A DNA stretch of 64,000 nucleotides from Sphingobacterium endophyticum (GTDB lineage Bacteria; Bacteroidota; Bacteroidia; Sphingobacteriales; Sphingobacteriaceae), in assembly GCF_009733535.1 (NCBI RefSeq), contig NZ_SMMI01000019.1, forward strand, positions 1-64,000, in the 5' to 3' direction. Each line of letters starts with the position of its first letter. Positions within the stretch are counted from its first letter, which is position 1. This document shows positions 1 to 64,000 of this stretch, one piece after another. Below the pieces are notes generated by a model. The model was not told the DNA's origin. It saw only the letters and a list, made by a program, of their open reading frames with translations, and searched no databases. The position numbers and the translations under genes were made by a program.

Positions 1-250
1 CAATACTTTCCCCAATCCTTTCCCCCCAATCCTTTCACCCCAATACTTTCCCCCAATCCTTTCACCCCAATACTCTTCAACAATACTAAGCCCAATACTC
101 TTCAACAATACTATCCCCCAGATCCTGTAATCCCAATCCTTTCACCCCAATCCTTTCACCCCAATACTCTTCAACAATACTAAGCCCAATACTCTTCAAC
201 AATACTATCCCCCAGATCCTGTAATCCCATAATCCCATAATCCTGTTCTT
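1..250. repeat. C/A-rich tandem repeat tract
   Basis: The tract is built from short variants of CAATACT and CAATCCT separated by CCCC or TTTCACCC. On top of this is a longer tandem unit of 94 bp: the block starting at 54 recurs at 148, covering the CAATACTCTTCAACAATACT pair and CCCCCAGATCCTGTAATCCC. It ends with short ATAATCCC repeats just before the helicase start. The opposite strand is rich in GGGG and GGATTGG runs. No reading frame is evident. It may be an expandable intergenic tract; the left part lies outside the window. Confidence 0.85.
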
Positions 251-283
251 TTTGTTATCTTTACCCCCTCAAACATTTTCAAC

Positions 284-1558
284 GTGTCACTAGAAAAACT
301 AAAACTTTCAAAACGCCTTCAATCGAACATGAAGGAATTGGGTTACTTAACAGCCAAAGAATTCCAGTTAAAAGCACTTTCACGTATTGTTGGTGGACAT
401 AGTATTCTTGGAATTGCACCGGAAGGGGCAGGGAAGACTACAACTTATGTTCTAGGCGTATTGATGCGGTTAAAGTATTCAGATGATGAAGCGCCGAAAG
501 TATTGGTTTTAGCACCCAATGAAGAAAAGATTACAGAGATTGTCGACCGCTTCTATGCAGTTAGCAATAATAAGAATCTGCACATCATGGGGCTTAAGAC
601 CAGCGGAGCGATGGAGGAGGAGATCGAAGACCTTGTTCGTGGAGTGGATATTGTGGTGGCAACTCCGGCTAGGGCGCGAGCAGTGTACCTGAAACTAGGA
701 TTGAATCTGAACCGTATTCAGATGATGATTGTCGATGATGCGGAGGAAATCGTAAAGCAGGGAATGCAAACCAATGTGCGCGAATTGGCTCAAAGCTGCG
801 GAAATGTACAATATCTTGCCTTCAGTACTGTTGACCATGAAAAGCTGCATCTGATGATCGATCCTTTTATGGAATTTGCTACACTTGTTGAAGTCGATGA
901 GCTAGGCGATGTGATGGTTGATACCCATGACCTGATGTTATACCAAGTTCCGAATTTTACGACAAAAATCAACCTTTTGAATTCTTTAATGACTGATGAA
1001 GATGTATTCGATAAAGTAGTGGTTTTTGTTAATAGCAAGCAAACTGCACACAACCTATTAAATAGGCTGCATGTTAAGAAAGTGGAGGCTGCGATTCTAA
1101 ATCCTCTATTTCATGATGATCCAGCATTTACTGATATCAATATTTATAAGCAGAGCTCTCAAAGCAGATTGTTAATTGTTGCAAATGAAGGCACAACAGA
1201 CATTGACCTCAATGGAGTTCCCTTTATCTTCCACTTTGAAATTCCCGAAAACAAAGACCAATTTGTAGAGCATGTCATAAAGACTTCGGAGGATGAAGCC
1301 ATTGCGATTACCTTTGCAACAGACATTGAACTTCCTGAAGTTAAGAAAATCGAAAAATCCATAGGTCAGAAAATTCCGGTAATTCCTTTACCTGATGATG
1401 TGGTGATCTATAAACCCTCAGAATTAGGGAAAGAAAAAGAGGAATTCGACGAGACTAGAGGCGGGGCATTCCATAAAAAAAAGGAAAGCAATAGCAAGAC
1501 CTATAACTATGGAAGTGGAGAGAAAGCTAGAATGACCAGAAAAAATAAGAAAAGGTAA
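284..1558 (+). CDS. Divergent DEAD-box RNA helicase-like protein
   Basis: This 424-residue protein has the two-RecA-domain layout of DEAD-box RNA helicases. Visible are a Q-motif-like segment (EFQLKAL, about residue 26), a Walker A motif APEGAGKT (about 45-52), ATPARA (motif Ib, about 126) and IVDDAEE in place of DEAD (about 149). The second domain has VVFVNSKQTA (motif IV) and TTDIDL (motif V). The usual HRIGRTGR motif VI is lost and replaced by VEHVIKTSEDE. The C-terminus is a basic tail ending RMTRKNKKR, as in many Bacteroidota helicases. The start is GTG at 284; the repeat tract lies directly upstream. Loss of motif VI and the altered motif II make normal ATP-driven unwinding doubtful; it may be an RNA-binding relic or a ribosome-assembly factor. 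Confidence 0.85.
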   Translation: MSLEKLKLSKRLQSNMKELGYLTAKEFQLKALSRIVGGHSILGIAPEGAGKTTTYVLGVLMRLKYSDDEAPKVLVLAPNEEKITEIVDRFYAVSNNKNLHIMGLKTSGAMEEEIEDLVRGVDIVVATPARARAVYLKLGLNLNRIQMMIVDDAEEIVKQGMQTNVRELAQSCGNVQYLAFSTVDHEKLHLMIDPFMEFATLVEVDELGDVMVDTHDLMLYQVPNFTTKINLLNSLMTDEDVFDKVVVFVNSKQTAHNLLNRLHVKKVEAAILNPLFHDDPAFTDINIYKQSSQSRLLIVANEGTTDIDLNGVPFIFHFEIPENKDQFVEHVIKTSEDEAIAITFATDIELPEVKKIEKSIGQKIPVIPLPDDVVIYKPSELGKEKEEFDETRGGAFHKKKESNSKTYNYGSGEKARMTRKNKKR

Positions 1559-1622
1559 ATAGCGTAACAGCTCAAATATTTTCAAGGCATATTTTGTTCA
1601 ACAACAAAACAAAATAATAAAG

Positions 1623-1641
1623 GCAGTTTTACAAAAACTGC
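1623..1641. terminator. Bidirectional-type hairpin after helicase
   Basis: Arms GCAGTTTT and AAAACTGC are separated by ACA. On the minus strand the hairpin is followed by a T-rich stretch, so it best serves the small minus-strand gene at 1650-1754. Confidence 0.6.
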
Positions 1642-1649
1642 TTAGAGTT

Positions 1650-1754
1650 CTATTGCTTAGTTTTTCTGCGATAAAAAAACCTTACTATTAATACGATAAT
1701 GGCTATAGCAAGAGCTATGTTAAAGATTTGCCATAGAATTAAATTGCTCATCAT
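1650..1754 (-). CDS. Small single-span membrane protein (34 aa)
   Basis: A 34-residue frame begins ATG ATG AGC and encodes an N-terminal MMSNLILWQ, a hydrophobic stretch IFNIALAIAIIVLIV, and a basic end RFFYRRKTKQ. This is a compact single-pass inner-membrane protein with a positive cytoplasmic tail. It is followed by a hairpin terminator at 1623-1641. It is too short for ordinary gene calling. The composition and the terminator placement support it, but I do not recognise a family. Confidence 0.5.
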   Translation of the reverse strand: MMSNLILWQIFNIALAIAIIVLIVRFFYRRKTKQ

Positions 1755-2014
1755 GGATTATGGTTTAATTATTGGTTAGGATTAAATTAAATAATAATTA
1801 GCAAAAATTCAAATTTTAGGTATTTATCCTTATTCTAAAAAACATTGGCTAACCTTATAGGTAGTCGTCAAATAATTAGTTTACTTCATTAACACCAAAG
1901 CTTTACCATTAGAGAGAATAGGATAGAGGTGATATAAATCCTAAATCTTTTTAGAGAAAGTAAATATTAATTTATTATATTAATTTTTATACTTTCTCAA
2001 AACATCTATATCTA

Positions 2015-3049
2015 ATGACATTTTTACCTTTCGATCAATTACTGCCAACTAATTATTTGTCTGCCTGTTTAAACAATACTTCAGCTACATATAAATATTA
2101 TTGGTTATTGGCAATTTTAGATTCAATCGAATCGGGTACATATACGATTAGTAAAAAGAACCTATTTGCTGGGATGATAACCAATGCCTGGTATACAGTG
2201 AATTATTTTAATATTTCATTCGGACAATTTGATTTAATTCAACGGGCGATTGAAGAGATTAAGGATATTGAAGGAATAACAATAGATGAATCAAAGGATA
2301 AAATTTTCTCAAAATTGTTAACATCAAAAAATTTAAAGACTAATAAGTTATTGGTCCATTTTGACAAGCAGGTTCCACATTGGTTCTTAAGCCCTTGGTA
2401 TCCTGGAATAAAAAATACTAAAGAAATTTATGATTTATCTCAAAGTAGTTTTAATATTCCTTTATATCGATTGTATAAAGATAGAATTGAGATTTTGGAC
2501 CAATGGATACCATATCTTCAAAAACATATCCGATTGCTAAGAGATTATATCTATTGGAATCTTGCACTATTCCTCCAGGTTCGAAATCCAAATGTACCAG
2601 ATATCCCAAATAAACTTATCAAACCAGTGTTAAGAAGTTCACTTTTAAAAGAACGCAAGTTTTGGGATTTTGTATTTGAAGTTAATGGCCCTCAAAAATG
2701 TATTTATACGGGAAAGGAGCTTTTTATAGGTCAATATCATGTTGAACATTTTATTCCATACAGTTTTGTCTCCCATAACCAAATTTGGAATCTAATTCCT
2801 GCTGATAAAACTTATAACTTGCAGAAAAACAATAAAATACCGCGTTTAGATAAATTTTATAACTCATTTTTTGAATTACAGAATTTAGCTGTAGAAACTT
2901 ATAGAATTAATAGGCCTAAAGAGAAATTTTTACAAGATTATTTTAATGTAGGAACCGATATTTCAATTGGTTTGGATCGAAAAAAATTTTTTGAAATAAT
3001 TAATCCTTTAGTGACGATTGCATCAAATAATGGATTTCAATATTTGTAA
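2015..3049 (+). CDS. HNH endonuclease domain protein
   Basis: This 344-residue protein has a C-terminal HNH nuclease domain at about 229-280: CIYTGKEL, then HVEHFIPYS (H242, H245), WNLIPAD (N259) and YNLQKNNK (N268). The Cys-x-x-Thr-Gly entry and the E-H-F-I-P core are typical of HNH_4-like domains in defence and phage-related nucleases. The first 220 residues are an unassigned helical region with PHWFLSPWYP near 121-130. The start is the ATG at 2015. A second reading frame (3113-3552) follows after 63 bp, so the two were probably one operon. AT-rich sequence and nearby decayed restriction genes suggest horizontal transfer. A defence role is inference. Confidence 0.8.
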   Translation: MTFLPFDQLLPTNYLSACLNNTSATYKYYWLLAILDSIESGTYTISKKNLFAGMITNAWYTVNYFNISFGQFDLIQRAIEEIKDIEGITIDESKDKIFSKLLTSKNLKTNKLLVHFDKQVPHWFLSPWYPGIKNTKEIYDLSQSSFNIPLYRLYKDRIEILDQWIPYLQKHIRLLRDYIYWNLALFLQVRNPNVPDIPNKLIKPVLRSSLLKERKFWDFVFEVNGPQKCIYTGKELFIGQYHVEHFIPYSFVSHNQIWNLIPADKTYNLQKNNKIPRLDKFYNSFFELQNLAVETYRINRPKEKFLQDYFNVGTDISIGLDRKKFFEIINPLVTIASNNGFQYL

Positions 3050-3112
3050 TTTTGGTTATCTGAGGTAGATATTAATAATGTTTAAATTATCACATTAACT
3101 ATAAATAAACGA

Positions 3113-3552
3113 ATGTCTAACATTTTAAGGTATGTGAATTCTAGTCAATTTAATTACATTCCGACACAAAAAGTGTTAAGATCTGATTTACAGTATGTTA
3201 GTTTTCAAAAAATTCAGATTCAGGTACGAACTATTAAATGTAAGTTAATGAGTTTTTTACTGAAGTTGATAATTTTGAAAATGACTTTTATTTTTTATCT
3301 GAAGCCGTAGACCCTGACCAATTAAGAGCAAAAATAGCAGAGAAAATTCTTAGTAGAAGGAGTCCATTTAAAGGAATTAAAGAATTAAGTGATTTGCTCA
3401 AGCGTGAGAATGTTGGCCATGTCGATAATCTAGCTAAACTTTTGAAGTTATGCGGACTAGCTGAGTTGATTGATATGGATTTTGACCTAAAATTTCAATT
3501 ACGTTATTTAATTTCTAATGTTTTGTTGTACGGAAAAAACGATGTCGATTAA
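3113..3552 (+). pseudogene. Frameshifted partner of the HNH gene
   Basis: The first part starts at ATG 3113 and reads MSNILRYVNSSQF through RTIKC. Near 3243 the coding signal moves to another frame, continuing VNEFFTEVDNFEN, SEAVDPDQLRAK and LAKLLKLCGLAELI to TAA at 3550-3552. One added base at the TAAG near 3241-3244 would join both parts into a protein of about 146 residues. The original frame runs into a stop at 3308-3310. I do not recognise the family. The C-terminal half looks helical. The shift could be a true mutation or a sequence error. Confidence 0.6.
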
Positions 3553-3560
3553 TCTTTTTA

Positions 3561-3593
3561 AAAGCGGAGAATAAATAGATTATTCTCCGCTTT
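3561..3593 (+). terminator. Hairpin terminator after HNH operon
   Basis: Arms AAAGCGGAGAATA and TATTCTCCGCTTT form a 13-bp perfect stem with a 7-nt loop. It separates the HNH operon from the Fic gene. Confidence 0.75.
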
Positions 3594-3594
3594 A

Positions 3595-3627
3595 TATGCG
3601 GTAAATATTACTTATATTTACCGCATA
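3595..3627. promoter_or_regulatory. Palindromic operator upstream of fic
   Basis: Arms TATGCGGTAAATAT and ATATTTACCGCATA (14 bp, perfect) are separated by TACTT and end 13 bp before the Fic ATG at 3641. The half-site ATTTACCG...TACAA recurs downstream of the gene at 4745-4781. Position and symmetry suggest an operator for autoregulation or a 5' leader hairpin. Confidence 0.6.
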
Positions 3628-3640
3628 CAATTTTGAGGTC

Positions 3641-4735
3641 ATGGCAATCTATATACACGAACGACATAATTGGACAGATTTTCAATGGGAAGGTGAGAAG
3701 ATACTTAATCTATTAAGCGACGTTCGGCATTTACAAGGAAAGCTTATTGGAAAAGTAGAGTTGCTAGGATTTGAGTTAAAAGACGAAGCAAATTTGGAAA
3801 CACTTATCCAAGATGTTGTTCAATCATCAGAAATAGAGGGAGAGATATTAAATCCAGAACAAGTCCGCTCATCGATAGCGACTCGATTAGGGTTGGAAAA
3901 TTCAGGCCTTGTAAATTCTGATCGTCACATCGATGGTGTTGTAGAAATGATGTTAGACGCTACACAGAATACAGATAAGACCATAAGTAAAGAAAGATTA
4001 TTTGGCTGGCATGGTGCATTATTTCCAATCGGAAGAAGTGGTTTGTATAAAATTTATGTGGCACAATGGAGAAGTGGTGATATGCAAGTTGTTTCAGGAG
4101 GAATGGGAAAAGAAGTTGTACACTTTGAAGCGCCTAAAGCTGAACGGCTTGAAGAAGAAATGAAGAGATTTATAAGATGTTTTAATGCGGAATCCCATAT
4201 AGATCCAGTCTTAAAAGCTGCTATTGTACATTTATGGTTTGTGACTATACATCCATTTGATGATGGTAACGGACGTATTGCTCGTGCATTAACAGATATG
4301 CAATTGTCGAAAGCGGATGGTGTCAATCAACGTTTTTATAGTATGTCTGCGCAAATTAAACAGGAACGTAAGGAATACTATAAGATTCTAGAGAAAACAC
4401 AAAAAGGAGATTCGGATATTACCAATTGGGTAGTTTGGTTTTTAAACTGCCTCAAAGAAGCTATTATTGCTTCAAATACAATAATAGATAAAGTCGTTAG
4501 AAAACATCACTTTTGGATGCAAAACAATCTTAATATCACTAATAATAGGCAACGAGTAATGTTGAATAAATTAATGGATAATTTTGAAGGAAATCTGACT
4601 TCATCGAAATGGGCAAAGATGACAAAGGTATCTGCTGACACTGCATTACGAGATATTACAGATTTAGTGAATAAAGGTGTTCTAATAAAGGCTGATTCAG
4701 GTGGAAGAAGTACCAATTATGGGCTAAATTGGTGA
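3641..4735 (+). CDS. Fic-family protein adenylyltransferase (DUF4172 type)
   Basis: Fic enzymes transfer AMP from ATP to hydroxyl side chains of target proteins. The catalytic motif HPFDDGNGR is intact at 204-212. An N-terminal inhibitory helix motif of the S/T-x-x-x-E-G/N type is present as SSEIEG at 62-67, which marks a self-inhibited class II Fic protein. The N-terminal 80 residues match the DUF4172 layout. The last 90 residues look like a winged helix (WAKMTKVSADTALRDITDL, then GRSTNYGLNW), which would allow DNA binding and autoregulation through the flanking palindromes. Length (364 aa) is normal for the family. The gene is alone between two hairpins. Confidence 0.93.
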   Translation: MAIYIHERHNWTDFQWEGEKILNLLSDVRHLQGKLIGKVELLGFELKDEANLETLIQDVVQSSEIEGEILNPEQVRSSIATRLGLENSGLVNSDRHIDGVVEMMLDATQNTDKTISKERLFGWHGALFPIGRSGLYKIYVAQWRSGDMQVVSGGMGKEVVHFEAPKAERLEEEMKRFIRCFNAESHIDPVLKAAIVHLWFVTIHPFDDGNGRIARALTDMQLSKADGVNQRFYSMSAQIKQERKEYYKILEKTQKGDSDITNWVVWFLNCLKEAIIASNTIIDKVVRKHHFWMQNNLNITNNRQRVMLNKLMDNFEGNLTSSKWAKMTKVSADTALRDITDLVNKGVLIKADSGGRSTNYGLNW

Positions 4736-4745
4736 TTTTTTAAGA

Positions 4746-4781
4746 TTTACCGACTACAAAATGCTGTTTGTAGTCAGTAAA
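4746..4781. terminator. Hairpin after fic, related to upstream operator
   Basis: GACTACAAA (4752-4760) and TTTGTAGTC (4767-4775) form a 9-bp stem, extended by TTTAC and GTAAA across one mismatch and followed by an A-rich stretch. Its left side ATTTACCGACTACAA closely matches ATTTACCGCATACAA upstream of fic. It may act as terminator, operator or both. Confidence 0.6.
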
Positions 4782-4789
4782 TTAAAAAA

Positions 4790-5400
4790 AGTAAATCTTT
4801 AAATTATTAACATATGTAGCTTTAAATAAGTAATTTGTGTTTTTGATTTATGCATTTGTAATCATGTAGTCACGTAGTCAGTAGATTTTCAACTTTCCAG
4901 AAGTCCCTGTGATTATTTAGAATTAAATGTGACAATTGGCGAAATAACAGGAGAAATTACTACCGATGTTGGAAACTTATTTTTCTCTAAAATCACGGTA
5001 TATTTGCTACATCTTTATATTAGTTAACGTGCTGTAATTTAATGCATTATTAGTTATTGTGTCAGGAAATTTCTGTATTCAATTCTTTAGGTTTATATGT
5101 AATAACCAATGAATCTGAAATCAATGCGTGCTGAATATCGTAATATTCATAAATTTTAAAATTGAACTTCTCATACCCTCTACGCATATCATCGTTATCT
5201 TGTTGTCAAAAATATCAGCATTCTTCGACATGAAGGAAATAAACTCGTCAGCATGTTTATCAGATTCTATCATGCCATTTATTTCACCATACACCAACAT
5301 ATCTATAAAAAGTGTCCATTGTATTAGTTTCATATTATTTCGTTAACTTAAAATAAGTGTACTTAATTGTCTTTATTCATATCGATTTTAAGATTGCAAA
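4790..5400. other. Intergenic region without a clear gene
   Basis: AT-rich. It holds GTAGTCAGTAGATTTT at 4874-4889, a partial copy of the palindrome after fic. Opposing frames of about 70 codons at 5121-5346 overlap each other, and neither looks like a real gene. The truncated end of the HsdR remnant lies near the right edge. Confidence 0.5.
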
Positions 5401-5404
5401 CTAT

Positions 5405-6590
5405 ACTAATTTTCAAGGAGTTTGTAATCCAAGTATCTTCAGACAACCAATTCGTTCTTCAACTGGATTTCCATTTTTGTCTAAAAATCCTTGTGATGGT
5501 CTCCAGCCTTCTGCATCAATGTCTAATGTGATTTTTTCCACTTTGTAAGGAGCAAGAAAACCATCATCAACTCCTTGTTTTAAGGAATAAGTGTAAATGG
5601 GATCACCAAAATAGTCAATATTAGAAACTTAGGTTGTTTCTTTTGGCGTTGCTGTTAATCCAACGTGAGTAGCTTTAATGAAATATTCAAGAATTTCTCT
5701 TCATTTGCTATCTTCTTTTGCACTTCCTCTTTGGCATTCATCAATAATGATTAAGTCAAAAAAATCTCGATTGAATTGTTTTTAAGCATCTTCTGATTTA
5801 TTATCAGGCAACCCTTGATACAATGCTAGGTAAATATTATAGGCATTATCGATTTTTTTATGTTTGATGATGGTTAAGGCATCTTTAAAATGCTTGAAAT
5901 CTCCACAAGCCGTTTGGTCAATCCATGCAGTTCTATCAGCTAAAAAGAGGATTCTTTTTTTAGAACCACTTTTCCATAATCTACAAATAATTTGAAAAGC
6001 GGTATACGATTTTCCTGTTCCATTTGCCATTACCAAAAGAATTCTGTCAATACCTTTTGCAACTGCTTCAATCGTTCTGTTAATTGCAATTTGTTGGTAA
6101 TATCTTGGGCTTCGTCCAGAGCCATCTTGAAAATAATCCTGTTTGGCAATTTCTTCAACCTCTATTGTTGCAATTCCCTTATATTTTTTGTATTTCTCCC
6201 AAAAGCATTTCGGGAATTTGGAATTCGTCTAATGTTATTTCTTTTTCTATTGCTCCGTCGCTAGCTGTTTTGTCATGAAAAATAGAAGCCATCTCCATTG
6301 CTGCTGAAGACACAGGGTACGTCTAAAGTATTGGCATAATTAAGAGCTTTTTGAATGCCACTTTTTACGGTTTGTTTATTGTCTTTTGCCTCAATAATTG
6401 CAATCGGAACATTGGGTTTGTAAAATAGAATGTTGTCTGCAAATTTTCGTTTACCTCTTGCAGTCAATTTCCCTTTTACATAGATACTTCTGTCTGTAAA
6501 GAAAATTTCACGACCAATTTGCGTTTGCCCATCCCAACCTGATTTTAAAATTGCAGGCGTGATAAACTTTGCTTTTATGTCAGATCAGAT
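5405..6590 (-). pseudogene. hsdR: Decayed type I restriction subunit R (HsdR)
   Basis: Pieces of one HsdR protein lie in order on the minus strand but in different frames and with stops. From the N-terminus: DIKAKFITPAILKSGWD (about 6590), RGKRKFADNILFYKPN and the nuclease motif PIAIIEAKDN (6370-6470), PRYYQQIAINRTIEAVAKG (about 6100), the Walker A MANGTGKS (about 6020), RILFLADRTAWIDQT, then FFDLIIIDECQRGSAKED (DEAD-like motif II, about 5750) and VGLTATPKE (about 5660). It ends near [19 protein letters not shown]. The C-terminal half is missing and no HsdM or HsdS was seen. It cannot make a working motor/nuclease. Confidence 0.85.
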
Positions 6591-6660
6591 TAATCCGTTT
6601 TATTCTTATCTCAATACTTTAAATTTGATCGTTATGTTTATTCTAACCACATGTAATCAA

Positions 6661-7095
6661 TTAAAACAGTTGATTAAATCTCCCCTCAATCTCCATGATT
6701 CTATCCAATAGTTCCTTCCATTTCAAACTCTCACCCATAATCATATTTTCCTGCATGGTCTTGTAATCATCTTCCCATTTATTTATGATAGAATCTGGTG
6801 GAATAATGGTCAATTTCCCTTTCTTGTGATTAGAATAATCCATTCCTCGTAATGGTGTAACCGTTTTACGGTGCTCAACAATGGTGTTGAACAATTCGTC
6901 ATTAGCAATGGCAATTTCACCGTATTCGGCTATCATAATTTTATCTAAATCATATAAATTTCTCGTAAGACCATTCGTTCTAATCTTATCTAATGGTTTT
7001 CAAAATTCTTCATGCGGCAATAGTACCTTCTCTATAAACGTACATTTAGGGATAACTGTCTGAAAATCAAAATAATGTTCAGTAAAATCAAGGTA
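6661..7095 (-). pseudogene. AbiEii-type nucleotidyltransferase toxin remnant
   Basis: The C-terminal part of an AbiEii/AbiGii-like toxin is recognisable: CTFIEKVLLPHEEF, RTNGLTRNLYDLDKIM, VTPLRGMDYSNHKKG, LTIIPPDSIINKWEDDY and LKWKELLDRIMEIEGRF. An in-frame TGA after LLPHEEF (about 7005) breaks the frame. The N-terminal nucleotidyltransferase core (G-S-x-x-D-x-D) and the antitoxin gene AbiEi are absent. The longest open piece is 6661-6936. In intact systems the toxin blocks phage growth by acting on tRNA; this copy is dead. Confidence 0.75.
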
Positions 7096-7099
7096 ATTA

Positions 7100-7473
7100 T
7101 ATTTATGAACTAGTAACGATATAACTGTTTCTGTTTCAAACGTCTCGGATCGCAATCACCTTTGGATTTGGTAAAATAGTTGACATTTTTGGAAAAGGCA
7201 TCGATGAGGAGGAAAAAAAAGATGAAACCTTAACAAGTATTGCTAAATCACGCATCAATGCAGAGTGAGGAAAAGAAGAACCAAAAATCATAAGAATCAT
7301 TTTTCACTCTAAATCTAGGAGTTGATTCATCTGATTGGGTTTTTGCCTTGTATTATTGTCGTGATTTAATTAATTATTCTGAAACAATTCATGAACATAT
7401 TAAGTTGGGATTATATGATTTTAAATTCATTCAGGTGCTAATTGTATAGTCAATATTCATTATTATAAAAATT
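7100..7473 (+). other. Gene fragments, no intact gene
   Basis: Two coding-like scraps are visible on the plus strand: FGKIVDIFGKGIDEEEKK ending in TGA near 7268, and SSDWVFALYYCRDLINYS through FKFIQVLIV ending in TAG near 7449. Neither has a proper start and I do not recognise either. Confidence 0.4.
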
Positions 7474-7686
7474 ATGGAGACGCCATTACCTTTAAAAGAT
7501 TTAATTTTATTCAGATTGTATCATGGTAAAACAATCTTTGAACTGGAAATTTTTGGAAATTTTAAGGATGATCTAACCTCACTTCTGGAGGAAAAGATGA
7601 TTGTTCCATCAAATAATTCCCTAAAAACTGATAGTTTTTATGAATTCAAAGTCACTGAAAAGGGTATAAAATTCCTTTTTAGGTAA
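7474..7686 (+). CDS. Small hypothetical protein, possibly winged-helix-like
   Basis: A 70-residue protein starts METPLPLKDLILFRLYHG and ends YEFKVTEKGIKFLFR. The order helix, LTSLLEEKMIVPS, then a strand ending in VTEKGIKFL resembles the end of a winged-helix domain, but it is short and I do not assign a family. No signal peptide or membrane segment. Confidence 0.45.
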   Translation: METPLPLKDLILFRLYHGKTIFELEIFGNFKDDLTSLLEEKMIVPSNNSLKTDSFYEFKVTEKGIKFLFR

Positions 7687-7815
7687 TCTATTTTCATAGT
7701 AAATTTCAAGTTTAAAAAAATTATTTGAAACTAATCAGGGCATTCTGATTACAAACTGTCCAAAAATTAAACCAGTAAGCTTATAGATTTACTGATTTTA
7801 ACGTGGTATGAAATA

Positions 7816-8103
7816 TCATTGGATCTTTAGGGTAGTTCGATTATAAATATCATTTTTTATCCTCTCGATCAAATTTCCAACCTGATCGTCTATGACTTGT
7901 TCATTAGATTCCTTTTCAATGTACATCCTATGGATGTATAATTCCGATCTTACGTACCCACATATAACATATATATCAGCACCTATTAGCCATCCTTTTT
8001 CAATGTTGATACTGGCATCTGCTTTTGTATGGCTTAGATTATAAAATTCGAAGATTTCTTTAAGCAAAGGTTCTAAAGCATTTAGAAAGTATTTGTAACT
8101 CAT
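7816..8103 (-). CDS. Hypothetical protein (95 aa)
   Basis: A cytoplasmic-looking protein, MSYKYFLNALEPLLKEIFEFY onward, with alternating strands in the middle (WLIGADIYVICGYVRSELYIH) and a helical end. There is no signal peptide. It stands alone between the defence-island scraps and a long gene-poor stretch. Family not recognised; sequence composition supports real coding. Confidence 0.55.
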   Translation of the reverse strand: MSYKYFLNALEPLLKEIFEFYNLSHTKADASINIEKGWLIGADIYVICGYVRSELYIHRMYIEKESNEQVIDDQVGNLIERIKNDIYNRTTLKIQ

Positions 8104-8845
8104 CTGTAAGTAATTGGTAAATTCTGTTGTGGATTAATAACTCCAAACCTAAGAAAGGTTACATTTGAATAAAATGATTTAAATCACTTCGATACTTGAT
8201 CTTTTTTACAATTGATTTTAAAGATTCTGCATATGGTTCGTGTGACTATTCAAACCTGATTCAATATTAAAATGGAAAATGCTAACAGAAGGTTTGCAAG
8301 ACCGTTAAGTTCAGGTTGACCTTTGAGGTAAGTACACGCATGGAGGATCTTGTTCTAGGTGAGATTAGCCATGGATACACCATCTTTATAGAAGAGGCTG
8401 TTGCAGAGTCAAGAAGGTTAATGAAAAATAAAGGTAATGCTCCTGAATATAAATTCCGGACTTAAACCACTATTAGTTCTGGGATAGAGGGTGACATAAA
8501 AGGTTCTCGAATGACTATTGATTCAGGATGTCTTTTGAGAGAGAAAACCCAATGGCCAAAGATTACCTATGGCTTCAATTAGACGGAAATCAAACAGAAA
8601 TTAAATTCAAATTGATGGCTGTATAATGAATTAAAAAGTACTCAATTAAAATTTTGCCCAAGTTTGTAATTTAAGGGAAAAATTGTCTTTGATTGAACTT
8701 TAAGGCAGGTCCAGTATTCGAACAATTAACCTATTCGCATAGTAATAATAACTATAATTTCGAGTTCATCGGTTTTGAAGGAGATATTGGCCCGAATGCA
8801 TAGAAAAGTAAATGAGGTTAGGTCGGAATAGAAATTAGACACAGA

Positions 8846-8873
8846 AATCCAACGGTGTCGAATCCGTTGGGTT
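8846..8873. repeat. Hairpin repeat, copy 1
   Basis: Arms AATCCAACGG and CCGTTGGGTT around an 8-nt loop TGTCGAAT. A near-identical element is at 42425-42452 (26 of 28 positions the same). Confidence 0.6.
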
Positions 8874-8957
8874 ACTAAATTCATTATGCTATTACAACAT
8901 TTGACCATTTAAAGATAGCTAAAAATGTAGTAGATTGATATGCATTAGAAGAAAAAA

Positions 8958-8983
8958 CCCAATAGGGTGATTACTCTATTGGG
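8958..8983. terminator. Hairpin terminator-like element
   Basis: Arms CCCAATAG and CTATTGGG with a 10-nt loop. It is preceded by an A-run, so on the minus strand it would be followed by T residues. No minus-strand gene is seen directly upstream of it. Confidence 0.45.
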
Positions 8984-9053
8984 CAATATTGATTGATAAA
9001 ACAAGTTAAATAAACTTACTTAATTTAGAAATAAATAAGGTAAAACAAAAAGA

Positions 9054-9281
9054 ATGTGCTTTGGAGTAGTTAAGGGTAATAATAATAAACCATTGAAGCG
9101 ATTAATTTTGGAAGATAATCTTCCTTATTATAAAATAGATAACGGAAACGAAGATTCAAATCCGAAGCCACCTTTTATAGCGGCAGGAAATTTCTGTACC
9201 AACGATAAAAAACAGTTTAAAGATAGTGTAAAAGCAAATCCCGATTCGGTAGGAAATAATTTACCAAAGTATACCAATTAA
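9054..9281 (+). CDS. Small hypothetical protein (75 aa)
   Basis: Starts MCFGVVKGNNNKPLKRL and ends NLPKYTN. It is polar and rich in Asn, Lys and Asp, with no signal peptide or membrane segment. A strong hairpin (9336-9364) follows between it and the convergent lipoprotein gene. No family recognised; it could also be a chance frame. Confidence 0.4.
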   Translation: MCFGVVKGNNNKPLKRLILEDNLPYYKIDNGNEDSNPKPPFIAAGNFCTNDKKQFKDSVKANPDSVGNNLPKYTN

Positions 9282-9335
9282 AAGCCCATAATTCAAATAT
9301 TTAGAGTAAAGAAATTTGGCAGGTACTAAAATAAT

Positions 9336-9364
9336 AAAAAGCCTAATGGTAGGTTAGGCTTTTT
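9336..9364. terminator. Bidirectional terminator
   Basis: Perfect 11-bp stem AAAAAGCCTAA / TTAGGCTTTTT with loop TGGTAGG. A-run and T-run on the two sides allow termination in both directions, between convergent genes at 9054-9281 and 9386-9763. Confidence 0.85.
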
Positions 9365-9385
9365 GTTTACTTGGTATACTTTTAT

Positions 9386-9763
9386 CTAAAATAATGAAAC
9401 GTTTGTCTGCAAAATTTTTCCAGTTGACGCTGCACTTTCCTTCACAACCTTACCATCAACAATGATCTGTGCTTTGAGTGTTGAATTATCATTTGGCCCC
9501 ATACCGTTGGCAGAAATCATAGGGGTCTTTGTGGAAATTTTGGCCTCACTGGTCCACTCACTACCGAAATTACCGGTTTTAGAGACTGGTGTGTCGCCGT
9601 CATAATAAACAATAGTACTGATGTTTACTCCAGTAGAGCCAATAATTTTATATTGGACTTCTTTAGTTTCCGATCCTGGAGTAGGTTCATCATCTTTACT
9701 GCACGAAGAAAGTGTGAAAGTTAAGGACAATAGGATCAACGATAAATTTCTTAAGTTTTTCAT
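9386..9763 (-). CDS. Small lipoprotein with MmpS-like fold
   Basis: A 125-residue exported lipoprotein. The signal peptide ends in the lipobox LSSCSKDDE, with acidic residues after the Cys as in Bacteroidota surface or periplasmic lipoproteins. The mature part (VQYKIIGSTGVNISTIVYYDG ending at IVYY, then EWTSEAKI, LKAQIIVDGKVV, ESAASTG) has the strand pattern of MmpS-like transport-accessory or Ig-like domains. Such proteins are common single genes in this phylum with no known function. It converges on a shared terminator. Confidence 0.75.
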   Translation of the reverse strand: MKNLRNLSLILLSLTFTLSSCSKDDEPTPGSETKEVQYKIIGSTGVNISTIVYYDGDTPVSKTGNFGSEWTSEAKISTKTPMISANGMGPNDNSTLKAQIIVDGKVVKESAASTGKILQTNVSLF

Positions 9764-10221
9764 TAATGATTTCTTTAAATAAATAATTTTGTTTTTTCCA
9801 AATATAAAATTCTTTTATAAGAAAATCGGTTTCTTTTGAAAATTATGGACTGCATGCTAAAAAACATCCATTAGGACATGATTAATCCTCTGCAATCTTC
9901 TTAAATATGCTAACAATCATGGATTTGGAACCGGTAAAATAGAAGTTTCAATGGCCAGGCAGAATTATTGTAGCCATGAGTACACAGTAAGGTGAACAAG
10001 GTAACAATTCCAGCAATTATAAAAGATCGTAAATAGTTCCGACCGAATGTTTTTGTTTCATCTTGGTTGACTCGAAAATATTTAGCGTAACCAAATTTTT
10101 AAAGAGTCAGAATAAAAAATAAGCGATATGATTACCTGTTAAGTTTCTTATCGGGGATGTCGGAAAACATAGACCTACAGGTGGCAAGATAAGGTGAAAT
10201 AGTTATTGTTTTTAAGTACAT
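9764..10221. other. Intergenic region, probable remnant of missing LysE N-terminus
   Basis: AT-rich, with no intact frame. Its right end should have carried the first 60 or so residues of the LysE-like gene at 10222, but no recognisable match remains. Confidence 0.4.
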
Positions 10222-10668
10222 TTGCTTAAATCTCGGCTTTTATGTTTGGCGTTCATGATAATTAAATATGTAGGAGCGCTTTATCTTGTTTATTTGGGAT
10301 TGGTTTCTTTATTATCCGAAGGGAATAAAATTAATTTAAAAAACGGATTAACAGGTACAGATAGTGGTTGGAGTAATTTTAAATCCGGGCTCATCACAAA
10401 TGTTCTTAATCCTAAGGTTGCCTTGTTCTTTATTTCTTTTTTTCCTCAATTTATAAATCCGAAAGAACTCGGCTCTGTGGTACCATTTATATTTTTAGGT
10501 AGCTGCTATGCAATTATGGGGTTAATTTGGTACTCAATCCTTGTTTATTTTTTAAGTGCATTTTCGAATAGATTGAAGGATAATCCTAAATTTACCATGT
10601 ACCTTAGCAAGTTCTCTGGATTAGTATTTGTTTTAATGGGGCTTAAAGTGGCCATGGAGAAAAAATAA
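10222..10668 (+). pseudogene. N-terminally truncated LysE-family exporter
   Basis: The 148-residue frame starts with TTG and corresponds to the last two thirds of a LysE/RhtB amino-acid exporter (usual length about 205-210). Typical parts are IIKYVGALYLVYLGLVSLL, the amphipathic NFKSGLITNVLNPKVALFF and the helices PFIFLGSCYAIMGLIWYSI and LSGLVFVLMGLKVA-like end. The first membrane span and the conserved PGP-containing loop are missing, and upstream DNA shows no remains of them. It is most likely inactive. No plausible ATG exists at the family start position. Confidence 0.75.
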
Positions 10669-11224
10669 AATGCTACAGTTTGGGTTGGTAATAACCTATA
10701 GATTTTTTTTTGTAAATATTTTTTGGAAGGCATGAATCTATTTCTAAAATAACGCAGATTCTCCATCGTAAACTTTAGATAGGACCAGTTCAATTTGCAA
10801 TTATAACCTAAATTAAACTGCTAGTCACAAATTGATTTTGGATTAAGCGCCACTTTGCAACCACTATCGGAAAAAATAACGAGCGATCTCCAATATTGCC
10901 AGAATGCTTTACATAGGTACGATCTGTTTATAGGGTAAATGATATTCTTTGAGGCAAGAATTAGATCGGCATTTCTGGTTAAATAATCTATTCAAATAGT
11001 TTCAAATTCCGCATTTGATGAAAAGTCCATAATGAATACCATTCTGTACGATGCATATATTCGTACGAAAAACAACCAGCATGAAAAAGGGAGGCGCCGA
11101 TCGCTAAACATGCTGGTTGTCATAAGTTGTACTTAAATTTATTGCGCTGATAAGAACTCTATTTTCCAATTAAATCTGGCATAAATTTTGAACTATTTTT
11201 ACCTTAACTTAACCAAGTAACATT
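10669..11224. other. Intergenic region with two strong hairpins
   Basis: No intact gene. It contains the inverted repeats at 11046-11066 and 11072-11120 listed separately. Confidence 0.5.
11046..11120. repeat. Tandem inverted repeats (structured element)
   Basis: First hairpin: GTACGA / TCGTAC around TGCATATAT. Second: perfect 12-bp arms ACAACCAGCATG (11072-11083) and CATGCTGGTTGT (11109-11120) around a 25-nt loop that itself contains GGCGCC and GCG/CGC pairs. This could be a small structured RNA, a terminator-like element or a mobile-repeat relic. No A or T run follows. Confidence 0.55.
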
Positions 11225-12202
11225 TTGAATTTTGACTATTCTAACCTATTTAAATGGCTAGGGGTGCCATGCATGATCGTTCTTCCCAATTCCCCAGAAT
11301 TTACAATCGTAGACGCAAATGAAACTTACCTAGGGCTTTTTGGTCTAGGGGGAGAAGACATAATTTCAAAGAGTTTTTTTTCTGTATTTCCAAGCTCGGA
11401 TTTCATAGATGAAATTAATTGGGAAGACCTTTTCGATGAAGTCATCAGGGAAAGGAGGATTATTTCAAAGGGAATAAAAACCTGGGTAGATCCCCAAGAG
11501 AAGAGGACCTCCATCGAAAACGTAAAGTATTTCGAGATAAAGCATTTTCCTGTATTTGACAAAAACGGTGAAGTAATGGTGATCGTCCGGTCGTTGGTCG
11601 ATGTTACGGACTATGTGATCGATAGAAGACTCCTTACAGAAGCACAGTCAGATGTAAGGTTTGGAAATTGGTGGATCAACATCGAGAAACGGACCATCAA
11701 ATGGTCTAGCGGGATGAACGACCTTTTTGAGGTGGATCGAGATTTTATTCCCGATTTTGAGAATGTAAAGCAGTTCTATGTTGAAGCTGAGGATGAGTCT
11801 ATTTTTCTTGAAGAGGTCATAAGGGCGATAAAAGGTCACAGGATTTTGAAGACCTTTCTTTCTGTCAGAACCAAAAGTGGAAAACTTAGGCGGCTTAAGA
11901 TCATTGGTAAGCCCGACCATATTGGAGAAGCCTGCATCGGGATCCACGGTACAGCGATAGACATTACCAAGCAGCATGAGGATCAAAATATCCTCAAGGA
12001 TATTTTGTTTTGCCACAATCATGAACTTAGAGCTCCATTAGCACGTATTATCGGACTGGCAGAGCATCTGAAAAGGGACGTCAGGACGGAAGCCAGATCG
12101 GGTTTCCTCATTGGAGCTCTGTTAGACTCGGCAAATGAAATGGACCGAGTGATCAGGCAGATTGTTAATCGGGAACAGTACAAGGGAGGTCCAGATGAAT
12201 AG
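11225..12202 (+). CDS. PAS-PAS-HisKA protein lacking the ATPase domain
   Basis: A soluble 325-residue signalling protein. Two PAS-type sensor domains (about 1-130 and 135-253; the second ends GIHGTAIDITKQ) are followed by a dimerisation/phosphoacceptor helix with the H-box HNHELRAPLARIIGLAEHL at about 263-281. The protein ends around 45 residues later, with no N-, G1- or G2-boxes, so it cannot bind ATP by itself. The stop overlaps the start of the response regulator by 8 bp, so the two are co-translated. It may receive phosphate from another kinase or regulate by binding. The reported first codon is TTG at 11225; an exact start is uncertain. Confidence 0.85.
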   Translation: MNFDYSNLFKWLGVPCMIVLPNSPEFTIVDANETYLGLFGLGGEDIISKSFFSVFPSSDFIDEINWEDLFDEVIRERRIISKGIKTWVDPQEKRTSIENVKYFEIKHFPVFDKNGEVMVIVRSLVDVTDYVIDRRLLTEAQSDVRFGNWWINIEKRTIKWSSGMNDLFEVDRDFIPDFENVKQFYVEAEDESIFLEEVIRAIKGHRILKTFLSVRTKSGKLRRLKIIGKPDHIGEACIGIHGTAIDITKQHEDQNILKDILFCHNHELRAPLARIIGLAEHLKRDVRTEARSGFLIGALLDSANEMDRVIRQIVNREQYKGGPDE

Positions 12203-12575
12203 GATCATACTGGTGGATGACGACACAATATCAACGTTCCTTCTGTCCAGCCTTCTTGAGCACCTTGGGATGGGGCATGTCCATGCAAAGTTCATTAATG
12301 GTGCCGAGTTTCTGGAGTGGCTGGATTCCCAGCAAGAAGATGGGGCAAGATATGTCGTCTTCCTAGATATCATGATGCCGGTCATGGACGGTTGGGAGGT
12401 GATGGAACGGCTAGAACGGAATCGTTTGGCCCGAAGGATCTCTGTGGTTATGGTCAGTTCATCATTGGACCCGACCGATAGGAAAAGGGCAATTGCGCAC
12501 GGAATGGTTCTTGATTATATAACCAAGCCTGTCAGGGCCAAGGAGCTTGAGAGGTTGGGAACATTCATGGAGTAA
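12195..12575 (+). CDS. Single-domain response regulator
   Basis: A receiver domain with no output domain. Acidic pocket LVDDD near the N-terminus, phosphoacceptor Asp in VVFLDIMMPVMDGWE (about residue 57), MVSSS as the Thr/Ser switch region and the conserved Lys in DYITKPV. I chose ATG 12195 (MNRIILVDDD), which overlaps the stop of the PAS-HisKA gene, rather than an upstream in-frame TTG at 12162. Overlap shows coupling with its partner. The likely role is a phosphorelay or protein-interaction output. Confidence 0.9.
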   Translation: MNRIILVDDDTISTFLLSSLLEHLGMGHVHAKFINGAEFLEWLDSQQEDGARYVVFLDIMMPVMDGWEVMERLERNRLARRISVVMVSSSLDPTDRKRAIAHGMVLDYITKPVRAKELERLGTFME

Positions 12576-12924
12576 GCCAAGGAAATGGAAAGAGGTATGT
12601 CAAATTTGAAAGAGCGATCGTATTTTTAAACCTCCTGCTCATTTAGGTTATTTCATAGGTTTAAGGTACTCGTATCAATATTCTAAATCATTCTTTCAAG
12701 ATTTGAAACATCCAACATCCAAAAGACTTAAATATTTCTATTTGAAAGCATAGTTTTTCTAGATACCCAATAAAATGGTGAATAATTTCCTTGGCTGATA
12801 TTGGAACATAGAAGTGTGCCGTTCGCTGATCACTTCCATTTCCTCCCTTGCATTTGGACTTTAATGCAAAAAACATTATATCTGCAAATTTTTTACAAGG
12901 AAATAATTTATAGATATTGACCTT
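12576..12924. other. Intergenic region, nothing firm
   Basis: A minus-strand frame of 62 codons at 12688-12876 has an odd Cys/Lys-rich composition and no recognisable feature. I do not call it. Confidence 0.4.
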
Positions 12925-13278
12925 TTACTGTGACCATACGGCAAGTTCGTACCCGTCTGGGTCAGCGAAATGAAATCGTCTTCCACCTGGGAATTTGAAT
13001 ATGTCCTTTACAATGGTACCGCCATTCCTGATCACTTTTTCCTTGCTCGATTCAATATCTTCGGAATATAGGATGACAAGGATGGTCCCAACTACCGGAT
13101 CTCCCTTGGTAAATCCGCCATCAAGGAAATCTCCTTCAAATGCCGTATAGCCAGGTCCATAGTCCGTAAACTTCCAATTAAAACAATTGGAGTAAAAATC
13201 TTTAGCTCTACCTATATCCCGGGTTAAGAATTCGATGTACTGTACCTGTTCATGCTTCAATTTGTTTTTTTGTGCCAT
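12925..13278 (-). CDS. VOC-family (glyoxalase/dioxygenase fold) protein
   Basis: A 117-residue protein with the paired beta-alpha-beta-beta-beta units of the vicinal oxygen chelate fold. The first unit has QYIEFLTRDIGRAKDFYSN and the second ends FHFADPDGYELAVW. The motif FADPDGYELAVW with its Glu is the usual metal-ligand end of VOC proteins. Many members bind small molecules or give resistance; the substrate cannot be told from sequence. It is monocistronic. Confidence 0.88.
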   Translation of the reverse strand: MAQKNKLKHEQVQYIEFLTRDIGRAKDFYSNCFNWKFTDYGPGYTAFEGDFLDGGFTKGDPVVGTILVILYSEDIESSKEKVIRNGGTIVKDIFKFPGGRRFHFADPDGYELAVWSQ

Positions 13279-13478
13279 TATTCAGATATTTTGATTTATT
13301 GATCGATTATTTTTCACTTGCTCCCAGTTCATTCCAACAGCGCCTGTTTCCAGGGAATATTTTTTCCTGAGACTGGATTTTGTCCCGTCTCGTGCAATTG
13401 GGAGGGGTATGGTCATTGGATGAAGGTTCAGTCAGCTTGCGAATGGAATCCATGTAATGGGAAAGATTTAAGTCATAT

Positions 13479-14072
13479 CTACCTTATAGCCTTACCGTCC
13501 GCATCGAACATCTCTATGCTTGGATTTCCGAGGCTATCCACCTTTAATATGATCCGGGGAATTTCTTTCCGGTCCTTGATCACCAGCGAGGCATTACCGT
13601 TTTCGGTTATTAAGTTAATTCGGTTTATATTATGACCAGGTCTTGCCGCCGGGTCCTTGTCATTGATAATCATTCCTGCCCTGAAGTAATCGTCGTTTTT
13701 GTTATCCTGGGCTAGAATTCCTACTGCATCGGCATTCTGGTAATCAAATGCTAGGGCATTTAGATTGGTCTGCTCATTGTCTGTAATTGCAAGTCCCCCT
13801 CTTTCATTTCCTTTCCTGTCGTAAAAAATCAGGCCCGCAGGTTTGTATGCCCTCTGAAAGACTTTGCCTCCGATGATGGGGTCAGGGATTTTTTCTTCAT
13901 TGGACAGCACGATCCTGTTCCTGCCTGAGGGATCCTTGATATCGATCCTATGTATGTCTGAAATGTTAGGCCATCGACTAAGAAGGAGGTAGGACACTGC
14001 TGCCAGCAGGATGATGTTCAAGAGAATGAGTATACCAACTAATGAGCTGAAAGTCCGAACAGGTTTTTGCAT
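13479..14072 (-). CDS. Membrane-anchored hypothetical protein
   Basis: A 197-residue protein with one N-terminal membrane span (SLVGILILLNIILLAAVSYL) and an external domain made of short beta-strand repeats: IDIKDPSGRNRIVLSN, GLIFYDRKGNERGGLAI, INLITENGNASLVIKD and PSIEMFDADGKAI. Each repeat has a D-x-x-G-turn pattern. Such proteins occur widely in Bacteroidota without known function. No partner gene is adjacent. Confidence 0.75.
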   Translation of the reverse strand: MQKPVRTFSSLVGILILLNIILLAAVSYLLLSRWPNISDIHRIDIKDPSGRNRIVLSNEEKIPDPIIGGKVFQRAYKPAGLIFYDRKGNERGGLAITDNEQTNLNALAFDYQNADAVGILAQDNKNDDYFRAGMIINDKDPAARPGHNINRINLITENGNASLVIKDRKEIPRIILKVDSLGNPSIEMFDADGKAIR

Positions 14073-14674
14073 AATTGAATGAGATATAGAATAAAAGTCA
14101 ATTTTTTTTAATTGATAGTTTTTTACCTCCTTAAAGTTAGGAATTCTATTTTTCTTTTCATCATGATTATGTGTTGTCGATTTAATTAGGCAATCTTATT
14201 GGAACCATTTCTCGACGAATCGTATCTTGTTCCAAATTTTAAACGAGCCGATTCATGTTTTTAAAGTTTTCAACAAGTTTGAAAATACAATTTGTTACTT
14301 AATCTTTCATGGAAGTTATTAAAATAAAAATTTTTTCAATAAAGGTCTCCAAGTTGTATTCAGATAAAAATTAAATGGGATCAATCGAAGTGATAATTAC
14401 TACGTTTAACAATATACTATCAATTGATTCCTTTGACGAACACAAAACTTTGGAAACCTATTTTGGCAATGGTGCGATGACTTTTCAGAAATACATGATA
14501 ACCCTTACAAGCCTGATTTCGAGTCAATAGTGTCATTGCCAATTACGTGCTATTGAATTTCGCGTGCAAGATGCGTGGAAATGTAACCATTCACCAAAGG
14601 TTAATCTGCATGAGATAGCTATAGATGCTATTTCCTGATCATTGAAATACATAGATATGGAGGAAAATCAATGA
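14073..14674. other. Intergenic region with one short open fragment
   Basis: A plus-strand open stretch at 14375-14530 (MGSIEVIITTFNNILSI onward, 51 codons) may be a gene remnant. Nothing else seen. Confidence 0.35.
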
Positions 14675-15046
14675 TTATTCATTACGCTGTTGGAGGTTGA
14701 AAACTGTACCTGAAGGATCCTGAATCCAGTGCATCCCTTCTGGTAGCTCTTCCAATTCATCACAAGTTTCGACACCCCTGGACAGCAAGTAATCTGTAGT
14801 CAGCGCAACATTTGGGACAGTAAGTTGTAACCAAGTTTCCGAATGGGTATAGTTATCGACGCAATCCAGCCAAATCACATTCTTTCCGAACTGTACTTCA
14901 TGTGTTCTTGAGATAGTAGGATTGTTGATGGCCCTTTCTGAAACTTCAAGCTTCAATATATCTCGGTAAAAATCAACAGTTTTCTCATATTTGGATTTAG
15001 GAACTTTAATCGCAATATTGATTCCTGCTTCGAATTTATGGTTCAT
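14675..15046 (-). CDS. VOC-family protein
   Basis: A second VOC-fold protein, 123 residues. NIAIKVPKSKYEKTVDFYRDIL is the first helix-strand unit and GMHWIQDPSGTVFNLQQ the C-terminal motif. The first-domain His ligand is not obvious, so it may bind a ligand without metal chemistry. It is not similar enough to the protein at 12925-13278 to suggest recent duplication. Monocistronic, AT-rich upstream. Confidence 0.85.
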   Translation of the reverse strand: MNHKFEAGINIAIKVPKSKYEKTVDFYRDILKLEVSERAINNPTISRTHEVQFGKNVIWLDCVDNYTHSETWLQLTVPNVALTTDYLLSRGVETCDELEELPEGMHWIQDPSGTVFNLQQRNE

Positions 15047-15302
15047 AAATAATTTTTATTTTTGATAGAATATTTCCAAAGCCTTTGCAGCTTCTTATCC
15101 AGCAAATATACCAGTTCGGTATCTATAGAATGCTTGTCATAGGACAAGATCGTTATTGTACTCAGGATTTTTCTTCCCTTGATTTTTCAAAGCATGTTAG
15201 CAAATAAGAGTGTTATAATACTCTATCATTTTCAAAACCTGGTTAAGAAACTAAATATCTTGACTGTCCGACATCTTAAATTAATGTTTTCGTTAAATAA
15301 AG

Positions 15303-15668
15303 TTAAATTGAAATACCACTTCCTCCTACAACTTTTAAACCCTCAGGAAAGCTTTTCCAAAAGCGTATATATCTAAATAGTTCATCAAAAGGCTGGTTGT
15401 TGTAATTTCCCTTCAGATTTATTTTTAAGGTAACAACAGCTAAATCATTTATAATATTGAGGCGTTCAAGAGTTGGAATAAGCTCAACTATTTTTAGATT
15501 TCCACTACGATATGTTTCTAGATCCATTTCTTTGGTGATGGTTTCACCGCTCGGTAGCATGAAAAGTAAATCATTGTGCAGCAAATTATCAAGGGTTTCT
15601 ATATTACCGCTTTTCATAGCCTCATAAAGTTGTTCTTCAACATTAAGGATTTTGTTTCTTAGTATCAT
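15303..15668 (-). CDS. NTF2-like / DUF4440 protein
   Basis: A 121-residue protein with the SnoaL/NTF2-like cone fold. The start helix VEEQLYEAMKSGNIETLDNLL is followed by HNDLLFMLPSGETITKEMDL and strands VVTLKINLKGNYN and FDELFRYIRFWKSF. This is the pattern of DUF4440 proteins annotated as nuclear transport factor 2 family. It is probably a small ligand-binding protein or enzyme; there is no operon partner. Confidence 0.8.
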   Translation of the reverse strand: MILRNKILNVEEQLYEAMKSGNIETLDNLLHNDLLFMLPSGETITKEMDLETYRSGNLKIVELIPTLERLNIINDLAVVTLKINLKGNYNNQPFDELFRYIRFWKSFPEGLKVVGGSGISI

Positions 15669-15856
15669 GTTTTTGTATTAATTTTTATTTATCTGATGTC
15701 TGTCGCTGAAATAAGGTGATCGCTAATTGAAATTAAACACGATATAAACGTTCCATTTTGTATTTAGGACAGAATCAATTTTATTCGGTAGTATTTCTGC
15801 GTGCTGGTGTTTTTACTGTCTATTTTTTATGCCCTTTCCAACAACCATACTTTAGC
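15669..15856. other. Short intergenic region
   Basis: Nothing recognised apart from the end of the remnant next door. Confidence 0.4.
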
Positions 15857-16118
15857 TTAACCTAAGATAGCGAAGAGTTCTTTTACCGAAAAAGAATTTT
15901 CATCGAAATAATTTATGTCCGGGGGTTTTCGTACTTCTTCTAATTTGAGGATAAGAAGTTCCTTCTGCTTGGAGGTTCCTTTAAAGGCTTCAAACATTGA
16001 TGGTGAAATTACCAGATAAAGAACCTAAGGAGATTGAGTATTGATGGTAATTTTCCATTAAAAGTTCAGAGTCATTTTGTAAAGTTGCCATACGCTGATT
16101 CTGACTAATGTAGATTAT
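15857..16118 (-). pseudogene. Frameshifted C-terminal remnant of an unknown gene
   Basis: Two coding-like stretches in different frames are in line: RSIIYISQNQRMATLQND followed by NYHQYSISL, then after a shift near 16020 LYLVISPSMFEAFKG, ELLILKLEEVRKPPD and NSFSVKELFAILG ending in TAA at 15857-15859. The sequence is protein-like and ends naturally, so this is probably the tail of a deleted gene. I do not recognise the family. Confidence 0.45.
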
Positions 16119-16194
16119 TGACCTGTACAGTGAAAAAGCTGAGTTCCATATTTGGCGGTTTTAATTTTAGCTTTCAGATTTATTCCAATGAAAA

Positions 16195-17632
16195 TTACCT
16201 TTTAGGGAGATCCTGAAGTATAAAATCAATCCAAAGCTCCTCTTTTTCCTTTATAGGGAATTCCGGGCTGAAGCCTGTCCTGTCAATGGGATTTTTGTCG
16301 GTCCAGCTCGATTTTTCAGGAGGTATGTAAAGCTTGAATCCCTGATAGGGGAGATCGGTAGGGATGGACATCCCCACATAGTCCATCATTCCCAAGGAGT
16401 TCTGCCCATAGGTCACGACCTTTTCGCTCTGTCGAGTTAGGTAGATGAAGAATTCTGTAGAACTACCTGAAAGGCCGTCAAATACCACAGCTACCTTCTT
16501 GGGCAAAGGAAGGATGGTTTCTCGTGGAAAGTTCACACTAGGTATATACAGGAATTGGTCATTTGAAAGGGAGAGCTCATTGTAGGTCCTGCGGTAAGCA
16601 TCCATTGTTTCCTTTGGAAAGTACTTTTTGAGGTCAGGTGGGTATGGGGCTGTTGACGTAAGATTCCAGATCGGCAATTTTCCTTGATGAATTTTCCTTG
16701 GAAACCCTGAGGTATGAACCGCCCTGGTCAATCTGGTCCGTAGAGATATAAGGGATAAGGCTGGTCCATCCCGATCCGCCACCACCATTGCCCCTAAGGT
16801 CAATGAGCAGGTATGGTGTTGTTCTGATCGTTGAGTCATTAAGCGCGATGAGGCTTCCAATCTCCCTGTCGTTGTTCTCGAAAGTTGGGATCTTCAGGTA
16901 ATTGAAGTCGTGGTTTATTTTTTTGAACATTAGCCCGTTTGAATTTTCCTTCCAGCTTTTGACCTCCTCCGATTCCATTGTTGTTAGTAGAGCATTCTCG
17001 CGTATCCAGAGCTGCATGTTCCAGATTTTCAGAAAGTTTCCGACTTTCTTTGCCGGTATGTCAATATTTAATTTCCTGTTGTAAAGGGATGCCGAATAGG
17101 AATTTCCTTGTCTTGCGAGCGTGAAGTATACGAACCCCGGGGGATATTGATCGGTGGTTGAAGCAACCTTGACTCCCCAGAAAGTGTCTTTCCCATTTTC
17201 CATGATCGCGATCTTCGAGCCATGTGGATCAATCCATATTCCCTCAATAGAATTTTCATTTTGGCCAGTTAGAAGTTCTTCAATCATCTTACCGTCAATA
17301 GGGATCACGACGCTGTCGGGCATAGCACTGTATTCGATCCTGAAATGTTTGTCATAGAAAAAGTTTACGTATTCCTTTAGCAGCTCAAAACAGGAATCCG
17401 GATCAGTGATCAGAGCAGATTTGGAAATAAGACGTTCCTTAAGAGCATTATATTCCACGTTTCTTGGCTGTGCGACCTTATCGGGAAATCCGGCATAGTT
17501 TTCTTCCACTTTACTGATGGTCATAAGGATATTTGCTTGACAGTCGCATTTTTCGGAAGCTTTAGAATAAAATGCACCCATAACAAATGTGGTGAGAAGT
17601 ATCCTTTTGAAAATTTTAAATGCCTGTCCCAT
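16195..17632 (-). pseudogene. Frameshifted S41-family (tail-specific type) protease
   Basis: The first reading frame (17632 down to 16634, 332 aa) has a signal peptide, a S41-type N-terminal region and the substrate-binding loop YLLIDLRGNGGGGSGW. The second frame carries the rest down to 16195: PPDLKKYFPKETMDAYRR, VAVVFDGLSGSSTEFF with the expected catalytic Ser, and the tail FSPEFPI. The frames are joined at a CCC run (GGG on the plus strand at 16640-16642): removing one base restores a continuous protein of about 479 residues. This is either a real inactivation or a homopolymer sequence error. The protein would be exported and cleave peptides in the envelope. An inverted repeat AAGTTG-CA-CAACTT lies 42 bp upstream. 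Confidence 0.85.
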
Positions 17633-18123
17633 AATGATTTGAATATGTTATGAAATATACAGTTTTTATATTTAAGTTGCACAACTTTTTTCCAGCTGTC
17701 CCACTGAATCCCAAATCAATCTGTAACCTTCGCTAACAATGGATACGATTTATATATGACAGTAAACACAGCCATTCGGCGGTATGTAGTGTCAAAGAAT
17801 TGGGAGGTCTGGCAAAAATGGAAGTGAAAATCAGAATCTACATGACTAGTTTAATCAGGTGGTGTTTCAGCCTTACAATTCCGGTTTCGAATCCTAAAAC
17901 GTATTTGGATGGAACCAGTTCAGCGGGTTAATCAACAGCTAAGTTTACTTATTAGCTTTGAAACTATAGGACTAATTTGAATGCGGCTTATTTCGAAAAG
18001 AAACCTTAAATATTTAAATGTGAAGCTAACCCGCTACGCCCTGATAAATCTTTTGTCTCTTGTAGAGAACTATGAAATAAGTATCATAGATTTGATGCTA
18101 TATTCTGCAACAATCTTTTATAT
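17633..18123. other. Intergenic region with a promoter for the DUF389 gene
   Basis: Holds the inverted repeat AAGTTG/CAACTT at 17674-17687 near the S41 gene start and the TAGATTTG box at 18087-18094. No gene seen. Confidence 0.5.
18087..18094 (+). promoter_or_regulatory. Bacteroidota -7 box before DUF389 gene
   Basis: TAGATTTG matches TAnnTTTG exactly and lies 30 bp before the ATG at 18124. A TTG at 18060-18062 is 24 bp upstream, a little far for the -33 element. Confidence 0.5.
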
Positions 18124-19422
18124 ATGATTAAAATTATTCGTTTTTTCAACCTACATTATGGAGAGGACGAAAAGGACAGGGTACTGGAAAATGTTATTTC
18201 AAATATTTCTTTCCGAGGTGCTAATCTCTGGGTGTTGGCTTGTGCTATCGTCATAGCCTCTGTCGGACTGAACGTCAATTCTACAGCGGTGATTATCGGG
18301 GCCATGCTTATTTCCCCTTTAATGGGACCTATTGTGGGGGCTGGGTTCGCACTGGGTACATATGACTTTGAATTATTGAAGAAATCTGCAAAAAACTTAG
18401 CTATCGCTACTGCGGTTAGTTTGTTGGTATCTTTTTTATATTTTCTATTAAGCCCATTTAAGGAGGCTCAGTCGGAACTCCTGGCACGTACTTCTCCCAA
18501 CATCTATGACGTACTGATTGCATTTTTTGGAGGTCTGGTTGGAGTTATTGCCATTACTAGGAAGGAAAAAGGCAATCCAATCCCAGGTGTGGCAATTGCA
18601 ACTGCCCTAATGCCACCACTTTGTACCGCAGGTTACAGTCTTGCAATTGGAAATATCAGTTATTTTGGAGGAGCAATCTACCTTTATACCATTAACTGTT
18701 TCTTTATTTGTATCTCTACTTTTCTGATCGTCAAACTCCTTAAATATCCGAAGGTAAAATTTGTAGATACCCTTCGTGAAAAGAGAATTACACGAACGGT
18801 CACTGCACTTATTGTCATTATGCTTGTTCCTAGTTTTTATCTGGCCTATAGTCTTTTGCAGGAGCGTAAGTTTGTCCAACAGGCTAATGCTTTTATTGAA
18901 AATGAGTTTACCGATAAAGGGTATACACTAATTTACGAAAAGACACATTTTAATAATAGAGCCAGGAAAATTGAACTAGCATTTCTCGATAAGAGGTTTG
19001 GCAATGATGAGATAAAAGATCTTCAAGGCCGTTTGGGCAGTTATCGTCTGGAGGGAGCAGAATTACTCATCCGTCAGGACACTAGCGACCTGAAAGGAGA
19101 TATTCTTGCAGAAATACATAAACAATCGCAACATGTTTCGGAAAAGGACATTATTATCCAGAACCTCCGAAATGAGCTGGCCGGATATACATTTAAAGAT
19201 AGGGAAACCATTAAAGAAATTACCGCACTTTACCCTGACCTTGCACCCTTCTCTATTGGGAAACAGACCGTTATCGTGAATCCCGATAGCAGCTTCAATA
19301 GAACTGTTCTGCTTTACGATTCAGATAAGCAGCTTCCTAAGGAACAAGAAGAACGCTTGTCTTCCTGGCTGCGTGTGAAACTTAAATCAGACAGCATTTT
19401 AGTCATACGAAGCATAAATTGA
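18124..19422 (+). CDS. DUF389 membrane protein (TIGR00341-like)
   Basis: A 432-residue inner-membrane protein. The DUF389 core lies at about 30-200 and shows the signature INSTAVIIGAMLISPLMGPIV-like stretch (NSTAVIIGAMLISPLMGPI) and GVAIATALMPPLCTAGYSLA, plus about six membrane spans. A C-terminal periplasmic or cytoplasmic region of about 200 residues is soluble and charged. The family has no established function. It is next to the osmoadaptation operon but separated by 500 bp. Start is the ATG at 18124 with a good -7 box upstream. Confidence 0.9.
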   Translation: MIKIIRFFNLHYGEDEKDRVLENVISNISFRGANLWVLACAIVIASVGLNVNSTAVIIGAMLISPLMGPIVGAGFALGTYDFELLKKSAKNLAIATAVSLLVSFLYFLLSPFKEAQSELLARTSPNIYDVLIAFFGGLVGVIAITRKEKGNPIPGVAIATALMPPLCTAGYSLAIGNISYFGGAIYLYTINCFFICISTFLIVKLLKYPKVKFVDTLREKRITRTVTALIVIMLVPSFYLAYSLLQERKFVQQANAFIENEFTDKGYTLIYEKTHFNNRARKIELAFLDKRFGNDEIKDLQGRLGSYRLEGAELLIRQDTSDLKGDILAEIHKQSQHVSEKDIIIQNLRNELAGYTFKDRETIKEITALYPDLAPFSIGKQTVIVNPDSSFNRTVLLYDSDKQLPKEQEERLSSWLRVKLKSDSILVIRSIN

Positions 19423-19920
19423 TTTTACGGGTTGATTTTACCGTGTTGTCTTGACTTATGGCAAGGGTGGGACAAAACCTGTTGTTAGCAAAATAGTTTA
19501 ATAGTAGTCCCAGTGAATATCTTTCTATTTTATAATTGTCGATGGACATTTTTGAGGATTTTGGAAATTTCCTTGCTGGGCAGCTAGTTTTCCTAGGAAG
19601 ATCCACCCTTAAGAAATAATCGAAATAGATTGCGAATGACAATATCCCCAATCTCCTGATTTGTGTGCAGTATAATGATGAACCTTACTAATGAAGTAAA
19701 TGTGGATGCTGTATCGGCCATGTTCAAACAAGTTACTCATAGGACACTTGTAGACCTAAAGAGTGCATCGACCCTAGACATATGTTGGGAGTTGGACATT
19801 TGAAGGTACAATATTAAGGCCCTATCGGAATCAGAAAAATAAAACTGCAGCAAAAGATCTGGGTCTGGTTGTAGGATCCCTTCAGATTATCTTCGTTCTT
19901 TTCGATGATATCAAATCAGG
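19423..19920. other. Intergenic region upstream of gpsA
   Basis: A 41-codon open stretch at 19678 (MNLTNEVNVDAVSAMFKQ) is probably a scrap. No clear regulatory site apart from a TATCTTCG that partly fits a -7 box near 19889. Confidence 0.35.
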
Positions 19921-21045
19921 ATGCATTCCCTAAAAATGTACTTATTCTTGTGCAAAATTTGCTTATTAGTTTATTTTTTATTACTTTTGTTGCTCATTAA
20001 TTATTTAACTGCAGGATCCAAACCTATATTCTATTCTGCAAAAAATCCCCAAAGATTGATTGAAGTAAGTGTTGTTGGTGGTGGAAGTTGGGCTACTGCT
20101 TTAGTAAAAATATTGACCGAAAATAAAATCCCAACCTATTGGTACCTTCGAAGAAAGGAGCAGGTTAAGCACGTTCTGGAACACGGAAGTAATCCAAGGT
20201 ATCTTCCGCAGGTCAAGCTCGATCCATTGTTAATCTTTCCATCAGATAACCTGGACCAAGTTTTATCTCGAGCAAAAAATATCATTTTTGCTGTTCCAAG
20301 TGAAGCTCTGCAACTTGTTTGTAATGGCCTTGATCCTTCCCTTTTTAAGGATAAAATTGTTTTATCCACGATCAAAGGAACTGTAGGGAAGAAAAATGAA
20401 GTTCCTAGCAGCTATTTAAGCAGAACATTGAAAATACCATTGACTCACATCGCGTCACTCGCAGGACCTTGCCATTCTGAAGAAATTGCAGAAAGCAAAC
20501 CAACTTACCTAAGTTTATCGTGCGTAAACCAGATTACAGTTGATAAGTTAGGTGTATTGTTTAGAAGACCTTACATTCAAGTTCGAAGTAACAGCGATCC
20601 AATTGGGGTTGGGTATGCCTCTATCTATAAGAATGTATTGGGTATAGCTAGCGGTATGGCCAAAGGTTTAGGTTATGGAGATAATTTCATGGCAGTACTG
20701 ATTAGCAACGCTTTGTTTGAAATGCAAAATATCCTAGAATCTATACCCGGTGAGCAGAGAAATATGTTAAATTCAACATATGCTGGTGATCTGTTGGTTA
20801 CGGGATATTCAAACAACAGTCGAAACCGACGTTTTGGAGAATTGATAGCTCAAGGCCACTCGGCAGAATTAGCTGTGAATAAATTGGGAATGGTTGCTGA
20901 AGGATACGGGGCAGCTCGAGGACTTTTTGACTATGCGAACGAGCAAGGGTTGAATTTACCCATACTGGAATCTATCTATGAAATCCTATACCGAAACCAA
21001 TCAGTCGAATCTAAATTTAAGGAATTGGAGGAAACATTGATATGA
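19921..21045 (+). CDS. gpsA: NAD(P)-dependent glycerol-3-phosphate dehydrogenase
   Basis: GpsA reduces dihydroxyacetone phosphate to sn-glycerol 3-phosphate. The Rossmann nucleotide motif is VVGGGSWATAL (about 51), and the catalytic-domain signatures KGT, AGPCHSEEI, YKNVLGIASG and the C-terminal NRRFGELIAQG with MVAEGYGAARG are present. The family has about 330 residues; this frame (374) carries 45 extra residues with a strong hydrophobic stretch (ICLLVYFLLLLLLINYL). The true start may be the TTG before IEVSVVGGG (about 20057), or this could be a membrane-anchored form. The stop overlaps the start of the synthase gene by 4 bp, so its product is likely made for that enzyme. Confidence 0.92.
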   Translation: MHSLKMYLFLCKICLLVYFLLLLLLINYLTAGSKPIFYSAKNPQRLIEVSVVGGGSWATALVKILTENKIPTYWYLRRKEQVKHVLEHGSNPRYLPQVKLDPLLIFPSDNLDQVLSRAKNIIFAVPSEALQLVCNGLDPSLFKDKIVLSTIKGTVGKKNEVPSSYLSRTLKIPLTHIASLAGPCHSEEIAESKPTYLSLSCVNQITVDKLGVLFRRPYIQVRSNSDPIGVGYASIYKNVLGIASGMAKGLGYGDNFMAVLISNALFEMQNILESIPGEQRNMLNSTYAGDLLVTGYSNNSRNRRFGELIAQGHSAELAVNKLGMVAEGYGAARGLFDYANEQGLNLPILESIYEILYRNQSVESKFKELEETLI

Positions 21046-23297
21046 TGCTATTAGCTACAGACTTAGACGGAACATTTCTAGGAGGGTCAATGGAAGATCG
21101 CCTAAAACTCTATCAGATTATTAAAGAAAATAAGGATATCCAATTGGTTTTTGTAACAGGTCGCGGATTAGAGTCAGTTATCCCACTGTTGAACGATCCA
21201 ACGGTTCCTACGCCGCATTTTATAATTGCCGATGTTGGAGCTACCATCTGTGACGGTTCTACTCTTACCACGATCGACTCCATTCAACATGAAATCGAAA
21301 GCAATTGGCCCTCGGTGTATGAACTTCAGGAGGCTTTCTCGGGGATTCCTAGCTTGGTTTACCAACGTGTGCCCCAACAGCGCCGCTGTTCGTACTATTA
21401 CGATTTAAGCACCGATCTTGCTAAAGTTCGTGAAATTGCCGAAAAAAGAGGTTGCGATGTGGTCACCTCAATGGATAAATATCTGGATATACTTCCAAAA
21501 GGTGTAAATAAAGGAAGCACACTGAAAAAGTTAGTAAGTCATTTAGGCGTACCTGTCAACAGGGTGTTGGTAGCTGGGGACACTTTGAACGACCTTTCCC
21601 TGTTTCAAACAGGATTTCAAGGTGTTGTCGTAGGAGAGTCGGAAATTGCACTTCTAGAAGCGACTGAAAGCCTATCGAATGTATATCAGGCACGCCATGC
21701 CGGTGCCGGTGGGATTGTTGAATCCATGAAGGAAAGCAAGGAATTTGCAGCCTATGTTAATGATTTCATTGAGGAACCACTTCTTCGGCAAACTTCAAAT
21801 GATCGACAGCTAGTCATGGTTTACCACCGACTTCCCTACGAACGTATGATGGTCGATGGAAAACTTCAACAAGTTCCTCCGAAGAGTCCAAATGGTATAA
21901 TTCCTTCATTATTGGGGCTCTTTGAAAAGGGAAGGCCCGGTATTTGGATTGGAGAGGAAGTGGATATGGGAGATGGGAATAAGGATGTGAGGAAAAAGGT
22001 TGACATCGATAAGTTCCCCAACCTTGATGTTTCAGCTATCTCACTTTCCCAAAAGGATATTGATAAATTTTATAGGGTATTCTCCAAAGAGGCATTTTGG
22101 CCAACAATATTTTCTTTTGTCGATAAGGCTAAATTTAACCATTTGGACTGGGAACATTATTTGAAGATCAACATGTTATTTGCTAAGAGGATAGCTCAGG
22201 AAGCCGAACCTGAAGCGTTGGTGTGGATTCACGAATATAACCTGTGGATGGTTCCATCGTTCTTGAAAACTATGCGTCCAGATCTCAAAATTGGGTTCTT
22301 TCATCATACGGCTTTCCCTGCGGCTGATATTTTTAACACAATACCATGGAGACGGGAAATCATAGGAAGCCTACTTATGTGTGACTTTATCAGCTTTCAT
22401 ATTCCGCGATATGTCGAGAACTTTATCGATGTACTTCGCAGCCATACTCCGTTTAAGCGATTAAAAACGATAAATGTTTCCAAACAATTTCTTACATACA
22501 GCATGGCACTTGGTGTTGAGGAGATGACCAAACTAATTTCGGTCGAAGGTCGAACGATCCGATTGGGTGCCCAACCGGTTGGCGTGAATTATGGGCTGAT
22601 TGAAGGTTTGTTAGCTAAAGAAGAAATCGCTAGACGAATTGAAACCTACAGGCTGGAGGTAGCGAGTAAAGAAATGAAACGTATCGTGTCTATTGAGAGG
22701 ATGGACTATGTAAAGGGGCCGCTAGAAAAGGTACTTGCTTTCGGACAATTTCTGAAGGAATACCCAGAATTTCTGGGAAAGGTCGAACTGATCAACGTCT
22801 GTACCCCACCATCAAAGGGCATGCGTATCTATGATAAGATAAGGGATCAGGTTAATCAGGCAGTGGGAGAAATCAATGGTAAGTACGCTACATTGGACTG
22901 GACGCCCATACAATATTTCTTCCAGGCCCTACCATTTGAAGAGGTTCTTATTCAGTATGCCCTGGCAGATGTGGCATGGATTACACCTCTACGCGACGGT
23001 CTGAACCTAGTCTCCAAGGAGTTTGTCGCTACGCAAGGACTCTTGAAACAGTCAGGTGTTTTGGTTCTTTCGGAATTTGCGGGAGCATCGGTTGAACTAC
23101 CCTATTGTGTCCCCACAAATCCATATGATCGCCGGAGCATGATCGAGTCCCTACATCATGCTCTTACCATGCAGGAAGATGAAGCACATTTGCGGATTAA
23201 AAGGTCCTTACAACAGATTAAACACTATGACATTCATTACTGGGGGGAGGATTTTGTAAGCGAACTTGAGGAGAGTAATAACTCTAACGAAGTATAA
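21042..23297 (+). CDS. ggpPS: Glucosylglycerol-phosphate synthase/phosphatase fusion
   Basis: A two-domain enzyme of 751 residues. The first 250 or so form a HAD phosphatase (DLDGTFLGG at 7-15, GVNKGSTLKKL, VAGDTLNDLSLF). The rest is a GT20 glycosyltransferase. It matches cyanobacterial GgpS better than trehalose-phosphate synthase OtsA: KSPNGIIPSLL, SKEAFWPTIFSF, VWIHEYNLWMVPSFL, FFHHTAFPAADIFNTIPWR, HIPRYVENFIDV and ITPLRDGLNLVSKEF. GgpS joins ADP-glucose and glycerol 3-phosphate; the phosphatase then gives the compatible solute glucosylglycerol. The fused order (phosphatase then synthase) is known from GgpPS of some Proteobacteria. It overlaps gpsA by 4 bp and is followed by mscS after 11 bp. 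Confidence 0.9.
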   Translation: MMLLATDLDGTFLGGSMEDRLKLYQIIKENKDIQLVFVTGRGLESVIPLLNDPTVPTPHFIIADVGATICDGSTLTTIDSIQHEIESNWPSVYELQEAFSGIPSLVYQRVPQQRRCSYYYDLSTDLAKVREIAEKRGCDVVTSMDKYLDILPKGVNKGSTLKKLVSHLGVPVNRVLVAGDTLNDLSLFQTGFQGVVVGESEIALLEATESLSNVYQARHAGAGGIVESMKESKEFAAYVNDFIEEPLLRQTSNDRQLVMVYHRLPYERMMVDGKLQQVPPKSPNGIIPSLLGLFEKGRPGIWIGEEVDMGDGNKDVRKKVDIDKFPNLDVSAISLSQKDIDKFYRVFSKEAFWPTIFSFVDKAKFNHLDWEHYLKINMLFAKRIAQEAEPEALVWIHEYNLWMVPSFLKTMRPDLKIGFFHHTAFPAADIFNTIPWRREIIGSLLMCDFISFHIPRYVENFIDVLRSHTPFKRLKTINVSKQFLTYSMALGVEEMTKLISVEGRTIRLGAQPVGVNYGLIEGLLAKEEIARRIETYRLEVASKEMKRIVSIERMDYVKGPLEKVLAFGQFLKEYPEFLGKVELINVCTPPSKGMRIYDKIRDQVNQAVGEINGKYATLDWTPIQYFFQALPFEEVLIQYALADVAWITPLRDGLNLVSKEFVATQGLLKQSGVLVLSEFAGASVELPYCVPTNPYDRRSMIESLHHALTMQEDEAHLRIKRSLQQIKHYDIHYWGEDFVSELEESNNSNEV

Positions 23298-23308
23298 AAT
23301 TAAAACAA

Positions 23309-24154
23309 ATGAAAGTAGAACAATTGGAAAATGTAGAAGGTAAAATCGAAAAATTTGTAGACAGTGCTATTGCGTATGCTCCCATTATAATCAGTTCATT
23401 GGTTTCAGCATCACTGGTGCTGTTCCTAGGCCTGTGGTTGATCCGTATGGTAAGAAATCTCGTGGATAGAATCTTTATAAAGCGTAATGTTGATCCAAGC
23501 ATCCGAACATTTCTTGGGAACTTGATCAACTGGACCTTAAGAGTCATCCTGTTTATCGTGGTTGTAAGCCAATTGGGAGTTCAGACCTCCACATTTATTG
23601 CAGTAATCGGTGCGGCAGGATTAGCGGTCGGACTTTCATTACAGGGGTCGCTATCAAATTTTGCAGGAGGTGTGCTGATCTTATTGTTCAAGCCATTCCG
23701 TGTGGGCGATTATATTTCATCCTCCACAGGTGTGGACGGAACGGTGAAGGTAATCGATATTTTCAATACAAGACTGGTTACTCCACAAAACCAGCTTGTC
23801 ATAATTCCAAACGGAGAGCTCTCGAATAGTAATATTACCAACTATACTGAGCTCGGGACACGAAGAACTTGGTTTGATATCGGCGTGTCGTATGATGCTG
23901 ACTTACGGAAAGCTAAGGCGATCTTATTGGACATTATCAATAAAAACGAGCATGCATTTTCGGATCCGGCACCGGATGTGGTGGTAACGAACCTCGGAGA
24001 TAGTGCTATCAATCTTTCTATTCGGGTTACCACAAAGAATGAAAATTTCTGGGCAATGCAGGAACAGCTTATCATCAGCTGCAAAGAGGCCCTGGATGGA
24101 GCAGGTATCGAAATTCCTTTTCCGCAAACAGACATCCATATCAAACGGAATTAA
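23309..24154 (+). CDS. MscS-type mechanosensitive channel
   Basis: A 281-residue small-conductance channel. Three membrane spans lie in the first 130 residues; the pore helix is AAGLAVGLSLQGSLSNFAGG followed by LLFKPFRVGDYI. The beta domain has NTRLVTPQNQLVIIPNGELSNSNITN and the C-terminal cage follows. The start is 11 bp after the synthase stop, so it is co-transcribed with the glucosylglycerol genes. MscS channels open on hypo-osmotic shock and release solutes, which complements synthesis of an osmolyte by the same operon. Confidence 0.95.
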   Translation: MKVEQLENVEGKIEKFVDSAIAYAPIIISSLVSASLVLFLGLWLIRMVRNLVDRIFIKRNVDPSIRTFLGNLINWTLRVILFIVVVSQLGVQTSTFIAVIGAAGLAVGLSLQGSLSNFAGGVLILLFKPFRVGDYISSSTGVDGTVKVIDIFNTRLVTPQNQLVIIPNGELSNSNITNYTELGTRRTWFDIGVSYDADLRKAKAILLDIINKNEHAFSDPAPDVVVTNLGDSAINLSIRVTTKNENFWAMQEQLIISCKEALDGAGIEIPFPQTDIHIKRN

Positions 24155-24485
24155 GTGGAGCATGATTACATTGATCATCATCAATCTGACTTTTTTCAAA
24201 TCGTAACAAATTATCATTTTTGATGTGTTTGCAACAAATAAAACATCTAGCTACTTTTTCATCCGGGTGAAAAAATGTATTAAAAAAATAAATTTTTTAA
24301 GGATCAGGTTAAATCTAAATCCCACGTTGCAAAAGGTTTGTTAGGATAATTTGTCTCTACGTAATTGGATGTTAAAGAACCTCCAGTTACATCATTTTTC
24401 GGATGTTTGCTCCGCTAATTATACCCATTGCCTTTAAAGCCTACCTATTCAGTGAAATTTTTCCATCTCAGATTATGCAGTTTTT
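24155..24485. other. Intergenic region between convergent genes
   Basis: Holds a weak hairpin, TTTTTCA/TGAAAAA around 24255-24274, which may terminate the osmoadaptation operon. No gene. Confidence 0.5.
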
Positions 24486-27400
24486 CTAGTTATTGGACCA
24501 TGCTCTAAATAATATCCCGATCCCAATAATTCCTAAGAATAAAATCAAAACTGCCAAGTTTTTATGATGGATGTATTTTGAATCAGATTTCAGGCTTATT
24601 AGTTTCTCCTCTTTCATCCTGTAGCCTTTTAAGGAAATCTTTGGCGCTTTTTGGATGGATTTATTTCGAATAGCGTTCTGGGCGATTTCAGAAAAATCTT
24701 TTTGTCCTATTTTTGAAGATATATCCTTTTGCCGTGCATCTGGTCTATTTTGATTCATGGCCTTTTGCACTGGATTTGTAGCATTTGAAGAGCTGTTGTG
24801 AATTTTACCCAACGCTTGCTGTAAGTTCTCCAAGGCATTTTTTTGAAGATCCGTTGAGGCTGTTTTCTTCATGAAGTCAACCAGTTTCTCATTGCCACAA
24901 ACCTGATCCGAGCAGGTTAAACCAGTTTCTTCCACCGTTTCCAGGTAAACATCCATCAGACCTGACATAGTCTTTTGATCTGGAGTCCATTTATCTTTTC
25001 GAATGACTTCCATCATTCTGGCCAACATTTGCTGATAAGCATATAGATTTCCGGATTCTAAAAACTTTTCCTTAATGTCCAAACCATATTTGTCATTTAC
25101 ATAGACATTGTTCCATTCTTCCCAATCTTCTGATCGGATAGCATGATCCGTTGTAGCCTGCCATCCCCACATATTATCTGCTACCTGACCGATCATTCTC
25201 GCTCCAGCATAGCCCTCATCTAGCATTTTCTTTATCCACTCGGGATTATAATACCTGGAATTCAGTTCCCGTCCTATAAATTTATCCAATGACTCTTGCT
25301 TCATATTTCCCGGATCTGTCAGGTTGCTGATCATAATATCGGGCTCTGTTCCGTCAATTTGCTTTATTGCTAAGGTCATCCCTCCCAGATACTGAAATAG
25401 ATCATCATTATCCAAAGCACCATAAACATTCGTTGAACGACTGTGAACGACTGCCTTAGTTCCTGAAAGAGCCTTTTTGAACAATGAAATTGCCAGATCT
25501 TTTCCGGTAGCCTCTTCAATCGCCTGCTTTCCTTCGCCCCAAAAGCCCTGACCATAAAGATGGCTGGCCCTATTAAAATAGACATCGGCAATTTCTTTGC
25601 CGCCTTCCCATTTGTCCGTTGCCTGGACGGCATCATCAACACCCAACCCATAACTTCCGGACTCAGATGAAAATAACCTGACCATAGCCAACCTTTTGAT
25701 CAAGTTGCTATCTTTTAAGCCCTCGTTATTTAATTCCTGTATCGCTTTGTCTACATGGATTCGAATGGAATTGTCCTCTTCAGTGGACCGATACACTAAG
25801 TTAATAGCTTGGTCCATAAGTTGCATAAATTGTGGGAACATATCTCTGTAGAGACCGGATGGAGTGACCACAACGTCAACACGTGGCCTGCCCAATTCCT
25901 CCCTGCTTATCAGTTGAATTCCTCTGACTTTTCCAAATCCATCGTATTTTGGTTTTACTCCCAATAGATTCAGGATTTGTGATTCCATAATTCCCTCATG
26001 CCTTAACGTCTCTACTGACCATAAATTGAAGGCTACCTTATCGGGAAACTGACCATTATGTTTTTGTAAATAATTCGATATTAATTCTTCTGCCAGTTTT
26101 TCTCCTTCTGCATAGATTCCTTGTGATGGCATTCTGGATGGATCAAAACCATAAAAGTTCTTACCGGTGGGTAGGGCGTCAGGGTTTCTTAAGGGATCAT
26201 TCCCTGTAGCCGGACGAATAAACTTTCCTTCCAGTGCATCCAGCAAACCTTGCATCTCCGCTGCTCCACTCGCCAATATTCTGCCTTTATATTCTTCGAT
26301 TAATTTTTCCCTTTCGCTTTCGTCGATTTCTTTTAAACGGTTGACCATGGCTGTTGCCGTCAGGGTGGCCCGGGTGGTATCTGGGGAAACTCCGAATGTA
26401 TGCATGCCCATTGGAACTTGTTTTTCGTTGATCTCCTGAAGATAATGTTCCAATTTTTGAATATTATCTTCCTTTAGTTCACCATCAAGGTTCAGATCCC
26501 GATTCAGATTGTTCTTAACCAAGGACTGATTGATTTCTTTTAGATATGCGGAGGACGTTGCCGGACTTTTTTCTTTGGCCAGATTATAGTCATTGATCAA
26601 GCCTGCTAATTTTTTCAATTCCGGTCTTAAGCCAGACTCTTGAAATGAAGGTGTCAAATGATCTATAATGACTGCCATTCCTCTTCTTTTGGCCTGAGTT
26701 CCTTCACCAACATTATCCATGATGTATGGGTTTATATTGACCATACCTCCAATCAGTGCATCTGATGCATCTCTGCTGTCTGCCCCAGCTTCTCTGCCCG
26801 AAAGCCACTCCAAGGTGCCATGGGTTCCTAAATGTATCAAGGCATTGGTTTTGAGTTGGTGCTTTTGATAGAGGTAAAATGCAATGTATTGATGATGGGG
26901 GGGAAGATTGACATCATGGAACATCGCTTCTTCGTTTTCTTCCCAGCCTCTTGCCGGTTGTGGCATAAGGTGCAATTTTCCATAACTAATCTTGGGCAAT
27001 ACAAAGTATGATTCTTGATGCTCGTCCTTCCATACCATGATTCTGGATGAATCCGGAGATCCCCATTTTTTGATGACAGCTTGTTGAAATTCCGGATTTA
27101 ATTCTTTGAACCAGCTTTTGTAGGTTTCTATATCTACCAAAGCCGGTTTATTTTCTTTGACTAATCTATCCAGCTCTTGTGGTGCCCAGGTGCCTATATT
27201 TCTTCCTCCAGACATAATATCGTCAAATATTCTGTCCATATCCGGAATTCTTTCACCCAGGTCATAATTATTTGCCTGCAATCCCATAATAATGCTGTAT
27301 ATGCTTCTGGGCAATACATTTAAATAGCTGGCACCTATATTATGTTTTCCGGGATGTCCGTTTTAATAGATCAACGTTATATCCTTGTCTGAATTGTCTG

Positions 27401-28493
27401 TTCGCCGTAATGCCGACCATGCTTTGATTTTTGCCGCCAAATTGGAAACACGATCTTTAAGGAGCGTTTTTTCCGTGTAAATTTGGTTGTTTTTGTCTTT
27501 TTTGAGCTCCTGCGTACTTACCACGGTGGGTTGGATTTGTCCCATAATTTCTGGACGGACTAGGGCCATCGTGCGGTTTCCAATGGGAATTCCAATTTGA
27601 CTTTTATCCCATTCCGATTTTGACTGGCTCAAACTGATGGCATTGATGACTGGAACCCCAAGCTTCTCAAATGCTCTTGCCAACTTATCTGGAGCTCCTC
27701 CTGGAATTGAAGAGAAATTGACCAAAACATCTATTCTTGATTTTCCGGAAGGATCTATGCAAAATTTCTCAATCGGTGCTTCCAAGGGAAACCCAAATAA
27801 TATGATCGGTCTAAATCCATTTTGCTCTATCGCTTGGGCATACTCTTTCAAATAATCAATCTGACCCGTGACAATTTCATATCTGAATGTATACAAGGCT
27901 ATCCAAGGTTTCTCCTCGTTTGGAATATCTTGAGCAGAATTGAAAGTTTCAAAATCACTGTATACCTTACCGTTTTTCCAGTCAACGATTCCGAATTCCG
28001 GATAGGTTTGCGGTTGCGCATTCGGGAAGGAGGTTCCCAAATGTTTATTAGTCAGATGAAGGACAAGTTGTTTAATGTTTTGAGGGCTGGGATTTTCAAA
28101 AAACTGATCTATTTCCGCATCAAAACGCATTCCCCAGCTTTGATATTCCTTTGCGGCAGGTGTTTCGCCTACTGCATAAGCGAATCCGCCCTTTTCTACA
28201 ATTTGCATTAAATTTTCACTATATCTTTCTATTACCTGTCCTATATGTACATAGCAAACCGCTATTTTTGCATCTATTAATTGATCTTTACTGTTATTAA
28301 CTGTAAAAACCTCAAAGTGGTTCGAAAATTCTGCTGATTCGTTCAACAACTGGATTGCATCGGCTACCGGTTTGCTGTAATTTTCAGAAACCAACAGCGC
28401 AATCTTCTCTTTCTCTTTTGCGTTTTGAGCATTTAAAGTTTGTGAAATACACAATAAACAGGTCAGTAATAAAACTAAATATTTGAACTTCAT
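24486..28493 (-). pseudogene. hmuS: CobN-like chelatase homologue (HmuS type), one in-frame stop
   Basis: This is one gene of about 1335 codons read from 28493 to 24486, split by a TAA at 27363-27365. Upstream of the stop: a signal peptide (MKFKYLVLLLTCLLCISQTL) and the N-terminal half (ends DNSDKDITLIY). Downstream, in the same frame, NGHPGKHNIGASYLNVLPRSI continues the CobN pattern, with ALIHLGTHGTLEWLSGR, PYIMDNVGEG, STNVYGALDNDDLFQYLGG and NSRYYNPEWIKKML. The C-terminus has one membrane span (LAVLILFLGIIGIGILF). Signal plus anchor put it in the periplasm, unlike cytoplasmic cobaltochelatase CobN. HmuS-type proteins act on haem or metal in the Hmu locus. A single base change explains the stop, so loss may be recent or a sequence error. 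Confidence 0.85.
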
Positions 28494-28495
28494 AC

Positions 28496-28831
28496 TTATT
28501 CTGGTACATATATAACCTGACCATCATCCAGTTTATAGGCAGTTCCCAATCTTTCTCCCTGGCCAGAGGCTTCTTCTGGAGTCAGTTTCTTGACTTTTAT
28601 TTCCTTGCTCTTTTTCGTGATAATCTCCATTTCACCATCTTTATTTTTCTTGGTCATGGTCATTTCCGTAGCGGGATCAAAAAGATCCAACACGTTCAAT
28701 GCCGACATTAATGCCATAATCATCGCTACGATCAATACAACACTGATGTCAAATAAATTAGCTACGCCACTTACCGGATCCTCCAAAGGAGTCTGTGCCT
28801 GACCTGACCTATTCTTATTTAATAACTTCAT
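28496..28831 (-). CDS. DUF2149 (ExbD-like) membrane protein
   Basis: A 111-residue protein with one membrane span (DISVVLIVAMIMALMSALNVL) after a short N-terminus with PLEDPVSGVANLFD, and a periplasmic tail ending KLDDGQVIYVPE. This is the DUF2149 pattern and the topology of ExbD/TolR. Its start overlaps the ExbB-like gene by 17 bp, and it ends 2 bp before the CobN-like gene. It probably forms the proton-driven energiser with the ExbB-like protein. Confidence 0.9.
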   Translation of the reverse strand: MKLLNKNRSGQAQTPLEDPVSGVANLFDISVVLIVAMIMALMSALNVLDLFDPATEMTMTKKNKDGEMEIITKKSKEIKVKKLTPEEASGQGERLGTAYKLDDGQVIYVPE

Positions 28832-29369
28832 GGTCTACCTCTCTTAATAATTTTTCCAACTTTGCCTCACAAGCCAAGAAATCCTTTGACAGCCATTGTT
28901 CTTTTTTCAGCGTAATCATATAGGCTATGATTCCACAAACTAATCCAATTATCGTTGCTGTAAAAGCCGAGGTCATGTGCTTGGCCATCGCGTTCATGTC
29001 CCCATTTGATAGGGTAGATAAAGCCTGGCCCATGGGAATCAAGGTTCCAACCAATCCCAACGATGGGCCAATTTTGATGATCGCTCGAATGCGGTCAAGT
29101 TTGCCATTTTCCTTTTTCTCCCAGCTTTGAATCAGTTCAGTGAGTTCAATGTCAGCTTGGTCTGAATTTATCAATGATGAATTGATAGACTTACTATGGT
29201 TGCGAAAAAAGGTGTTGACCTTAGATCTTTTCGATACCTGGAAGGATTCATAAATAAATTCCCCCAATGACCAAGCAATCCAGCAGACCATGAGGAGCAG
29301 ACCCAAATAAACCGGGACATAAAGCCAATTTGCGATCGCGAATAGTATTTTTTCAATTAATAGAGTCAT
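28815..29369 (-). CDS. MotA/TolQ/ExbB-family proton channel
   Basis: A 184-residue protein with three membrane spans: WLYVPVYLGLLLMVCWIAWSL, IKIGPSLGLVGTLIPMGQAL and AFTATIIGLVCGIIAYMITL. The segment GLVGTLIPMGQALSTLSNGD and the Thr-rich third helix are typical of ExbB/TolQ. It likely supplies proton-motive energy to the TonB-dependent receptor or to the CobN-like protein next door. It overlaps the DUF2149 gene and lies 13 bp after the receptor gene. Confidence 0.92.
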   Translation of the reverse strand: MTLLIEKILFAIANWLYVPVYLGLLLMVCWIAWSLGEFIYESFQVSKRSKVNTFFRNHSKSINSSLINSDQADIELTELIQSWEKKENGKLDRIRAIIKIGPSLGLVGTLIPMGQALSTLSNGDMNAMAKHMTSAFTATIIGLVCGIIAYMITLKKEQWLSKDFLACEAKLEKLLREVDHEVIK

Positions 29370-29382
29370 TTTAGATGTTTAT

Positions 29383-31719
29383 TTATTTAAGATTATAGTT
29401 GATGCCCAGCATTATAATTCTGCCTGGAGCATAATAATAACTGGTGGGGGAGGTGTAGCTCCCGAAATATTGTTTGTCAAAAAGATTATTGACCGTGAAA
29501 TTCACAGCATATGGACCAAAGCTTTTGGCGAGTTTAAAGTCAATCAAGGATACTGCAGGCATTTGTTTCTCATTGCTGTTCTCCAGGTCGCCAAAGAATT
29601 CTCCTGTAAACCTTCCCCATAAACTAGCATGAACTATTCTCGGGTTGTCATATATCAAGGCTGCAGAATATATATTTCTGGGATTGTCACCCATTTCATT
29701 TCCTTCATATTCAGGATTTGTTTCATACTTTAATATCTTGGATTGATTGAGGAAATAACTGACCTGTGTACTTATTCTAGAGTTAATTTGATATTTTGCA
29801 GATCCCTCGATTCCCCAGAGCTGTACTTTTCCAATATTCCTGTATTGCCTTACCGGCAGATTGCCCGGGTCAAAATAGGAGGGAACCTCAGATTTATCAA
29901 TCATCACAGCTGCTAAGAAATCACTGTATTGAGACATATAGGCCGTTGCCGAGATATCCAATCGTTTAAATAATTGCATATCTGCCCCCAGGTCCACAGA
30001 ATAGCGCATTTTTTCGGGTTTTAATTCAGGATTTCCAAAACGGAACGAAGATCCTATTGGTGTTGCATTAAACATATAGAATGAAGCTGGAGCCCTGAAT
30101 CCAGTGGCATAGACCGAACGTAAGCGCAGGAAATCCGTAACCTGATAGGTCAACCCAACCTTTGGCGTCAAAATATTGGATTCAGCATCATCATAGTTTA
30201 TTTCGGTTATTGATTTAGATAAGCTATCAAAGAAATATCCATTTCGGTTTGCCCAATGGTCAAATCGGAGACCTAGATTTGCGTGCAGGTTATCAAAGAA
30301 CCGAACGTCATCATTGACAAAGAAAGATATGAAATCCTGGCGTCCGGAGAAATTCTGCGTGCCATTTGCTTGATAGTTTTTCTTGGATATAACTTCAGTA
30401 AATCGAAGATCCGCTCCAATACTGATGTCATGGTTGGCAAAAGACCTGCTTAGTTTCGCAATCAGGCCATATGTATCCAAAGGAATGGATGAAATATATT
30501 TTAAATCATTGAATTCACTATCATTTGGGTTCCAGGCCAAAGAAGAGGTTGAACGGTTTTGTATATTGTAATAAGCAACAATATCATGGACAAATGGAGC
30601 CTTATTGTTGGTATATCTAATCTGATAATTTCCAGATGTTGAAGACTCATCAAAAATAGTTGAAGTACCGGAAATAGGTTCTTGTAAATTAAGGTCAGCA
30701 GTAGCTGTTAGCGTTCCGGCACTATTGAAATCATAGGAAACCTTTGTGTTCATATTAAAGAGACTGGATTTCGGTTTTTTATAATGGTCCATCCAAATGC
30801 TGTCTGCAATAAATTGATAACCACCTGTCGTTTTGTATTCAGCAATGGCCATAAATCCTAAATTATTATTGAACCTTTTTCCAATTTTAAGGCTGCCTTG
30901 AAAGGTTCCATAGGTGCTATATCGAAGGTCTGTTCCTAGAGTCCATTTATCGTTGGGCTTTTGGGTAACCAAATTGATGGTTCCACCCATTGAACTGGAA
31001 CCATAAATGGAAGAGCCTGGTCCTCTGACCACCTCAATTCGTTCTATTCCGTTTGTTGCCACGCTGTTCCATTCAGATACACCACCAGTGTAGGAATCAT
31101 TTATTGGCACACCGTCCTTTAAGATCAAGGTTCTATTGGCGGCTCCTGTTCCGCGAAGAATAACCCCTGTATGCGTACCTGTTGTACTCAGTCCCTTCCC
31201 TCGGTTGACCATTACCCCCGGAATATATGATAATGCTTCATCAATGGTCTGGATCTGTTGAAGTTCAGGAGCCCCTTTTTGCAATATCGACACGCTTGAA
31301 GAAATCTTTCTTATCTCTTTAGGGAGAGTAGATGCTGTCACCGTTATGGTGTTTAGGAAATTAGCCTTTCCTTGCATGGTCCAAACGTTGCTTTCCTTGA
31401 TTCGGTGGTTATTAAGGTTGATAACAAGAGGCATATATGCCTGGTGTTCACACCTAATTATTCGGTCCAAGGGATATATTACCGAAAATTTTCCTTTGGC
31501 ATCCGTTTTTTCTATGGCCATGTTTCCACCGGTAAAAATACCTGCTCCCTGGATGGGCCGGCCCAAGTAGTCCACTAGTTGTCCCGAAACTAATTTATTC
31601 TGCTGTTTACTGTTCTGTGCAAGAGCTCCAGAACTAAATAAAAACACTAAAATTAGAATTGTACCCATGTAGGTGAATGTGACATTAATGGGGTTAAATT
31701 TCTTTATTGAGGGTAACAT
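29383..31719 (-). CDS. TonB-dependent receptor of an Hmu-type locus
   Basis: A 778-residue outer-membrane receptor. It has a signal sequence, a carboxypeptidase-regulatory-like domain (GQLVDYLGRPIQGAGIF onward), a plug domain (SYIPGVMVNRGKGLS, GVILRGTGAANRTLILKDG, VVRGPGSSIYGSSSMGG) and a 22-strand-type barrel ending NNLFDKQYFGSYTSPTS and a final aromatic-rich strand with terminal hydrophobic residues. It is the first gene of an operon with ExbB-like, DUF2149 and CobN-like genes, an order like hmuR-containing loci of Bacteroidota. No HmuY haem lipoprotein is encoded here. The substrate is inferred as haem or a metal chelate. Confidence 0.92.
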   Translation of the reverse strand: MLPSIKKFNPINVTFTYMGTILILVFLFSSGALAQNSKQQNKLVSGQLVDYLGRPIQGAGIFTGGNMAIEKTDAKGKFSVIYPLDRIIRCEHQAYMPLVINLNNHRIKESNVWTMQGKANFLNTITVTASTLPKEIRKISSSVSILQKGAPELQQIQTIDEALSYIPGVMVNRGKGLSTTGTHTGVILRGTGAANRTLILKDGVPINDSYTGGVSEWNSVATNGIERIEVVRGPGSSIYGSSSMGGTINLVTQKPNDKWTLGTDLRYSTYGTFQGSLKIGKRFNNNLGFMAIAEYKTTGGYQFIADSIWMDHYKKPKSSLFNMNTKVSYDFNSAGTLTATADLNLQEPISGTSTIFDESSTSGNYQIRYTNNKAPFVHDIVAYYNIQNRSTSSLAWNPNDSEFNDLKYISSIPLDTYGLIAKLSRSFANHDISIGADLRFTEVISKKNYQANGTQNFSGRQDFISFFVNDDVRFFDNLHANLGLRFDHWANRNGYFFDSLSKSITEINYDDAESNILTPKVGLTYQVTDFLRLRSVYATGFRAPASFYMFNATPIGSSFRFGNPELKPEKMRYSVDLGADMQLFKRLDISATAYMSQYSDFLAAVMIDKSEVPSYFDPGNLPVRQYRNIGKVQLWGIEGSAKYQINSRISTQVSYFLNQSKILKYETNPEYEGNEMGDNPRNIYSAALIYDNPRIVHASLWGRFTGEFFGDLENSNEKQMPAVSLIDFKLAKSFGPYAVNFTVNNLFDKQYFGSYTSPTSYYYAPGRIIMLGINYNLK

Positions 31720-31753
31720 GGTCGATTATTAGTTGTTATATAGTTTAATTAAA

Positions 31754-31806
31754 TGCAATTATGTTGCAATAATAAAAATGAAATATTTTAAACGCAACAA
31801 TGTTGC
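31754..31806 (-). promoter_or_regulatory. Promoter with two TGTTGCA-type palindromes
   Basis: GCAACA-A-TGTTGC lies at 31794-31806 and TGCAA-TTATG-TTGCA at 31754-31768. Read on the minus strand, a TTG in the first site and TATTATTG (31767-31774, one mismatch to TAnnTTTG) are spaced 20 bp, as -33 and -7 elements. The palindromes would then overlap both elements, which suits a repressor such as a Fur-family metal sensor. The regulator is inference. Confidence 0.55.
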
Positions 31807-32018
31807 ATAAAAACATTTTAACAAAGCATTTTTAGTGGTTTTATACTCTTTGGAATATAAAATTCATGGGAAATGAGATTTAGGAGGAAGATGGGGAAAT
31901 CAATTTCAGATTGGATTGCAAAGGCAGCCTATTCCAACGAAAAATAGGTGTTTTAGGAAGATTTTTCTTTGAACTTGCTCCAGTACAGTCCACGTTACCT
32001 AGGTTTCGGGACCACCTC

Positions 32019-32345
32019 CTATATGGATACAAAATGTGAGAAAGAGATTGGATGTAGATTGATAGGTCTCAAGCTATTAAACTGCTCTTTCAGGAGGTAC
32101 TCAACTATTGTTCCATCTACTTTGTTCCAACTATAAATGAAACCCTGGCTTTCATAAAATGGGATATTGAGCCCTAACTTAACCTCCATTCTGGAGAACG
32201 AAGGAATTCCTGAAGTTCTGATCGAGATTTTCGTGTGTGGATATTGGTGATTGGCCCTATCTTTTATGTTGGTTTTCAGGCTTTTGAATATCGACGGGAT
32301 CCAGAAGAATAAGGCTAAAAAAATCAAAGGGTATCGAGCTTTCAT
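32019..32345 (-). CDS. Possible small exported protein
   Basis: A 108-residue frame with a signal-like start (MKARYPLIFLALFFWIPSIF) and a tail without known motifs (MEVKLGLNIPFYESQGF, NKVDGTIVEYLLKEQ). It sits upstream of the receptor operon in the position where a HmuY-like lipoprotein might be expected, but it lacks a lipobox and any HmuY likeness. It may be a chance frame or a truncated gene. Confidence 0.3.
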   Translation of the reverse strand: MKARYPLIFLALFFWIPSIFKSLKTNIKDRANHQYPHTKISIRTSGIPSFSRMEVKLGLNIPFYESQGFIYSWNKVDGTIVEYLLKEQFNSLRPINLHPISFSHFVSI

Positions 32346-32793
32346 GAAATGTATTATTTAATAAGACTTTGTTATTCGTCCCGAATTTTATCAATATAAC
32401 CGGCACTGAACCGAATTTGATTTCTGAAGAAATTTTTGTAGGTGAAAATTCAATGCTATAAGGGATTTGCTAGTTAAGTATTTATTTGAGTATAGGTATT
32501 ATGTGACCTTATTACCTGATGTTAGGCACCTTCTAACGATACAGGGAATCCCGTATTCTTTTCTACTTGATAATTTTTAGGTGTAGGCATGGAACTTTGT
32601 GGGTGCCCAATGGAATGGCAATTACAGGTTAACTTTAATTGGCACGTGTCCGACGGAGCTAATAAAATGGCTATAATTTGTTCAAAGGCCTAAGTGGCTA
32701 AGGATTGAGACCATCTCCAAATGGAAAATGTGTGTTTTTATGAGTACCTTCGCAAAAATAAACGGGCTCCACACTACTTTAATATCCTTTGAA
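32346..32793. other. Intergenic region, nothing firm
   Basis: AT-rich with no gene, repeat or clear promoter recognised. Confidence 0.4.
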
Positions 32794-34929
32794 ATGAATC
32801 CCAAACTATTACGCACGATCCTCCTAATTACCTTAGGAACCGTATCCATTTATTTGATCTGCATAACGGCGTTTGGCATCCGAGAACATAATAGATCCGA
32901 GAAAATCCTCAAAGAAGCCTATGGTCTTGCGGAACAGCGTTCCGATGGTCTTTTCCACCTTTTTGCTGCTGTTTCACAAGCGGACAATCTATTCAGGCTC
33001 TATGCCCTGGACATGAAAAGGGAATCATATCGCCATTATGCAGAAAAAGTGACCAGAATAGGTAGTCTCCTGGACTCCTTGATGGAAACGACCCCATTTT
33101 CTGATAATTTAAGGCAAAATGCCATTGAGTTTCAATGGCAACGGGAAAGTGCACAGAGATATGCTGTACTTAAGGCCGATCTGGATAAGCTCATTCTCGC
33201 ACTCGGAGATTCTGTGGAACTACCTGATGGAAAGCTCTCTCAGGAGCCGCCGGTTGTTCCGATCGGAGCTGATTCCCTTGTCGCCATGCTATTACTGGAC
33301 ACCACTTTTACCATTAGCGCCGATACATTGATTAATAGGAAGGAAAATCTTCTGAAAAGGATTTTCAGAGCAAAGGACGATACTATCATTACCAAAGACA
33401 ACGCAATCAGGATAATTGACGATCGGGTACTGGCAGTCAGGAAAGTGGCGGAAAGGGTACTGGACAGAAATTCACAAGTTTTCAAGAGTGGCTTTACGGA
33501 CCTTTCAAAGAGATATAGAATTTTGCGGTTGAAGGAACGGGAGATTATAGGTTCAAACTATCATTTGTTAGCCAGCATTAGGTCTACGATGGAGGAGATA
33601 AGGGAATATGAAAAAGCAGGGGTCATCCAGATCAGCAAGTCAGGGCTCTCTCTGCACGAGAAAGCCGGGGGGATGCTGAAGAAGAATCTTAAATTAGGAT
33701 CGGCAGCAATGGTACTTGCCCTTTGCTTTCTTCAACTGTATCGGATCAGAGCGAACCAATATGAAAAGCAATTAAGGATTGAAAGAGAGCATTCCGAAAG
33801 TATGGCCCTTCAAAAAACTGAGATATTGACAGTGGTTGCCCATGATGTTAGGGCCCCGGTTAGTTCACTCATTTCGTTGATTAATATCCTCCTTGACGAA
33901 AAGGTTATCGGTCCTGGAAAATTAACTCTTTTAAAGGAAATCCGAAGTGATGTTGAACTGGTGGGCAGAACAATGGAGGACATCCTTACGCTGGAAAAAA
34001 TGGATGCCGGAAAATTTTTTCTATTCAACGACTACTTTTCACCTAAGCTGCTTTTGGAACAAGTTGCCGAGATGCACGCCCATTCTGCGAGAAATAAGGG
34101 ATTATCCTTGGAAATGTCCTTAGATATTCCAGCTGGAATGGATGTTCTGGGGAGTGCCCCCTTAACTAGACAGGTTGTTTCTAACCTGGTTGGGAATGCG
34201 ATACGATATACAAAAGCCGGAAAGGTTGAATTGTGTGCCCATTATCATTCTAAAGAGGATAGGAAATGGCTCGAAATTTTGGTGAGGGACACGGGAAAAG
34301 GAATAGATCCCGAACACCAAAAAGATATTTTTAGAAGATATTTTATGGCCTCAGGTTCAGCCGGCAATGGGGGCTTTGGCTTAGGTCTCTATATATGTAA
34401 TACCATGGCAGAGATCATGGGTGGTAAAATAACCCTCTTAAGTGCGCTTGGGAAAGGATCCGAATTTAGATTCAGTGTTCCCCTGCAGAAGGTTCGTAGC
34501 AGAAATTTACCAATTGAATCCTATACAAAAAATGATTTGCCAGATGATCTTCATCTGGTGGTTATTGATGACAATTTAATCACTTTATCGTACATAAGGA
34601 CTTTTTTCTCCGATCGAACTAAAATTTTTACGTTTTCAGATCCTTGCCAAGCCCTAGACCACATTCAGTCAAATATCCCGGATTGTGTGATAACCGACAT
34701 TTCAATGCCTCAGATGGACGGATGGTCAGTCCTACGCGAGATAAGGGAGAATGAAAATACAAGTTGCGTACCTGTAATAAAATTTACGAGTTCGACCTCC
34801 CAAAGTCTTGATTTCGATGATATAGAAAAAAAAACGTATAAATTTGATGGAAGTTTAGAAAAACCGATCGATCAGCAGAGGTTGTTTACCCTTCTGATCG
34901 CTATGCAAGATAGAAAGAAGGGAGAATAG
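32794..34929 (+). CDS. Hybrid sensor histidine kinase / response regulator
   Basis: A membrane-bound hybrid kinase of about 711 residues. Two membrane spans (TILLITLGTVSIYLICITAF and near LGSAAMVLALCFLQLY) enclose a periplasmic sensor region of about 270 residues, partly coiled coil, of unknown ligand. Then HisKA with the H-box VVAHDVRAPVSSL, HATPase with NLVGNAIRYT (N-box), VRDTGKGIDPEHQKDIF and GGFGLGLYICN, and a C-terminal receiver with phosphoacceptor D in VITDISMPQMDGWS and the Lys in SLEKPI. I take ATG 32794 (MNPKLLRT), which gives a normal membrane-anchor N-terminus, over an upstream start at 32728. No adjacent output gene is seen. Confidence 0.9.
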   Translation: MNPKLLRTILLITLGTVSIYLICITAFGIREHNRSEKILKEAYGLAEQRSDGLFHLFAAVSQADNLFRLYALDMKRESYRHYAEKVTRIGSLLDSLMETTPFSDNLRQNAIEFQWQRESAQRYAVLKADLDKLILALGDSVELPDGKLSQEPPVVPIGADSLVAMLLLDTTFTISADTLINRKENLLKRIFRAKDDTIITKDNAIRIIDDRVLAVRKVAERVLDRNSQVFKSGFTDLSKRYRILRLKEREIIGSNYHLLASIRSTMEEIREYEKAGVIQISKSGLSLHEKAGGMLKKNLKLGSAAMVLALCFLQLYRIRANQYEKQLRIEREHSESMALQKTEILTVVAHDVRAPVSSLISLINILLDEKVIGPGKLTLLKEIRSDVELVGRTMEDILTLEKMDAGKFFLFNDYFSPKLLLEQVAEMHAHSARNKGLSLEMSLDIPAGMDVLGSAPLTRQVVSNLVGNAIRYTKAGKVELCAHYHSKEDRKWLEILVRDTGKGIDPEHQKDIFRRYFMASGSAGNGGFGLGLYICNTMAEIMGGKITLLSALGKGSEFRFSVPLQKVRSRNLPIESYTKNDLPDDLHLVVIDDNLITLSYIRTFFSDRTKIFTFSDPCQALDHIQSNIPDCVITDISMPQMDGWSVLREIRENENTSCVPVIKFTSSTSQSLDFDDIEKKTYKFDGSLEKPIDQQRLFTLLIAMQDRKKGE

Positions 34930-35109
34930 GCTTGAAACCACCTTCTCGCCAATATTCTCAATTCATAATCTGTTTCTATTATTGCCTCCCGAATATTTGT
35001 GGTACAGAAAGGATTAAATTACGCCTGTTCAGATATTGCAACTTAGACGCATCAAGCTGAACTATTCAAACAATTTTCAAATTGAACGGCATTTCCCAAC
35101 CTGATCAAT

Positions 35110-35484
35110 ATGATCTGGGGTTGGCAAGATGCTGCCAATTGCTTCAAGTTATGTCGCTGGTTTCTAGGAAAAATACATAATCCCCGAACCTGCTTTAAAA
35201 GGCTGGGGTTTAGATCGGGATTACAACATGCTTCTACCCGTAGCATAGAGGATTTTTCCAGACTAGATGTTCAAGGAAATGAACAATGGGATAAATGAAC
35301 TGGTTATACAACCATTAATGCAGCTCTTTATTACCACCTCAAAGGAGTAAGGCTTTCTTTGAATGCCAATAATATACTTGATAGGTATTATTATCTGGGA
35401 GGTTTTGACTATACCCGAGGGTTTGTCGGAGCTCCTAGAAATTTTATGTTTTCGATAGCATATAATTTTGATAAACCTAATTAG
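35110..35484 (+). pseudogene. C-terminal remnant of a TonB siderophore receptor
   Basis: The end of a siderophore-receptor barrel is recognisable: LGFRSGLQHASTRS, then GYTTINAALYYHLKGVRLSL, NANNILDRYYYLGGFDYTRG and a final GAPRNFMFSIAYNF. An in-frame TGA at 35296-35298 interrupts it. The motif YYLGGFDYTRGFVGAPRNFM is typical of FhuA/FecA-type receptors. The rest of the gene is missing upstream. Confidence 0.75.
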
Positions 35485-35900
35485 CAGTAGACCTTCAGGA
35501 CATTCAGCCCAATTTGACTTATTAATTTTGGATAGAATCCAAGAATGCCGTTTTGAAAATGGGTGAGAAAGTAATCAGGATGCAAAATGGCAAGCAGACC
35601 CCATGGAGCTCAATGAAATAGGAAAGGTTCTGAGTTACATCCTTCGAAAAACTATATAAAAAAATTAAAGCAGTATCCATGGAATGGATAGAAGGCCAAA
35701 TCAGGACACTCCCCAGCGGTTGGCAGACCTCGTACATGTTTTTATGAAATCGGCATCTGAAAAGAGACTCTTATTTCCCCAAAGGTCCAATTAGATTCTT
35801 GGGCAGGGGTAGATATAGCCTTCCAAGGTGTCGATGGATCTACATCGGGTCACATTTTCCTAAAATTTGAAATCACCCCATCCACAATGGTCCACTGCTA
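35485..35900. other. Intergenic region, nothing firm
   Basis: No gene or site recognised between the receptor remnant and the NTF2-like gene. Confidence 0.4.
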
Positions 35901-36308
35901 TTAACTTTCCAGTTGTGAATTGAAAAAATGGTCAATTTCATACTGATCCTGGGGAAAGCTGAAAATTTCCCGGATCTTTCCGTCCTGGATCTTCCATAAT
36001 ATGCACAACATGGTATTGATGGTTGGATTTTTACCCTGGTTGTTCCAGACCCTGTGACAGTCTATTATATGGTCATCTGAAAAGCCTAAGACAATTCCTT
36101 CAGACATGAAATTGAATTCAGCCAACTGATCCATATATTCGATTATTTCCTCCATGCCAGATTTCGTACCGCTCAGGGGATGTCTTCCGGGGACGTTCCA
36201 TTTTACTTGAGAATGAAGCACCTCTCTGATGACACTTATTGACCTTAAAGAGTAGGCCTCAAAAAATCGGTTAATAAGGACAAGGTTCGGGTGGTTGAAT
36301 TCTTTCAT
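35901..36308 (-). CDS. SnoaL/NTF2-like protein
   Basis: A protein of about 135 residues. I chose ATG 36308 (MKEFNHPNLVLINRFFEAYS) because the extra 25 upstream residues do not look like part of the fold. The pattern LINRFFEAYSLRSISVIREVLHSQVKWNVPGRHPLSG, GMEEIIEYMDQL and ILWKIQDGKIREIFSF is the SnoaL-like, ester-cyclase-related NTF2 fold. It may be a small-molecule enzyme or stress protein; substrate unknown. Monocistronic. Confidence 0.82.
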   Translation of the reverse strand: MKEFNHPNLVLINRFFEAYSLRSISVIREVLHSQVKWNVPGRHPLSGTKSGMEEIIEYMDQLAEFNFMSEGIVLGFSDDHIIDCHRVWNNQGKNPTINTMLCILWKIQDGKIREIFSFPQDQYEIDHFFNSQLES

Positions 36309-36383
36309 GATAATTGTCTTTAGATATTTAGGGAGGTGATTCCTGATGTTTTGAAACCGTACCCAGATCTCGAAATTAAGCAA

Positions 36384-36909
36384 ACTCTGTAAAAAAAATG
36401 TTGCAGTCAGGAACTTTTTCTTGTTTTAATAGCATTTTCTGTTTTAAAGAATTGGCGAACTATATAAGAGGTCATCCATAAAACTAAACTAATACAGGTA
36501 CTTAGGAAAGAAGGCAGGAAGGGGCATTCCGTGGAAAGGTAATTGAATCTAATCTTCAGTCTGAACCTTCATCAATTGAATTTTTCTCCATTTTGTGAAG
36601 GCCTCACCCCAGAAATATCTTTTGATTGGGTGGACTTATCTCCCGAAAGATAATTTTCACTTTTGCACTCACCATAAGATCTCCATGCCAGGTCTAAATA
36701 CAATTATGGAAGACCAATAATTTTAAAGGAACCGTTTAAAAAATTAACCTGATTTTTTGGAATGATAACAACAGTATATGAGATCTAAGATTAAATACTT
36801 TTCAAAAAATTATAGCGATAAACCAGAGGTGTCTCGACAGTTTTTTTCGTAGATATAAATTATTTGATGAGTTACAGAAATAAACAACGTTATTAATAAA
36901 TATAGGAAG
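36384..36909. other. Intergenic region, nothing firm
   Basis: No intact gene is seen; a hairpin (36910-36926) follows at the stop of the next gene. Confidence 0.4.
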
Positions 36910-36926
36910 CCTAAGGGTAGGTTAGG
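36910..36926. terminator. Weak hairpin at the stop of the small membrane gene
   Basis: Arms CCTAA and TTAGG around loop GGGTAGG; the loop and stem resemble the stronger hairpin at 9336-9364. It contains the stop codon of the minus-strand gene. Confidence 0.4.
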
Positions 36927-37152
36927 GTTGTGCTTTTTCAATTTTCTTGAAATAGGCCAACAACAAAGGAAATAACATCAAGTAGAAAAGGAATTTTGTT
37001 GGCCAAAGATGATAATTAAGACCATGTGCTATGATCATTCCCAACAGAATCATAAATCCAAGAATAATAAATGATCTTATGTAATTTCTTACCAATGATT
37101 TCATTTCTTCCTTGGTGAAGCTAAAGTATTTAGAACAATCTTGTTTTCCCAC
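36922..37152 (-). CDS. Small two-span membrane protein
   Basis: A 76-residue protein with two membrane segments, FIILGFMILLGMIIAHGL and FLFYLMLFPLLLAYF, joined by a short loop NYHLWPTK. The N-terminal part FTKEEMKSLVRNYIRS may be cytoplasmic. An inner Met (MKSLVRN) is another possible start. Family not recognised. Confidence 0.65.
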   Translation of the reverse strand: MGKQDCSKYFSFTKEEMKSLVRNYIRSFIILGFMILLGMIIAHGLNYHLWPTKFLFYLMLFPLLLAYFKKIEKAQP

Positions 37153-37670
37153 AATCTAATATACAACTTAAAATTATAAATTTCCATTTCCCTATCACTA
37201 GCTAGCTGGAGGTATGGAAAATACCTTGAAATGGGCGATCCCTGATTAATGCCTCAACCAATCATTAAAAGTTTTGCAGCACCATCTATAATAAAAACAT
37301 AAATAGGGATGTATCCCTTTAAGTCATATTTATATATCGATACAGGTATGGAAAGAAATTAGAAATTAACCCTTTTAACCTATTTTTCTCTGAGGAGGGA
37401 TCAACAACACCTATTTCATTCAGTCATGTCTAGAACCCATTAGTTTTTCTCGTGTAAAGTGTCGACTGAACGCAAGTAGGAGTTCCAAGGGGAATTGATG
37501 GAAATCGTATTCGTAAAAGTTGAAATGGAAATAAATTTAGGAATGTTCTATTGATGCCTTAGTAGGCCAGGGAGACCTTAAGATTTTCAGATATAAGATA
37601 ATCGTACGTCTAATTGTGAATTATGGAAAGGAATCGGGAAATCTGGACAAGACATCGGGAAATGACGACA
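37153..37670. other. Intergenic region, nothing firm
   Basis: No gene is seen. The right end carries the promoter of the spondin lipoprotein gene. Confidence 0.4.
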
Positions 37671-37701
37671 TTGCCCGTTAATTTAACTGAGGCTAACTTT
37701 G
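37671..37701 (+). promoter_or_regulatory. Bacteroidota-type promoter
   Basis: TTG at 37671-37673 and TAACTTTG at 37694-37701, an exact TAnnTTTG box, with 20 bp between. The ATG of the spondin gene follows 28 bp downstream. Confidence 0.65.
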
Positions 37702-37729
37702 ATGTTATATATATTTTAACACAACAATT

Positions 37730-39034
37730 ATGAACGCAAACAAGAAAATCAGGCATATATCACCATATTCTGTGTTCTGTGCCTGCGGGCTTGCGACGCT
37801 GGTTTCATGCAATGATGATCATATGATTCCGCAACCTGAGTCTAACACCATCACCATTGAGAACGTCCTTGACTCAAAACCTCTGGTGCAGTCAGGAACC
37901 TTCATGGGAACAGGTACACCACCGGTTATCTTACCAGGACAGTCCGTTAGCATTGAGTTTCATGCCGGAGCTGGTCAGGCATTGTCTTTCGCTACTATGT
38001 ACGGTTGGAGCAACGACCTGTTCTTTGCACCCGAAAATCCCGGTATCAACCTGTATAATGCAGACGGAACTCCCGTTACCGGAGATGTATCTTCGCAGAT
38101 CAAGCTATGGGACAATGGTACGCGTATCAACCAGGCTCCGGGGATGAGCGTGATGCATCCGGGGACAGCCGAATCTACACCCAAAAATATATCAGAAGTG
38201 AATGGTACAGATGCCCAGGGCAATATGTATCTGGCAGCATCGCAGTTGATGAAAGCCACATTGGCCTATCATGGCAACTCCCGCTTTACCCTTACCCTTA
38301 AGAATACAAGTGGTGGCACCGCCAATGAAACACCTTTCAGTCCAGGTGTATGGACCGTTTCCTATGCTCCGGGCGGGGACATTCTGGATAAGACCCCTAT
38401 CTATGCCGAAGGCCAGCCATCTGTAAACGGACTTACCAATATAGCAGAAATGGGAGATAATTCTGTACTTGATGACCATCTTCAGGGAATGACCGGTATC
38501 TTCACGCCGCTATCTCCCGTACTGGTAGTTGTATACTCCGGAGATGAAAACCCTTTTTATAAAACCGGGGAGAAGGACCGTGGAGAGGGGCTCAGCGATC
38601 TGGCACAAACAGGTAATGCAGAAATCCTGGCCGGGAATCTTGAGAGCAAATCCGGGGTAAAGAAAGTTTATGTGTTGAAAGAGCCATCGAGCACCGTCCT
38701 TCTTCCAAAAGCAGGCGGCGCTTCGGGAGGTAAGGTTATGCAGCAATTGGATGTAGTGAAGGGAGACAGAATAGCCCTTGCTACCATGTACGGACTGAGC
38801 AATGACTGGTTCTATGCGACCAAAGGAAATGGGATCGATGCCATGAAGAAGGGAGATGTTTCGGACCAGATATCCTTATATGACAATGGAACGAAAAAGG
38901 ACCAGTACCCTGGCGCCAATATCCGAATGGACCTTCCCGGCATGTCTTTGAGAGAAAGTAAAGTAATCGAGGAAGTTCCGAATCCCAATGCTTTTACGAC
39001 ATTGCCTCAGATTGTAAAGGTTACGCTTAACTAA
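37730..39034 (+). CDS. Lipoprotein with two spondin-like domains
   Basis: A 434-residue lipoprotein (lipobox LATLVSC, near residue 27). Two related domains are visible. The first has QALSFATMYGWSNDLFFAPEN and SSQIKLWDNGTRINQAPG; the second has RIALATMYGLSNDWFYATKGN and SDQISLYDNGTKKDQYPG. This is the spondin_N fold, seen in many Bacteroidota surface lipoproteins without known function. The repeat of the same segment suggests internal duplication. The GC content is higher than that of the flanking DNA. A clear promoter precedes it and a hairpin follows. Confidence 0.85.
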   Translation: MNANKKIRHISPYSVFCACGLATLVSCNDDHMIPQPESNTITIENVLDSKPLVQSGTFMGTGTPPVILPGQSVSIEFHAGAGQALSFATMYGWSNDLFFAPENPGINLYNADGTPVTGDVSSQIKLWDNGTRINQAPGMSVMHPGTAESTPKNISEVNGTDAQGNMYLAASQLMKATLAYHGNSRFTLTLKNTSGGTANETPFSPGVWTVSYAPGGDILDKTPIYAEGQPSVNGLTNIAEMGDNSVLDDHLQGMTGIFTPLSPVLVVVYSGDENPFYKTGEKDRGEGLSDLAQTGNAEILAGNLESKSGVKKVYVLKEPSSTVLLPKAGGASGGKVMQQLDVVKGDRIALATMYGLSNDWFYATKGNGIDAMKKGDVSDQISLYDNGTKKDQYPGANIRMDLPGMSLRESKVIEEVPNPNAFTTLPQIVKVTLN

Positions 39035-39046
39035 AAAATGTTTTGT

Positions 39047-39079
39047 GAACGGGTTTCTTCCAAAAGGGGAAGCCTGTTC
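39047..39079 (+). terminator. Hairpin after spondin gene
   Basis: GAACGGG pairs with CCTGTTC and CTTCC with GGAAG, with a three-T bulge, followed by a few T residues. Confidence 0.6.
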
Positions 39080-39150
39080 ATTCTTAGTACTTACACCGGA
39101 TAATTCTTTGCTATCTTTAGTGAGCAGTACATTTATAGGAAAAACGGAGG

Positions 39151-39987
39151 ATGAAATTAGAATACTTGAATGAAAAGAGCAATGAAGCCTTCCTGGTCGG
39201 TAACGATCAGGGGATGCTTACAAACGCAGGGATTTTGCACGAGAGTACAATCAATTCCATTGTATTCAATTTTCAGGGTGACCAGGAGGCAATGATTGAT
39301 GAAGTACGGTATACTTTTCCCAAGAATACGGTACTCCCGCTGATGGCCAACCAGAATTTCAGGTTCGAACGTCCGGATCGACTGATTGCCTGGCAGTTCA
39401 ACCGTGAATTCTATTGTATCGTTGACCACGATGCAGAGGTCGGTTGCGTCGGTTTTCTCTTTTACGGGATCAACAATCCGATGTTTATCCGCCTTTCGCG
39501 TCAGGACATTGAAGAGATAAACCAGACTCAGCGATTCTGTGAGACGGATATGCAGGTCAGGGACCGGATGCAGAGCGAAATGCTTCGAACGCTCCTCAAG
39601 CGCGTTATTATCAGTGTTACCCGCCTGGCAAGAAAGCAGGCAACGGACAGCTATCTGCTCACCGATGAAAAGCTGGACCTGGTCAGAAAATTCAACCTGC
39701 TCCTGGAATGTAATTTTAGAGCAGAGCATGAGGTCCGTTTCTATGCTGGAGCGCTCAACAGGTCGCCCAAGACCCTCTCGAATGTCTTTGCATTACTTAA
39801 ATTTCCTTCTCCCTCCAGCCTCATACAAAAGAGGATCATTCTGGAAGCCAAAAGGTACCTGAACTATACTGACAAATCGGCCAAAGAGATAGCCTATATT
39901 CTTGGGTTTATCAGTCCGGCGCATTTCAGCCGGTTTTTTAAGAAACATTCCGGAGAGAATATTTCTTCCTTTAGGAATCAGTTGTAA
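39151..39987 (+). CDS. AraC-family transcriptional regulator
   Basis: A 278-residue regulator. The first 150 residues are a cupin-like sensor domain; the end is the paired helix-turn-helix of AraC proteins. RFYAGALNRSPKTLSNVF is the first HTH and AKEIAYILGFISPAHFSRFFKK the second. It is followed after 20 bp by the peroxiredoxin-like gene, so the regulator probably controls the downstream genes. The ligand is unknown. Confidence 0.92.
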   Translation: MKLEYLNEKSNEAFLVGNDQGMLTNAGILHESTINSIVFNFQGDQEAMIDEVRYTFPKNTVLPLMANQNFRFERPDRLIAWQFNREFYCIVDHDAEVGCVGFLFYGINNPMFIRLSRQDIEEINQTQRFCETDMQVRDRMQSEMLRTLLKRVIISVTRLARKQATDSYLLTDEKLDLVRKFNLLLECNFRAEHEVRFYAGALNRSPKTLSNVFALLKFPSPSSLIQKRIILEAKRYLNYTDKSAKEIAYILGFISPAHFSRFFKKHSGENISSFRNQL

Positions 39988-40007
39988 CGATATTAAAACA
40001 ATTAAAA

Positions 40008-40640
40008 ATGAGAAAAATATTAATTATTGTCATTGGCTTATTCATCTTTATTTCCAATTCAGCGTATTCACAGCATAGTGAGGGAATGCAGGTTTATCCC
40101 GAAAGGGCAGAGGACATCAGCCCCTTGCTGATCGGCGAAAGGATACCTGCGATGATTTTGACTGATGCTGCTGGAAAATCGGTTCAAATGGAAAAACTCT
40201 TCTCTGAAAAACCTACCATATTGATTTTTTACAGAGGAGGCTGGTGTCCCTACTGCAATCAACAACTGTCCGGTCTGCAGGAAATCGAGAAGGAGATAAT
40301 TGGATTGGGCTACCAGATTATTGCGGTAAGTACAGATAAGCCGGAGAACCTTAAGGCCAGTATCGAAAAGGGTAATTTGACGTATAGGTTACTCTCGGAT
40401 GCCGACCTTGCGCTGTCTAAAGCCATGGGTATCGTATTTAAGGCACCGACCGTCTACCACAAACTCTTGCCTGAAACAACAGGTGGGAAAAATAGTGATA
40501 TGCTGCTTCCCGTACCCTCGGTATTTATCCTGAACAAGAAGGGAGAGATTCGATTTGAATTTATTGAACCTGATTTTAAAGAACGAATGTCCTCTGAATT
40601 ACTGATGGCTGTTGCCGGAGTGATCTTTATAACGTTATAA
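40008..40640 (+). CDS. Exported peroxiredoxin-like (AhpC/TSA) protein
   Basis: A 210-residue protein with a signal peptide (MRKILIIVIGLFIFISNSAYS) and a thioredoxin-fold domain of the peroxiredoxin-like family. The active site is RGGWCPYCNQQL, followed by SGLQEIEKEIIGLGYQIIAVSTDKPEN. It keeps a C-x-x-C pair, as in thiol oxidoreductases, rather than a single peroxidatic Cys. It lies 20 bp after the AraC gene. A role in periplasmic redox or peroxide defence is inferred. Confidence 0.88.
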   Translation: MRKILIIVIGLFIFISNSAYSQHSEGMQVYPERAEDISPLLIGERIPAMILTDAAGKSVQMEKLFSEKPTILIFYRGGWCPYCNQQLSGLQEIEKEIIGLGYQIIAVSTDKPENLKASIEKGNLTYRLLSDADLALSKAMGIVFKAPTVYHKLLPETTGGKNSDMLLPVPSVFILNKKGEIRFEFIEPDFKERMSSELLMAVAGVIFITL

Positions 40641-40750
40641 TGAATTTAAGGCTTCATGTTTCAGGTGGAGCGGGAGAAAAATAGACAGTCCACCAAAACC
40701 ATTCCCAATAAGGAATGGGGATAGAATTTTTATCAAAAAAAAACCAAATA

Positions 40751-41194
40751 ATGAATTATCAATTAGAAAAAACAGGATATAAACTGAGTGTATTGGGATT
40801 AGCTGTTATACTACTTTGGATCGGGGCATTCAAATTCACCCCCACTGAGGCAAATGCAATTGAACCCTTGGTTCGTCATCATTTTATAATGGGCGTTTTA
40901 TATGAAGTATTTTCTCTGCAAGCTGTTTCTAACCTGATAGGCGCAATAGAGATTATTACGGCACTGGGTTTGATTGCATCTTTTTGGAATCGTAAAATTG
41001 GTTTTTTAGCTGGAATGTTTACTGTGATCACTTTTATATTCACCTTGAGCTTTTTGTTTACAACCCCCGATATTTGGAGAATAAAGGATGGGGTCATAGT
41101 TACGGACTTTTTCATTTTAAAGGACCTTCCTGCATTGGGTATCGGAATTATGGTAATGGGAAAATGTAAGCGGAAGAGAGACGATGGAAAATGA
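40751..41194 (+). CDS. DUF417 membrane protein (YkgB/RclC family)
   Basis: About 148 residues with four membrane spans. The signature is LGLAVILLWIGAFKFTPTEANAIEPLV, then SNLIGAIEIITALGLIASFW and TFIFTLSFLFTTPDIW. I chose ATG 40751 (MNYQLEKTGYKLS), as the earlier in-frame start at 40715 adds residues not typical of the family. In E. coli a DUF417 protein, RclC, belongs to the reactive-chlorine response under the AraC-family regulator RclR. The similar set here (AraC, peroxiredoxin-like, DUF417) hints at an oxidant response. Confidence 0.9.
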   Translation: MNYQLEKTGYKLSVLGLAVILLWIGAFKFTPTEANAIEPLVRHHFIMGVLYEVFSLQAVSNLIGAIEIITALGLIASFWNRKIGFLAGMFTVITFIFTLSFLFTTPDIWRIKDGVIVTDFFILKDLPALGIGIMVMGKCKRKRDDGK

Positions 41195-42424
41195 CCTCTA
41201 TTTATCTGACCATTTTTATTATTGATGCAAATCATGATTCATATCGATGCCCGACAGGGGGGCGGGCAATAAATATTAAGGCCATTAAATACCTTAAAAA
41301 TTGCACACGCATTTAATTATTCAGCGGAAGCAACTATAGGCGTTTTTCACTTATAATTAATAAAAACATGGAAACAAGGGATCTTCAATTAATATCGATG
41401 GACGAGTCCCCATCATTAAGCTTTGGTCTTACAATTAACACATAGTTTAACTCGATTTCGCATGCCAGTAAAGCCTGTTCAATGGGATTTGAGTCAGCCT
41501 ATGCTCTTCTGCATTTATATATTTAATATTCTATTCTAAGTGTATAGATAAGGTATTTCCTTATACTAAAAAAATATACTGAATTAACCATTGTCAGGAT
41601 TCGAGTGCTCTAAGAATTAGGGATATTGTGAGCTATGGGTATAAATCTGAATAATTAGTGCCCTTCTGAAAGAAATGATAACGGTGTATTGCATAAAGTT
41701 TTTCTCAAAGGGAACCTTAGACATTCCGGAGACGATTTAAAAGCGATTAATTAAAAAATGTCCAATGTGTTTTTACGTTCCTAAAACTTATCCTTTGCAT
41801 ATCTAAGCATTCACCATATTTTATTTCCAAATAAGCGATTCTCAATGGGCTCAGTCCTTCGCTTTAACCCTGGTTTTTGGAGGCTATTATTATTCACGGC
41901 GACTTTTTCGGAGCCCTCTTCATTCTGACCGGTGATTATCCACTAATATGTAAAAGAATTTGACTGAATTACTTTCAAATTTAAATAAAGGTACCTGACT
42001 CGGAGATTTTCCTGGACTGAACATGCATCTATTTTATTAATTATCACTAATTACGGCTATGCTAGTCAGAACTGGCTGTCCACCGGAACGATCAGGGGTC
42101 GATGGTTTTGAGGGGTTTACGGCAATGAAGTATTGTTGGCATTCTGAACCTAAATCGATTCCGTTCCACGATAACGTATACCTACCTTAACTTGGGCCGG
42201 AGCAACCTTTTTGGTAAAATTACAGAAGGTAATTGGCTGCCCGAGCAAGATCTACAGCTTAGCGGTGTACAGCAATGCTACAATGGACAGAGTTGGTGCG
42301 TTATTTACCCTTTACCTGAAAATAAAATCTTTCTATATAGGGTAATATTTGAGTAAGAACAAATGTTTCTTAATCCCATAAATTATGATCCATAGTAAGA
42401 AAGTGCCAAATACCAAAATCAAAA

Positions 42425-42452
42425 AACCCAACGGTGTCGATTCCGTTGGGTT
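42425..42452. repeat. Hairpin repeat, copy 2
   Basis: Arms AACCCAACGG and CCGTTGGGTT around TGTCGATT, perfect 10-bp stem preceded by six A. On the minus strand it reads as a hairpin followed by T6, a good intrinsic terminator. Near-identical to 8846-8873. Confidence 0.7.
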
Positions 42453-42769
42453 AGCTTACATAACAAATTATACTATAGTGGTTGTAGAACTTAAATATAG
42501 TGAAAAATAAATAAAGCCCAATAGTTAGGGCTTCTATTCAGTCCGGTAAAAATAATATTGAGGTCCCTAGGAAATAAGGACAGGAAAATTCGAATATGAG
42601 AACATTCACTTTAAGGTAAGGAGTAAAAAATGAAAACTGCAGAAAAGAGTGTGCTGACAAAAATGGATAGAATTAAAGTTTTGTATCGATTTTTATGATT
42701 AGGGATAAGCTGAAAGTGGATATAACAAATTTGTTTCAATGCGTTTTATTTAGAATAGTTTTAAATAAC

Positions 42770-42836
42770 TATATTTGATTCTCTTTATACTCATCATCAA
42801 ACCCTAAGGACCATCTGATTTCGGGTGGTCTTTTTT
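42770..42836 (+). promoter_or_regulatory. -7 box followed by an early terminator
   Basis: TATATTTG at 42770-42777 is an exact TAnnTTTG box. About 30 bp downstream, GACCATC (42809-42815) and GGTGGTC (42824-42830) form a stem followed by T6 (42831-42836). Transcription from this promoter would meet a terminator about 40 bp before the small gene at 42877, so this could be an attenuating leader or a short RNA. Confidence 0.45.
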
Positions 42837-42876
42837 AAGATAGTTTAAGAAAACGCGCATATAAATAATTAACCCT

Positions 42877-43080
42877 ATGGAATATTTAAATTCATATCAA
42901 AAAGATGTATTAAGGATTTCTGCACAGGATGAACTCGAAAGGATAACAGCTGACTATTCCAATGACCTGATAGAATTTACATTGAAAGCGTTCGAAACCA
43001 CATTCAATGTCACAGCAGTCAAAGGAGCTAACAACCATTGGAGCGTTGTTAGGATCTTAAGAGATAAACACACAAACTAA
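42877..43080 (+). CDS. Small hypothetical protein (67 aa)
   Basis: Starts MEYLNSYQKDVLRISAQDEL and ends WSVVRILRDKHTN. Helical, acidic first half and a short beta-like end (NVTAVKGANNHWSVVRIL). No signal peptide or membrane segment. It lies between two hairpin terminators with similar stems (GACCATC and GACTATC), so it is a single-gene unit with possible leader control. Family not recognised. Confidence 0.55.
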   Translation: MEYLNSYQKDVLRISAQDELERITADYSNDLIEFTLKAFETTFNVTAVKGANNHWSVVRILRDKHTN

Positions 43081-43091
43081 TTATTTTTAAA

Positions 43092-43119
43092 GACTATCCC
43101 TAAAAAGATGGTCTTTTTT
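43092..43119 (+). terminator. Intrinsic terminator after small gene
   Basis: GACTATC and GATGGTC pair with one T-G wobble around CCTAAAAA, followed by a run of T. Confidence 0.75.
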
Positions 43120-44177
43120 AATCTTAATCATTTAATTAAATCACCTTAAAAGATAGTTCACACCGTACATGTACATTTGTAAAGAATAATTGGTTCATTC
43201 TCCTTTCAAACAGAAAAGTTTAGGTTATGACATTCGACAGCCAAACCCCAAGGTGGTCTTGTTTATTATTGATTCCTTTAACTTCTTTACCGGTGCATTC
43301 CTTATCCCATTCCTTAATAATTATCAATTTGGATTAATTTAAATTGCCAATCGGTAAAGAAGCCGATTCATAAAATCCATTGGTAGTTCTTTGTAGCATT
43401 TCCGGACTAAACATTTTTTTTGGGACAGCACCAACATTATAGGAAGTATTATAGAATAGGGGAGGCGATTGCCAGCCTTTTTCCTGGTTATTCGATTACT
43501 GTCAAGCATTGTGAATTCAATAATCTATGTTTGTTTTACAGTCATTTGTTGGATCAAATAATTTATATTATATTAATTGGACACCGAACTATAATTAAAA
43601 TGATTTTAAAAATTATCGATAAACCTTTGTCCCTATTATTGTTGATTGGCCTTATTATAATTTCAGATGTTTATAAGGCTGCAATTTTAGAATAGTTTTC
43701 CAAATTTTTGCCCCTGATTTATACTGTCACTATTTAAAAATGCTTCCCCTTGACATTCTGACCAAGCCATCACATCATTATGGGATATGCTGATACCAAT
43801 GAATTTCTTTTGATAAGATGAATAATGAGTTCATAATCTAATCCATTGGCTAACCTAAGGATCCTACCCAGAATTAAAAATTTTCGAAGCTTTTCAATAG
43901 CCACCGGCCTGGTGGATTAATACAAATAGTAATTTGATGAAGATTCTCACCGCAATCAAGCAAATGATTGCATAGAGCGAGCTTGAAGTGATAGAGCGTT
44001 TGCCCTTTACCTCGGATGCTGACTGCTTTTTATAGGAAAAATTTCTATTTAAAAATAACTTATGTATAGGGTACCCGGAATCTGGGTATTGCATATTCGG
44101 ATTACATGGTAAAGGAATATCATTTCCTAATTCTCTTGATCTATTTTACAGCTTGAACGTCAGGTATTTGGTCGTAT
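43120..44177. other. Intergenic region, no gene supported
   Basis: A plus-strand 91-codon frame (43420-43695) has a mixed, unlikely composition and I do not call it. The right end abuts the muramidase gene. Confidence 0.4.
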
Positions 44178-45389
44178 TTACCGATCCTTATAGATTAGGT
44201 ATTTCTCGCGCATCCTTTTATATTTCTCAAGGCCAGGCTTCCATGATTCCCGAATTTCTTCCTCCGTCCACCCCTCTTGAATTTGATTCTTAAATTCTGG
44301 AGTACCTGCAAGAAAATCTATATTGCCAATTTGCTCATGTAGGCTTCTGTCAAAGAATTTCTTTTTGTCGGGATGGGCAGCATAAAGTTCTTTCATCCAT
44401 GATAGGTTGATTTGTCTGGATTGGACTAACTTTTCCAAATCGTAATTTATCAAATCGATTCCAAAACAAACTTCACCCTTATACAAAGGATTTTCACTCA
44501 TGCCCTTAATAGATATAGGGGTAAAAGAGAACCTATATCTTCCTTTCAACATTGGACCTCCAATTCTTTTAAATGGAAATTCGGTGCCTCTGCCATGGTT
44601 TAGGGATACCCCTTCAAATAGGCATGTAGAAGGATACAACAAAATACTTTCTGGTGTATTCAAATTGGGGGACGGATTTACAGGCAATTTGTACATTAGG
44701 TCATGCGTGTAGTTGGCATTTTTAACTATTGAAATTTTACATTTCAAATTATCTTCCATCCAGCCCTCGCCATTGACCATCTGAGCAAATTCAGCAACCG
44801 TTAATCCATGCACAGCAGGTATCGGAAACTGACCGATTCCAGATCTATAGTTCATATCTAGGATAGGGCCGTCAATAAAATATGCATTTGGATTAGGCCG
44901 GTCCAAAATCAATAGTTCCTTCCCATATCTTGCACAAGACTCCATGACGTCTCTAAGTGAATTAATATTGGTATAAAATCGACACCCTACATCTTGGATA
45001 TCAAAGATGATAATGTCAATGTCTTTTAGATCTTCCTGAGTAGGGCTCTTTTTTTTGCCATACAACGATACTATTTCAATGCCGGTCTTAGAGTCTCTTT
45101 CATCGGTCACTTCTGTACCGTTACTTGCATTTCCCCGAAATCCATGCTCTGGGCCAAATACCTTGGTCACTTTAATTCCTCTATTGAGTAAACTGTCCAA
45201 CAAATGTGTTTCCCCGATGATACTTGTTTGATTTGCCACCAAAGCCACTTTCTTCCCCTCCAATCTATGGATATACTTCTCAGTTTGCTCTGCTCCGGTC
45301 TTAATGATATCGTTGGAATATTTCAACTGTGCGTAGCTGCCGCTGATGATGAAAAGATACAGGATATGAAACAGAAAAAATGTCCTCAT
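44178..45389 (-). CDS. namZ: Exo-beta-N-acetylmuramidase NamZ-type (DUF1343)
   Basis: A 403-residue exported protein with signal peptide (MRTFFLFHILYLFIISGSYA). DUF1343 signatures: GKKVALVANQTSIIG, FGPEHGFRG, DIDIIIFDIQDVGCRFYTNI, LDRPNP, and LFEGVSLNHGRGTEFPF, with the end helix EGWTEEEIRESWKPGLEKYKRMREKYLIY. NamZ proteins (family GH171) release N-acetylmuramic acid from the non-reducing ends of peptidoglycan fragments for turnover or uptake. Length fits. Single gene here; the usual partner NagZ or AmiE is not next to it. Confidence 0.93.
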   Translation of the reverse strand: MRTFFLFHILYLFIISGSYAQLKYSNDIIKTGAEQTEKYIHRLEGKKVALVANQTSIIGETHLLDSLLNRGIKVTKVFGPEHGFRGNASNGTEVTDERDSKTGIEIVSLYGKKKSPTQEDLKDIDIIIFDIQDVGCRFYTNINSLRDVMESCARYGKELLILDRPNPNAYFIDGPILDMNYRSGIGQFPIPAVHGLTVAEFAQMVNGEGWMEDNLKCKISIVKNANYTHDLMYKLPVNPSPNLNTPESILLYPSTCLFEGVSLNHGRGTEFPFKRIGGPMLKGRYRFSFTPISIKGMSENPLYKGEVCFGIDLINYDLEKLVQSRQINLSWMKELYAAHPDKKKFFDRSLHEQIGNIDFLAGTPEFKNQIQEGWTEEEIRESWKPGLEKYKRMREKYLIYKDR

Positions 45390-46182
45390 ATTACAGTTTT
45401 ATTAATTCTATTAAATTTAATATTTATACCCGTTATTTTATTATAAATATACTTTATTAAAAATAATCCCAAGAGTTTAAATCCATTAATCTATCTGAAA
45501 GTCATTTCTTCATAAGGGGGGCACATTCAATTTGGTTATTCCGGGAAATATCAGAAGTTTTCCAAAGAGGAGCAAGTGCTAAGGTTCTGAGAAAATACGA
45601 AATCAGGACTACTACTTATCTGAAAAAACCAAGGTCCGTATGACAGCAGGGGTAAATCCCTATTTTTAAAATGGAAAGCAAATACTTTCTGCGCTCCAAG
45701 TTTATGGCTGCAATCCGGGGGATCCGCTCTGGGTGAAATCATGGAACCTTGTGGTGGGGGGGCGATGTGACCGAGATCGGATTTCCGAATTCGGGAAAAG
45801 GCTTGTTCGTGCTGCCGAGTGGTGAGGCTAAGACGAACCCTCATCTAAGGATAAGCTGTTCTATTGCCTTTCGATCATCAAGCATACATTAACTTAAATT
45901 GATGTTCTTACAATTGCCCTAAAGCATAGAATTTTATTGATGTTAATCTGGAATTTTTTATATCTCAAGAAAATCCGTTGTATGAGTGTTTTTTTAGGTA
46001 AAAAGATGGGAAGTTTAAAAGCGAAAACTGCACTGAAACAAGTTTCAGTGCAGTTTTTGTTCTTCATTGTTTTTCTTTCTTCTAACTTGCCAGATATAGT
46101 TCCATAATTGTGAATATTACAGAAGAATCCATGAAATTGATACGGTGATCATATCCTTAAGAATAGAATTAACCAAATTTCT
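45390..46182. other. Intergenic region with a strong terminator
   Basis: No gene supported. The terminator at 46024-46058 is listed separately. Confidence 0.4.
46024..46058. terminator. Strong bidirectional terminator
   Basis: 16-bp perfect arms AAAACTGCACTGAAAC and GTTTCAGTGCAGTTTT separated by two bases, with a T-run on the plus side and A residues before. It most likely ends the minus-strand lipoprotein gene at 46183-47706. Confidence 0.85.
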
Positions 46183-47706
46183 TTATTTTGGATAATTGAA
46201 TTCCACAATTGCAGGTTTCTCAGCCGTTCCCCAATGATCATTTAAGGTTGTGGTCACTCGCATCTCATTCACCCTGTTGTTACCGTCGAACTTATAGGAA
46301 AAATCGATGGAGGTATCATCTTCTGAGTCATAGATCTGTTTAAGTAGGTTCTTACTGGTTTTTCCCATATGGACATAATATATGCCATTCCTTGCGTCCG
46401 TTCCCAATGCGACCAAGCCCTGAGCCCATCCATCATTTGATTCCCTGTCCGTAAAATATGAATAGATTGAGGTGCCCGATTTGACCAAATTACCATTTTT
46501 ATACTCATATTTAACATCAAAAGGAACACCCGTAAGATCCTCAAACACACTGCCCGCATCAAACATTGATCCCTTTCCTTCTTGCCGGATTAGGTTGCCA
46601 GCGGAATTGTAATGGAAATTCGAATAAAACGTATTGCCCTCAGTAGAGGATAGATATCGAAGATTCTTTGGATATCCGTTGGTTCCCAATTCGGAGGTCA
46701 GGTTGCCATAATCCTGAAAGTCATAGAATATGGATAGTTTTTTAATATCTACGGAAGAGGTTTTGTAGGTGTAGATGTCTGCCCCCACATAGGAATAATA
46801 ATTTTTACCGTCCTTATCCAAATATAGGTAGTATCTTATCTTCTTAATTCTTCCCTGTGCATCATATTGGAAGGTAATATAGATAGGAGAGGTAAAGTAG
46901 GCTATTTCTGCCTCCATTCCGGTTTTGAAGAATATCGAAGAGAGCTTTGTTGGACCAGAATGTTCAAAGGTATCGGTAGGTTTCCCTTTCTCGGTGTTCA
47001 CGATTACTTGGTATTCCTGAAAGGACTTATCCTGAGCCTCAATCTTGATCTTGGACCTAACCTCATTTCCGTCTGCCTGATAAACGCTTGAAAAAGGATA
47101 GGGGATGCTGCTTTCCACGGCCTTGTTTTCACCGTCGAAGATCTTGGCGTCTTGGGAAATCTTTATTTCAGCCTTTAAGCTTGACTCAGTTCCGGATGGT
47201 ACCGTCAACCTGATGGTATTGCCGCTTATGGTACCGACAAGATCCTTTCCGATAGAATGGTTCTCTTGAGATCGAACGACAAAGCTGAGAATTGATTTTT
47301 CTGAAGAAAAGGGTTCAGATACTGAGGTAAGGCTATATTTTGCCTGTGTTCCGTCCTCAGCAACCACTGAAAACTCAACCTTGGCAGTAAAATCACCATG
47401 GACCGTAACCTCACCGTCCTGGGTATCGTACTCTGTTTGCTTATATATCAACTTGGCACCCTTAGAGATATTCAGTACAGCCGAGAGGTTCCTTAGGATT
47501 TTTCCCTGGGAAAAATTGGCCTTGAAGGTGGATCCAGACTTTGAAGCCATGATATCTTCTTCCAGGATTGAATTGTTGATCTTAAAGAAGGTGATGCTTA
47601 GCAGTTCCTTCGCTCCTGATTTGGGAGGTTCCTTCTCAGCAGATTTTTCGCACGAGGCCGTCATGCAGATAAAGAGGATCAAAAATACGAGGTACAGATT
47701 CTTCAT
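46183..47706 (-). CDS. Large lipoprotein with DUF5018-like beta domains
   Basis: A 507-residue lipoprotein with lipobox ICMTASCEKSAEKE. The first 230 residues show at least two similar Ig-like domains of the DUF5018/PKD-like kind: LLSITFFKINNSILEE, FSQGKILRNLSAVLNISKGA, then ILSFVVRSQENHSIG, GNTIRLTVPSGTESSLKAEI. The C-terminal half is rich in Tyr and beta turns (YDAQGRIKKIRYY, YNSAGNLIRQEGKG), resembling RHS/YD-like repeats. Probably exposed on the cell surface; function unknown. Monocistronic and followed by a strong terminator. Confidence 0.8.
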   Translation of the reverse strand: MKNLYLVFLILFICMTASCEKSAEKEPPKSGAKELLSITFFKINNSILEEDIMASKSGSTFKANFSQGKILRNLSAVLNISKGAKLIYKQTEYDTQDGEVTVHGDFTAKVEFSVVAEDGTQAKYSLTSVSEPFSSEKSILSFVVRSQENHSIGKDLVGTISGNTIRLTVPSGTESSLKAEIKISQDAKIFDGENKAVESSIPYPFSSVYQADGNEVRSKIKIEAQDKSFQEYQVIVNTEKGKPTDTFEHSGPTKLSSIFFKTGMEAEIAYFTSPIYITFQYDAQGRIKKIRYYLYLDKDGKNYYSYVGADIYTYKTSSVDIKKLSIFYDFQDYGNLTSELGTNGYPKNLRYLSSTEGNTFYSNFHYNSAGNLIRQEGKGSMFDAGSVFEDLTGVPFDVKYEYKNGNLVKSGTSIYSYFTDRESNDGWAQGLVALGTDARNGIYYVHMGKTSKNLLKQIYDSEDDTSIDFSYKFDGNNRVNEMRVTTTLNDHWGTAEKPAIVEFNYPK

Positions 47707-48649
47707 TGTTGAGATGGTTTGATGGGTTCAAAATTAACGCATGTCAAAAAAAAGAAAAATACCTATATTGAGGTATTTTCATACGGGAGGTTACAGTGAA
47801 AATTCTGGTTCATCTCCCACTGATGTACATGGCTCGAAACGGTGGGGCTGACCATATTGAACTTCCAAAATCGGTCATTCGATTTTTCCTGGACTAATGC
47901 CCCTTCCAAAGAGTACAAGTTTGCTAAGTTACTTAGTAGCAGGAGGAAAAGGTATTAGAGCTTAATGCGCATTATTGACTTATTCGGACATCTATATCTG
48001 GTGCGCAGCATTCTTTCGTGGAAAAAGGTAAAGTAGTTCTTGAACGCTCAATCTGTCTAGCGGAATGAAATATTTATATAAAATCACCCAATGTATGTTT
48101 TGGTAGAAACCCGAAAAGATAAGAATGTATTGCAACCTAGAGTAGATATAGGTTTATCTGTTTTTTAGCGCCGGTCAATCAAAATTGAGTCAGTAAAGAT
48201 TGATCGTTTACTTAATATAGGTAGTTGTCTGGAATCAAAAGTATCTTAGTGTACAGCTGGAATTCTAGTAATAGTAGAAGACCCTCTTATCACAATGGCA
48301 AAGTAGATAAACTGTCAGATCCCGAGATCATTGCCTATACCTCGAGTGTCGAATACGTCAATATTCGGGACCCTTAAAATCCAGGGATATCTTATCACAG
48401 CAAAAAATTAACCTCTGAGAAGCTCTTAGGTTGCTTTTCAAAATTAAACGCACAAAACAGGAACTACCATTTCCTAAATGCGTTAGTTTTATCGAACCGG
48501 TTAATTTAGAATCCTGATTCCTGAAATACTCGACCAGGGAATGAGAAAATGCCAAAGTAAATATCCTGATGAAGGTTTTAGAAAGGACTGTATGCCCAGA
48601 CCTAGTTTTTTTTAATGGTTTCATTTTTTAAATCATTGCAATCCGCATC
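47707..48649. other. Gene-poor stretch after fibre operon
   Basis: A minus-strand frame at 48358-48624 (MKPLKKTRSGHTVLSKTF) is unconvincing. No terminator is obvious for the operon that ends at 48650. Confidence 0.4.
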
Positions 48650-49174
48650 CTAATTTGGCCCAATTGTGAAAATGACCCTCGACTGATAATTTCCTGTTGG
48701 GAGTGTAACGGATACCCCATTTAACCTTAATTGAATCGGAATATTGTTGAAAGCTGCCAGCGCCAGGACCGCCTGTATGTTAAACAGTTCGGTATCGGTG
48801 GTGGTAATCGGTTGATAGGCTGTGCCTCCGTTAATGGTGCACAATAGGCAGGTCGTTGTACCGTTTCCAGTCCTCCTTACCGAAAGGTTCAGGGCATTGT
48901 TCCAAGTGGGAAATGGCTCATACCTTACCGATACCCTTCCGCTTGTCAATAATAGGGGTACCCGGGCTGTCAAAAGTAGCTGGTCCGATGCGCTTTCATA
49001 GGTGCCGATATAATTTAAGCCTGCCTCCGTAATCGGTTCAGGGTTCACATTCCAGCTGGAACCGACAACGGTTATTGTCCTCTGACCATTTGCCCGCGTT
49101 CCAAGTAAGAGTAGAACAAGCAACAGTAGGGGTTTTAAATAAGAACTTATTCCGATAGCGCTGTAATTCATCAT
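48650..49174 (-). CDS. Candidate minor subunit of the fibre system
   Basis: A 174-residue exported protein; signal peptide with hydrophobic PLLLLVLLLLGTRA. The mature part is all-beta in pattern and contains a CLLC pair (TTTCLLCTING) and a final strand YQSRVIFTIGP. It shares the strand-ending style of the other two subunits but is not clearly homologous. The start ATGA overlaps the previous stop by 4 bp. It is the last gene of the five-gene unit and might be a tip adhesin or end cap; that is inference. Confidence 0.7.
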   Translation of the reverse strand: MMNYSAIGISSYLKPLLLLVLLLLGTRANGQRTITVVGSSWNVNPEPITEAGLNYIGTYESASDQLLLTARVPLLLTSGRVSVRYEPFPTWNNALNLSVRRTGNGTTTCLLCTINGGTAYQPITTTDTELFNIQAVLALAAFNNIPIQLRLNGVSVTLPTGNYQSRVIFTIGPN

Positions 49175-49704
49175 TCAATTATTGTGAAGCTAATTATTAT
49201 GTTCGTGTTAGAAATATTTCCCAGATCCGAATAATTGTTGGTCGAAAGGTTAAATCGGAGCCGATGCCCATTGTTCTTCCCGTTCCCTGTGTATGCTCCA
49301 CGAATTCCGCTCACTATTACCACAGGGGTCGTTCCCAGTAGAACCTGGCCCACAGGTACCCCAAGGTTGCCTCCACCGGAAGTTGCCGTTTCAGTAAGAA
49401 TCATTAAGTCTACTCCCGGAACCGCTTGGTTTATCGAAGCGGAGATACTTCTGCTGTTACCTCCTGATGCCACGGCCGAAGTATAGTTCAGCCATTTGGA
49501 CATATCTGCCTGAGGGGGTGAGATCGGATTGCCCGCATCGGTAGGGGGCAGAAAGCTCATGGTGATATTTCCCTTTGGCTCTACGTCAATCAAAGCAATT
49601 GAAGGTAGAGTAATCGTCGTATTTGAGGCTCCCGATGTCTGACATCTTGCAGCTATTGGTATGCACAGGGTCCAAACGATCAAAATTGCCCTTGTATAAC
49701 TCAT
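49171..49704 (-). CDS. Candidate fibre subunit, paralogue of 53330-53899
   Basis: A 177-residue exported protein. Mature sequence LPSIALIDVEPKGNITMSFLP matches PEVAIVDIEPLASKNITLGF of the first gene in the operon; further matches are WLNYTSAVASGG to WLNYSSIKSATD, VPGVDLMI to IPGIDIQL, and GAYTGNGKNNGHRL to SAYTGDGANNGHNL. So it is a clear paralogue, probably a second pilin-like subunit. ATGA overlaps with the upstream and downstream genes (4 bp each) show tight translational coupling. Confidence 0.75.
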   Translation of the reverse strand: MSYTRAILIVWTLCIPIAARCQTSGASNTTITLPSIALIDVEPKGNITMSFLPPTDAGNPISPPQADMSKWLNYTSAVASGGNSRSISASINQAVPGVDLMILTETATSGGGNLGVPVGQVLLGTTPVVIVSGIRGAYTGNGKNNGHRLRFNLSTNNYSDLGNISNTNIIISFTIIE

Positions 49705-52448
49705 TTTACCTCCCCCTTATAACTGATTTTTATGGTTTGCTTTTGCTGATGGATCTCAAATTGCCTCTTTGAGACAATTATCCCAAGTTCTTTCTCCTCA
49801 CCCGGTTTGAGTTCCATCTCAAAGATATCCTTCGCCAACTGATATTGCTTTTCGAGATTTCCCAGGTAGACCCTGAGCGTCCATTTTCCAGGTCTCAGAT
49901 AGGTAAAGTCGAATTCCGAACCTATATCGCATTTTTTCCTGTAAATCTGAGAACCGTTGGTGATTTCGATTATCAGACTATTTTTTTGAGGTTTCTTTCC
50001 GACTATCGGGCCTTCAGTGCTGTCCTTTTCTTCCCTTTGTTGGGTGAGGCTGACCTTTCCGGTAATTCGGGAGGCTTTGGTTATCCCAAAATTGAAGGAA
50101 TTTCCTCCATCCTTTTCTATCTTCAGCTGAATCGGGATAGGGACGTCCGTAATATCCTCCAAGGACATCGCTGACCTGTCGACCTCCAGCATGTAGTCTC
50201 CAGGAGGGATATTCTTGAACGTGTAATTGCCAAATTCGTCGGTCAAAGAGACGTTGCTGCCAAGCTTCAACCTGATGCCCTGTGTACTTTCTACCCCTAG
50301 GTTCCGGACATTTCCGCTGAGGCTGCTGTAAGAGGCAACCTTACGAACGGGGAGCCCCAACTGCATCGTATAGCGCAATGATAGAATAAAGTCTCTCTGC
50401 CCCAAACTGCCGCGCTGCAATAAGTATCTTCCCGACAGCTGAAATGAATGGACAGAGCTTACCTTTTGTCTAAAGCTAAGTTCAAATTGATTCCTATCCC
50501 TATAATATTCTTCCGGCATAAAGTTGTTCTGAAAAAATGCACTCAGTGAACTTTTGGGCGAAAGCCGACTAATGATCCTTCCTCCGTAAAAGAATTGTCC
50601 CTGGTCCATCTCCTGATATCTCGAGGTTTTGGCAAAGCTTCCGAACATGCTGAACAGCGTATTGAACCTGTCGATGCTGAAGTTTGCCGTATAGTAGTTC
50701 GATCTACCGGAAAAACCTGCGATAAGGTTGTTGGTGTTTCCAAGCTGAGCCTCCAGGTCGACCTGGAGGTCTGCGATCTTTTGATTTAGGGAAATTCTAA
50801 AGAATATCTCCTCATAATTGAACTGTTGGGGAGTGAAGCGGTCCAAATATCGCTGATATCCATTGAAAATCAAAATGTTACCCGTGGGGTGATAGCGATA
50901 GTTCAGCCCATATTGCATGCTGTTCCTATAGGGCGCAGCGAAGAGGAGCGTATCGCGTTGAAAGTTCCTTGCATCCCGATTAATATTCCCCAGCAATTCC
51001 AACCTTTTTAGAAAAGCGTAACGAAAATTTCCGTTGACCATTGTCGTATTTGTAAAGTATCCTGCAAATCGGGGACTGGAATGCATGAAGGCAAAATTAG
51101 CATGGAAATTTGAAAAGTCTCCCTTAGCCTCTATCCTGTACCCCCTCCCAATTTCGTTACCGCTCTTGCTGAGTGAGAATTCACCATGGACGTCAAGAAG
51201 CCCGAACATCCTGGTCTGGCCGATTAAATAAGGCAGATGTGAAGAATATGGAAATGGATAGTAGGGGGATCCTTGGCGATCAGATCCATTCAGGGGCTGC
51301 TTATACAGGTATCCTGCGGTGAATTTTGTGTTGGAATCCACTTTTAATGTAGTTAGTAGATTTAACTCGCTATCTATTTCCCTAAAGAATCTTGGCCTAT
51401 TGTAGAAACCTCCGATAGACAGCTTTCCCATATCAACCCTGATTTCCGCGCCTCGTCCGTATCTGGCGAATTCCGTCAGAAAGGAGGAAGAGAATACCTT
51501 GTCCCCCAAATGCACGTAAAGGTTCTTTCGGCTGTAGTTCATAAAGTATTCTTCATACTGAGAGAAAGAACTGAATTGGATAGGGTTCTTGGTAATGGCA
51601 CGGAACTCAAGTTCATCCTTTCCCATCTTACCCAAGGTTCCCCTGCCATAGATCTCTCCTTGAAAGCCGTTCTCCATCTTGCCTTGATTTTTCATCCCGA
51701 GAAACGAGATGGATGCTGTTATCGGAAACCGTAGGTAGATATCCTCCTGTTTTGCCTTGACCGGGATAACCGTCACCATTTCGCTAAATATATAGGGATG
51801 GGCATCAGGATCTGCAGTCCTCACGGAGAGATCAAGGTTGTAGGAAAGGATCCTTCCTTCTCCCGGATCCGTTTGATGGGAAATGACAACTGTCATTTCT
51901 TCACCCGCATTGAGTAGTAAACCGGTCTCTGGTGGCTGAATTTTACTTCGGCTGGATAAGAAGAGCTGCTCTTGGGAATTGCCTACGTTTTTGATCAGGA
52001 CGGTAGTGCTGACGGTTTCGCCTGCCTTTGCGAATACTTTGCAATTCAATGCGGTCATAGTGATCCCGCTCACTCTGGAGACCCGGATCTTTGAAGTATA
52101 GGTCAAGGAACGTCCAACCTGGGGGTCCAATGTTGAAATGGATACAGTCTTCTCACCGGGAGATGCTTTGGGGTGAATGAGAAGGGGTATTATCAGCATG
52201 ACACTGTCGTTTGGTGGTAAAGTTATCCTTTCTTCCTTGAGCAGGGAGACGATTAGGCTATCGGAAGTCTGGACCGAAGTTAAGAAGGTTCTGATTTGAT
52301 CGGTCGGATTGTGAACCATGAAAGAAACGGACCTTGCATCTCCGGGAGAGTGGGCACTAATGTTTTCGTCCAGACTCCTGTTCTGTGCTAGGACAGGCAC
52401 AGTAAGAGAATAGATTGCAAGAAGAAATAGTGCCCAGGTCACTTTCAT
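49701..52448 (-). CDS. Usher-like outer-membrane barrel protein
   Basis: A 915-residue exported protein; signal peptide cut after VPVLAQ. First about 230 residues: Ig-like repeats (RSVSFMVHNPTDQIRTFL, TVSTTVLIKNVGNSQEQLFL). Middle, about 240-690: aromatic-rich amphipathic strands as in an outer-membrane barrel (FANFHANFAFMHSSPRFAG-like and LRYTMQLGLP). End: carboxypeptidase-regulatory/Ig-like domains (DEFGNYTFKNIPPGDYMLEVD). Size and placement (after a chaperone-like gene, before subunits) fit an usher of a chaperone-usher-type system, but no FimD signature is visible. It might instead be a surface adhesin or transporter. Only 1 bp separates it from the upstream gene. Confidence 0.65.
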   Translation of the reverse strand: MKVTWALFLLAIYSLTVPVLAQNRSLDENISAHSPGDARSVSFMVHNPTDQIRTFLTSVQTSDSLIVSLLKEERITLPPNDSVMLIIPLLIHPKASPGEKTVSISTLDPQVGRSLTYTSKIRVSRVSGITMTALNCKVFAKAGETVSTTVLIKNVGNSQEQLFLSSRSKIQPPETGLLLNAGEEMTVVISHQTDPGEGRILSYNLDLSVRTADPDAHPYIFSEMVTVIPVKAKQEDIYLRFPITASISFLGMKNQGKMENGFQGEIYGRGTLGKMGKDELEFRAITKNPIQFSSFSQYEEYFMNYSRKNLYVHLGDKVFSSSFLTEFARYGRGAEIRVDMGKLSIGGFYNRPRFFREIDSELNLLTTLKVDSNTKFTAGYLYKQPLNGSDRQGSPYYPFPYSSHLPYLIGQTRMFGLLDVHGEFSLSKSGNEIGRGYRIEAKGDFSNFHANFAFMHSSPRFAGYFTNTTMVNGNFRYAFLKRLELLGNINRDARNFQRDTLLFAAPYRNSMQYGLNYRYHPTGNILIFNGYQRYLDRFTPQQFNYEEIFFRISLNQKIADLQVDLEAQLGNTNNLIAGFSGRSNYYTANFSIDRFNTLFSMFGSFAKTSRYQEMDQGQFFYGGRIISRLSPKSSLSAFFQNNFMPEEYYRDRNQFELSFRQKVSSVHSFQLSGRYLLQRGSLGQRDFILSLRYTMQLGLPVRKVASYSSLSGNVRNLGVESTQGIRLKLGSNVSLTDEFGNYTFKNIPPGDYMLEVDRSAMSLEDITDVPIPIQLKIEKDGGNSFNFGITKASRITGKVSLTQQREEKDSTEGPIVGKKPQKNSLIIEITNGSQIYRKKCDIGSEFDFTYLRPGKWTLRVYLGNLEKQYQLAKDIFEMELKPGEEKELGIIVSKRQFEIHQQKQTIKISYKGEVK

Positions 52449-52449
52449 C

Positions 52450-53241
52450 CTAAATTTCTAGTTCAGCTTGGACCGAAAAAACGTTATGATCCTGGTCAGC
52501 TGCATACAGTACAGCCCTGTATCTGCCTGGAGGCGCTCCTTCTACCAGGATCGGATAGGTCTTCGAAGTGTTGGGAAGTAGGCCCATTGCCTGACTGGAA
52601 ATGTGAGCGATCTTCTTCCCGCTTTTGGTATCATAAAGTTCGATCGAGACCGTGGGTCTACAATAAATGGGACCCTCATTGGCCAAAGCGACCATAAGAC
52701 GGGGGTAAGCCCCTGAACCATCCAGGTCGATCTTCTCGAAAACCAACTTTGGCTTTAGGCCGTCGGCAGAATAATTGGTTATGAGCTGTACGGCATACCT
52801 GACAATGGAGGAGATCTGAAGTCCCGAAGTATTTTTATTGGGTATTATCTCATCGACAGGTTCTACAATAATAGTGCTCCAGTAGCTGCCTTCGGTATTG
52901 ATACTGTCGGGCACGGTGATTTCATAGTGAATTTCAGCCTTTTCCCGGTCCTTTAGGTTTAGGAGATTGCTGTTGATCTTGATCCATCCTGCATTTGACT
53001 TTGGGTTTGTTGAAGGTGGTGAGTAGTATATATTGCCGTCATGCTTATATGATAGGTCCTGAAGGTATATTTTGACGGTCTGTGGTCCCGTACTGGTATT
53101 CTGTACCTCGATCATTCCTCTATATACATTTCCCTTTTCGGTTCTGTAAATGTGTGTTAGGCCATTGAGAATGACAATGCCCGCATGGAGTTGGGTCGCA
53201 AATAAAGAAACCAGCATTAAGAGAAGAACGTTTCTTTTCAT
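52450..53241 (-). CDS. Pilus-chaperone-like Ig-fold protein
   Basis: A 263-residue exported protein with signal peptide (NVLLLMLVSLFATQLHA). Two Ig-like domains in order. Domain 1: RGMIEVQNTSTGPQTVKIYL, DGNIYYSPP, AGWIKINSNLLNLKDREKAE and TEGSYWSTIIVEP, a layout close to archaic or alpha-type pilus chaperones (N-t-s, strand with W, P-x-x-x-x-x-G-x-Y). Domain 2: RLMVALANEGPIYCRPTVSI, ISSQAMGLLPNTSKTYPILV and PPGRYRAVLYA. It follows the first subunit gene by 88 bp and is next to the usher-like gene. Chaperone activity is inferred. Confidence 0.7.
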   Translation of the reverse strand: MKRNVLLLMLVSLFATQLHAGIVILNGLTHIYRTEKGNVYRGMIEVQNTSTGPQTVKIYLQDLSYKHDGNIYYSPPSTNPKSNAGWIKINSNLLNLKDREKAEIHYEITVPDSINTEGSYWSTIIVEPVDEIIPNKNTSGLQISSIVRYAVQLITNYSADGLKPKLVFEKIDLDGSGAYPRLMVALANEGPIYCRPTVSIELYDTKSGKKIAHISSQAMGLLPNTSKTYPILVEGAPPGRYRAVLYAADQDHNVFSVQAELEI

Positions 53242-53329
53242 TATTTGTTAAGTTCGATGGTATGCCAAAAGGGGCAATCTTTCCCAAATGGGAAGTTGCC
53301 CTATTGTTAATTTTAAAGGGGGTTCAGTA

Positions 53330-53899
53330 CTAGTTGTCCGAGATCGTATAGGTTACGGTAGTGACCGTGGATGCAGTGGCCTCTAGGTCCGCATACCCAC
53401 CAGTGGTGGACGTAGGTGCAAGGACATAGGTCAGGTTATGGCCGTTATTTGCCCCATCCCCAGTATACGCGCTGCCAATTCCCGAAATTACAGTCTGATC
53501 AGCTGAACTGAGGGTCAGCTGTGCTGATGGGATCCCCAGAGTTCCGCCACCGAGACCCGAAGCCTCAGCTGCTGTGAGTTGGATGTCGATTCCCGGAATG
53601 GCCGCTGAAAGTCTTACCGAGACGTTTCTGGTGGCATCTGTCGCCGATTTTATCGACGAATAGTTCAGCCAGAGTGAGTTGTTGGCTGCGTCGGCAACTA
53701 TCGGAAGTCCTGCTTCGGTAGGGGCGGTAAAACCCAGAGTGATATTCTTACTTGCCAGTGGTTCGATATCGACGATTGCTACCTCGGGAACACCTATTGT
53801 GATGGTATGGATGTCCGTATTTGTGTCCTGTGAATGTGCGTTTAAGGAGACTGTCAATGCAATAGAAGTCATCGACAGGATGGAGAGGATTTTTTTCAT
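53330..53899 (-). CDS. Candidate major fibre subunit
   Basis: A 189-residue exported protein; signal ends at LNAHSQ. Mature part is predicted all-beta and ends YADLEATASTVTTVTYTISDN, with alternating hydrophobic residues as seen in pilin-like subunits. It is rich in Thr, Ser, Ala and Gly and has almost no Cys, which fits a structural or surface polymer. It is the first gene of the operon, where the major subunit sits in chaperone-usher operons. Paralogous to 49171-49704. Confidence 0.72.
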   Translation of the reverse strand: MKKILSILSMTSIALTVSLNAHSQDTNTDIHTITIGVPEVAIVDIEPLASKNITLGFTAPTEAGLPIVADAANNSLWLNYSSIKSATDATRNVSVRLSAAIPGIDIQLTAAEASGLGGGTLGIPSAQLTLSSADQTVISGIGSAYTGDGANNGHNLTYVLAPTSTTGGYADLEATASTVTTVTYTISDN

Positions 53900-53978
53900 G
53901 GTTCACTTGGTTTAATGAATGTTATCGAATTTAAGAAAAATTTTAATAAAATTAAAATCCCAAAATTTCCAGTTCGCT

Positions 53979-53998
53979 TGGAAGGAAACGCTTCCAGC
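53979..53998 (-). promoter_or_regulatory. Inverted repeat upstream of fibre operon
   Basis: GGAAG and CTTCC around GAAACG, about 80 bp upstream of the first gene and between it and the AraC-type gene on the other strand. Its role is not certain. Confidence 0.3.
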
Positions 53999-54070
53999 AC
54001 ATAGATTATTTTGGCTAGGGTCAATCGGTAAAGTTCACCATTTTTTTACATATAGTTTTTCGATCTTTAT

Positions 54071-54478
54071 ATGCCAACAAACTGGATATCTGAAATGGGG
54101 ACTAAAGAGAATATAAAAGTAAAGCGCAGCATAGAAATAACCAATCAATATTTCGACTTTTTAGAACAGCACATTGACGATGTCGTCACTGGCCGAGTGC
54201 CTGATTTCCTCAAGCTGAATGAAATCGCTCGGGAGCTGGCCGTATCCCACAATCATCTTACCGACACAATCCAAAAACAGGAAGGCAACCATCCCTGTCA
54301 TTTTTACGATGCTAAAATAATCGACAAAGCAAAAGAACTGTTGATTACAACCGATTCATCAATCGCAATGATTTCGATTAAGCTCACTTATGATCCTTCA
54401 AATTTTTCCAAGTTTTTTAAAAAATGGACTGGGGAAACACCGGGTAGCTTCAGAAAACGAATGACTAAAAATAAATGA
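54071..54478 (+). CDS. AraC-type DNA-binding domain protein
   Basis: A 135-residue protein that is almost only the AraC paired HTH: NEIARELAVSHNHLTDTIQK and ISIKLTYDPSNFSKFFKKWTGETPGSF. The sensor domain of ordinary AraC regulators is missing. It lies 78 bp before the short-chain dehydrogenase, which suggests control of that gene; it is also divergent to the fibre operon. The start is uncertain (54071 or 54098). Confidence 0.8.
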   Translation: MPTNWISEMGTKENIKVKRSIEITNQYFDFLEQHIDDVVTGRVPDFLKLNEIARELAVSHNHLTDTIQKQEGNHPCHFYDAKIIDKAKELLITTDSSIAMISIKLTYDPSNFSKFFKKWTGETPGSFRKRMTKNK

Positions 54479-54556
54479 TAAATTAAAATTTCCGTAAAGC
54501 TCACCATAATGGAACTGTTTGTTTTACAGAACTTTGTTGAAACAAAAAAAATAATT

Positions 54557-55312
54557 ATGGCACGCAACGATGTAAACGGAAAAGTAGTATTAATCGCTGG
54601 CGGCGGTAAAAATTTAGGCGGCTTGTTGAGCCGTGATTTTGCTGCCAAAGGCGCCAGACTGGTTATTCATTATAATAGCGATAGTACAAAAGCTGAAGCT
54701 GAGAAAACTTTGGCAGATGTGCAAGCTGCAGGCGCAGAAGCTATTTTGGTACAGGGAGATCTTACTAATGTAGCTAACTTAACCAGACTGTTTGATGAAG
54801 CTGTTGCAAAATTTGGAGGCATTGATATTGCTATCAATACCGTTGGCAAAGTTTTGAAGAAGCCCTTTGTGGATACCACAGAAGGTGAATACGACAGCAT
54901 GAGCAAGGTCAATTCGAAAGTGGCTTACTTTTTTATTCAGGAAGCGGGAAAAAAACTCCGTGATAACGGAAAGATCTGCACAATAGTGACTTCATTATTG
55001 GCAGCATACACCGGTTTCTATTCTACTTACGAAGGCATGAAGGCTCCTGTGGAACATTTTACGAGGGCAGCTTCTAAAGAATTTGGTGATCGCGGAATTT
55101 CTGTGACGGCGGTTGCTCCAGGGCCAATGGATACCCCCTTTTTCTACGGACAGGAGAGTGAAGAAGCGGTTGCTTATCACAGATCGGCTTCAGCTCTGGG
55201 CGGTTTAACCGACATTCGAGACATAGCGCCATTAGTTGAGTTTTTGGTAACTGATGGATGGTGGATAACGGGTCAGACCATTTTTGCAAATGGTGGCTAC
55301 ACAACAAGATAG
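54557..55312 (+). CDS. Short-chain dehydrogenase/reductase
   Basis: A classical SDR of 251 residues starting at ATG 54557 (MARNDVNGKVVLIAGGGKN); an upstream in-frame start at 54509 adds residues outside the fold. The nucleotide motif is GGGKNLGG, with AINTVGKVL in place of NNAG. The catalytic Tyr and Lys are in YEGMK, with Ser upstream in TSLLAAYTG. The segment VAPGPMDTPFF is the usual post-catalytic motif. NADPH or NADH specificity and substrate are not evident. Confidence 0.92.
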   Translation: MARNDVNGKVVLIAGGGKNLGGLLSRDFAAKGARLVIHYNSDSTKAEAEKTLADVQAAGAEAILVQGDLTNVANLTRLFDEAVAKFGGIDIAINTVGKVLKKPFVDTTEGEYDSMSKVNSKVAYFFIQEAGKKLRDNGKICTIVTSLLAAYTGFYSTYEGMKAPVEHFTRAASKEFGDRGISVTAVAPGPMDTPFFYGQESEEAVAYHRSASALGGLTDIRDIAPLVEFLVTDGWWITGQTIFANGGYTTR

Positions 55313-56233
55313 CATGCCTAAATACAATGACAAAGGCAAATGGTTTGTACCGTTTGCTTTTGTCTTTAAAAGATGCCAAAAGATTTCGAAAATTCGCCTA
55401 TTCACAACTCCGCGATGAGAAACCACATGGGGTAAAGTCGATTTACCCAAAAACATGCGGTGCAGCGACCCCTTACCTAAGAAATGGATTGATGATATGT
55501 TCAAAGACGGGCATAATAGGGAAATATGTGGCGAGAACGAAAATTCAAACCTCTTTAAATCATCTGACTTTGAGATGATCATCAATCAGACCTGTACTTT
55601 TCGTTGGCTTTTAATTCTAAGGGTTTTAGATCAAATTGCCTTTTTTACCTCAGTATAGATTCATCGGGACCGGGGTGCAGAGGCAGAGACTATTGGAAGG
55701 CAGATTCAGGCGGATCTATTGCCGTTTGATTCTTGGGGGAGATTCTTTTTGGATCACTAGACCGACAAAATCCAGTTGTTCAGCCTCTTTTATCTAAAGG
55801 GCTAGACCAGGCTTTCCATATCGGAAGAAATAACAGTGACCGTAGCAAGAAAAAGGCTATTTATATGTGTCAAGAATAATCCGTGATCTTCCAAGACCAC
55901 CAGAATCTAGATTATCAGGACCTTTTGCTGACGGTAACGGTCCAAAAGAACTTTTCCCGTTTGAGGAAAGGAGGTTATGGAAGAAATTTGTCATGGAGTT
56001 CCATACTGCATACCGTCTAGAATAAAAATTTATTTAACTTATGTGAATGATGGTCCTTTATGCAGGATAGTGCAGGATGCCAATCTATAACTATCTAATT
56101 ATATTGTCATAACAATCTCAATTGAAAATTATTAATCAACGAATACCAATTATTAAACCTTTAAAACTAAAAAGAATAAATAGCTTACGCTAATTTATAG
56201 AATAAAAACTAACCATTTACTTAAACGAAAATT
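55313..56233. other. Gene-poor region with one decayed gene fragment
   Basis: Between about 55383 and 55590 on the plus strand, ETTWGKVDLPKNMRCSDPLP, KWIDDMFKDGHNREI and SNLFKSSDFEMIINQT are protein-like, but an in-frame TGA lies just before the first. The family is not recognised. The rest is AT-rich leader of the polysaccharide locus. Confidence 0.4.
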
Positions 56234-57559
56234 ATGTTCAGTATCAATCTCTCGATGATGCGTATTGGCCATTTTTTAGGTGCTTTTGCTTTCGCATTAT
56301 TGATTCTTTCAAGCTCTTGTAAAGATGAAAAAGCCGAAGATGGCATCAATGTCCCATACGATGCATCAAAACCAATCAAAGTTGATCTCGTTTACCCCGA
56401 TTCAGGAAAATACCTGGAAAAAGTAATGATTACCGGTGATAATTTTGGAACAGACCCCTCGCAAATTCGGGTTTGGTTCAACGGTAAAAAAGCTGCAGTA
56501 GTCGGATCAACCGGCAGTAGGATGTATGTCTTGGCTCCCCGACTTCCTGGTGATACCTGTAAGATCTCTGTTGCCATCGGCGATGACTCCATCGCCTATA
56601 ATAAAGATTTCTTTTACAAAACTTCAGTAACGGTAACAACCCTAGCGGGTAATGGAAGTCGCGATACTTATCGCGATGGCGACCTCACCCAGTCCATCGT
56701 TGCACCAAGGTATTTATGTGTTGATAAAGATGATAATATCTTTATCATTAATCGGGTGGCGGACCAATATCATGTAGCCAGAATTGATGAGGAGAAAAAT
56801 GAATTGATTACGGTGGCCAGAAATGTAATTGCCAACGTACCGGCAGCAGATCCACTTACCGGGATCATCAGTTTCCCAACGGAGACCACGGTGGGTTCTT
56901 ATTATTCATTAGACCCAAAAGAATTCTGGGGACCAAGGATTAGAGAAATGAAATGGCCGGCCTCCGGTGACCGACCCGATAATGGATGGAAGCATTCCAT
57001 GGTTGTAAATCCGTCCGACGGATTTATCTACACACGCTATTATTATGGCCATATCGTAAAGATCAATCCTCGAACTTATGAGGTCGAAACCATCTTTAAA
57101 ACCGAACAAGGAGATAGCTACGGCCTAACCTTTAGTCCTAATAACCCGAATATTCTTTATATTTCTTTTTTTGGGAACTCTGGGGTCAATGCCAATAGTA
57201 TTTGCAGCATCGACGTGACCAAACCTTCGACAACATTTAAAAAATTGTCCGGATCCACTGCAGGTGGACATCGGGACGGAAAGCTGGAAGTCGCCCAATT
57301 TAGAAACCCCGAGCAGATTTTCACCGATGCCGACGGGAATATGTATATCGCTGATAGCGGAAACCATTGTATCCGTAGAATTAATTCAGAAGGATTGGTT
57401 GAAACTGTTCTTGGAATGCCCGGAACTGCTGGCTGGAGAGACGGAGGTAAAGAAGATGCCCTGTTCAATAACCCTACTGGAATAGGAATTAGTTCCGATG
57501 GGTCAGTTTATGTAGCTGATTTTAATAATAATCGTGTTAGAAAACTATCCATTAATTAA
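56234..57559 (+). CDS. IPT/TIG and NHL-repeat lipoprotein
   Basis: A 441-residue surface lipoprotein (lipobox LILSSSC). First domain about 45-130: IPT/TIG fold, LVYPDSGKYLEKVMITGDNFG and the strand VRVWFNGKKAAVVGS-like part. Then NHL-type beta-propeller repeats: APRYLCVDKDDNIFIIN, FRNPEQIFTDADGNMYIADS, FNNPTGIGISSDGSVYVADF with NNRVRKL. Such proteins are often the first gene of SusC/D loci and may bind glycan. It is 18 bp before the SusC gene, so the operon starts here. Confidence 0.88.
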   Translation: MFSINLSMMRIGHFLGAFAFALLILSSSCKDEKAEDGINVPYDASKPIKVDLVYPDSGKYLEKVMITGDNFGTDPSQIRVWFNGKKAAVVGSTGSRMYVLAPRLPGDTCKISVAIGDDSIAYNKDFFYKTSVTVTTLAGNGSRDTYRDGDLTQSIVAPRYLCVDKDDNIFIINRVADQYHVARIDEEKNELITVARNVIANVPAADPLTGIISFPTETTVGSYYSLDPKEFWGPRIREMKWPASGDRPDNGWKHSMVVNPSDGFIYTRYYYGHIVKINPRTYEVETIFKTEQGDSYGLTFSPNNPNILYISFFGNSGVNANSICSIDVTKPSTTFKKLSGSTAGGHRDGKLEVAQFRNPEQIFTDADGNMYIADSGNHCIRRINSEGLVETVLGMPGTAGWRDGGKEDALFNNPTGIGISSDGSVYVADFNNNRVRKLSIN

Positions 57560-57577
57560 AAGCCTAAATTCTTCATT

Positions 57578-60500
57578 ATGAAAATTAAAATCCTTTCTCT
57601 GTGGATGGTAATTCTATCATTCTCAGTTTTGTCGGCATATAGCCAAGAAAGTTATAATATAAGTGGGACGGTATTGGATAATTTAGGTAATCCGATTCCG
57701 GCCGTTACGATTTATCTGCGCGATAAAATCAGTATTGGTACCTCATCCCTGGAAGATGGTAAATTCACCATAAAAGCCTCCCGTGGTGATATGTTAGTGT
57801 TTAAACATGTCGGTTTCAAAGATATTGAGTACCTGGTGACTGAAGCAAAATCAGATTTAACCATACAATTCAACGAAAAGGCCGAAGAGATAGACGAAGT
57901 TGTTGTTGTGGGATTGGGTCAGCAACGGAAAATTTCCAATGTCGCTGCCGTTACGAGTGTGGATGTGAAGTCCCTGCAAACACCAGTGGTTTCTATTGCC
58001 AATCTTTTGGGCGGAAGGGCTGCCGGAGTGATCTCCTTGCAGGGCAGTGGTGAACCCGGAAAAAATATTTCAGAATTCTGGGTAAGAGGGATTGGAACTT
58101 TTGGTGCCAATTCGAGTGCCCTGGTTTTGATTGACGGATTGGAAGGGAATATTAATTCCATCGACCCGGCAGATATTGAAAGCTTTTCCATCCTGAAGGA
58201 TGCCTCTGCAACCGCAGTATATGGGGTGAGAGGAGCAAATGGGGTGGTTTTGATTACGACCAAAAGGGGGCAGGCAGGGAAATTGAGCATTACCGGAAGG
58301 GTAAATGCTTCGGCAAACTTCTTGCCTCGTTTACCGGATTATTTAAGAGCTTATGATTATGCAAGGTTGGCAAATGAGGCCCGTGAAGTCAGAGGTGAAA
58401 CACCTATTTATTCAGGAGTGGAACTTGATATCATAAAAGATGGCTTGGATAGAGATATGTATCCAGATGTTAGTTGGCAAGATCAGGTCCTTCGGAATAA
58501 TGCCTACAGAAATAGTTTTTATGCTAGTGCACGTGGTGGTGCGCAAGTAGCTCGTTATTTCTTGAGTTTAGGGATGAGCGATGAAACGGCTGCCTACAAA
58601 TTTGATGATTCCAGTGTTTATGCTTCAAATGCAGGTTATAAAACCTATAACTATAGAACCAATATTGATCTTGAACTTTCTCCAACTTCGACCTTATACT
58701 TTGGTACCGATGGATTTCTTTCTTCGCGAAACTCACCTGGTGTAGCTTCTACAGATTATATCTGGTATGCTCAATCCAACTTGAATCCCTTGTTAATTCC
58801 TTTGGTTTATTCGGATGGAAAGTTGCCGGCCACATCCACGACTGGATCCCTGCGTTCTCCATTGGTGATGATCAACCATATGGGAAGAAAATCTGACCAA
58901 GAATTTCGTGGCAAATTTACATTAGCATTGGACCAAAAGTTGGATTTTCTGCTACCAGGCCTGAAAATTAGAGGCCAAGGAGCTTATGATATCGTGAGTT
59001 GGTTCAATGAGTCTAGATTGATTTCTCCAGCATTATTCCAAGCAGTAGGCAGAGATCAGCAAGGGGAATTGATTACCATCGAAAGATCGCCTGCACAAGC
59101 GATTTCCTATACAAAAGCAACCAACCAATTCCGTAAATATCATTTTGAAAGTACCTTGAATTATGAACGGAAAATTAATGATGATCACCGGACATCCGCC
59201 CTTGTCTATTATTATTTGAGTGATCAAAAAGAGGCAAACAAAGGAATAAACAACCTAAGTGCAATTCCAATTCGCTATCAAGGGGTTTCCAGTAGGGTTA
59301 CCTATGGCTATCGGGATACCTATATGGTGGATTTTAACTTTGGTTATACGGGTTCTGAAAATTTTCAGCCAGGAAAGCAATATGGATTTTTCCCTTCTGT
59401 TGCCGCTGGATGGGTGCCCTCAAATTATAAATTCGTTAAAGATCACCTTCCTTGGATTAGCTTCCTGAAATTTAGAGGATCTTTTGGAACAGTTGGTAAT
59501 GATCGTATTACCAATGACCGCCGTTTTCCATATTTAACCATGGTAAATAGCTATATAGCTAGCCCTTGGGGATCTTCCGCATTATTGGATGCCGTAAATG
59601 AATCGGTTATCGGAGCGGATAATTTGCAATGGGAAAAAGCTGAAAAAGCCAATATTGGTATGGAATTGAATTTATTTAACGATAAGCTAAGCTTTATTGT
59701 CGATGTATTCAATGACCAAAGAAATGGCATATTTATGCAAAGAGTTCAGGTTCCTGATTACGCGGGTCTGACGACCATGCCTTATGGGAACGTAGGTCGA
59801 ATGAAGAGTATTGGTGCTGATGGCAGTGGTTCCTATAAATATACCATTAATGATGATATGAGCTTTACCATTCGAGGTAACTTTACCTATTCCAAAAATA
59901 ATGTCCAGAACTGGGAAGAAGCAAATCCTAAATATCCTTATCAGGAAGTGTCAGGCTATCCGTACGGTTCAATTAGAGGATATCAATCCTTGGGACTATT
60001 TAAAGATTGGGATGACGTCAATAATTCGCCTGCCCAATTTGGAAAAGTACAACCAGGGGATATCAAATACAGGGATGTCAACGGTGATGGGGTAATCAAT
60101 TCTGATGATCAGGTTCCATTGACGCATAGCACCTTTCCCTTGTTAATGTATGGATTCGGTGGGGAGTTCAATTATAAAAAGTTTACCCTTGGTGTATTAT
60201 TTAAGGGTACTGGCCAAACGGATTTCTTCTATTCTGGAAATGGAATAGGAACCGGTTATGTTCCTTTCTTCAACGGTGTTAACGGAAATGTGCTGAATCT
60301 AGCAAGTGATCCTGCCAACAGATGGATCCCCATGGAGTATGCACTGGTAAATGGTATCGATCCATCCCTGGCTGAAAATCCTAATGCCCGTTATCCAAGA
60401 TTGACCTATGGAAATAACACAAATAATTCACAGCTGTCAGATTTCTGGAGAGGAGATGCGCGATATCTAAGGCTGCAAGAGGTTAACTTAAATTATAATT

Positions 60501-60676
60501 TACGAGCGCCTTTCTTGCAACGCATAAAAATCGCTTCTGTTGACTTTCAAGTCGTAGCCAATAATTTAGTTATTTGGGATAAAGTCAAAATTTTTGATCC
60601 GGAACTTGCTTATAGAAATGGGGAGGTGTATCCGATTCCAACGTCCTTTATCTTTCAAATGTATCTAAACCTTTAA
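57578..60676 (+). CDS. SusC/RagA-type TonB-linked outer-membrane protein
   Basis: A 1032-residue glycan transporter of the SusC type. Signal peptide; carboxypeptidase-regulatory-like domain (ISGTVLDNLGNPIPAVTIYL); SusC signature of the plug, FWVRGIGTFGANSSALVLID with PADIESFSILKDASATAVYG; long barrel; C-terminal strand FIFQMYLNL. It pairs with the next gene, SusD-like, to import oligosaccharides. Spacing to neighbours is 18 bp and 11 bp. Confidence 0.96.
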   Translation: MKIKILSLWMVILSFSVLSAYSQESYNISGTVLDNLGNPIPAVTIYLRDKISIGTSSLEDGKFTIKASRGDMLVFKHVGFKDIEYLVTEAKSDLTIQFNEKAEEIDEVVVVGLGQQRKISNVAAVTSVDVKSLQTPVVSIANLLGGRAAGVISLQGSGEPGKNISEFWVRGIGTFGANSSALVLIDGLEGNINSIDPADIESFSILKDASATAVYGVRGANGVVLITTKRGQAGKLSITGRVNASANFLPRLPDYLRAYDYARLANEAREVRGETPIYSGVELDIIKDGLDRDMYPDVSWQDQVLRNNAYRNSFYASARGGAQVARYFLSLGMSDETAAYKFDDSSVYASNAGYKTYNYRTNIDLELSPTSTLYFGTDGFLSSRNSPGVASTDYIWYAQSNLNPLLIPLVYSDGKLPATSTTGSLRSPLVMINHMGRKSDQEFRGKFTLALDQKLDFLLPGLKIRGQGAYDIVSWFNESRLISPALFQAVGRDQQGELITIERSPAQAISYTKATNQFRKYHFESTLNYERKINDDHRTSALVYYYLSDQKEANKGINNLSAIPIRYQGVSSRVTYGYRDTYMVDFNFGYTGSENFQPGKQYGFFPSVAAGWVPSNYKFVKDHLPWISFLKFRGSFGTVGNDRITNDRRFPYLTMVNSYIASPWGSSALLDAVNESVIGADNLQWEKAEKANIGMELNLFNDKLSFIVDVFNDQRNGIFMQRVQVPDYAGLTTMPYGNVGRMKSIGADGSGSYKYTINDDMSFTIRGNFTYSKNNVQNWEEANPKYPYQEVSGYPYGSIRGYQSLGLFKDWDDVNNSPAQFGKVQPGDIKYRDVNGDGVINSDDQVPLTHSTFPLLMYGFGGEFNYKKFTLGVLFKGTGQTDFFYSGNGIGTGYVPFFNGVNGNVLNLASDPANRWIPMEYALVNGIDPSLAENPNARYPRLTYGNNTNNSQLSDFWRGDARYLRLQEVNLNYNLRAPFLQRIKIASVDFQVVANNLVIWDKVKIFDPELAYRNGEVYPIPTSFIFQMYLNL

Positions 60677-60687
60677 TTTGTGAAACC

Positions 60688-62694
60688 ATGAATACTTTCT
60701 TTAAACATATAAAATCATTTACGGTAGTCCTGATTTTGATAGTCGTTTCTACATCCTCATGTAAGAAGTTTCTAAGTGTGGATGATTATTTCAGTGATGA
60801 GCTGAAACTCGATACGGTTTTTTCGCAAGCAAGATACGTGGAAGCCTACCTTTGGGGAACAGCGAACCTTTTTCCTGACGAAGGAAGGTTACAAAACAAC
60901 TCTCATACTCCGGGGCCATTTGCAACTGACGAAGGTTTTACTTCCTTCTTAACCTCAAGTGGTTATAGTGGAATGCGATTTGTATTGGGCGAGATTACGG
61001 CCACTAGCTTATACTCTCTGAATCAATGGGGCAATTATTATAAAATCATACGTAAATGTAATACCATTTTCAACCGAATTGACGAGGCTAAGGACCTAAA
61101 GACTGAAAACCGTTTTAAGATCTTGGGATATGCAAGATTTATCCGTGCTTATGCTTATTACAATATCTTAATTGATTTTGGTCCACCAATACTATTGGGT
61201 GACGAAATCATTGAATCGAATGCCCAGCTTTCAAACTATGATCGTCCGCGTGCTACCTACGATGAGGCAGTAGAATATATCTGTAATGAATTGGAGGAAG
61301 CTGCAAAGTTTCTACCTAATTCAGTTCCTTTGGTTGAGTTTGGATTGCCTACTAAATCAGCAGCTTATGGTCTGGTTGCGAGGGTAAGGTTAATCCATGC
61401 AAGTCCATTGTTCAATGGCGGTGAAAGTGCAAGGGCCTATTTCGGTACTTGGAAAAGATCGACAGATAAGGTGAACTATGTTTCCCAGATCTATGATGAA
61501 AAACGCTGGGCTTTGGCTGCTGCGGCTGCCAAGCGTATAATTGATCTGGGCGAAAGCGGTATGTTCAGGTTGCATGTGGTTCCTGCAGATTCAGAAACTC
61601 CGGAATTGCCAGAAGGCGTGACTTCGGATCCGAACTACTATCAGCAATGGCCAAATGGAGCTGCAGGAATTGATCATTATCGTTCCTATTCTGAGATGTT
61701 CAACGGTGAATCTGTCGTTCCAGTGAATGCTGAGTATGTATGGGCCCGTAGAAGTGGAGCCTTGGTTGACGAAACCAGAATGTCCTTCCCACAAAAATTG
61801 GATGGATGGAATGGTACCTCAGTCACTCAAAAAGTCATTGATGCTTATTCCATGGTCGATGGTCGGGAGATCTCTAACTCGAGCAGCAATTATCCATATA
61901 CCGAATCGGGCTTTACCAATACGACCAAAGTATTCTCAGGCTATCGCTTGAATGCCAATGTGAGCAATATGTATAATAATCGAGAACCTAGATTCTATGC
62001 AAGTGTTGGTTTTTCTGGAAGTTATTGGACCATGTCCTCCTCAACTTCTTCAGGCTATTACAACCAAACCATTGAATATTATTTTGATTCACCGAATGGT
62101 AAAGGTTCTGTTAGTAGTCCGGTGGACTTTCCAATTACAGGTTATGTTCTGAAAAAATTCATCCATCCAACGGATGCATGGGGTGGAACCAATGCGCGTA
62201 GGATGGATAAGGCATTTCCAATTATTCGCTATGCTGAAATATTACTTTCCTATGCAGAAGCATTGAACAATATCAATGGTTCGCATACGGTCGAGCTGGA
62301 TGGAAAGCAATATAACATCAGCCGTGATCCGGAAGCGATTAGAAAAGCTTTCAACCCGGTTCGTTATCGTGCTGGAATACCGGGTATTCTTGGAACTGAA
62401 GGTAAAGCGGCGATCCAAAGGTTGATTGAGAAGGAAAGAATGGTTGAATTTTTATTTGAAAATAGAAGATATTATGATGTACGAAGATGGGGAATCATGG
62501 AGCAGGTTGAATCTCTGCCAATCCGCGGAATGAATATCGAAGGGTCTCGTGATGTTTTCTTCAACCGGGTGATTCCTAATACCTCGAGAATTGGAGCTAG
62601 GATCGTGAATAAAAGGTTAGCTTTTGTTCCGCTTCCATTGAATGAAGTTCGATTGCTACCTTCTTTGGATCAAAATCCAGGTTGGGAAAACTAA
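60688..62694 (+). CDS. SusD/RagB-type glycan-binding lipoprotein
   Basis: A 668-residue surface lipoprotein (SPII signal ending STSSC, then KKFLSVDDYF). TPR-like helices in the first half, the SusD-type RFKILGYARFIRAYAYYNIL and FVLGEITATSLYSLNQW, and the C-terminal KERMVEFLFENRRYYDVRRWG. It caps the SusC-like transporter to bind glycan. Confidence 0.96.
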   Translation: MNTFFKHIKSFTVVLILIVVSTSSCKKFLSVDDYFSDELKLDTVFSQARYVEAYLWGTANLFPDEGRLQNNSHTPGPFATDEGFTSFLTSSGYSGMRFVLGEITATSLYSLNQWGNYYKIIRKCNTIFNRIDEAKDLKTENRFKILGYARFIRAYAYYNILIDFGPPILLGDEIIESNAQLSNYDRPRATYDEAVEYICNELEEAAKFLPNSVPLVEFGLPTKSAAYGLVARVRLIHASPLFNGGESARAYFGTWKRSTDKVNYVSQIYDEKRWALAAAAAKRIIDLGESGMFRLHVVPADSETPELPEGVTSDPNYYQQWPNGAAGIDHYRSYSEMFNGESVVPVNAEYVWARRSGALVDETRMSFPQKLDGWNGTSVTQKVIDAYSMVDGREISNSSSNYPYTESGFTNTTKVFSGYRLNANVSNMYNNREPRFYASVGFSGSYWTMSSSTSSGYYNQTIEYYFDSPNGKGSVSSPVDFPITGYVLKKFIHPTDAWGGTNARRMDKAFPIIRYAEILLSYAEALNNINGSHTVELDGKQYNISRDPEAIRKAFNPVRYRAGIPGILGTEGKAAIQRLIEKERMVEFLFENRRYYDVRRWGIMEQVESLPIRGMNIEGSRDVFFNRVIPNTSRIGARIVNKRLAFVPLPLNEVRLLPSLDQNPGWEN

Positions 62695-62707
62695 AAACCA
62701 TTGAATT

Positions 62708-63679
62708 ATGAAAAGAAAAAACATCAAAGAATATAAATACAATACCGGGTTTTGGAAAACGGTATTGTTTGGGAGCCTAGTCTTGTCCATAGTTCAATCA
62801 TGTAACGATGATGAAGTCTATGAAAAAGAACAATATAAAAATGTATTTGCTTTGATAAGTGAATCTGATAATGTTTCTCGAAAGTTTCATAAGCTAGGTG
62901 AAGAGTCTTTAGGTTATATAGCAGCATCCTTGGGTGGAACTGAACCTATTGAAAAAAATATTGAAATCAGTCTGGTTGAGGATAAAACCTTGATCGATCA
63001 GTTCAATTTGGTGAATTTCGATACCGATGTTTCCAAATATGTACGACCGCTTCCGGCTGATAAGTACGATATTGCCAGTTTAAAGTTTAGTATTCCTTCT
63101 GGCGAGATTTCTGGAAGATTACTAATCAAAATCAGACCTGACGGATTATCGCCGGATTCATCTTATTTTATTCCTCTCCGTGTACAATCTTTTTCTGCCT
63201 ATGAAGCAAATCCGAAAAAGAGCTATATCCTGTATAGCGTCCGTACGAAGAATTACTATGCTCAATCAGACGGGACAAGCATTTATAATATGCGTGGGAA
63301 ATATAGAGAGCAAGGTTCAGCCTCGGAATTAGAAATGCCAGGAAATAAGGTCATGCATCCCATTACTAAAAATTCTGTACGGGTGATGGCTGGTAATGAA
63401 GCCTTTGAATCCAATTCCAATGTAATCAATCAAGGTGCAATTCTAATTGAAGTAGGTTCTGACAACAAACTCAGCATCAAGCCTTATAAGAACATCCTAG
63501 TCACTCAAGTGGACGGCGATCTTGATTTTCCGAATATCTTCAAAATTGAAGATGATGGTTTTAAAACGTACAAGACTTTCTTGCTGCGGTATAACTATGT
63601 CTCAGGAAACACGGTCGTTGAAATGAAAGAAGAGTTAAGGCTTGAATTTAAGGAAGAAGATGAAATTGAAAATAAATAA
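62708..63679 (+). CDS. DUF1735-type lipoprotein of the PUL
   Basis: A 323-residue lipoprotein (lipobox SIVQSC). The first 170 residues fit DUF1735, seen next to SusD: VFALISESDNVSRKFHKLGE, PADKYDIASLKFSIPSGE, LSPDSSYFIPLRVQS. The C-terminal part is a second beta domain (KSYILYSVRTKNYYAQ, then LLRYNYVSGNTVVEMKEEL). Probably a surface glycan-binding protein. It starts 13 bp after SusD. Confidence 0.88.
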   Translation: MKRKNIKEYKYNTGFWKTVLFGSLVLSIVQSCNDDEVYEKEQYKNVFALISESDNVSRKFHKLGEESLGYIAASLGGTEPIEKNIEISLVEDKTLIDQFNLVNFDTDVSKYVRPLPADKYDIASLKFSIPSGEISGRLLIKIRPDGLSPDSSYFIPLRVQSFSAYEANPKKSYILYSVRTKNYYAQSDGTSIYNMRGKYREQGSASELEMPGNKVMHPITKNSVRVMAGNEAFESNSNVINQGAILIEVGSDNKLSIKPYKNILVTQVDGDLDFPNIFKIEDDGFKTYKTFLLRYNYVSGNTVVEMKEELRLEFKEEDEIENK

Positions 63680-63714
63680 TACTTCCAGTTATTATGGACT
63701 TAAATTTTAGAAAA

Positions 63715-64000
63715 ATGAAAAAATTAATAGTATATGGCATTGGACTAGTATTGTTGTTAAGTTTAAATGGCTGTGAAGAATTTATCCGAACGGAAGTTGT
63801 CAAGGAATTGTACGTAAATAAATCCATCATCAATGGTTTTGTGGGCGAGGAAGTCCAATTAATTGCCAGCCCGACAGATGGTAGCTATCAGTTCAAATGG
63901 AGTTCGGAAGATGAGAAGATTGCTACTGTTTCCCAAGATGGAAAAGTTAAGCTCACCGGTGAAGGATTTACCAATATCATTGTGGAAGCTGGCGATATTA
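63715..64000 (+). CDS. BIG2-like lipoprotein (partial)
   Basis: The gene runs off the window. It starts MKKLIVYGIGLVLLLSL with a lipobox NGC, followed by a BIG2-like Ig domain (INGFVGEEVQLIASP, FKWSSEDEKIATVSQDGKV). An in-frame ATG at 63694 is a possible earlier start. It follows the DUF1735 gene and likely belongs to the same PUL as a surface glycan-binding protein. Confidence 0.75.
   Translation, partial: MKKLIVYGIGLVLLLSLNGCEEFIRTEVVKELYVNKSIINGFVGEEVQLIASPTDGSYQFKWSSEDEKIATVSQDGKVKLTGEGFTNIIVEAGDI

Follow-up and report, generated by a model that had tools for sequence, protein, structure and literature searches.

A predicted glucosylglycerol synthesis operon with a GgpS-type fusion enzyme in Sphingobacterium

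Introduction

Does a compact group of genes in a Sphingobacterium genome encode the synthesis of glucosylglycerol? Glucosylglycerol (GG) is a sugar that protects against salt and drought and is best known from cyanobacteria, and its synthesis is usually described as a cyanobacterial and proteobacterial trait. The window analyzed here, a stretch of 64,000 nucleotides, lies on contig C18 of a 4.72-Mb Sphingobacterium genome (G000). A sequence-only reading of this window had proposed an osmoadaptation operon that places the synthesis, finishing and emergency release of GG in one transcript, and had regarded GG as little noted in Bacteroidota. The latter point agreed with a search of titles and abstracts of the open-licence literature, in which no work on glucosylglycerol in Sphingobacterium or on GgpPS in Bacteroidota was found. 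The fused enzyme itself is already known from Proteobacteria (PMC10873239).

Results

The list of open reading frames confirmed three genes on the forward strand, encoding a glycerol-3-phosphate dehydrogenase (gpsA), a phosphatase-synthase fusion (ggpPS) and a mechanosensitive channel (mscS) (Table 1). They are as tightly packed as the sequence-only reading had described, with the 3' end of gpsA overlapping the 5' end of ggpPS and a gap of 11 bp between ggpPS and mscS. Most relatives lack the ATG at the 5' end of the ggpPS frame but keep the one that follows it at 21045, and the true start of the fusion may lie there, overlapping the gpsA stop by one base. An Rfam search of positions 17600-24500 with E-values up to 1 found no riboswitch or other RNA. 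On the reverse strand, at 24486-28493, a gene for a CobN/BchH-like chelatase is present as two open reading frames of 376 and 942 aa, split by a single in-frame stop (27363-27365) in a frame otherwise open across 1335 codons; it is either a pseudogene or the product of a sequencing error.

Table 1. Features of the predicted operon, in window coordinates
Feature	Position	Strand	Size or extent	Basis
Putative promoter	19958..19989	+	TTTG 19958-19961, 20-bp spacer, TACTTTTG 19982-19989	
gpsA paralogue, NAD(P)H-dependent glycerol-3-phosphate dehydrogenase	20056..21045	+	329 aa	PF01210/PF07479; probable TTG start
ggpPS, predicted glucosylglycerol-phosphate phosphatase-synthase fusion	21042..23297	+	751 aa	TIGR02398, GT20 tree, 64 relatives
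N-terminal HAD-IIB phosphatase domain, S6PP-like	21045..21731	+	aa 2-230	PF05116, 165 bits
C-terminal GT20 domain (Glyco_transf_20)	21810..23270	+	aa 257-743	PF00982, 416.3 bits
mscS, small mechanosensitive channel	23309..24154	+	281 aa	PF00924/PF21082; PRK10334, 210.6 bits, below cut-off

We further analyzed the family membership of the fusion protein. The HAD phosphatase comes first and the GT20 synthase second, and motifs are intact in both halves. The HAD motifs DLDGTF, TGR and GDTLND are all present, and DLDGTF, TGR and GDxxND are kept in 80-82 of 84 Bacteroidota relatives. This order is the one published for GgpPS of the heterotrophs Stenotrophomonas rhizophila, Pseudomonas mendocina, Azotobacter and Marinobacter adhaerens (PMC10873239). 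Against the GgpS model TIGR02398 the protein scored 571.8 bits, above the equivalog cut-off of 569 by a margin of only 2.8 bits, whereas against the OtsA model TIGR02400 it reached 391.9 bits, below the cut-off of 564.85. Other members of the clade score higher on TIGR02398 (593.5 bits for L051, 650.3 bits for L102); the cut-off is passed by 20 of 60 relatives, all within the genus, and by the alphaproteobacterial GgpS of Tistrella, Dinoroseobacter and Falsirhodobacter.

A maximum-likelihood tree of GT20 sequences, built without experimentally characterised or cyanobacterial GgpS, separated 21 Bacteroidota rows, three alphaproteobacterial GgpS and two actinobacterial fusions from OtsA with 100/100 support, the OtsA side including OtsA of E. 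coli and the OtsAB proteins of the genus, among them that of this genome. The GT20 domain therefore did not fall inside the OtsA clade, the placement that the sequence-only reading had named as refuting. The claims that the synthase is of GgpS type, closer to GgpS than to trehalose-phosphate synthase, and that it is fused to its own phosphatase are well supported by the Pfam domains, the model scores and the tree. The two actinobacterial fusions, from Kitasatospora (L118, 4899-7133) and Embleya (L119), have the same HAD-GT20 order and join GgpS, but their stem is very long. In Kitasatospora, the protein scored 323.7 bits, far under the GgpS cut-off, and has no adjacent gpsA; the product of these fusions may differ. 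Some Sphingobacterium genomes (G018:C47, G023:C173) carry an extra GT20 protein besides ggpPS, scoring 340-350 bits over the GgpS model length.

The acceptor-site comparison proposed in the sequence-only reading was carried out column by column against OtsA, and we take the catalytic, donor and acceptor roles of the GT20 residues to follow the OtsA structures. The donor-site residues R553, K558, D652 and E660 are kept in the fusion, and OtsA R262, K267, D361 and E369 are kept throughout the Bacteroidota and alphaproteobacterial GgpS rows. The acceptor site, in contrast, is unlike that of OtsA: G21 is replaced by N284, and R300, which in OtsA binds the phosphate of glucose-6-phosphate, by S591. 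All 82 Bacteroidota and three alphaproteobacterial rows have N at the G21 position and S, A or N at the R300 position, whereas the 15 other OtsA rows all retain both residues. Equivalents of OtsA Y76 and W85 are kept in the fusion; at the D130 position, the Bacteroidota branch alone has E.

To place the enzyme in its metabolic setting, we examined the rest of the genome. An OtsA-OtsB protein is encoded elsewhere (contig C20) and scored 929.8 bits to its own equivalog. Like ggpPS, it combines GT20 with a HAD phosphatase; unlike ggpPS, it has GT20 first and a trehalose-type phosphatase, and the two GT20 domains are 31% identical. ADP-glucose is the glucose donor in the cyanobacterial prototype. 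GlgC is present (606.7 bits; equivalog cut-off, 537), its gene adjoins one for a 471-aa GlgA-like protein, and a GH13 protein, probably GlgB, is encoded nearby, suggesting that ADP-glucose should be available. UDP- or GDP-glucose is also a possible donor. No GH13_18 glucosylglycerol phosphorylase was recognised among the GH13 proteins of the genome.

Next, we investigated how the system is distributed. Among named species, the nearest relatives of the fusion are 87% identical and come from Sphingobacterium mizutaii, S. humi and S. cellulitidis, and ggpPS is also carried by many genus mates. In an even draw of 395 Bacteroidota, two genomes passed the TIGR02398 cut-off, both of them Sphingobacterium. 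Patterns taken from the window's fusion protein were used to scan 84,980 species, an approach that favours close relatives, and recovered 64 loci, all in Bacteroidota (Sphingobacterium, Olivibacter, Parapedobacter, Anseongella and Chitinophagaceae).

Across clades, gpsA is the only conserved neighbour of ggpPS (Sphingobacterium, Olivibacter and Anseongella). It stands directly upstream in 35 of the 64 relatives, with one more divergent case (L087); a clear adjacent copy is missing in 29, and gpsA is not beside ggpPS in Parapedobacter or in nearly all Chitinophagaceae loci. The product has the N- and C-terminal NAD_Gly3P_dh domains, and a second, unlinked gpsA is present in the genome (contig C22). 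In a phylogenetic tree, the linked Bacteroidota copies formed one clade (100/100) nested in Bacteroidota gpsA, and the ggpS-linked alphaproteobacterial copies grouped with other alphaproteobacterial gpsA (100/98). These separate origins indicate that the gpsA-ggpS pairing formed at least twice. The proposal of a dedicated gpsA alongside a GgpS-type synthase is well supported, and the repeated pairing is good indirect evidence for glycerol-3-phosphate as the probable acceptor. In some cyanobacteria, gpsA, glpD or glpK is likewise found near ggpS (PMC6753628).

The start of gpsA had been placed at the ATG at 19921, which was not borne out. Protein homology begins at the TTG at 20056, the equivalent codon is TTG in 15 of the 17 linked relatives compared and GTG in one, and a promoter-like block lies inside the upstream 45 codons; the upstream start was therefore rejected. 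Those 45 codons would instead either precede the promoter and leader or form part of them.

The promoter-like block precedes the gpsA TTG, and its downstream box, TACTTTTG, fits the Bacteroidota promoter consensus TAnnTTTG (PMC6414381). The block TTTG-N20-TACTTTTG can be aligned across four close species, among which the two free positions vary as the consensus allows (TACTTTTG, TACATTTG, TATCTTTG and TATATTTG). A looser pattern, TTG-N18-22-TAnnTTTG no more than 300 bp ahead of the first gene (gpsA or ggpPS), was found at 37 of 59 loci, compared with 2% of shuffled sequences. The promoter spacer is conserved as well, in GCTTATTAGTTTA or GCTTATTGATTAA types. The whole block including the spacer occurred in 21 of 61 Sphingobacterium genomes, at exactly one site each, and a reversed control pattern had zero occurrences in the same 61 genomes. 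At 20 of the 21 sites, the block immediately precedes gpsA-ggpPS or, in loci without gpsA, ggpPS itself. The remaining site (L157, G459:C6:250434-250465) precedes only a C-terminal ggpPS remnant, in a genome that has lost the operon but retained its promoter. Of the 37 genomes covered by both scans, 12 of the 21 with ggpPS (one split gene counted) had the block, as against none of the 16 without it (p = 0.0002, kinship ignored). A basal promoter requires just the two boxes, so the conserved spacer suggests an operator.

In contrast to gpsA, mscS is not a conserved member of the system. Its product has the MscS beta domain and the C-terminal domain, but synteny led us to reject the gene as a general component: an intact mscS adjoins ggpPS in 2 of the 64 relatives (S. 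humi, L043, and Sphingobacterium sp. CZ-2, L045), broken remnants lie beside ggpPS in S. mizutaii (L042) and S. cellulitidis (L044), both of which keep ggpPS, and other genes follow ggpPS in the rest. From this synteny, mscS appears to be a recent, lineage-specific neighbour that is dispensable for the system. Given the 11-bp gap, it is probably co-transcribed with ggpPS in this lineage. The proposal of one transcript for synthesis, finishing and emergency release would apply at most to this small group. Upstream of the operon, a gene for a DUF389 membrane protein lies at 18124-19422 on the forward strand. In L085, at a site away from ggpPS, a DUF389 gene whose product is 84% identical to this one stands beside an mscS whose product shares 67% identity with that of the window, suggesting that DUF389 and MscS may travel together.

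Discussion

We conclude that the locus is very probably a GG synthesis operon with a GgpS-type fusion, with a probability of roughly 0.87. Transcription, presumably induced by osmotic stress, would begin at the putative promoter. The gpsA product would convert dihydroxyacetone phosphate into glycerol-3-phosphate, to which the GT20 half would transfer glucose from a nucleotide sugar to give GG-phosphate. The HAD half of the same protein would then dephosphorylate GG-phosphate, and the resulting GG would build up in the cell as a compatible solute. In this lineage, mscS is probably transcribed together with these genes, but it would be a late neighbour that the system does not require.

One alternative is trehalose synthesis, in which the GT20 half would be a paralogue of trehalose-6-phosphate synthase, the HAD half its phosphatase and gpsA an incidental neighbour. 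The GT20 family is common to OtsA, the PDB sequence matches of the fusion are trehalose-phosphate synthases, with no GgpS structure among them, and the Y76 and W85 equivalents are kept. However, the protein falls 173 bits below the OtsA cut-off and outside the OtsA clade, R300 and G21 are changed throughout, and the phosphatase resembles S6PP instead of a trehalose phosphatase. With a full separate OtsAB in the genome and gpsA paired repeatedly with the synthase, we consider this alternative extremely improbable. Less remote, though still improbable, is an enzyme whose product is another glycosylglycerol or glycoside, formed for instance with a different nucleotide sugar or a related phosphorylated acceptor. 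The small TIGR02398 margin and the E at the D130 position would fit such a reading, and in the red alga Pyropia, TPS-like proteins have been reported to be floridoside-phosphate synthases (PMC6642608). Against it, the fusion groups with annotated GgpS and passes the equivalog cut-off, and GlgC is present.

A further possibility, compatible with GG synthesis, is that MscS is a functional operon member that releases GG on dilution. Its strand, its short distance from ggpPS and the intact, adjacent copies in S. humi and Sphingobacterium sp. CZ-2 are consistent with this role, and the release of glucosylglycerol in Synechocystis is presumed to involve mechanosensitive channels (PMC6753628). Such channels are unspecific, however (PMC6753628), the genome has four other MscS-domain genes, and the gene is adjacent so rarely, and decaying in two sister species that retain ggpPS, that we regard this role as unlikely.

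Among the known systems closest to the predicted GG operon is the GgpPS fusion of heterotrophic Proteobacteria, in which an N-terminal HAD phosphatase and a C-terminal GT20 synthase are also encoded by one gene (PMC10873239). The predicted operon differs in phylum and in its neighbours: Marinobacter ggpPS is followed by a GG phosphorylase gene, whereas Sphingobacterium ggpPS is preceded by gpsA and followed by mscS and not by a GH13_18 phosphorylase gene. The plasmid clusters of Dinoroseobacter shibae and Falsirhodobacter algicola share the gpsA-HAD-ggpS order and, by annotation, the three activities, but their phosphatase and synthase are separate genes and their gpsA is of alphaproteobacterial type. 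The reaction scheme would be that of Synechocystis GgpS/GgpP, whereas nearly all cyanobacteria have two separate genes; degradation there is by GghA.

Overall, we read the locus as a branch, in Bacteroidota, of the GgpPS system already known, with an apparently independently recruited gpsA and a putative private promoter. The two latter elements are put forward together only tentatively, at somewhat less than even odds: in Sphingobacteriaceae, ggpPS may have gained a gpsA paralogue of the phylum's own type in an event separate from the formation of the alphaproteobacterial gpsA-ggpS clusters, and the operon may be run by a private, one-site-per-genome promoter with a conserved spacer between its -33 and -7 boxes. 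If true, the private promoter would suggest that this single operon has either an osmotic regulator of its own, so far undescribed, or a promoter that itself senses salt, and it would offer a place to study osmotic control in Bacteroidota. The two separate pairings of gpsA with ggpS, each drawing on its own gpsA stock, would be a clean case that points to acceptor supply as a bottleneck. Judged by sequence, the locus extends glucosylglycerol synthesis to common Bacteroidota of soil, plants and waste water.
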